This document shows positions 1 through 24,583 of a DNA stretch of 24,583 bases, one piece after another. The translations under genes and the position numbers were made by a program. The DNA is from a virus: the IMG/VR virus record IMGVR_UViG_3300026521_000314, positions 1 to 24,583 of that record; one strand, given 5' to 3'. Under the pieces are notes generated by a model. It did not search any database, was not told the DNA's origin, and worked only from the letters and a program-made list of their open reading frames with translations. The number at the start of each line of letters is the position of its first letter. Within the stretch, counting starts at the first letter, position 1.

Positions 1-381
1 GTATCACTCTGTTTGCCTAAGCTGTCATATGTCAACGGAAGCGACACTTTATTGATATAATTGTGTGTAAAATCTACCAATCTTTCCTTGGAATTTTGTT
101 GTTCATAATCTTTACCCCATTTCTTTATCATTAAAGGTTCAATAGAAAAATATCCTGAATCCGTGTCTGACTGAGCAATGTGCCTCCAGTATGTTCTTGA
201 ACCATGGAATGTCTCATTATCTTCCTCTCCTAGGAGTTTGTCAATATGTTTGCTGTTGGCCTGCATTGCATTAAGGTTAGCATTTCTAGCACCTGATGTT
301 ACTGCTCCAGAAAAATATTCTGCATGACCAGCAAAAACCGTTGCTTGCATTGATAAAGCACCATAGGCACTGTTAATTAAA
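1..381 (-). CDS. 43: DNA polymerase gp43B, 3' exon (partial, runs off window start)
   Basis: This is the C-terminal palm part of the family B (T4 gp43) replicative polymerase. In the minus frame from 381 it reads L-I-N-S-A-Y-G-A-L, the motif B helix, and further on S-D-T-D-S-G-Y-F-S, motif C with both catalytic aspartates. It has no start codon of its own. The frame is closed by TGA just upstream, inside intron sequence, and joining it to the 5' exon at 731 restores an uninterrupted K-I-L-I-N-S-A-Y-G. The thumb and C-terminal clamp-binding tail lie outside the window. The polymerase assignment is certain from the motifs; the exact splice point is inferred from group I rules. Confidence 0.93.
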
Positions 382-730
382 CGATGTGTTCAATCTAAGT
401 TCGTTACACTTAAATCTGAGCTTTTAACTCAACTCTGTATCTCTACAGATGTCCAGACTATATCTTCATCCATATTATATTAATATTAGGATGCCCACCA
501 CTTCCAAGCACTTGCTTGTACTTCCTCTCGGAATAGTCGTTGAACCTTTTCCTTATCTATGACTTAGGAACTTGGCTGCTGATTGTCTTTACCTTATATT
601 TTTCGAACATTCATATAGTGATTTCTCCTATATTGTAGTATATAAGTATTATCCAGATGTCCCAGCAATTCAATGGGTTTCTTCAATGAGAACTATCATA
701 TATTACTATATGACGAGACCTTAATTTTTA
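382..730 (-). ncRNA. ORF-less group I intron in DNA polymerase 43B
   Basis: A self-splicing intron of about 349 nt with all four conserved core elements in order on the minus strand: P (AATTGCTGGGA, about 660-670), Q (AATCAGCAGCCAAG, 571-584), R (GTTCAACGACTA, 534-545) and S (GAAGATATAGTC, 456-467). The long R-to-S interval with extra pairings (P7.1/P7.2 type) suggests subgroup IA, as in T4 td/nrdB. The boundary was chosen because the 5' exon then ends in T at 731 (U-G wobble of P1) and the intron ends in G at 382, and because the join gives ATG-AAG-AT/T-TTA-ATT-AAC, i.e. M-K-I-L-I-N, the canonical motif B. No endonuclease ORF lies inside. Confidence 0.92.
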
Positions 731-840
731 ATCTTCATTCCCATTTGATATACATTCCATTTATCTGCTTCTGTAGATAAATTATCTATATTATCATCTA
801 TCTCGTTTAATCTTTTTTGTATTTCTTCTTGTCTTGTCAT
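731..840 (-). CDS. 43: DNA polymerase gp43B, 5' exon (start of second polymerase cistron)
   Basis: Begins with ATG at 840, preceded by AAAGGAAAATAA, the same ribosome-binding arrangement as the helicase gene. The 36 codons are helical and charged (TRQEEIQKRLNEIDD...) and end K-W-N-V-Y-Q-M-G-M-K-I, which is the fingers helix leading into motif B of family B polymerases. Without splicing the frame reads K-I-K-N-stop at 721. With removal of the group I intron (382-730) it continues as L-I-N-S-A-Y-G. The own RBS and start codon mean the polymerase is made as two polypeptides, 43A and 43B, divided at the tip of the fingers. The gene starts 26 nt after the HNH endonuclease stop. Confidence 0.88.
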
Positions 841-866
841 TTATTTTCCTTTGTATATTATAACAT

Positions 867-1667
867 TTAATTAGTTAATTTAACGTAATAACCTATATAT
901 TCTTTTTTGGTTATCCTAAATCTATATCTTTCATTGCAACCTAATGGTTTTTCCTTACTTGTATGCTCTAGTGCTTTATATATTTTCCTAATTTCCACTG
1001 CCGGAAAATTGCCAACCAAGTTATCCTCACTATCAAATAAATCATACCACTTGCCTTTTTTCCTGGCACTCTCTCCTCTTTTTATTTGTCTTAGTTGCAT
1101 TTTACTGATTTCCTTTCCTTCATACATCACTTTCTCATTTTTCAATGTATTATTGGTTTTCTTACCTATTTCCTTAGCTTTGGTTGTCACTATGCCATCT
1201 ATCACAATCTCCTTATTAATCTCGTTTGAGAAGTTTCTCATATTATACTCAGATTGTTTCATTTTTTTGCCATCTACTTCAATTATATTATTCATGTATT
1301 CAGAGTGCATTTTTGATGCCTGTTCTTTTAATATGGCATATAGATTACTATCAGTAATCTCACCAAATCTATTTTTATTCCTAGTTGCTTCTAATGATTT
1401 GAATACCTTATAATCTTTTATGGCCAAACAAAGCAGTTCATGTGATTCATAGTGTTCTTGATATGATAAAAATACTCCATTCCAACTATATTTCCTTAAG
1501 TTCTTATACTCAGGAAATATACTTTTTGGCAATATATGATGATGTTCTGTCTCGAATTTAGTGTGTTTTTGTTTATTATTTTTCTGACAAAACTCTATAT
1601 AATCCTGCAACTTCTGTTTATCGATAATATTTAAGTCCTTTTCTAGGAATATTTTTAATATGTCCAT
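867..1667 (-). CDS. Free-standing HNH homing endonuclease between 43A and 43B
   Basis: A 266-aa protein with a phage-type HNH nuclease domain near the N-terminus: H-H-H-I-L-P-K-S at residues 42-49, Asn63, then the E-H-x3-H pattern (residues 71-76). The C-terminal half is basic with short repeated elements, probably DNA-binding modules. It has a strong RBS (GGGGAGG) ahead of ATG 1667 and a TATAAATA late promoter at 1691-1698. It lies exactly between the two polymerase cistrons. Split gene 43 with a free-standing endonuclease at the break is known from T4-related Aeromonas phages (a MobE-type gene). There is no intron core between 43A and this gene or between it and 43B, so it is free-standing. 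Confidence 0.88.
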   Translation of the reverse strand: MDILKIFLEKDLNIIDKQKLQDYIEFCQKNNKQKHTKFETEHHHILPKSIFPEYKNLRKYSWNGVFLSYQEHYESHELLCLAIKDYKVFKSLEATRNKNRFGEITDSNLYAILKEQASKMHSEYMNNIIEVDGKKMKQSEYNMRNFSNEINKEIVIDGIVTTKAKEIGKKTNNTLKNEKVMYEGKEISKMQLRQIKRGESARKKGKWYDLFDSEDNLVGNFPAVEIRKIYKALEHTSKEKPLGCNERYRFRITKKEYIGYYVKLTN

Positions 1668-1690
1668 ATCCTGACCTCCCCTTTTAGTAT

Positions 1691-1698
1691 TATTTATA
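1691..1698 (-). promoter_or_regulatory. T4-type late promoter for HNH endonuclease
   Basis: Exact TATAAATA on the minus strand, 23 nt upstream of the endonuclease ATG, in the short gap after the 43A stop codon. It would give the endonuclease its own late transcript. Confidence 0.7.
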
Positions 1699-1736
1699 TA
1701 TACTATGTATCAGGATTTTAATGCCCTTAGATGTAC

Positions 1737-3617
1737 TTATGAGAGTTCAGACAATTCCTTTTTGAGTAATTCAGACTCTTTTTTGAGTTCCTCGATTTCC
1801 TTATAGCATTCTTTCATTAATTTTTTATATTTTTTACGCTTAACCATGATGTCTTCCATTGTTTGTGAAAGGACACTCCTAACATCCTTCCTGAAGAACA
1901 TTCCGTTTGGTGACATTGATACATTGTACTTTTTGCACACTCTCATAACCTCTGAGCTTGCCTCGGTGTTATTGATAACATGCTCTTGAAACCAGAAATC
2001 GTATTTAATGAGTTCCTTAGGTTCAACATTTCTAGGATAGAAAATTGCATATTTTGCTCTCAGTAGCAGAAGTTCATCAGGTAAATTTCTAGGCTCAATG
2101 AGTGTCTCAATGCCAATGTTTAACCACTGAATGACTGAAGGATACAGTGAAGCAAAATCCAGTGAATATACCCATTTCCAGAATTTTGCTGTTCCTTTCG
2201 TGATACCTCCAGGAAATGTCTGTGATGTCAATTTATTTTCATGGTCATTTGCCGCTATAAGGTCCATGTAAAATTTCACTCTGTCGTTACCTCCAACATC
2301 TATGAGGCTCCTAAAATTTTCGTCATTTTCGATTCTGTTCAATAAAACCGAGTCTGTATCGGCAAATTTGCCTTCAAGCGGTAAAACTTGAGAATTTTTG
2401 TAATGATTGTTAAACATGTAGCTGTTCCATTGTGCTAGTGTCCCTCTGATCATATCCATCGTTACACCTGTTTCATATGAAATCATTTTTGCTAGGTCAA
2501 TAAGTTTCAGTTTTTTGTCCAATCCGATAAGCAATTCGACATCCTTAATGCCGTACTCAATGAATGTCTCAAAATTGTTAGCGTAAAATTCAGCAAAATC
2601 TGCATGTTCGTCATGCTCCACTTTATTTTGACCGAGTTCATATCCTGCCACTGTATCCAGGCTGTATGAGGTGTGGGTCGTGTATGTATATTTTTTATAC
2701 ATCTGCATATAATCTTCTTGGATTATACCAACCCATAGAAATTCATCTTGAACACCATATGTTGTATTAACCTCTTTATGCTTGATAAGGTTTGCGTGTG
2801 GTGATAATTGCTTAACATATTCTCCATTAAGGCAGTCAGTATCAAATCTCCATCTTGCTTTTTCTTTGTCATAATAATAAAGTTCATCCCTTTTGTCAAG
2901 GACTCGTATAATTCTGTTAGTGATATAAGGATCATCATATGTTTTTGTGTTCCATCCTGTCATTACTGAAGGGTCCCTCTTTTTGAGAAGTTCTAAGAAA
3001 ACTTTTAATAATTTTTCTTCGGTTTCACAATTTATATATTTTATAGCGCCATATTCAGATTCATATTTGTTTTTGTTCTTCCACTCTTTATTAAGTCCTA
3101 AAATAAAAAAAATATTTGCCTTAGAATCAAAAATCTGTATTGATGTAATCGATGCCATTGCTGCTCTGTCATGACCCATTGGTTTCCAGTCATTTTTGCA
3201 TTCTATGTTTTTGTTAGGAAGCATATTTTCGTCTAATGACGCTGTTTCTATGTCGAAGTACCATGTATTACTAAATTCATGAAAGGCATCGATTGGGTTA
3301 GGCCAATATTTTCTGATATATGTTTGCTCTTGAGATTTATTTCCGTAAGTGCTAATGTTTGAACTTTTGTATAGATTTACTGCATCCCTATATTCTTTCA
3401 TAGTTTTGAATGTCAGCTCTTTCACTGACTGATTTTCAGGTACAGATTTTAATGTAGAATTTCCATTTTTATCATGAACAAAAATGCTTGGTATCACTTT
3501 TATTGATTCTGTAAAACATTCTTTGGTTTGAGGGTCGTAGAGTCTTGCGTATAAGGAACCATTATTTCCTTTGAAGACATTCTCGTATTGTAGATTTCGT
3601 GTATTTGGGTTTGTCAT
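1737..3617 (-). CDS. 43: DNA polymerase gp43A (exonuclease domain, palm part 1, fingers part 1)
   Basis: The N-terminal 626 aa of the T4-type family B replicative polymerase. The 3'-5' proofreading motifs are intact: Exo I F-D-I-E (121-124), Exo II G-W-N-T-K-T-Y-D-D-P (221-230) and Exo III Y-G-I-K-D (355-359). Palm motif A is D-F-A-S-L-Y-P-S (487-494), followed by S-P-N-G (569-572). The protein ends in a long charged helix (from about 590) that is the ascending fingers helix, then stops at TAA 1737. Motifs B and C are missing here and are supplied by 43B, so 43A alone cannot polymerise. ATG 3617 has a good RBS (AAAAGGAAAATA). A TTAAGTAA-N8-TATAAT promoter lies about 90 nt upstream with a hairpin in the leader. 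Confidence 0.96.
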   Translation of the reverse strand: MTNPNTRNLQYENVFKGNNGSLYARLYDPQTKECFTESIKVIPSIFVHDKNGNSTLKSVPENQSVKELTFKTMKEYRDAVNLYKSSNISTYGNKSQEQTYIRKYWPNPIDAFHEFSNTWYFDIETASLDENMLPNKNIECKNDWKPMGHDRAAMASITSIQIFDSKANIFFILGLNKEWKNKNKYESEYGAIKYINCETEEKLLKVFLELLKKRDPSVMTGWNTKTYDDPYITNRIIRVLDKRDELYYYDKEKARWRFDTDCLNGEYVKQLSPHANLIKHKEVNTTYGVQDEFLWVGIIQEDYMQMYKKYTYTTHTSYSLDTVAGYELGQNKVEHDEHADFAEFYANNFETFIEYGIKDVELLIGLDKKLKLIDLAKMISYETGVTMDMIRGTLAQWNSYMFNNHYKNSQVLPLEGKFADTDSVLLNRIENDENFRSLIDVGGNDRVKFYMDLIAANDHENKLTSQTFPGGITKGTAKFWKWVYSLDFASLYPSVIQWLNIGIETLIEPRNLPDELLLLRAKYAIFYPRNVEPKELIKYDFWFQEHVINNTEASSEVMRVCKKYNVSMSPNGMFFRKDVRSVLSQTMEDIMVKRKKYKKLMKECYKEIEELKKESELLKKELSELS

Positions 3618-3676
3618 TATTTTCCTTTTCGTTTTGTCTCCTGTAACTCCACATTCGGCAGGATTTTCTTTTTGGA

Positions 3677-3698
3677 AAAAGAGGAGGAATCCTCTTTT
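3677..3698 (-). other. 5' leader hairpin of 43A transcript
   Basis: Stem AAAAGAGG/CCTCTTTT (8 bp, 6-nt loop) beginning about 8 nt after the TATAAT of the 43A promoter, so it would sit at the extreme 5' end of the mRNA. Similar AAGAGG...CCTCTT hairpins occur at 8156 and 12480. Confidence 0.5.
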
Positions 3699-3705
3699 AT
3701 GTCAT

Positions 3706-3727
3706 ATTATAACTAATTTTTACTTAA
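3706..3727 (-). promoter_or_regulatory. Middle/early promoter module for 43A
   Basis: Minus strand TTAAGTAA (3727-3720), 8-nt spacer, TATAAT (3711-3706). The TAA stop of the helicase gene is part of the TTAAGTAA box. One of eight copies with identical spacing in this window. Confidence 0.75.
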
Positions 3728-5109
3728 AATTGCAATTGACCAAAGTCAAAGTCATTTTTATCTGGTTGCACCGGTGCCCCAGTGTTCAATTCCTCTTGGT
3801 CCACTGCATCATATGAATTTCCATCATCGAAAGGTTTGTATTGCATTCTATCAAAATGTGTTTCCATCATCAATGAAGGCATCTGCCCAGTATAACGATT
3901 TTTTACGAGTTTCCATATTTGCTGGTTCTGCTCTCTCATTTGCTCGTTGTTGATAAGCATGATCGCAACATCGGCAGTCATTGCAATTTTCAGAGATTCT
4001 GAAATATTTTCCATTCCAGCATCCGTATTTCCCATAGCTGAACGATTAGCCTGAGATGACGATATCATCATAATGCCTTTGTTCCCTTTTGAATCGTATG
4101 TCTCCTTGGCAATGGCGTGAAGGTCTTCGGCAACCTTACCTAAACCGTCATACGAATTTGAATCTTTCGATGCCCTAGCAGACACCATCAGACCTACATA
4201 ATCCACTGCAATAGCATCAGGAATAAAATTTTTCTTGGATTTTAATTCGTCAAGCAAAGCCTTCAGGTGCATTGTGTTGAATGTACCAGCACCATATTCC
4301 TTGATAACCAATTCGCCAATATTGTCTTTGACGCTATCCCATTTTGTCATTAAATCTCGCTCTGACAATTCTGAAAGTTCGTTGATTGTCGTTCCCATAA
4401 TGTTAGCATCAATCCTTTTTGCAATTTCCTTCTCTGGCATTTCGAGTGTTATGAAAAGGACATTTTTCTTTTTCAGGAGTAAATTTGCTGATACGAAAAC
4501 CTTCGCTGCTGTTTTCCCTGTATGTGTTGGTCCAATGAACATAAACAGTGAACCAGGTCGGATTCCTCCACCTAGGACCTTGTCAAGGTTTGACAATCCT
4601 GTTGAGGTGTATGCTTCCCTGCTTTTGTAATACTCCAGCCTTTCCTCGATGCTCTCTCCATAATCAAGGCCAATGCTAGTGTCGAAATTGATATTCAATG
4701 AATCCTCTACCATTCCTGGAATTGGGTCGAATGAGCCATCATTCTGAATGATGTCTGCTGCTTCAAAAATTGTTTTTGAAAGTTTTATCCTTTGAACCCA
4801 TGTCTGTGTTTTGTCTATCAAAAAATCCATATTTTGCACTGGAGGTTCTCTGAGAACATCCTTGAATTTGCTTATCGTAGTTGATTGTAGTGTTTTGTTT
4901 AATGACAAATCTTGCTTAATGGCCAAACCGACCTCTTGAGGTGAAGGTCTTTTGTTATATTTGTTCGTTAAATCTTGGATTGTTTCAAAAATTACGCTAT
5001 TGTTTGGATTTTGAAACAGTCCTTTATCAAGATGACTATATGTCTTTGAATAATATGCATCACTATTCATCAAATTTTGTAAAACTAAATCCTCTATTGT
5101 TTCATTCAT
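3724..5109 (-). CDS. 41: Replicative DNA helicase gp41 (DnaB/RecA fold)
   Basis: A 461-aa hexameric replicative helicase of the DnaB superfamily 4, which unwinds DNA ahead of the polymerase. An N-terminal helical domain (to about 110) is followed by the RecA-like motor: Walker A G-P-T-H-T-G-K-T (193-200), Walker B ending in A-V-D-Y-V-G-L-M (301-308), and a sensor stretch I-S-S-S-Q-A-N-R typical of DnaB motif H3. Length is close to T4 gp41. It has a clear RBS (AAGGAAAATAA) before ATG 5109 and its own promoter module overlapping the stop of the upstream endonuclease gene. It lies immediately upstream of 43A. No primase (gp61) is next to it in this window. Confidence 0.93.
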   Translation of the reverse strand: MNETIEDLVLQNLMNSDAYYSKTYSHLDKGLFQNPNNSVIFETIQDLTNKYNKRPSPQEVGLAIKQDLSLNKTLQSTTISKFKDVLREPPVQNMDFLIDKTQTWVQRIKLSKTIFEAADIIQNDGSFDPIPGMVEDSLNINFDTSIGLDYGESIEERLEYYKSREAYTSTGLSNLDKVLGGGIRPGSLFMFIGPTHTGKTAAKVFVSANLLLKKKNVLFITLEMPEKEIAKRIDANIMGTTINELSELSERDLMTKWDSVKDNIGELVIKEYGAGTFNTMHLKALLDELKSKKNFIPDAIAVDYVGLMVSARASKDSNSYDGLGKVAEDLHAIAKETYDSKGNKGIMMISSSQANRSAMGNTDAGMENISESLKIAMTADVAIMLINNEQMREQNQQIWKLVKNRYTGQMPSLMMETHFDRMQYKPFDDGNSYDAVDQEELNTGAPVQPDKNDFDFGQLQF

Positions 5110-5166
5110 TTATTTTCCTTAATTTTTGGTCCCATAAGTTTTCTATCTGTTTGGTTGGATAAGTAA

Positions 5167-5188
5167 TTATATCTAATAATTACTTAAA
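5167..5188 (-). promoter_or_regulatory. Middle/early promoter module for helicase 41
   Basis: Minus strand TTAAGTAA (5188-5181), 8-nt spacer TTATTAGA, TATAAT (5172-5167). The box overlaps the stop codon of the GIY-YIG gene. Confidence 0.75.
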
Positions 5189-5995
5189 TTTGCAATTATC
5201 AAAATGCCACCTCTTCATATTATTATTGCCTCCTTCTACTGAACAATAAGGACATTTAATAATTGGTAATTTATATGTACCTTTACTTAATGTTCTTGCA
5301 ATAGATATTTTCTTTTTTGCTTCATCGGTGTGTTTATTGCCTAAATTTGCTTGTCTACCTTTACTCGTTTTACCTATGTTTCGTTTGTGTTCTTCTGTCA
5401 AAGTCTTGCCTAAGTGTGCCGCACTAATTTTATTTTTACTCTCTTGTGTATGAGCCCTTCCTTTAGAGGACTTACTGAGTTTTAGTCTTGTTTCTTCACT
5501 CACAATTTTATTTTTATTACCTGCCGAGATTTTCTTTTTGGTTTCCTCTGAATGACTAACACCTGTAGTATCATAACCAAAAGGAGTTTGATTACTTTCA
5601 TTCCAAAACTTAGTAGATAATTTAACATTGAAGTATTGATGCAAAAAAGCTTCGTATATCATCTTATCTGCAGGATTATCAAAAACCTTGAGTATTTTTA
5701 TTTTATATTGTTCTTTTTTGTTTTCATTAAGAACATTGTATTTACTAGATGTCTTATATGTCCAAAATTCCTCTTCTAAGGAATTATACTTTTTGCCTTT
5801 TTTGGGTGTATGTGAACCATAATAATGTTCCTTTTCTGACCTAGTATGGTCTGTAACTCTATATACATAGTGTTCTCTACCATCTGGTTCAAAAAATAGT
5901 ATCCTTTCTTCTCCTTCTTCATCCATTCTTCTTTGTTCCTCTATGAGTACTAATTTTTTATATACACTATATCTTTTTGTTTGTGGGATTTTCAT
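5180..5995 (-). CDS. GIY-YIG homing endonuclease with NUMOD3 repeats and zinc finger
   Basis: A 271-aa mobile endonuclease. Residues 43-61 hold the GIY-YIG signature in the form Y-V-Y-R-V ... Y-Y-G-S. Residues about 145-235 contain five tandem NUMOD3-type DNA-binding repeats of the pattern (S/T)-E-E-x-K-x-K-I-S-x-x-x-x-G-K/R. The C-terminus carries a probable zinc finger (Cys248, Cys251, His264, Cys268). It is free-standing between the DHH gene and helicase 41. The RBS TAGGAGG lies 9 nt before ATG 5995. The leader (6002-6123) contains a late promoter and a large RNA fold, resembling the way T4 homing endonucleases are put under late control. Confidence 0.88.
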   Translation of the reverse strand: MKIPQTKRYSVYKKLVLIEEQRRMDEEGEERILFFEPDGREHYVYRVTDHTRSEKEHYYGSHTPKKGKKYNSLEEEFWTYKTSSKYNVLNENKKEQYKIKILKVFDNPADKMIYEAFLHQYFNVKLSTKFWNESNQTPFGYDTTGVSHSEETKKKISAGNKNKIVSEETRLKLSKSSKGRAHTQESKNKISAAHLGKTLTEEHKRNIGKTSKGRQANLGNKHTDEAKKKISIARTLSKGTYKLPIIKCPYCSVEGGNNNMKRWHFDNCKFK

Positions 5996-6022
5996 AAGAA
6001 TAATCCTCCTATAATTAATATT

Positions 6023-6110
6023 ATAAGAGTGAAGTGTTGACGGACTTCACGTTAAATGTATATAGAGGAAGTCCGTCAAGAGCCCTATATACACATTTAA
6101 CATCTCTTAT
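6023..6110 (-). promoter_or_regulatory. Pseudoknot-capable structured leader RNA of the GIY-YIG gene
   Basis: On the minus strand, an outer 7-bp stem ATAAGAG/CTCTTAT (6110-6104 with 6029-6023) closes two crossing helices. Stem 1 pairs 6101-6085 with 6065-6051 (15 bp, 2-nt bulge). Its 19-nt loop contains TTGACGGACTTC (6079-6068), which is complementary over 12 bp to GAAGTCCGTCAA (6048-6037), lying 2 nt after stem 1: H-type pseudoknot geometry. A competing hairpin GTGAAGT/ACTTCAC (6050-6044 with 6035-6029) would sequester the same 3' strand, so the region may switch between folds. Function is unknown. Confidence 0.7.
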
Positions 6111-6115
6111 GTTAT

Positions 6116-6123
6116 TATTTATA
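6116..6123 (-). promoter_or_regulatory. T4-type late promoter for GIY-YIG gene leader
   Basis: TATAAATA on the minus strand, immediately upstream of the structured leader. A late start near 6110 would include the entire fold in the transcript. Confidence 0.65.
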
Positions 6124-6161
6124 AGTTTCTAAATCGTTATTCATTGATAAGTTTCGTTCAT

Positions 6162-7139
6162 TTATTTTCCTCCTAAAATGTCTAACTCTTCATCTGCCAC
6201 TGTCAATAGAAATTTACCAAATTCTACCTGAGCATGTGCTGAAGCATCGATTAACATTGAACCGAAAGCCTCGTTATGTCCTCCTGCTGATTGAACATTT
6301 GGATTTTCTAACAGCCGTTTTACGATAGCATTTTTTAGAACACCATCGTCACTCAAACCTCTCCTGAGCCTTACCGAAACACCGCCATAGCTTGAAATTA
6401 ATATATAGATGCCATATCCAGGATAATCTAATGGAATATGATTCTTAAAATCGTCTATGAACATCATCAAAATTCGTTTATTTCCTTCTGGTTCGTGCCT
6501 AAATATCCTGCCTGCTTTGTCTAATTTTTCAAAAAGTTTTGTTTTTTTCTTCATTAAATCTCTGAACCTTTCTTTATCAGAATTTCTAAGTTTATAATCA
6601 TCCTTGAACCTTGAAAAATAATAATCTTTTTTAAATTCCCAAAATAATTCATTATACACCATTGCAGCCTTGAACATTTTGTCGTCTTTTTTCCAAAGGT
6701 CGTAAACATCAACATAATCAACATATTCGGCAAGAGGTTTCATCATTTTAGGGTCTAAAATTTTTGAATTATTTTTCAGATACAAAAATGTAAGTTTGGT
6801 TGCCGAAGCCTTAGGACTAATAAGGAGCATCAGGTTTGGTGCTTTAATGTGTGAATAATCCTCATCGAATGGGTGATGGTCGATAAAATAAAAATTTATT
6901 TCAGGAAATCGTTTCACTGTTTCAAAAAATGTCTCAAGGTATTGCAATGTGAACGACAAATCCGTAACCCAAACTTCTGAAGGTTTGCTATGTCCACAAT
7001 ATTCATCGATTATTGCTAGATATTCCTCAATTTTTCCGTAGCTAAGGTTCATCCTTTGAACCTCTCCTTTAAATTGCCTAATGACAATTTGTGCCGAGAC
7101 ACCGTCTAGGTCTGTGTGTGACACTGCTAATTTGCTCAT
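6162..7139 (-). CDS. DHH/DHHA1 family phosphoesterase (nuclease-like)
   Basis: A 325-aa metal-dependent phosphoesterase of the DHH superfamily (RecJ, NrnA/oligoribonuclease, c-di-AMP phosphodiesterases). Metal ligands are visible: H-T-D-L-D-G (8-13), Asp60 in V-T-D-L, and D-H-H (87-89). The C-terminal DHHA1 substrate-binding motif appears as G-G-H-N-E-A-F-G (286-293). The size fits a stand-alone nanoRNase or phosphodiesterase rather than full RecJ. The start overlaps the stop of the upstream gp62-like gene (ATGA), indicating translational coupling. A role in recycling short oligonucleotides during phage DNA synthesis, or in degrading a cyclic nucleotide signal, is possible; the sequence does not decide. 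Confidence 0.85.
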   Translation of the reverse strand: MSKLAVSHTDLDGVSAQIVIRQFKGEVQRMNLSYGKIEEYLAIIDEYCGHSKPSEVWVTDLSFTLQYLETFFETVKRFPEINFYFIDHHPFDEDYSHIKAPNLMLLISPKASATKLTFLYLKNNSKILDPKMMKPLAEYVDYVDVYDLWKKDDKMFKAAMVYNELFWEFKKDYYFSRFKDDYKLRNSDKERFRDLMKKKTKLFEKLDKAGRIFRHEPEGNKRILMMFIDDFKNHIPLDYPGYGIYILISSYGGVSVRLRRGLSDDGVLKNAIVKRLLENPNVQSAGGHNEAFGSMLIDASAHAQVEFGKFLLTVADEELDILGGK

Positions 7140-7621
7140 TTAATTCCCTTCATTTTCTTTAAATCTTTTTTCTTTTTTGCTAATGCATCTCTCACCGATA
7201 AAATATACTTATCAGTTGTATAAGTATTATGTATTTGACCTATCCTTTCAAGGAGTTCAATGATTCTGTCTCCTCCCATCATTTTTATATATTCTTGAGC
7301 AGTGACCTTTCCTACCCTGTAATAATCTGCAATAGCCAAAATTATGATGTTCATATGTTTATCGTTTTTGTCAAAAGGAATAAACTTACCTCTCGGAAGT
7401 TTCACTTTGCTTCTTAAAAATTTGTATTCGTCTAATTTTGGTATGTAATTTAATCCTCTTGCAGTATTTAGTTCGTTAGTCTCATAGCAAGTTTTTGGAT
7501 CAACTGATATCCAGGTTAATGCCATGAAAGGCACAAAATGCTTATTAACAATCTCATCGTCAATTCTATGCTTATTGATGACTGACTTTAACACGTCAAA
7601 ATATCCTATTTCTTTTTCCAT
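7136..7621 (-). CDS. 62: gp62-like clamp loader small subunit, copy 1
   Basis: A 161-aa protein that I match by pattern to the T4/cyanophage clamp-loader A subunit (gp62). It has a helical segment with W-I-S-V-D-P-K-T and N-E-L-N (about 40-60), then L-P-R-G-K, and a C-terminal helix pair I-A-D-Y-Y-R-V-G-K-V-T-A-Q-E-Y-I-K, comparable to gp62 V-P-R-G-K-R and K-R-Y-Q-V-N. gp62 would bind gp44 to load the sliding clamp. A clearly related protein is encoded divergently at 7691-8092. The gene has a middle-type promoter module and an AAAGGATAAAT RBS, and its stop overlaps the DHH start. The family call is by eye and moderately sure. Confidence 0.65.
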   Translation of the reverse strand: MEKEIGYFDVLKSVINKHRIDDEIVNKHFVPFMALTWISVDPKTCYETNELNTARGLNYIPKLDEYKFLRSKVKLPRGKFIPFDKNDKHMNIIILAIADYYRVGKVTAQEYIKMMGGDRIIELLERIGQIHNTYTTDKYILSVRDALAKKKKDLKKMKGIK

Positions 7622-7631
7622 ATTTATCCTT

Positions 7632-7639
7632 TATAAATA
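7632..7639 (+). promoter_or_regulatory. Late promoter candidate for plus-strand gp62-like gene
   Basis: TATAAATA on the plus strand, 51 nt before ATG 7691. It overlaps the divergent promoter region of the minus-strand copy, so either or both genes could be served. Confidence 0.5.
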
Positions 7640-7661
7640 ATTATATAATAAATTTACTTAA
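7640..7661 (-). promoter_or_regulatory. Middle/early promoter module for gp62-like copy 1 and DHH
   Basis: Minus strand TTAAGTAA (7661-7654), 8-nt spacer, TATAAT (7645-7640), just upstream of ATG 7621. Confidence 0.75.
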
Positions 7662-7690
7662 AATACCAAGAAATCAACAAAGGACAACAA

Positions 7691-8092
7691 ATGGAAGATA
7701 TAAAGAGAACCCCATATTCAATAATGAAATCATCTGTAGACAAATCCTTTGAGCCTTCTGCCGAAGAGATACAAAAAGTTAATTCTTTTTTTCTTACAAG
7801 GTTTATCTCGAATGACCCAAGCACAATTTACATAGCAAATACTCTAAATTGTTATGTTAAGCATATCCCTATTGAAGCACAATATAAATTTGTACGAAAT
7901 TCAACAATGGACAAAATAAATTTTATCAATTATCCTAAACGAGAGAAACTAATTTCTGATAAAGATTTGAATGTTATTGCCTATCACTATAAATGCAATC
8001 TCGGTATTGCCAGAGAATATGTCAAAATATTAGGTATTGAAAAGAGTGAAGATATTGTTAAAAAATATGATGGTATCAAAATTTCAAGATAA
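7691..8092 (+). CDS. gp62-like clamp loader small subunit, copy 2 (inverted paralogue)
   Basis: A 133-aa plus-strand gene, one of only two on that strand. Its sequence is visibly related to copy 1: F-I-S-N-D-P-S-T-I-Y-I-A-N-T-L-N here against W-I-S-V-D-P-K-T-C-Y-E-T-N-E-L-N there, then Q-Y-K-F-V-R against E-Y-K-F-L-R, and C-N-L-G-I-A-R-E-Y-V-K-I-L-G against V-G-K-V-T-A-Q-E-Y-I-K-M-M-G. It also resembles cyanophage gp62 proteins. RBS AAAGGACAAC precedes the ATG. It may be the working gp62, a specialised second loader subunit, or a regulator derived from it. It ends in front of a hairpin at 8156-8178 and converges on the HU gene. Confidence 0.62.
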   Translation: MEDIKRTPYSIMKSSVDKSFEPSAEEIQKVNSFFLTRFISNDPSTIYIANTLNCYVKHIPIEAQYKFVRNSTMDKINFINYPKREKLISDKDLNVIAYHYKCNLGIAREYVKILGIEKSEDIVKKYDGIKISR

Positions 8093-8155
8093 ACAATAAA
8101 AATAATCAGAATAATTAAATTAAATTTTCTTTATTTTTTATCTCTATAATATGAC

Positions 8156-8178
8156 ATAAGAGGAATAAATCCTCTTAT
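8156..8178. terminator. Hairpin between convergent genes (bidirectional terminator candidate)
   Basis: Perfect 9-bp stem ATAAGAGGA/TCCTCTTAT with 5-nt loop, followed by TTT on the plus strand. It lies between the converging gp62-like copy 2 and the HU gene. A TATAAT directly precedes it on the plus strand (8145-8150), giving the same promoter-hairpin layout as at 3677. Confidence 0.6.
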
Positions 8179-8204
8179 TTTGGAATAGGTTAAACCTTAG
8201 TTCC

Positions 8205-8480
8205 TTAGTTTCCGATTTGTTTACCAGCTGTAGATAATCTTAATTTGATCACTTTACAAGCTTCAGTACTCCAAGCTTTTTCAACTCCACCCAATTTAGA
8301 AACTCCTGTGCGCGCTGCTTTATCTGTTAAAACTAATTTACCAAGACCCGGGATTGTTGCTTCACCAGCTGCTGCACCTTCAATGATTGTGCCAATTACT
8401 GTTTCTACTGTTCTTCCTGCTTCTGCTTTAGAAACCTCTAATTTTTCAGCTACTGCTGAGATCAATTCTGCTTTGTTCAT
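8205..8480 (-). CDS. HU/IHF-family DNA-binding protein
   Basis: A 91-aa histone-like protein. The N-terminal helical dimerisation half (M-N-K-A-E-L-I-S-A-V-A-E-K) is textbook HU, and the G-L-G-K-L-V-L strand leading into the arm is preserved. The arm region differs: the usual R-N-P tip with the DNA-intercalating proline is replaced by T-G-V-S-K-L-G-G, and the C-terminus ends in an unusual L-S-T-A-G-K-Q-I-G-N. It probably binds DNA as a dimer but may bend it less strongly. It is preceded by a leader of about 125 nt with a middle-type module and a late promoter, so it could be made throughout infection. RBS is AAAAGGATAATAC. Confidence 0.88.
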   Translation of the reverse strand: MNKAELISAVAEKLEVSKAEAGRTVETVIGTIIEGAAAGEATIPGLGKLVLTDKAARTGVSKLGGVEKAWSTEACKVIKLRLSTAGKQIGN

Positions 8481-8606
8481 GTATTATCCTTTTATGCGTT
8501 TTTAACGACTTTTTAATTTTTAGGACTTACGATAGACCAAATGATAGGTTTCCTTTGTACTCCCTAATAATCTATAATAATCTAAATGCCTATGTTTTAT
8601 AGTATA

Positions 8607-8628
8607 ATTATATCTAACTTTTACTTAA
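8607..8628 (-). promoter_or_regulatory. Middle/early promoter module for HU gene
   Basis: Minus strand TTAAGTAA (8628-8621), spacer AAGTTAGA, TATAAT (8612-8607). Confidence 0.75.
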
Positions 8629-8629
8629 T

Positions 8630-8637
8630 TATTTATA
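8630..8637 (-). promoter_or_regulatory. Late promoter candidate upstream of HU gene
   Basis: TATAAATA on the minus strand, 1 nt upstream of the TTAAGTAA box and immediately after the AAA+ ATPase stop codon. Stacked late and middle elements. Confidence 0.5.
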
Positions 8638-9900
8638 CTATAACCCAATCTTTTTAGGAGATTTGATTGTGCTATAAATGCTTATGCCTTCCTCTTTGAT
8701 GTAAGGCTTAAGTTCGATGTGCTCAGATTGTGCTTTCAGTGCCATACCGATTGCTGACCCTAAATCTGCCTGCAAGATTTTAGTGTCTTTGAAAGATTCA
8801 TTAAAATCCTCTAAATCCAATCCTGATTTTATCCAAATTTCCCCAGCCTCTTCATGCTTCAATTCTCTGAGTTCAAGGATGTCAAATGTTCTGCCCTTTC
8901 TGAGGACTGCTGTATCGATGTCAGTAACAGGTCTGTTTGTAGTGATAATAAATTTTGTTTTATTTCCAACCTTATCAAAAATTCCGTCCGTGAAACTCAA
9001 AAGATTGCTAATAAATTTGTTTTTCTGAATGTCTTCAGATGTGCTAATGTTCTGTGTCCTAGGAAGCAACGAATAATCTAAATCGTCAAGGAATACGAGG
9101 TGATATTCCTCCTCTTTGAGAGTGTTCCAGAATAGGTCATCGGCTAGAATTTCTTCATTTTTGATATATGCTACCTTAACACCTTCGGATTCCTGAGTGA
9201 TAATGTCAATCTCATCAATTGTACCATCGGCATTTTCCTCTGTGTGAATAACCTCACGTTTGTTCGCTAATTGAACATCCGTAATGTCTAGCAAATGCTT
9301 CATAAAAGCGTCACCCATTTTGGTTTTTCCGGTTCCTGGAATCCCACACAATAGCAGAATATTGCTATCAGACATTGAATATTGTTTAAACATTTCAGGA
9401 ATGTCAATAAAAGGGTAATATTCTAAAGAATTGTTCGAAAAGTCATCCTTAATTTTGATGTTTTCTGTTGCCTTTAATTGCTTTTGTCCATCATAAAAAT
9501 ACGATGCTACACTCACGAAAATCTCATCGTCCTTGTCCTGAAATGATTGTATGATGTCAAAAATTTCCTTGGATTCTTGGTATGAATTGAAATAAAAGCA
9601 AATGCTAATTTTCTTTTTGTTTTCATAGGAGTCAAATGTAATCATGTAATCGTCAGATTCCAATACGACAAAATCGTAGAATACATTGATAGGAAAGTCC
9701 AATCTTTTGATGTCAGGTTTTAATCCAATGATTTTTGAGATGACACTCTCTAAATCCCTATACTTTATTTTTAAATCTTCGAATGTTAGGTTAAATTTAT
9801 TCAGTGCATATGCACTGAATAAGACTTGGTGGTCTGTGGTGTAACTGTCTTTAGTTACCTGAACCACCGTTTGTGGTTTATTGTTATGTGTGTTATTCAT
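8638..9900 (-). CDS. AAA+ ATPase of unknown target
   Basis: A 420-aa protein with an AAA+ motor in its C-terminal half: Walker A G-I-P-G-T-G-K-T (186-193), Walker B L-V-F-L-D-D-L-D (268-275), sensor 1 in I-I-T-T-N-R-P (318-324) and an arginine-finger-like R-K-G-R. The first 180 residues form a separate mixed alpha/beta region that I do not recognise. The Walker B carries L-D-D rather than the usual D-E. Classic AAA+ remodellers of this shape act on proteins rather than DNA; the substrate is not evident. It has its own promoter module and a clear RBS (AAAGGATATAA). It is followed directly by HU, whose promoters abut its stop. Confidence 0.82.
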   Translation of the reverse strand: MNNTHNNKPQTVVQVTKDSYTTDHQVLFSAYALNKFNLTFEDLKIKYRDLESVISKIIGLKPDIKRLDFPINVFYDFVVLESDDYMITFDSYENKKKISICFYFNSYQESKEIFDIIQSFQDKDDEIFVSVASYFYDGQKQLKATENIKIKDDFSNNSLEYYPFIDIPEMFKQYSMSDSNILLLCGIPGTGKTKMGDAFMKHLLDITDVQLANKREVIHTEENADGTIDEIDIITQESEGVKVAYIKNEEILADDLFWNTLKEEEYHLVFLDDLDYSLLPRTQNISTSEDIQKNKFISNLLSFTDGIFDKVGNKTKFIITTNRPVTDIDTAVLRKGRTFDILELRELKHEEAGEIWIKSGLDLEDFNESFKDTKILQADLGSAIGMALKAQSEHIELKPYIKEEGISIYSTIKSPKKIGL

Positions 9901-9919
9901 TTATATCCTTTATGGTATA

Positions 9920-9941
9920 AGTATATAATAGTTTTACTTAA
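9920..9941 (-). promoter_or_regulatory. Middle/early promoter module for AAA+ ATPase
   Basis: Minus strand TTAAGTAA (9941-9934), 8-nt spacer AACTATTA, TATACT (9925-9920). The box overlaps the stop codon of the small frame ending at 9934. Confidence 0.68.
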
Positions 9942-10122
9942 TTTCTTTTAAGGTTTTGTCCTGTTCCTTGGCCTCATCAAATGATATTTCCTCTTCTTCG
10001 CCATCCGGCATCATTACTATAAGACTATCTTTTAATATTTCTTTAACTTCTAACTCGTTTCCGTGATAATCTATATATGATACAGAATTTCCCGACCAAT
10101 CAACTAACTTATATCTTTTTTT
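9934..10122 (-). CDS. 62-codon open frame downstream of an A8 tract, reached by -1 frameshift or slippage
   Basis: An open minus-strand frame that reads K-K-R-Y-K-L-V-D-W-S-G and ends D-K-T-L-K-E-I-K. It looks like a real small soluble protein but lacks a usable in-frame start near its beginning; the first in-frame ATG is at codon 37. An ATG at 10126 precedes eight A residues and would enter this frame only if the run were seven. Alternatively, the upstream 101-aa gene ends inside the same A tract, and a -1 shift on A-AAA-AAA would fuse the two into about 158 aa. It may therefore be a programmed frameshift, transcript slippage, a natural indel, or a homopolymer sequencing error. Function unknown. 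Confidence 0.5.
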   Translation of the reverse strand, partial: KKRYKLVDWSGNSVSYIDYHGNELEVKEILKDSLIVMMPDGEEEEISFDEAKEQDKTLKEIK

Positions 10123-10409
10123 TCATTTATAAATTCTTTAGTTGCCATACTAACAAATTGTTGCATTAAATCTTCATATTCAGTTGAATTATGTTTATCT
10201 TCAATTTTTTTAGCGTATTCAGTTGCGGCTTTTTTCACTTCTTCAGGCGAAAAGTCTTTTAATAATTCATCGACTACCTTTTTACCCAAACCTTTCATAT
10301 ACGATAGTGGCGAAAAATCCTTAGCCTTTGCTTCTTTCTTATAACTATTTACCAATTTTTGTACATTTGGCTTCTTTGCCTCATTTATGTATTCCTTAAA
10401 TGTTTTCAT
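10104..10409 (-). CDS. Small protein with T4-like capsid-targeting N-terminus (MKTFKEYINE)
   Basis: A 101-aa lysine-rich helical protein. Its first ten residues, M-K-T-F-K-E-Y-I-N-E, resemble the capsid-targeting sequence of T4 internal proteins (M-K-T-Y-Q-E-F-I-A-E), which is removed by the prohead protease gp21 after (I/L)-x-E. If so, the mature protein starts at Ala11 and is packaged in the head. An exact TATAAATA lies 22 nt before the ATG, as expected for a late head component. RBS is ATAGGAGAA. The stop lies just after an A8 tract that could permit -1 frameshifting into the next frame. The rest of the protein matches nothing I recognise. Confidence 0.78.
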   Translation of the reverse strand: MKTFKEYINEAKKPNVQKLVNSYKKEAKAKDFSPLSYMKGLGKKVVDELLKDFSPEEVKKAATEYAKKIEDKHNSTEYEDLMQQFVSMATKEFINEKKDIS

Positions 10410-10430
10410 GTTCTATTCTCCTATTTTCTC

Positions 10431-10811
10431 TTATTTATAAAAAGAGTTCTTAATTGACTCAATCTCTTGAGGCTTTTTGTTGTTCTGAATTTCATTCATT
10501 TCTTTGATTTTTTCATTAAAATCATTGATTTTTCTAAGGAGTACATTATATTGACTCCTTAGCTCCTTTGTATCTTTTATAAAGATTAACATTTTTGTCT
10601 TTTCCGCAACCAGGTAAGTTTTTGTCGTACCATTGACATCTTCTGTTTCAACCCACATCTCCAAATCTTGTTTCCTTGAAACATTGAAATCTGATGTATC
10701 AAAGGTTGGATAATATTCCGTTTGGGGTACCAAGACGATTCGCTTATCAGCACAACCACTTAATATCCCTACTAATAATATCACAAAAATACTTAATAAA
10801 ATTTTCTTCAT
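10431..10811 (-). CDS. Lipoprotein, probable o-spanin
   Basis: A 126-aa protein with a typical lipoprotein signal peptide: M-K-K, a hydrophobic stretch, and lipobox L-S-G-C with Cys at residue 20. After a short periplasmic region, the C-terminal half forms a predicted coiled coil (about 75-115). A membrane-anchored coiled-coil protein lies two genes upstream (11101-11475), the arrangement of a two-component spanin that joins inner and outer membranes in Gram-negative lysis. The product is larger than lambda Rz1, so an unrelated surface lipoprotein is the alternative. ATG 10811 is 2 nt after the previous stop and its RBS (AGAGG) lies inside that gene. Confidence 0.62.
   Translation of the reverse strand: MKKILLSIFVILLVGILSGCADKRIVLVPQTEYYPTFDTSDFNVSRKQDLEMWVETEDVNGTTKTYLVAEKTKMLIFIKDTKELRSQYNVLLRKINDFNEKIKEMNEIQNNKKPQEIESIKNSFYK
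10432..10439 (-). promoter_or_regulatory. T4-type late promoter for 10104-10409 gene
   Basis: TATAAATA on the minus strand; its TAA is the stop codon of the lipoprotein gene (10431), so promoter and stop overlap. Confidence 0.75.
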
Positions 10812-10813
10812 AT

Positions 10814-11065
10814 TTAACCTCTTACTGTATTATCTTTCAAGAATTTAAGTAAGCCTTCACTTTCTTTGAGTTTTTTGAGCGATAATCTTGTATTATATTT
10901 TATTTCTTTGAGAACAAAATCTTTTTCATCAATATCAGAGACAATATTATTACAAATTTTTCCATTAAATGTAAGAGTCAGATAATCTTTTTGTTTAGTC
11001 ATCTCTATTCCTAAACTTCCATCATAAAACTTATTGCTCTCATTTATAAATTCACTGAATTTCAT
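10814..11065 (-). CDS. Small protein with capsid-targeting-like N-terminus (MKFSEFINE)
   Basis: An 83-aa protein starting M-K-F-S-E-F-I-N-E-S. The F-I-N-E stretch fits a gp21-type (I/L)-x-E cleavage site at nearly the same distance from the start as in its neighbours, although the leader is one residue shorter. The remainder is a small beta-rich sequence ending in a lysine-rich helix and is not recognised. RBS TTAGGAGAAAATA precedes the ATG. It sits between the i-spanin-like and lipoprotein genes and is probably co-transcribed with both. Confidence 0.7.
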   Translation of the reverse strand: MKFSEFINESNKFYDGSLGIEMTKQKDYLTLTFNGKICNNIVSDIDEKDFVLKEIKYNTRLSLKKLKESEGLLKFLKDNTVRG

Positions 11066-11100
11066 TTATTTTCTCCTAATTATTCTATAATTATAACACA

Positions 11101-11475
11101 TTAAACCTTAAATTTAACTTTTCCGTGCCTAACTCTTGCACTCTCTTTTTTGATTTGACCTGTTTTGATTTTAGCCTCGATATTTTTTTCGATAATCTCC
11201 ATTTCTTTTTGAACCTTTTTCGATTCTTTTTTGAGTTCTTTGAGAGTCTCGATATGAGTGTCTGTCTCTGCCTTCACTGCAGTAGCCTTAGCCTTAGCCT
11301 TGGTTTTTGCAATAACGACATTGGTTTTTGCTATTTTATTTTCAATAGTTTTGAGTTTGTCCTCTGCCTGATACGCGTTGTATTTTTGCTTCGCGACGTA
11401 CAATCCCATAAAAATTGCACCTGCCGCCATGGCAATGTTTTTCACACTACCAAAAATATTTAATAGCCATGTCAT
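11101..11475 (-). CDS. Membrane-anchored coiled-coil protein, probable i-spanin
   Basis: A 124-aa protein with one N-terminal transmembrane segment (about residues 8-27, N-I-A-M-A-A-G-A-I-F-M-G-L-Y) followed by an almost uninterrupted charged coiled coil to the C-terminus. This N-in/C-out architecture matches Rz-type i-spanins, which extend through the periplasm to an outer-membrane lipoprotein; a candidate partner is at 10431-10811. It lacks a signal-peptidase site. RBS GGAGATATAAA is clear. A generic membrane-tethered coiled-coil protein cannot be excluded, and no endolysin is seen nearby. Confidence 0.6.
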   Translation of the reverse strand: MTWLLNIFGSVKNIAMAAGAIFMGLYVAKQKYNAYQAEDKLKTIENKIAKTNVVIAKTKAKAKATAVKAETDTHIETLKELKKESKKVQKEMEIIEKNIEAKIKTGQIKKESARVRHGKVKFKV

Positions 11476-11486
11476 TTTATATCTCC

Positions 11487-11984
11487 TTATTTTTTATCTT
11501 TTATTAATACTAAATTATCTTTTTGTAATAATTCATTAGTGCTGAATGGAGCTGTTGTTCCATTCTTATATATCATTACATCTAGCTCGTTTTTCTTAAA
11601 TAGATTTTCATATGCTTTAATGGCCTTTTTTGATAGTGATTTATCACTTAGTATGCCTTTTATGTCTCCCGTAGACAATATGATTGGAAATACAAAAGAA
11701 TAAAATCCGCTTTTAAGTTTTGATTGAGACTCTTCTATTTGAATATAACCATTTTTGTCCATTTTACTAAAATAAATTCCCCCAAGGAACTCATCATTCT
11801 TATTGGTTAACAAAAAAGAATTATCGACTGTCCTAATAAGTCTTTTATTATCTTTTTTAAACTCATCTTTTATATAGCTAGGATTAATAACATAAAATCT
11901 TAGTGTTTCTTCAAAATCTGTGGAATCTGCAGTATATTCTGATTGTTTTGCCATCTCATTTGCAAATTCCTTAAATGTTTTCAT
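11487..11984 (-). CDS. Protein with capsid-targeting-like N-terminus (MKTFKEFANE)
   Basis: A 165-aa protein starting M-K-T-F-K-E-F-A-N-E-M. The leader aligns with the 120-aa and 101-aa neighbours, but the predicted protease site reads A-N-E rather than I-x-E, so processing is less certain. The C-terminal half has the stretch I-L-S-D-K-S-L-S-K-K-A-I-K-A-Y-E-N-L-F, a pattern I associate with recurring uncharacterised T4-like phage proteins; I do not assign an activity. RBS AAGGAGATATAAA. It probably belongs to the transcript starting at the late promoter 12465-12472. It may be a packaged effector, by analogy with T4 internal proteins. Confidence 0.7.
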   Translation of the reverse strand: MKTFKEFANEMAKQSEYTADSTDFEETLRFYVINPSYIKDEFKKDNKRLIRTVDNSFLLTNKNDEFLGGIYFSKMDKNGYIQIEESQSKLKSGFYSFVFPIILSTGDIKGILSDKSLSKKAIKAYENLFKKNELDVMIYKNGTTAPFSTNELLQKDNLVLIKDKK

Positions 11985-11995
11985 TTTATATCTCC

Positions 11996-12358
11996 TTATT
12001 TTTTATCTATTTCACTAATGTATTCATCAAACATTTTTAATAATTTTTTAGCATCAAAGCTGTCATCTCTATGAGTGACCTCATCATACCAAGGTTCTTC
12101 AGCACTAAATGATACATTAAAATCTCCATAACTATAATCATAAATTTCTACTATTGCTGTATCATTTAGTTTGGCATTTTTCCAATACGACACAAACATA
12201 CTGCCGCCGCCAACTACATTAGACTTTCCATTACCATCTAATTTCCATCCATTTTTTTGTAGCTGTTTTTTTAAGGCATTAATGGCCTCTGTTTTCTCAT
12301 CTAAATACTTGCTTTTAGTATTTTTTTCCTCCAATATAAATTCCTTAAATGTTTTCAT
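11996..12358 (-). CDS. Small protein with T4-like capsid-targeting N-terminus (MKTFKEFILE)
   Basis: A 120-aa protein starting M-K-T-F-K-E-F-I-L-E-E, with a good (I/L)-x-E prohead-protease site at residues 8-10. The mature part contains a basic helix, a glycine-rich turn (V-V-G-G-G) and a beta-rich C-terminal half with aromatic residues. I do not recognise it. The start at 12358 is preferred over an open frame extending to 12445 because it has the RBS AAGGAGAAATAAA, whereas the longer version has none and its extra 29 residues are a duplicated tail of the 12558-12866 gene. The late promoter at 12465-12472 lies about 107 nt upstream. Confidence 0.75.
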   Translation of the reverse strand: MKTFKEFILEEKNTKSKYLDEKTEAINALKKQLQKNGWKLDGNGKSNVVGGGSMFVSYWKNAKLNDTAIVEIYDYSYGDFNVSFSAEEPWYDEVTHRDDSFDAKKLLKMFDEYISEIDKK

Positions 12359-12445
12359 TTTATTTCTCCTTATTTTTCCTAATTTAATCTTAGCAATTCC
12401 ATCTAGTAAAATTTTAAGTCCATTTACACCCAGTGTCACAGTCAT
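12359..12445 (-). pseudogene. Duplicated 3' end of the holin-like gene (remnant)
   Basis: The frame M-T-V-T-L-G-V-N-G-L-K-I-L-L-D-G-I-A-K-I closely repeats the C-terminal end of the 102-aa membrane protein (M-T-V-T-L-G-V-N-G-I-E-A-L-L-N-G-V-A-K-I). DNA similarity is evident between 12361-12445 and 12558-12640. There is no RBS in front of it. It looks like a partial tandem duplication that left a gene fragment flanking the hairpin/promoter segment 12465-12557. Confidence 0.75.
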
Positions 12446-12464
12446 AGATTTAATTGCTTATTAA

Positions 12465-12476
12465 TATTTATAAATA
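12465..12476 (-). promoter_or_regulatory. Palindromic late promoter (TATTTATAAATA)
   Basis: Contains TATAAATA on both strands (minus 12472-12465, plus 12469-12476). The minus orientation serves the capsid-targeted/spanin gene cluster. The plus orientation reads into the 12480 hairpin and then antisense to the holin-like gene. Confidence 0.68.
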
Positions 12477-12479
12477 ATA

Positions 12480-12502
12480 ACATAAGAGGTTTTCTCTTAT
12501 GT
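12480..12502 (-). terminator. Hairpin, terminator candidate
   Basis: 9-bp stem ACATAAGAG/CTCTTATGT with a 5-nt loop, followed on the minus strand by the T-rich TATTATTTATAAA that is also the late promoter. It could end the holin-like transcript. Confidence 0.55.
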
Positions 12503-12521
12503 GTCATATCCTCTTGGCGGT

Positions 12522-12547
12522 AAATCTGAGATTTTATTCTCAGATTT
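12522..12547. terminator. Second hairpin downstream of holin-like gene
   Basis: Perfect 10-bp stem AAATCTGAGA/TCTCAGATTT with a 6-nt loop, 10 nt after the stop of the 102-aa gene. There is no long U run, so it is either a weak terminator or an mRNA 3'-end stabiliser. Confidence 0.5.
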
Positions 12548-12557
12548 TAAATTATGA

Positions 12558-12866
12558 TTATTTTCCTATAAGTTTAATTTTCGCTACACCATTTAGCAAA
12601 GCCTCAATTCCATTTACACCTAGTGTTACGGTCATGAATGCTATAAGTGCACTATTTCCTACTAGATTTACAATTACATCAGGCGTCGTAACCCCAAAAA
12701 ATCCAGCAACCACGATTGCTAAAAATGATACCATAAATGTCACAAGAGATAATCTTGTACCAAAATTGTGTTTTGCCCAAAAATCTTTAACTGATTTTAA
12801 GTCCGATGTTTTTAAGTTTACTAACTCGTCTTTTAATTCTTGAATTTCCTGTTTTTGTGCTGCCAT
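12558..12866 (-). CDS. Two-TM membrane protein, holin candidate
   Basis: A 102-aa protein beginning M-A-A-Q-K-Q-E. It has a charged N-terminal helix, two hydrophobic segments (about 37-57, L-S-L-V-T-F-M-V-S-F-L-A-I-V-V-A-G, and about 64-86) and a short lysine-containing tail. Size, topology and proximity to spanin-like genes suggest a class II holin, but no family motif is recognised. ATG 12866 has a strong RBS (GAGGAGAT); the frame is open further upstream to 12980, but that extension overlaps gp44 and has no RBS. A TATAAATA late promoter lies 26 nt upstream. Its 3' end is duplicated at 12359-12445. Confidence 0.6.
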   Translation of the reverse strand: MAAQKQEIQELKDELVNLKTSDLKSVKDFWAKHNFGTRLSLVTFMVSFLAIVVAGFFGVTTPDVIVNLVGNSALIAFMTVTLGVNGIEALLNGVAKIKLIGK

Positions 12867-12892
12867 GATTATCTCCTCGCTTTGATTTCTAT

Positions 12893-12900
12893 TATTTATA
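12893..12900 (-). promoter_or_regulatory. T4-type late promoter for holin-like gene
   Basis: TATAAATA on the minus strand, directly downstream of a pyrimidine-rich tract (12901-12930) and 26 nt before ATG 12866. Confidence 0.72.
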
Positions 12901-12937
12901 AAAGGAGGAGGGAGGATTTGAGCGGGAGGGAGAATTC

Positions 12938-13891
12938 CTAAAGGAATTCTATTGTCGGGGTCATCATTAGCTCGACACAATAAGCAGCGGAATTGATAAC
13001 CTTGTCTCTGGCTCTCTGGTCCATATCTGCGTATTTTGCCGTTATGATGATAATGCTAGGATGTGAATCCTCTTTGAACCACTCATCAATATGCTTGAAT
13101 ACATATGTATACAGTGATGCTGGATCATCGATATTTTGTAATTTTTTTCTAACATCGCCGAAGTTTTTTGCTTTGATGAGATTCAGAATTTCTGTATATC
13201 TCGTTGCTGCATTGATGCTGTTTTCATCCACTATAAGTTTTTTATCCTGCACTGATTGCTGTAATGTAAGGACCATTTTTCTCACTGAAGGATACATGCT
13301 CTGCACGATAGGAGTAAGGTCTTTAGGTTCAAAGTGAACTTCCTCATTAGTTAAAATGAATTGCAATCTATTAAAAATTTGTAAGCCAATCTCTTTTTTG
13401 TTTTGATTGTACAGTGCATCAAAATCGAAATGAATAAACCTATTTCTGAGTGGTTCGATGATTTTTTCTTTATAATTACATGTCATTATGAATGTACTAT
13501 GTTGACTAAATTCCTCAATCAATCCCCTAAGGTTTTTCTGACCATCACCTGAGATTCCGTCTGCTTCATCGATAACAACAATTTTAGGAGAGTCATCAAT
13601 GCTAACTGAAGATATAAAATCTTTAACCTTACCTCTGAATGCATCAATACCAGCATTACCTGAACCGTTAATCCACATAACATCTGCATCCAAATCTTTT
13701 ATGATAGCTGTGACCAAACTTGTCTTTCCTAATCCGGCATTTACAGATGACAATAGAATGTGAGGAAATCTTCCTTCCTTGATGTATCCTTCAAATTTTT
13801 GCTTGGTGTCATGAGGTAAAATTACATCCTGCACTGTTTGAGGTCTATATTTTTCTGCCCATATGAATTGTTTGTTATCCACTTTTTTCAT
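12938..13891 (-). CDS. 44: Sliding clamp loader ATPase gp44
   Basis: A 317-aa AAA+ clamp loader subunit (RFC/DnaX type), which with gp62 opens the gp45 clamp and loads it on primed DNA. It opens with W-A-E-K-Y-R-P-Q-T-V (11-20), the RFC signature, then Walker A N-A-G-L-G-K-T (51-57), Walker B V-V-I-D-E-A-D (105-111), sensor 1 M-T-C-N-Y and the S-R-C-equivalent L-R-N-R-F (154-158). Length matches T4 gp44 (about 319). It has its own promoter module and RBS AAAGGAAAATTA. In T4 the next gene is 62; here the gp62-like genes are about 5 kb away. The stop lies inside a short inverted repeat (12931-12950). Confidence 0.95.
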   Translation of the reverse strand: MKKVDNKQFIWAEKYRPQTVQDVILPHDTKQKFEGYIKEGRFPHILLSSVNAGLGKTSLVTAIIKDLDADVMWINGSGNAGIDAFRGKVKDFISSVSIDDSPKIVVIDEADGISGDGQKNLRGLIEEFSQHSTFIMTCNYKEKIIEPLRNRFIHFDFDALYNQNKKEIGLQIFNRLQFILTNEEVHFEPKDLTPIVQSMYPSVRKMVLTLQQSVQDKKLIVDENSINAATRYTEILNLIKAKNFGDVRKKLQNIDDPASLYTYVFKHIDEWFKEDSHPSIIIITAKYADMDQRARDKVINSAAYCVELMMTPTIEFL

Positions 13892-13916
13892 TAATTTTCC
13901 TTTATTTTTATGTTAT

Positions 13917-13938
13917 ATTTTATCTAAATTTTACTTAA
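13917..13938 (-). promoter_or_regulatory. Middle/early promoter module for gp44
   Basis: Minus strand TTAAGTAA (13938-13931), spacer AATTTAGA, TAAAAT (13922-13917). The -10 deviates by one base. Confidence 0.7.
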
Positions 13939-13944
13939 AATCAT

Positions 13945-14517
13945 TCAAATTTCTATGACGTCATTCATTAGATTTTTGACTTCCATCATAGATTTCTGAC
14001 TGAATGTTACATATAGGAGTAAAGATTTGATATTTTTATATAAAAAGCCATCAATTCTGCTCTTTAAGATTTCATTGGTATCGATATTTTTTACGATTAC
14101 ATAAAAATAATATGTGTACCAATGAATCTCATTCTTTCTATATGCTTCGGCCATGTACTCGTATGAAGGATTAGGTTCATTGAGCATAATCTTATCAATG
14201 TCCTCTTTTAAAAATTTTCTGTAATATATGATTTCGTTTTTGAATGTCATTACTGCTTTTTCGTCAAGGTCTTTTAATTCCTGAAATGCCGATATTAATG
14301 ATGAAGGTTTCTTCACAAAATTAATATATAGTGCTCCTAAAATAAAATTTTCTCTCGACCATTCCTCATATTGATTGTAAGGGAATACAGCCTTCATTTT
14401 CTCTCGTTTTGCTTTGCCATGAGAGACACTCAGTGTTCGTTTTGCGTTTTTAGATTTTGTACTAAAAGCAAAATATACTCCAGCCATAATGTTATATTGC
14501 TCGTTATATCCTAACAT
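13945..14517 (-). CDS. Hypothetical protein between gp33-like gene and gp44
   Basis: A 190-aa protein I do not recognise. It is aromatic-rich and mostly helical, with a basic N-terminal stretch (S-H-G-K-A-K-R-E-K-M-K) and an internal Y-Y-F-Y-V-I-V segment. It has no signal peptide, clear transmembrane helix or nucleotide-binding motif. It starts 3 nt after the stop of the gp33-like gene and is probably translationally coupled to it. In T4 the sliding clamp gp45 lies just upstream of 44; this protein occupies that place but does not look like gp45 (length 228, clamp beta-strand repeats not seen). A role with late transcription or clamp loading is only suggested by position. Confidence 0.75.
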   Translation of the reverse strand: MLGYNEQYNIMAGVYFAFSTKSKNAKRTLSVSHGKAKREKMKAVFPYNQYEEWSRENFILGALYINFVKKPSSLISAFQELKDLDEKAVMTFKNEIIYYRKFLKEDIDKIMLNEPNPSYEYMAEAYRKNEIHWYTYYFYVIVKNIDTNEILKSRIDGFLYKNIKSLLLYVTFSQKSMMEVKNLMNDVIEI

Positions 14518-14520
14518 TTT

Positions 14521-14796
14521 CTACCATTCCTCTTCGTCAAGTTCATTATCTCTGAGTTCCATTTCTTCATCAGTCATTTTAAAATATTTTTGTTCTTGTA
14601 GTTGTTTTTTGAAAATGTTTACAAAAATCTCATGCTCTGATAGAATGTTACCAATTTCTTGCAATGATACATTTGAACGATATGAATATTCGATAATCGT
14701 GTCCATTAATGTTAAATCATCACATTTGTGTCTTCTGAACTCATAAATATTTTCTATGAGTTCTTCGGCGTCTGTTTTTAATTTTGTTTTATCCAT
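14521..14796 (-). CDS. 33: Probable late-transcription co-activator (gp33-like)
   Basis: A 91-aa acidic helical protein. The segment L-T-L-M-D-T-I-I-E-Y-S-Y-R-S-N-V-S-L-Q-E-I-G followed by helices around K-K-Q-L-Q-E-Q-K-Y-F resembles T4-type late co-activators of the gp33 family, in which a D-A/T-I-x-x-Y helix is followed by a V-x-x-I-x-x-L-I helix. It ends D-E-E-E-W, close to the N-D-E-W end of gp55 in this window. T4 gp33 and gp55 both attach to the sliding clamp by similar C-terminal motifs, so this supports the pairing. It has a promoter module immediately upstream and is followed by the 190-aa gene. The family call is by pattern only. Confidence 0.6.
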   Translation of the reverse strand: MDKTKLKTDAEELIENIYEFRRHKCDDLTLMDTIIEYSYRSNVSLQEIGNILSEHEIFVNIFKKQLQEQKYFKMTDEEMELRDNELDEEEW

Positions 14797-14826
14797 GCTT
14801 ATCCATTTTTTATCCTCTTTTGATAT

Positions 14827-14848
14827 ATTATATCCAAAAATTACTTAA
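14827..14848 (-). promoter_or_regulatory. Middle/early promoter module for gp33-like gene
   Basis: Minus strand TTAAGTAA (14848-14841), spacer TTTTTGGA, TATAAT (14832-14827). The box contains the TAA stop of gene 46. Confidence 0.75.
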
Positions 14849-16946
14849 TATCCTGAACACTGAGTGCACTAAATTTGTCTCGTTTAACCTGAACACTTCT
14901 GTCGAAAACCTCCACCTTTTCCTTAATTTGTTCGTTATGAGAAATGATAATAACGTTTTTCTTTTTGCTAAATTCATTTTTTAGTATATATAGTAATTCC
15001 TCGCGACCATTTGTATCCAATGAACCATCCAAAATCTCATCGAGGAATAAAAGGTTTGTCGTAATACCATTTTTTTCTTCGATGAGTCTCAAAAAGCTGA
15101 ATAAAATGCTAAATGAAATTCTCATTTTTTGACCGTTACTCAATGAATTGTATTCTGAATGATTCTCCCTGGAAATAATTTTTTCCTTGAAATTTTTATC
15201 AATCACAAAATTGAATTCATTCAATGAGAATGCTTCCAGGAAATAATTTATGCCTTTATTCAGGAATGGCACTGTCCTTGCAATAACCTGTCCTTTCAGG
15301 TTATTCTCCCCTTTGTCACTGAGCATATTCATGAGGTAATTCAGGTCCTGGAGCGCTTTGTTTTCCGTTAGTAAATCTGCCTTTATCAAATCTCGATGCT
15401 CAATTTTGGCCTTCAATGAATCCTCATCGATTTCCACGAGTTCCACTGCCTTCAATTCCTTGAGTTTTTGAATGTAATATTCAACGAGGTCTTCGTTCTC
15501 CCTGAGAGTGTTTTTGATGTGCTTAGATTTTAGCAATTTTTCCTTGTAAGCCTCGAGTGTGCTCTCAATCCCGTTAATTTTATCCTGAATATCATCGCGT
15601 TCCTTGCGTTTATGACTGTAATGTTTGTCCTTCAGGATTTTTTGTTCGTCATTCCTTGCATCCGTTAAGGTCTGCTTCCTCGTGTTATATTCTGTTTTAT
15701 TGTGTTCTTTCATGTTCATGAGGCTAGAATCCAGGATATCCATATCAGCCTTCAATTTTGCATTCTCATCGGCGAGGACCTTCGTTAAATCCTGATATTC
15801 TGTCAATGAGACAATCTCATCCTCCGTTATGTCCACGAGATAATTTGTGGCATCGCATTTTTTGCATTTTATCGAACCCTTTTTTGCTGCTTGAATGTGC
15901 GTAATTTTGGTGTTTAGTTCGCTTATTTTTTGCTTGTTATCTGCAATTTTTTCGTAAGCCTTCATTTTTTGCTCGTTTAAATCCGTGTATTCGGTGCTTT
16001 CAAGGTTGTAATACCAATCATCCAATTTTTTGATGTTGCCTTCATACACCGTTTGCATTTCCTGAAGTTCATCCTCCGAAATTTCCTGAGCCTCCATGTT
16101 AAGGTCTGTTAATGTTTGTTTATGCTCCAGGAGTTCCATGTTCAGAATGTCATACGATTCCTTGAGTTCCTTGAGTTTTTTGATACCTTCCTTGTATCTT
16201 TGGACATTGACCTCAGTATCATGAAGACTCTCCTCGGTATGCTTAATGTTGTCTTCATGATGCTTTAGAAAATTTTCATTTTGCTTTTTTGCTTGCTCTA
16301 TCATAATTTTTTCTGACTCAATGCTTGCTTCGATAATCTTGAGTTCGTAATCTATGTCCTTCTGCTTGAGTTTGACGTCATTCATTCTGTTTTTGATTTT
16401 TTCCGTAAGGTTCAGGAAAATGCTTGTGTCAGTGATAACCTGAAACAGTGATTCCTTCTCCTTCGGTGTTAAATCCATGAAACTTTTTGAACCGTCAAGG
16501 TTTGCGCTGATTGAAATTAGTTGCCTAAAAACTGTATCGTTCATTTTCAGGATTTCTTCCTCGAGGAAAATCTGGTATTCCCTGGTCGTTGCCTTTTCAG
16601 GAATCTCAACATAATCGTCATCAATTTTTTTGTAAATGATAAAAATATTTTTTTTCTGTCCTCGTTCAATTTTGTAATGAACCTCAGAATTTGCCGAATC
16701 TCCGATGCTGAAATAAACTTCAACCATAAGGCCTCTGTTTGTTACGTCATTGATGAGAGAGCCATTTTTGATTTTCCTAAAAGGCTTACCGAAAAGGCCA
16801 TAGAATAAGGCATCTGACTGTGAAGATTTTCCTGTTCCATTTTTGCCGGTTATGATATCCATGCCTTTTTTAAATTTGTACTCTGTGAATGAGTTTCCGT
16901 AACTCAAAAAATTCTTCCACTTCACTGATGTAAATGTTATGTTCAT
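14841..16946 (-). CDS. 46: Recombination endonuclease subunit gp46 (Rad50/SbcC-like)
   Basis: A 701-aa SMC-like ATPase that with gp47 resects double-strand ends and feeds recombination-dependent replication. Walker A is G-K-N-G-T-G-K-S-S (34-42). A long coiled coil (about 180-560) is broken by the zinc hook C-K-K-C (361-364). The ABC signature is L-S-N-G-Q-K-M (602-608), Walker B is L-L-F-L-D-E (632-637), and the H-loop is I-S-H-N (about 667-670). Somewhat longer than T4 gp46 (560), mostly in the coiled coil. It starts 3 nt after the end of gene 47 in the same operon, 55-47-46. Confidence 0.95.
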   Translation of the reverse strand: MNITFTSVKWKNFLSYGNSFTEYKFKKGMDIITGKNGTGKSSQSDALFYGLFGKPFRKIKNGSLINDVTNRGLMVEVYFSIGDSANSEVHYKIERGQKKNIFIIYKKIDDDYVEIPEKATTREYQIFLEEEILKMNDTVFRQLISISANLDGSKSFMDLTPKEKESLFQVITDTSIFLNLTEKIKNRMNDVKLKQKDIDYELKIIEASIESEKIMIEQAKKQNENFLKHHEDNIKHTEESLHDTEVNVQRYKEGIKKLKELKESYDILNMELLEHKQTLTDLNMEAQEISEDELQEMQTVYEGNIKKLDDWYYNLESTEYTDLNEQKMKAYEKIADNKQKISELNTKITHIQAAKKGSIKCKKCDATNYLVDITEDEIVSLTEYQDLTKVLADENAKLKADMDILDSSLMNMKEHNKTEYNTRKQTLTDARNDEQKILKDKHYSHKRKERDDIQDKINGIESTLEAYKEKLLKSKHIKNTLRENEDLVEYYIQKLKELKAVELVEIDEDSLKAKIEHRDLIKADLLTENKALQDLNYLMNMLSDKGENNLKGQVIARTVPFLNKGINYFLEAFSLNEFNFVIDKNFKEKIISRENHSEYNSLSNGQKMRISFSILFSFLRLIEEKNGITTNLLFLDEILDGSLDTNGREELLYILKNEFSKKKNVIIISHNEQIKEKVEVFDRSVQVKRDKFSALSVQDIK

Positions 16947-16949
16947 ATA

Positions 16950-18086
16950 TTATCCTTCTGCATTGTCTGTTTGAACCTCTGCCAAAAGTTCGTTAAGGAG
17001 AGGAAGCAAATCTTCCCTTGTTTCCTTGATGGTGTCTATGATTAAAGATTTTGTATCTTTTTGATCAATGGCTTCATTGTCAAGGATGTAATCTGTGCCT
17101 ATAATCTCACTCAATTCCTGATTATTCACAATTGATGTTTTGAGGTCTGCTTTTTTCATTTTGTATAGAACCTCTTCATAAGCATCGTCTGCGTGATGAT
17201 TGATGAATGTCTTAATCTCATGATTTTTGAGTGTAGGTAGCAATTCCTCAAATTCCTCACCGCTCAAATATAATGAATGAGGCTTTAAGCCTTTAACCTC
17301 AATGAATTTTCCTTGAGTATCTTGAGTGTCATCATATTTAACCTTGATGAATTTTTTGGATGACTCATTCGGAATGTAATCTAACGAAAATCCGTCGAAA
17401 TGATAAAATCCTTTCATGTCATTGTAATCTGACCAATTCAATTGATGTAGACTTCCTACATATTTTAAAAAACCTTTGATATTCCTGAGATGATAATGCC
17501 CACTGAATACACCCTTAAGCCTTTCGTTTTCTTGGAAAAATGCTTCTGTCAATTCTGATGATACATCCATCACTCCTGGGACCATAGCAAAATTTCTAAC
17601 CTCAAAATGTCCTAAAACATAATCCTGGTCCTTGAGTTCTGCTTTTTCTAATTTTTTGCCTTTTGTCATCCAAGGAATGACATATACATTCATTTCGCCA
17701 ATTTTTATATATTCTCTCTCACTGAATACATGCACATTGTCATAGATGTCTGAAATTGTATCTACGAGTGCAATGTCCAAACTCTCCCTCAATGCTATAT
17801 CATGATTGCCTTTTAGTGTAAATAATTCTATATTTTCATTTTTAAGAACATCAAAAAATTCTTTTTTGAGTGTCTCAAACCAAATTATGTCTGCCGTTGT
17901 TCTGTTATCGAAAATATCACCTAATTGAAATATTTGTTTTATGTTATTTTCTTTCATATAAGGGATTATTTGATTATTAAAAACCTTAATCTGATCCCTT
18001 AGAACATTGACAGAGAATCGTTTGAGGCCAAAATGAATGTCTCCAAGGATTATGATGTCACTGTCTAATTTCCTTAATTCCCTCAT
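16950..18086 (-). CDS. 47: Recombination endonuclease subunit gp47 (Mre11/SbcD-like)
   Basis: A 378-aa metallophosphoesterase nuclease, partner of gp46. The five phosphoesterase motifs are present: G-D-I-H-F-G (15-20), G-D-I-F-D-N-R (56-62), K-G-N-H-D (92-96), L-G-H-F-E-V (158-163) and F-S-G-H-Y-H (194-199). These supply the two-metal site for 3'-5' exonuclease and endonuclease activity. Length is close to T4 gp47 (339). The C-terminal capping region (after about 250) is less conserved and would contact gp46. It follows gene 55 by 9 nt and is co-transcribed with 55 and 46. Confidence 0.95.
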   Translation of the reverse strand: MRELRKLDSDIIILGDIHFGLKRFSVNVLRDQIKVFNNQIIPYMKENNIKQIFQLGDIFDNRTTADIIWFETLKKEFFDVLKNENIELFTLKGNHDIALRESLDIALVDTISDIYDNVHVFSEREYIKIGEMNVYVIPWMTKGKKLEKAELKDQDYVLGHFEVRNFAMVPGVMDVSSELTEAFFQENERLKGVFSGHYHLRNIKGFLKYVGSLHQLNWSDYNDMKGFYHFDGFSLDYIPNESSKKFIKVKYDDTQDTQGKFIEVKGLKPHSLYLSGEEFEELLPTLKNHEIKTFINHHADDAYEEVLYKMKKADLKTSIVNNQELSEIIGTDYILDNEAIDQKDTKSLIIDTIKETREDLLPLLNELLAEVQTDNAEG

Positions 18087-18095
18087 TCCTCCTCC

Positions 18096-19355
18096 TTACC
18101 ATTCATCATTAAAGGCATTTTCTTCCATGGTATTAGCCTCAATTTTTGCCAATGAAACCTGTTGCTTTTTTGTTAATCCTGTTTTATAATCGTAACCGTT
18201 CACTGCTTTGCTCTTTGCAGATTTTTTTGCTTTTTTAAGGAAAACCTCTTTTGGTGTTTTGGTTGTTATGATGAGGTTCAGGGTATTCATGTTTTTCGGA
18301 GCATTAATCTCATTATGGATCATTTCATTAACTTCAGAAATAAGAATTTCACTAGGCATCTGAATGAACAATGTGTCTTTCGTTACATTATCTGCAATAC
18401 TGCTGTACTGCAATTCCAAATCTTTAATATAGTCATCGTAATATTCATCCTTCTCATTTTCAGGAGTGCTCTCTGCAAGGTATTCGATTTCCTGCTTGAT
18501 TGCTTTGTTTTGCTGTAATGTCTCATTGATGCACTCAATCGTATCATAACCCTTCAAGATTTTGTTCTTGATTGTCTGTAAGTTATCTTTTTTGAGAATT
18601 TTTACTGTATACACTGAATTTATGTCGATGCTATAATCCTCAGTGTCATCATCTGCATCACTCCCGTTGGTATCCTGAATAAGCATATTTTTCACGCCAT
18701 CAAAATTGTGTGTCTCATACGATATTGTGTCTTTCAGGAATTCACCCTCTGCCTTCCTGATATTGATGATGTTAATGAATGCATTAAAGCAAATTTGAGT
18801 AACATAAGCAAAGGCCTTAGATTTTTCTCCTGTCCTTTTTGACAGAAGGTTAACATCAAAATTGTCAAGGTAAAGGAGAGTTTTCTCGATTGCATTGCTG
18901 AAAAAATCTGTAGCCCAATTGTCACTGTATCCTGAGAAACTTGGCATTGTCCTGATATTTTTTATCATTAGCAAAAGCATTATCCCGAATCGCTCTTTTG
19001 AAGGCTCTGCTTGTAATGTTAGATTTTGAATGTATTTTAGGCTTTCCTTGATTTTATTCTGTGTTTCCAACGGAAGGCTTTTGTCGTTGTCCCTATTTTT
19101 TAGGTCTGTAATGTATTCCTCTTTTTGAATGAGGAAATTTTCTTGAATCATTTCTTCTGTCAATGGTGCAGGTATGTTCTCAAGGTATTTGATGTTTGCT
19201 TTGAGTGCTCGTTGAGACACTGTATCCTGATATTCTGGTTTTTCGAGGTCTTTTTTGAAACGATTGATCTTTTTTTGATTATCATAATCCCATTTTTCCT
19301 GAATCTCATCAGATGTCATTGTTTGCACACGCTTAAGCTGATTGGCATATTTCAT
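18096..19355 (-). CDS. 55: Late sigma factor gp55, enlarged
   Basis: The T4-type late-promoter sigma factor, which directs host RNA polymerase to TATAAATA. The conserved core lies at about residues 122-206: R-F-G-I-M-L-L, then F-S-G-Y-S-D-N-W and A-Y-V-T-Q-I-C-F-N-A-F, close to T4 gp55 (F-S-G-Y-T-Q-S-W, A-Y-I-T-Q-A-C-F-N-A-F). The protein is about 419 aa against 185 in T4, with a helical N-terminal extension of about 120 residues and a long C-terminal part. It ends A-F-N-D-E-W, a possible clamp-binding tail. Start is uncertain: ATG 19355 overlaps the stop of a 13-codon upstream frame, TTG 19364 is in frame, and AAGGAG lies about 23 nt before the ATG. Promoter module at 19446. Confidence 0.92.
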   Translation of the reverse strand: MKYANQLKRVQTMTSDEIQEKWDYDNQKKINRFKKDLEKPEYQDTVSQRALKANIKYLENIPAPLTEEMIQENFLIQKEEYITDLKNRDNDKSLPLETQNKIKESLKYIQNLTLQAEPSKERFGIMLLLMIKNIRTMPSFSGYSDNWATDFFSNAIEKTLLYLDNFDVNLLSKRTGEKSKAFAYVTQICFNAFINIINIRKAEGEFLKDTISYETHNFDGVKNMLIQDTNGSDADDDTEDYSIDINSVYTVKILKKDNLQTIKNKILKGYDTIECINETLQQNKAIKQEIEYLAESTPENEKDEYYDDYIKDLELQYSSIADNVTKDTLFIQMPSEILISEVNEMIHNEINAPKNMNTLNLIITTKTPKEVFLKKAKKSAKSKAVNGYDYKTGLTKKQQVSLAKIEANTMEENAFNDEW

Positions 19356-19393
19356 ATGATACAATTCAAATCGTATGTCTCCTTCGTTGACAT
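19352..19393 (-). CDS. Possible 13-residue leader peptide upstream of gp55
   Basis: ATG 19393 opens a frame M-S-T-K-E-T-Y-D-L-N-C-I-I whose TGA overlaps the gp55 ATG (ATGA). It contains the AAGGAG that is too far from the gp55 start to act directly. This would suit translational coupling, but it may also be chance. Confidence 0.3.
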   Translation of the reverse strand: MSTKETYDLNCII

Positions 19394-19445
19394 GCTGTCT
19401 TATTGATTGTTTTTTTTTTTATCCTTTAAATCTGTATATAGAAAC

Positions 19446-19467
19446 ATTATAACTAAAATTTTCTTAA
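19446..19467 (-). promoter_or_regulatory. Middle/early promoter module for 55-47-46 operon
   Basis: Minus strand TTAAGAAA (19467-19460, one mismatch to TTAAGTAA), spacer ATTTTAGT, TATAAT (19451-19446). Confidence 0.7.
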
Positions 19468-19480
19468 TTTTTATATTTTT

Positions 19481-19488
19481 TATAAATA
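19481..19488 (+). promoter_or_regulatory. T4-type late promoter for tail tube-like gene
   Basis: TATAAATA on the plus strand, 21 nt before ATG 19510. Confidence 0.8.
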
Positions 19489-19509
19489 ATCCTAAACAAA
19501 GGAGTCATC

Positions 19510-19971
19510 ATGTCAGTCAGAAATTTTAGTCACAACAGCAATTTCTTTTTTCAAACAAACCTTTTCAATGAAGAGGAAACATCATATGCAATCCAGGAGG
19601 TTAATCTGCCGGGAGTGTCATTCAGTCACATTCAAGCATCTGCCAGGTCTGTAATGGGGAATTTCCAGGGTGATACATTAACATTCAATGATCTAACACT
19701 AAACCTGATAATCGATGAAGATTTGGTTGTCTGGAAGGAAATCATGAACAAAATGCTTACCATGAGAAATCCCGAAAATGAACTTGGTGAACTCGTCGAA
19801 AAATACAGTTACCTTGAGATTCATGATGACAATTCTAAACAAATTTTAAAATTAGAATTCAAGGACTGTATGATCGAGAGTATCGATGACCTTGCATATA
19901 ACACAACATCCGAGGATGAGGTTATTACATGCAGTATCACTATCAAATACGATTATTTCGTGATTATTTAA
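19510..19971 (+). CDS. Tail tube-type protein (gp19-like fold)
   Basis: A 153-aa structural protein on the plus strand. The pattern V-N-L-P-G-V-S (about 33-39), then G-D-T-L-T-F-N-D-L-T-L-N-L-I-I-D-E-D-L (about 56-74), and a C-terminal E-V-I-T-C-S-I-T-I-K-Y-D-Y-F matches the tail-tube fold of T4 gp19, where G-D-R-T-F-D-D-W-T-V and A-L-D-Y-W occupy the same places. Length is close to gp19 (163). It could also be another member of this fold, such as a tube cap or initiator. It has a textbook late promoter and RBS AAAGGAGTC. It is the only structural gene here transcribed rightward, divergent from 55. Confidence 0.7.
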   Translation: MSVRNFSHNSNFFFQTNLFNEEETSYAIQEVNLPGVSFSHIQASARSVMGNFQGDTLTFNDLTLNLIIDEDLVVWKEIMNKMLTMRNPENELGELVEKYSYLEIHDDNSKQILKLEFKDCMIESIDDLAYNTTSEDEVITCSITIKYDYFVII

Positions 19972-19985
19972 TTATTTTAGTTAAT

Positions 19986-20516
19986 TTATCTTATTCTTGA
20001 TATGTAATTATCAGCGGCAATTTTAGCAAAATCTTTTTCGTCATTTAATATACTCATAAGTTTTTCTGGCCCGTCTAAATCGGCCCTCAGTATAAGTTCT
20101 TCATCTGACAATAACAATGCCAGAGTATCCATTAGAGATTTATATTTTGAATTTTCTTTTTGCTCTTCTGTAAATACATTTATCCATATGTCTGATAACA
20201 AATACAGAATATTTTGTGTTATGATTTTATTGTCTATGAAATCATCTTCGAGGTCTTTTATATTTCTTATATCCTCTCTCGTTTTGTCCTTAAGTCTTTT
20301 TGCCTGTAAAGTTTCCTTAAAAAGGCTTTTGAATTCTTGTTCAGTTATTTCTTGAACATTTATTTCTTCTTTTTGGGCTGTGATGAAGTCTTGTACTTCA
20401 TCATCTGTTATGTCCACCTCTATGATATTGTCACTAAATTTTGTAACTAATTCCTTGTAATTTGGTGTATAAGTTGTAAACTCATCTTTGTAATCCTGAT
20501 ATGTAAAGTATTTCAT
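19986..20516 (-). CDS. Hypothetical acidic helical protein, late gene
   Basis: A 176-aa protein that I do not recognise. It is acidic and almost entirely helical, with no membrane segment or catalytic motif. ATG 20516 has RBS AAAGGAGACATAA and a late promoter at 20543-20550, so it is expressed late. It ends 14 nt from the stop of the convergent tail tube-like gene. Context (tail genes on both sides) and composition would fit a tail assembly chaperone, but that is position-based inference. It does not contain reverse transcriptase motifs, although it occupies the place where a DGR reverse transcriptase would be expected. Confidence 0.75.
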   Translation of the reverse strand: MKYFTYQDYKDEFTTYTPNYKELVTKFSDNIIEVDITDDEVQDFITAQKEEINVQEITEQEFKSLFKETLQAKRLKDKTREDIRNIKDLEDDFIDNKIITQNILYLLSDIWINVFTEEQKENSKYKSLMDTLALLLSDEELILRADLDGPEKLMSILNDEKDFAKIAADNYISRIR

Positions 20517-20594
20517 TTATGTCTCCTTTGTTTTGCTTAAATTATTTATATAGTTATTTGAATTTGTATTTAAAGATAATCCCTTTATTGACAT
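20517..20594 (-). CDS. Possible 25-residue peptide between avd-like gene and 176-aa gene
   Basis: ATG 20594 preceded by GAAGGG (short spacing) opens M-S-I-K-G-L-S-L-N-T-N-S-N-N-Y, with TAA directly abutting the next ATG. Weak evidence; the 20517-20664 gap otherwise shows only the late promoter. Confidence 0.25.
   Translation of the reverse strand: MSIKGLSLNTNSNNYINNLSKTKET
20543..20550 (-). promoter_or_regulatory. T4-type late promoter for 176-aa gene
   Basis: TATAAATA on the minus strand, 26 nt before ATG 20516. Confidence 0.72.
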
Positions 20595-20664
20595 GAACCC
20601 TTCTTTGTGATTATTAATTATAAACTTTTTTGCGTTCGATATATGTCTTTTCCCTAACAGACCT

Positions 20665-21075
20665 TTATGCTTCCAAATCTGTTATCATTCTATTTAATAT
20701 TATATATTTTTTATCATTGTGAATACTTTTTGTTCCATTTTTAAAGTCAAAGTATCCTAGTTTGTATGCAATCCATAACTTTCCTCTTGTTTTTTCATAT
20801 GCTATATCAAGATTATTTAGTGACGTTTTCTTATTGTGTTTATTTTCAATCTCAACAAAATAATCAAACATAAAATAACTTGAAGTTCTTATTTCTGAAC
20901 TTAATGCGTGCTTTTCAAAATTTGGGAAATGGACAAGGTATATGTTAAGTTGCTTCATATAATCCAACCAAGCTATCCTTATTTCCATCATTATATTTTG
21001 CTCTTTATTCTTTAATTCTTTGGGTGCTGTTGGCATAGTGACTCCACTTTCTGTTGGTTCTGTTGGTTCTGACAT
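20665..21075 (-). CDS. avd: Avd-like accessory protein of a diversity-generating retroelement
   Basis: A 136-aa protein with a disordered threonine/proline-rich N-terminus (1-25) followed by a predicted four-helix bundle. The stretch Y-L-V-H-F-P-N-F-E-K-H-A-L (about 46-58) and the later K-L-W-I-A-Y-K-L-G-Y fit the Avd / four-helix family, where F-P-K-x-x-x-x-x-L and L-R-x-L-x-R-L-A occupy these places. Avd binds the DGR reverse transcriptase and is required for mutagenic retrohoming. Its position, directly after a gene ending in a variable lectin region and hairpin, is the canonical one (BPP-1: mtd-avd-TR-RT). No TR or RT follows here. RBS AAAAAGGAAACAA. Confidence 0.7.
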   Translation of the reverse strand: MSEPTEPTESGVTMPTAPKELKNKEQNIMMEIRIAWLDYMKQLNIYLVHFPNFEKHALSSEIRTSSYFMFDYFVEIENKHNKKTSLNNLDIAYEKTRGKLWIAYKLGYFDFKNGTKSIHNDKKYIILNRMITDLEA

Positions 21076-21107
21076 TTGTTTCCTTTTTATTATATTTTGT
21101 GTGTTTT

Positions 21108-21127
21108 GGAAGCACTACCGTGCTTCC
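21108..21127 (-). repeat. DGR-type hairpin downstream of the variable region
   Basis: Minus strand GGAAGCAC-GGTA-GTGCTTCC: perfect 8-bp GC-containing stem with a 4-nt loop, 17 nt after the stop of the variable gene. It has no U run (followed by AAAACAC), so it is not a terminator. DGR targets carry such a short-stem, tetraloop hairpin/cruciform just 3' of the variable region to guide retrohoming. Confidence 0.75.
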
Positions 21128-21144
21128 TGATATGTCTATTATAT

Positions 21145-23310
21145 CTAATATGAAGAGGCTCGAAACCCCACAGACGCGTAAGAAGAAGCACGGGAATTGT
21201 TCAAGTCCACACAGAAAACCCCAGCAACAGAAGTATTATTCCAGTCACTAGAAACAAGAACCGTCAAGTTCTCTCTATGATATTCATATATTCTGTCATT
21301 ACCAAATTCTGTTGTTCCTGTATCATCAGTTCCATTATCTAGGGCTAGTCCTAGTGATGAAATTTTATATACAGTACTATTCCTGTCTTCACTAAAACCA
21401 AAAACATCATTTGAACCGGAACCAAGATAGGTTTCTCCTCCTGATTTAGTTACCTGAGGTATGTCCAAAGCCTCATATGGAGAATCTGATCCTTGTAAAT
21501 ATGCCTCATTACCAAAAGCAGAATTTGATGCACTTTCTCCATCGGTCCATCCTTCATTTAAATTTGCTATATCAAATGACTCTTTTAATATGTAAAATGA
21601 ATCAGTTCCGTTATCATCATTGGCTGTAGCAGTACTCGAAGACCCTGGCCTAACTAAACCTGGGGCTGTCATATACATATTACCATTAACATCAGCAATA
21701 CCACAATTTTGGCCATTATGTGTTGTTTTTGCAAATGGCTCACCAGAACCAGTTAAAGCACAATTGGAATAACCACTTCCTGTGAATGTCACTGAAGTAT
21801 CTGCATGGTCTGCAAGAGCATCATTATTACATCCTTTAGGCAAATAAGGTTCTACATCTGCATAAGCACAGATGCCTCCATTTTGACCTGCTTTACCTGC
21901 GGCATAAGCAATTAATGCTAAAGCATTATATTGATATAAGGCAGATGTATGAAATGAAGGACCAAAATCTTTCGGTGCTATATATGTACTTAGGTATTTA
22001 TTTTCAGAACACGATGTCAAGTTCGCTATTGGATTATGATCACTGTGTGTGCTGATAGGATCAGTATTTTTCTTTGAAGAACATTTATTCTGATCATTAC
22101 TAATTTGATATTTTGATATAAAAAAGCCATCCTGTTCTAAGCCAGCATTTATGAATGCTCTATGTAAAGCATAAGTACCATTTTCATCATTATCAGAAAT
22201 TAACAGATTATTATGATCCCACTTAAAGTAAAATTTTGGAACAAAAACAAAAACAGAATTATTAGATGTTTTATAATTACCAAAATTGTCACTATTTACA
22301 TCTTTACATCCTGTCATCTCCGTAAAATAATCAGGACAATTTTTCTTTACACCAACACCAAAGCCTAGTTCTCCTGGTATACCTATTCTTAAACCAAATA
22401 TTTCCTCTGTTTTTATTGTAAATACTTCAGAATAATCAGACCAATATGTATCCGATTTATACCTAGCTCTGATATAATATGTACTATCGGGCAATAAACC
22501 ATTGAATACAATAGATGTCAGGTTCACTGTATCATTATATGAACTGAATGCTATATCACTAAAATCTTCTTTTGTTGAAACTTCCCAATCAGTGTTTAAA
22601 TGTGTTTCTGTGTGATCAAAGCCATTATATGCATTTCCATTTAAGCTGAGGTAATCCTCAAAAAAATCCTGAGGACTTGATATAACCGGAGTATCTATTC
22701 CTTTTGATGTAGTCCTGAATGATATAATATCACTATAATCAGAACAAAATGATCCTGATATATGTCTTATTCTTGCATAATATAATGTATCCGGACTCAA
22801 TCCTTTTACATAATTGTTATTTAATATTCTCGAATTTAAAGAGGAATATTTTATATTTCCTGAATCAAAAGAATTATCTGTGCAAACTTCATAGTCTATC
22901 CCTGTTAATTTTCCCACAAAATTTGTGTCAGGAGAGAATACTGAAGAATTTATTGTACTTGCAATAGAAACTTCAGTACTTCCATTGACAGGCAATATGA
23001 TGCTTGGTTTGTTGATATAAAATGACTCCTCGAATACTTTCTTTGAACTCCACACAGATGCCTCTGATTTTTGAGCATCATTTATCATATATGCAGGCAG
23101 AGCTTCTTCGCTAGCCGAAGATAAAACAAAATCCTCTATCGTACTATTCTCACTTATATTATTATTTGATTTCTTGATAAATTGCCTAACTTTATTTGAA
23201 TCATCACCTTCATAATCTTCTATAATTATAACTCTACCTTCTGGTACTTTGTCTATGCCTGTATCATTTTTTGATTTAAAGTGATAATTGGGCTTTCTTG
23301 AATATCCCAT
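21145..23310 (-). CDS. Tail fibre/adhesin with C-type-lectin variable region (DGR target)
   Basis: A 721-aa receptor-binding protein. Residues 1-100 are a probable attachment region. About 105-205 and 212-308 are two fibronectin-III-like repeats (L-S-P-D-T-L-Y-Y-A-R-I-R and L-L-P-D-S-T-Y-Y-I-R-A-R). About 310-721 is a formylglycine-enzyme/C-type-lectin fold (F-V-P-K-F-Y-F-K-W, G-F-F-I-S-K-Y-Q-I-S). The end, W-N-N-T-S-V-A-G-V-F-C-V-D-L-N-N-S-R then V-G-F-R-A, has the hallmarks of a DGR variable region (codons 686-721, about 21148-21255), comparable to Mtd/TvpA-type targets. A hairpin and an avd-like gene follow at once. RBS ATAGGAGAAAAAT; late promoter at 23411. Confidence 0.85.
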   Translation of the reverse strand: MGYSRKPNYHFKSKNDTGIDKVPEGRVIIIEDYEGDDSNKVRQFIKKSNNNISENSTIEDFVLSSASEEALPAYMINDAQKSEASVWSSKKVFEESFYINKPSIILPVNGSTEVSIASTINSSVFSPDTNFVGKLTGIDYEVCTDNSFDSGNIKYSSLNSRILNNNYVKGLSPDTLYYARIRHISGSFCSDYSDIISFRTTSKGIDTPVISSPQDFFEDYLSLNGNAYNGFDHTETHLNTDWEVSTKEDFSDIAFSSYNDTVNLTSIVFNGLLPDSTYYIRARYKSDTYWSDYSEVFTIKTEEIFGLRIGIPGELGFGVGVKKNCPDYFTEMTGCKDVNSDNFGNYKTSNNSVFVFVPKFYFKWDHNNLLISDNDENGTYALHRAFINAGLEQDGFFISKYQISNDQNKCSSKKNTDPISTHSDHNPIANLTSCSENKYLSTYIAPKDFGPSFHTSALYQYNALALIAYAAGKAGQNGGICAYADVEPYLPKGCNNDALADHADTSVTFTGSGYSNCALTGSGEPFAKTTHNGQNCGIADVNGNMYMTAPGLVRPGSSSTATANDDNGTDSFYILKESFDIANLNEGWTDGESASNSAFGNEAYLQGSDSPYEALDIPQVTKSGGETYLGSGSNDVFGFSEDRNSTVYKISSLGLALDNGTDDTGTTEFGNDRIYEYHRENLTVLVSSDWNNTSVAGVFCVDLNNSRASSYASVGFRASSY
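21148..21255 (-). other. Putative DGR variable region (VR)
   Basis: The last 36 codons of the adhesin gene. The 3' end (GTGGGGTTTCGAGCC) is more GC-rich than its surroundings and would be the IMH-like boundary. No second copy (template repeat) is found by eye in this window, so which codons vary cannot be listed. Confidence 0.65.
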
Positions 23311-23410
23311 ATTTTTCTCCTATTTTAATATTGTCGAGACTTTTTAAGGAGTCCTCACGGATATCCATATCTCAATTTAAAACCAATAAACCCAAATAGT
23401 CTATTTTAAT

Positions 23411-23418
23411 TATTTATA
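23411..23418 (-). promoter_or_regulatory. T4-type late promoter for the adhesin gene
   Basis: TATAAATA on the minus strand overlapping the TAA stop of the DUF4376-like gene. The leader to ATG 23310 is about 100 nt and has an imperfect GAGGACT/AGTCTC hairpin at about 23330-23357. Confidence 0.68.
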
Positions 23419-23809
23419 AAAGATTTCCGACAGCCACCATAGTTGCTTGTAATGCTTCAGATAAGATTTCTCCGTTTATTACCTTCCATTTATTGTTTGC
23501 ATCCTTCCAATTCAATGTTGTATCAATATAAACCTCTTCATAAACATCATTTTTATCAGGATAATCACCGTTATCATCTTTTGTGCTAATGCCTTTATTG
23601 TAATGAGCATGGAAAATACTCAAAACACTGCTCATATAATTGATGCTATCTGTATCGGCATCAAATTCTATATCATGAATTGTCACTTTAAGTGCTTTTT
23701 TATTCATGACCTTGCTTGCTTTTCTTTTAGGAATATCTGTGTCAGGCACTTCTCTGAATTTAACAGATTGAAGTGCTCCTTTTAATGTTGTGTATTTTTC
23801 AAATTTCAT
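23414..23809 (-). CDS. DUF4376-like tail fibre-associated protein
   Basis: A 131-aa protein. The central and C-terminal part (F-D-A-D-T-D-S-I-N-Y-M-S, then D-T-T-L-N-W-K-D-A-N-N-K-W) matches the DUF4376 pattern found in tail fibre and tail fibre-linked proteins of many phages: a short strand with F-D-A-D-x-x-S, a helix, and a W-x-x-x-D/N-x-x segment. Function is unknown; a fibre tip or assembly role is likely from position between a LamG fibre protein and the variable adhesin. It starts 1 nt after the upstream gene ends, so the two are translationally coupled. Confidence 0.7.
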   Translation of the reverse strand: MKFEKYTTLKGALQSVKFREVPDTDIPKRKASKVMNKKALKVTIHDIEFDADTDSINYMSSVLSIFHAHYNKGISTKDDNGDYPDKNDVYEEVYIDTTLNWKDANNKWKVINGEILSEALQATMVAVGNLL

Positions 23810-23810
23810 A

Positions 23811-24583
23811 TTATTCTCCTTTTGTTAATTCTGCTTGTATTGATTTTACTTCACCTGTCAAGTGCACTTTTGCTTGAAGTGTCGGACTAGGATTTGATGT
23901 AACAAGATCGTCTAAGTGATATGTCGTATTTACATGCTCTATGCCTTGATTATATAGTGTTGCTGCCTCTGCTTGAGTTAGTGCTCTGTTGTAGATTTCT
24001 ACTTGGTCAATAATTACACCATCTACAGAAGAACCTTCATTCCCAGCTCCAATGCCCAATCTAGCTGAATATCCTGTTAAAGTTATATTTGAATCAGTCG
24101 TATATGAAGATGCTGCTGTATTTGTATATAGTACAAAATCAGCTTGATTTCTTGTGAGGACCACGTGGTACCATTCACCAGATGTTAATTCATTACTAAC
24201 TAAATTTCCATTCTTGATAGGTTCGGAGTCAGAATTATAATAATGTATGTTAATTTTATCCTCAATTACAAGAAATGAAAAACCAGGATTACTAGAATCG
24301 CTGCCCTCGGAATATAACCAAATATTGTTTTCCCCATTCCATTTAAAAAATAGAGATACACTAAAATCGTATTTATCCGAAACAAAAATAGTATCATCTA
24401 AACTGATATAGTTATTGGTACTTATATTTAATGCTCCTTGAACAAATTTACCATTACCATAAGCTTCAGTTCCAGTCCAAGTGCCATTATGATTACCCAT
24501 CAAATCATTAGCATTACCATCAAGCAAATACTTCGCAACAAGTGAGCCATCATTAAAAGGATCAGTTAAGCTGACTGTATCAG
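23811..24583 (-). CDS. LamG/concanavalin-type lectin-domain tail fibre protein (partial, 5' end outside window)
   Basis: Open from the window edge. The visible 256 codons contain one LamG-like jelly-roll domain: Y-L-L-D-G-N-A-N-D-L (entry strand), F-S-V-S-L-F-F-K-W, G-E-W-Y-H-V-V-L-T-R and the closing I-D-Q-V-E-I-Y-N-R-A-L-T-Q-A-E-A, all characteristic of these carbohydrate-binding modules in phage fibres. The frame continues upstream without a start (D-T-V-S-L-T-D-P-F), so the N-terminal attachment part is missing. The last 40 residues form a tail leading into the DUF4376-like gene. Likely a structural or receptor-binding part of the tail fibre. Confidence 0.85.
   Translation of the reverse strand, partial: DTVSLTDPFNDGSLVAKYLLDGNANDLMGNHNGTWTGTEAYGNGKFVQGALNISTNNYISLDDTIFVSDKYDFSVSLFFKWNGENNIWLYSEGSDSSNPGFSFLVIEDKINIHYYNSDSEPIKNGNLVSNELTSGEWYHVVLTRNQADFVLYTNTAASSYTTDSNITLTGYSARLGIGAGNEGSSVDGVIIDQVEIYNRALTQAEAATLYNQGIEHVNTTYHLDDLVTSNPSPTLQAKVHLTGEVKSIQAELTKGE

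Follow-up and report, generated by a model that had tools for sequence, protein, structure and literature searches.

Structured leaders with two crossing, covarying helices probably control the translation of free-standing homing endonuclease genes in uncultivated T4-like phages

We analyzed a window of 24,583 nucleotides (IMG/VR virus record IMGVR_UViG_3300026521_000314, positions 1 to 24,583), a contig from a T4-like phage in which the minus strand carries nearly all genes. A free-standing homing endonuclease gene is placed between its DHH-type gene and its helicase gene (Table 1), and the N-terminus of the encoded protein appears to be GIY-YIG-like, as deduced from its relatives. Late promoter boxes of the sequence TATAAATA occur 11 times in the window against 4 expected. 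The start of the gp41-type gene (Shine-Dalgarno sequence, ATG and first codons) is duplicated, with the two copies at 6132-6160 (-) and 5109-5130 (-) and a 6-codon mini-ORF left behind, and the degenerate copy, AGGAAAATAAATGAACGAAAC, lies immediately upstream of the late promoter; this duplication upstream of the endonuclease cassette is likely the footprint of an insertion. Upon comparison with related loci, we observe that in L084 the DHH gene is followed directly by gp41 with no cassette between them, and that in L087 a DNA methyltransferase-like gene (L087:555-1316) lies between the DHH gene and gp41 in place of the endonuclease, which suggests that this junction is an insertion hot spot. 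The leader described below was not found at the DHH/gp41 junction of L084 and L087, as the endonuclease is absent there, and in L085 a leader and an endonuclease lie on the opposite side of the DHH gene. Elsewhere in the window, a group I intron region (433-1698, minus strand), situated 3' of a truncated DNA polymerase gene, carries an HNH-type endonuclease ORF (867-1667), with a late box TATAAATA at 1698-1691 followed by a short leader that lacks the P0/P1/P2 module.

Table 1. Genes of the locus and parts of the leader, in coordinates of the window.
Feature	Positions	Strand	Remarks
Group I intron (Rfam match)	433-740		single Rfam match in the window
Family B DNA polymerase gene	1737-3617
gp41-type helicase gene	3724-5109
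Free-standing homing endonuclease gene, 271 aa	5180-5995	-	NUMOD3 1.8e-12; phrog_314 homing endonuclease 6e-24
DHH-type gene	6162-7139
Late promoter box, T4-type, TATAAATA	6116-6123	-
P0 5' strand, AUAAGAG	6104-6110	-	predicted 5' end of late RNA
P1 5' arm (A), GUUAAAUGUGUAUAUAG	6085-6101	-
P2 5' arm (B), UUGACGGACUUC	6068-6079	-	preceded by conserved CUCUU (6082-6078)
P1 3' arm (A'), CUAUAUACAUUUAAC	6051-6065	-
P2 3' arm (B'), GAAGUCCGUCAA	6037-6048	-
P3 competing hairpin, GUGAAGU (6050-6044) with ACUUCAC (6035-6029)	6029-6050	-	uses the 5' half of B'
P0 3' strand, CUCUUAU	6023-6029	-	doubles as P4 anti-SD strand
P4 SD-sequestering hairpin, CUCUUAUAA (6029-6021) with UUAUAGGAG (6014-6006)	6006-6029	-	minimum-energy fold of late RNA
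Shine-Dalgarno sequence, AGGAGG	6005-6010	-	5' of endonuclease ATG (5995)

The leader itself spans positions 6110 to 6023 of the minus strand. A first-pass annotation had described a homing endonuclease leader between a late promoter and a ribosome binding site, with a 15-bp helix, a 12-bp pairing of its loop and an enclosing 7-bp stem, and all of these are present on the minus strand, between the late box and the Shine-Dalgarno (SD) sequence. The late box TATAAATA is followed by the 5' strand of P0 and by arm A, after which come GG, CUCUU, B, CU, A', GU and B', and then CACUUCA, CUCUUAUAA, an AU-rich stretch, UUAUAGGAG, which contains the SD, and the AUG. From the spacing in T4, the late-promoter +1 is predicted at about 6110, the first base of P0. 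P0, of 7 bp, encloses P1 and P2. P1 can be drawn as 15 bp interrupted by a 2-nt bulge or, after a shift of register, as 14 bp including one G-U, and P2, of 12 bp, crosses P1 in the covarying arm order A-B-A'-B' in which the P1 loop pairs with the sequence 3' of P1. The element most relevant to function had been missed, namely that the 3' strand of the enclosing stem is predicted to compete with the SD.

Next, we investigated whether this is more structure than expected, as had been claimed. Nested folding of the leader region yields z = -5.95, with 0 of 200 shuffles as stable, and none of 400 dinucleotide shuffles of the complete window contained a P1 x P2 pair as tight as that of the leader, any weaker match of this type arising at 0.015 per shuffle. 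A cruder count of perfect-stem pseudoknots, in which shuffles reach 9 bp, was unconvincing alone and was replaced by the tight-linker shuffle test. Since shuffles came close under the perfect-stem measure, it is the comparative evidence that is decisive.

A structure-only scan of loci picked for an endonuclease or DHH gene returned two further leaders, in L085 and in L050, each of them immediately preceding another endonuclease-like gene. Motif patterns were built from the common features with no pairing required, and the cleanest of them, TATAAATA-N5-9-TAAGAG-N54-84-CTCTTAT, matched 44 stretches in 2.9 million viral contigs, nearly all of which are true elements. With all loci pooled, both crossing helices are found in 49 of 51 distinct candidate cores and, with five later additions (L341, L362, L406 and two in larger contigs), the homologues in uncultivated phage contigs number about 53, or about 54 elements including the window. 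When the promoter was not required by the scan, the exact TATAAATA was still observed in 20 of 22 true elements. The contigs bearing homologues are T4-like where testable, with the T4 gp23 capsid gene in 6 of 19 contigs tested, and between three and five elements occur together on each of several contigs. Additionally, four leaders (L315, L319, L331 and L362) share a conserved core (..AAGACTTC..GG(G)GTCT..) and a P1 that is irregular, and form a sub-type that may be a separate branch of the family.

In bacterial genomes, 29 pattern matches included one true element, on a 4 kb contig binned as Cloacimonadota. A pattern of the exact promoter plus AUAAGAG matched two contigs, both of them coincidental matches in coding sequence. 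Rfam 15 gave no match to the leader region at the gathering threshold and, when E values up to 5 were allowed, no more than four matches of chance level, far under their gathering scores, while BLAST with the consensus leader returned chance matches only. For Aeromonas phage 25 and Campylobacter phage CP30A, a stretch of 50 kb from either phage yielded no matching element, and in five cultured relatives of the endonuclease the intergenic space, as annotated, is too small for the element. The best matches of gp41 in cultured phages, Campylobacter phages included, are of 30-34% identity. We found no paper on the leader family in the open-access collection that was searched.

Upon examining the helices across 49 elements, we found 46 different sequences of the P1 arm and 49 of the P2 arm, with a pairing of 0.93 (P1) and 0.94 (P2) for arms of the same element against 0.52 and 0.55 for swapped arms. 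Ten elements of equal geometry form a gapless alignment, in which 96.4% of the cells pair, a level reached by 0 of 500 shuffles, and pairing falls to 32-40% when partners are slid by 1-3 columns. The first-pass annotation had proposed a search for covarying homologues and had named homologous leaders without compensatory changes as the outcome that would speak against it; the helices covary across many phages and the opposite outcome was obtained, with changes on both sides in 26 of the 28 pairs of the ten-row alignment (18/18 in P1 and 8/10 in P2). Furthermore, G-U pairs outnumber A-C mismatches by 43 to 9 in the sense strand when both are scored as mismatches, which indicates that the sense RNA is under selection. 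These comparisons show that selection maintains P1 and P2 in the sense RNA across leaders that are unrelated.

The remaining helices give weaker signals, P0 and P3 covarying less than P1 and P2. The length of P3 is variable and its mean longest stem is 3.84 for own arms against 2.95 for swapped arms (0 of 2000 permutations), such that the competing hairpin noticed earlier is real. P0 is almost invariant, partly since the search patterns fixed most of it, and its pair 6 is C-G instead of U-A in L177 and L406, two related-looking elements. Sequence conservation is limited to AAGAG, CUCU, CUCUUAUAA and the SD, with CTCT within the P1 loop in 40 of the 49 elements, and is too little for a typical ligand-binding aptamer (riboswitch). 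The U run of an intrinsic terminator was not found after P1, P2 or P3 in the sense strand.

Stems resembling P0 also occur elsewhere in the window. At 12468-12493 (+), 24 of 26 nt are identical to the promoter plus AUAAGAG of the leader in inverted orientation, and they close a short hairpin, AUAAGAG-GUUUU-CUCUUAU, with a second hairpin and a short U run some 20-odd nt on; this could be a bidirectional terminator/promoter, a core-less remnant of a leader or a small RNA. Another AUAAGAG/CUCUUAU hairpin, TATAATATGACATAAGAGGAATAAATCCTCTTATTTT at 8145-8180, lies at the 3' end of an HU-like gene, and the stem may therefore also act as a terminator in this phage.

We next considered the genes behind the leader. 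An ORF of at least 60 aa is found downstream of 44 of the 51 elements, 21-35 nt from P0 where measured, and homing/HNH endonuclease families dominate, with phrog_314 in 21, phrog_655 in 13 and phrog_12434 in 10 members, and DUF7487 matched by three. Nearly all elements lie immediately before an endonuclease of GIY-YIG, HNH or DUF7487-like type, either free-standing or apparently decayed. Short ORFs stand behind 7 of the 51 leaders and look like decayed endonucleases, since several begin like intact ones (MYYTVYK.TN, MKIPQ.K.Y). In about 370 kb of larger contigs, each element is directly 5' of an endonuclease match, and other endonucleases in these contigs are without the leader. Some of the first loci came from an endonuclease search, which may slightly favour the association; the pattern scans ignored protein. 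Leaders and endonucleases reassort, with L313 carrying nearly the leader of the window before a different endonuclease, and L168 carrying an endonuclease whose N-terminal region is 63% identical to that of the window behind leader arms that are unrelated. In ten elements the upstream neighbour is on the opposite strand, and control of read-through is thus not the whole story.

The dimensions of the helices bear on how they can be combined. P1 is nearly perfect and mostly of 16-20 bp (range 14-30; GC 0.22), P2 is mostly of 9-12 bp (range 7-13; GC 0.53), and the linkers between the arms are mostly of 0-3 nt, with L2 being 0 nt in 34 and L3 in 30 of the 49 elements, from which, by helix geometry, P1 and P2 should be unable to form together at full length. 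Of the H-type pseudoknot first described, the pairing of the loop with the 3' sequence stands and the simultaneous presence of both full helices is sterically unlikely; P1 and P2 are probably competing alternative helices rather than a simple stacked pseudoknot, a partial pseudoknot being possible.

The 3' strand of P0 is also predicted to pair with the SD, as P4, in nearly all leaders, with a mean P4 probability of 0.67 in the folding of 49 late leaders, and the predicted layout is that of an anti-SD and an anti-anti-SD. The register of P4 is shifted in some leaders, and in four (L318, L335, L317 and L362) AA replaces the GG of the SD while A-U pairs maintain P4. The comparison of own with swapped strands gave no signal for P4; as the sequences of its two strands are conserved, this control carries no information. 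When the growing late RNA is folded, the probability of P0 is 0.96 as soon as its 3' strand has been transcribed and falls to 0.17 when the SD has been added. The state with P0 and P1 lies a median of 2.0 kcal/mol above the minimum and the best P2 state 4.8 kcal/mol, and P2 forms at 0.92 in folding with the 5' arm A missing. The CUCU of the loop could pair with AAGAG, and P0 would then be unable to form in the P2 state.

Taken together, we estimate a probability of roughly 60% that these elements are a family of cis-acting leaders of the free-standing homing endonuclease genes of uncultivated T4-like phages, controlling endonuclease translation through the SD, and the best reading of their role is low or late endonuclease synthesis. 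In the model that we propose, the anti-SD strand CUCUUAUAA would choose between the 5' end of its own RNA (P0, SD open) and the SD (P4, SD hidden), with P1 and P3 favouring the open state, P2 opposing it, and P3 vying with P2 for B'. RNA from the late promoter would start exactly at the P0 strand, and during its synthesis P1, P3 and P0 would form before the SD exists, such that the SD would emerge open and a few ribosomes would load. The RNA would later relax to P4, possibly with the help of P2, which would shut the site and leave the endonuclease only a brief burst of late synthesis. For read-through RNA that starts at upstream promoters, folding predicts an SD that is mostly paired throughout. 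The late-only opening rests on a kinetic argument, because nested folding predicts equal SD exposure for read-through and late RNA (means of 0.16 and 0.17 over the 49 leaders). The switch suggested in the first-pass annotation is plausible, while its direction, the order of events and any trigger are what we infer, and the part of the model understood least is what P2 does. A more tentative extension is that the leaders are bistable co-transcriptional RNA timers, common to and exchanged among unrelated endonuclease families, that allow brief translation before locking themselves.

Among other explanations, a plain late gate of the T4 type is unlikely, in which a stem of the read-through RNA that includes promoter sequence hides the SD, the late RNA without its 5' arm is freely translated and the core is a spacer. 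This mechanism is documented for I-TevI, with similar ones for segB and Aeh1 mobE (PMC2988022, PMC3014915), and the leaders resemble it in having a late promoter by the 5' arm and, computationally, a sequestered SD in read-through RNA; in the window, the promoter region of the folded read-through RNA pairs up to the SD, and pairing of the SD with upstream sequence averages 0.18 over the 49 leaders and exceeds 0.8 in several. However, equilibrium folding predicts no gain of SD exposure for late RNA (0.17), although a kinetic opening is possible, and the compensatory upkeep of two crossing helices would be left unexplained. We are similarly doubtful of a true pseudoknot scaffold, in which a partial P1 together with P2, possibly with a phage or host protein attached, would close P0 and open the SD, making P2 an ON element. 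The conservation and covariation of P2 would fit this scheme, as would folding with the core swapped for a compact hairpin, which brings P0 up to 0.97 and SD exposure up to 0.49, and the leader pseudoknot of T4 gene 32 is a precedent for binding by a protein, but the mostly 0-3 nt linkers make the coexistence of helices of 16-20 and 9-12 bp unlikely, and the conserved full length of P1 has no explanation if half of it must melt. Less probable still is a role in mRNA stability, with SD pairing secondary, whereby a paired 5' leader with a long hairpin would block 5'-dependent decay or invite RNase III; the start of P0 at the predicted +1 and a nearly perfect P1 of 14-30 bp agree with such a role, which accounts neither for P2 and P3 nor for one strand having the SD as its alternative partner. 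Finally, it is very improbable that these are DNA-level palindromes, serving a binding protein, recombination or homing and only resembling RNA structure, since, although inverted repeats are equally present in DNA and the endonucleases are mobile, G-U pairs exceed A-C mismatches in the sense strand, the arms are almost all different and thus offer no common protein site, and the position is fixed relative to promoter, SD and ATG.

Earlier knowledge of homing endonuclease control in T4-like phages concerned single hairpins at few genes, whereas here about fifty leaders with unusually clear covariation are available. Under the preferred reading of translational control through the SD, they provide a directly testable model for the way in which a selfish gene keeps down the burden that it places on its host phage, and a sequence-independent design for an RNA switch, the arms of which can be rewritten while they match. 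The leader can also be used as a marker for endonuclease genes in phage metagenomes, and with seven leaders outlasting apparently decayed endonuclease ORFs, the endonuclease life cycle becomes traceable.

Several known systems can be compared with this family. In Aeromonas phage 25, seg43(25) has a stable hairpin directly 5' of the endonuclease ribosome binding site (PMC2988022), a placement shared by the present leaders, but its intergenic region is only about 45 nt and it has no P2/P0 module. The autoregulatory leader pseudoknot of T4 gene 32 consists of two coaxially stacked helices separated by loops (PMC3014915). The present leaders share its pseudoknot topology, its setting in a T4-like phage leader and its place upstream of an AU-rich stretch and SD, and differ in the gene concerned and in that their helices, of 14-30 and 7-13 bp, are joined nearly without linkers. 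The MS2 maturation protein is described as being translated only from new RNA, before an inhibitory fold of its leader forms; the logic proposed here is similar, in a sequence and a virus that are unrelated, with a kinetic step that we infer for the present leaders. Also comparable are the leaders of the T4-type homing endonuclease genes I-TevI, I-TevII, I-TevIII, segB and Aeh1 mobE, which are described as single SD-hiding hairpins with a late promoter (PMC2988022, PMC3014915). Like these, the present leaders precede an endonuclease that is a selfish gene in a phage operon, have a late promoter beside or inside the 5' arm and an SD predicted to be paired; unlike those single hairpins, they comprise four or five competing helices with a crossing pair and form a covarying family common to unrelated endonuclease families, and their SD is predicted to be concealed in late RNA as well. 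Overall, the leader family, which is absent from Rfam 15 and from the cultured phages checked, is similar in role to the T4 endonuclease hairpins and structurally new.
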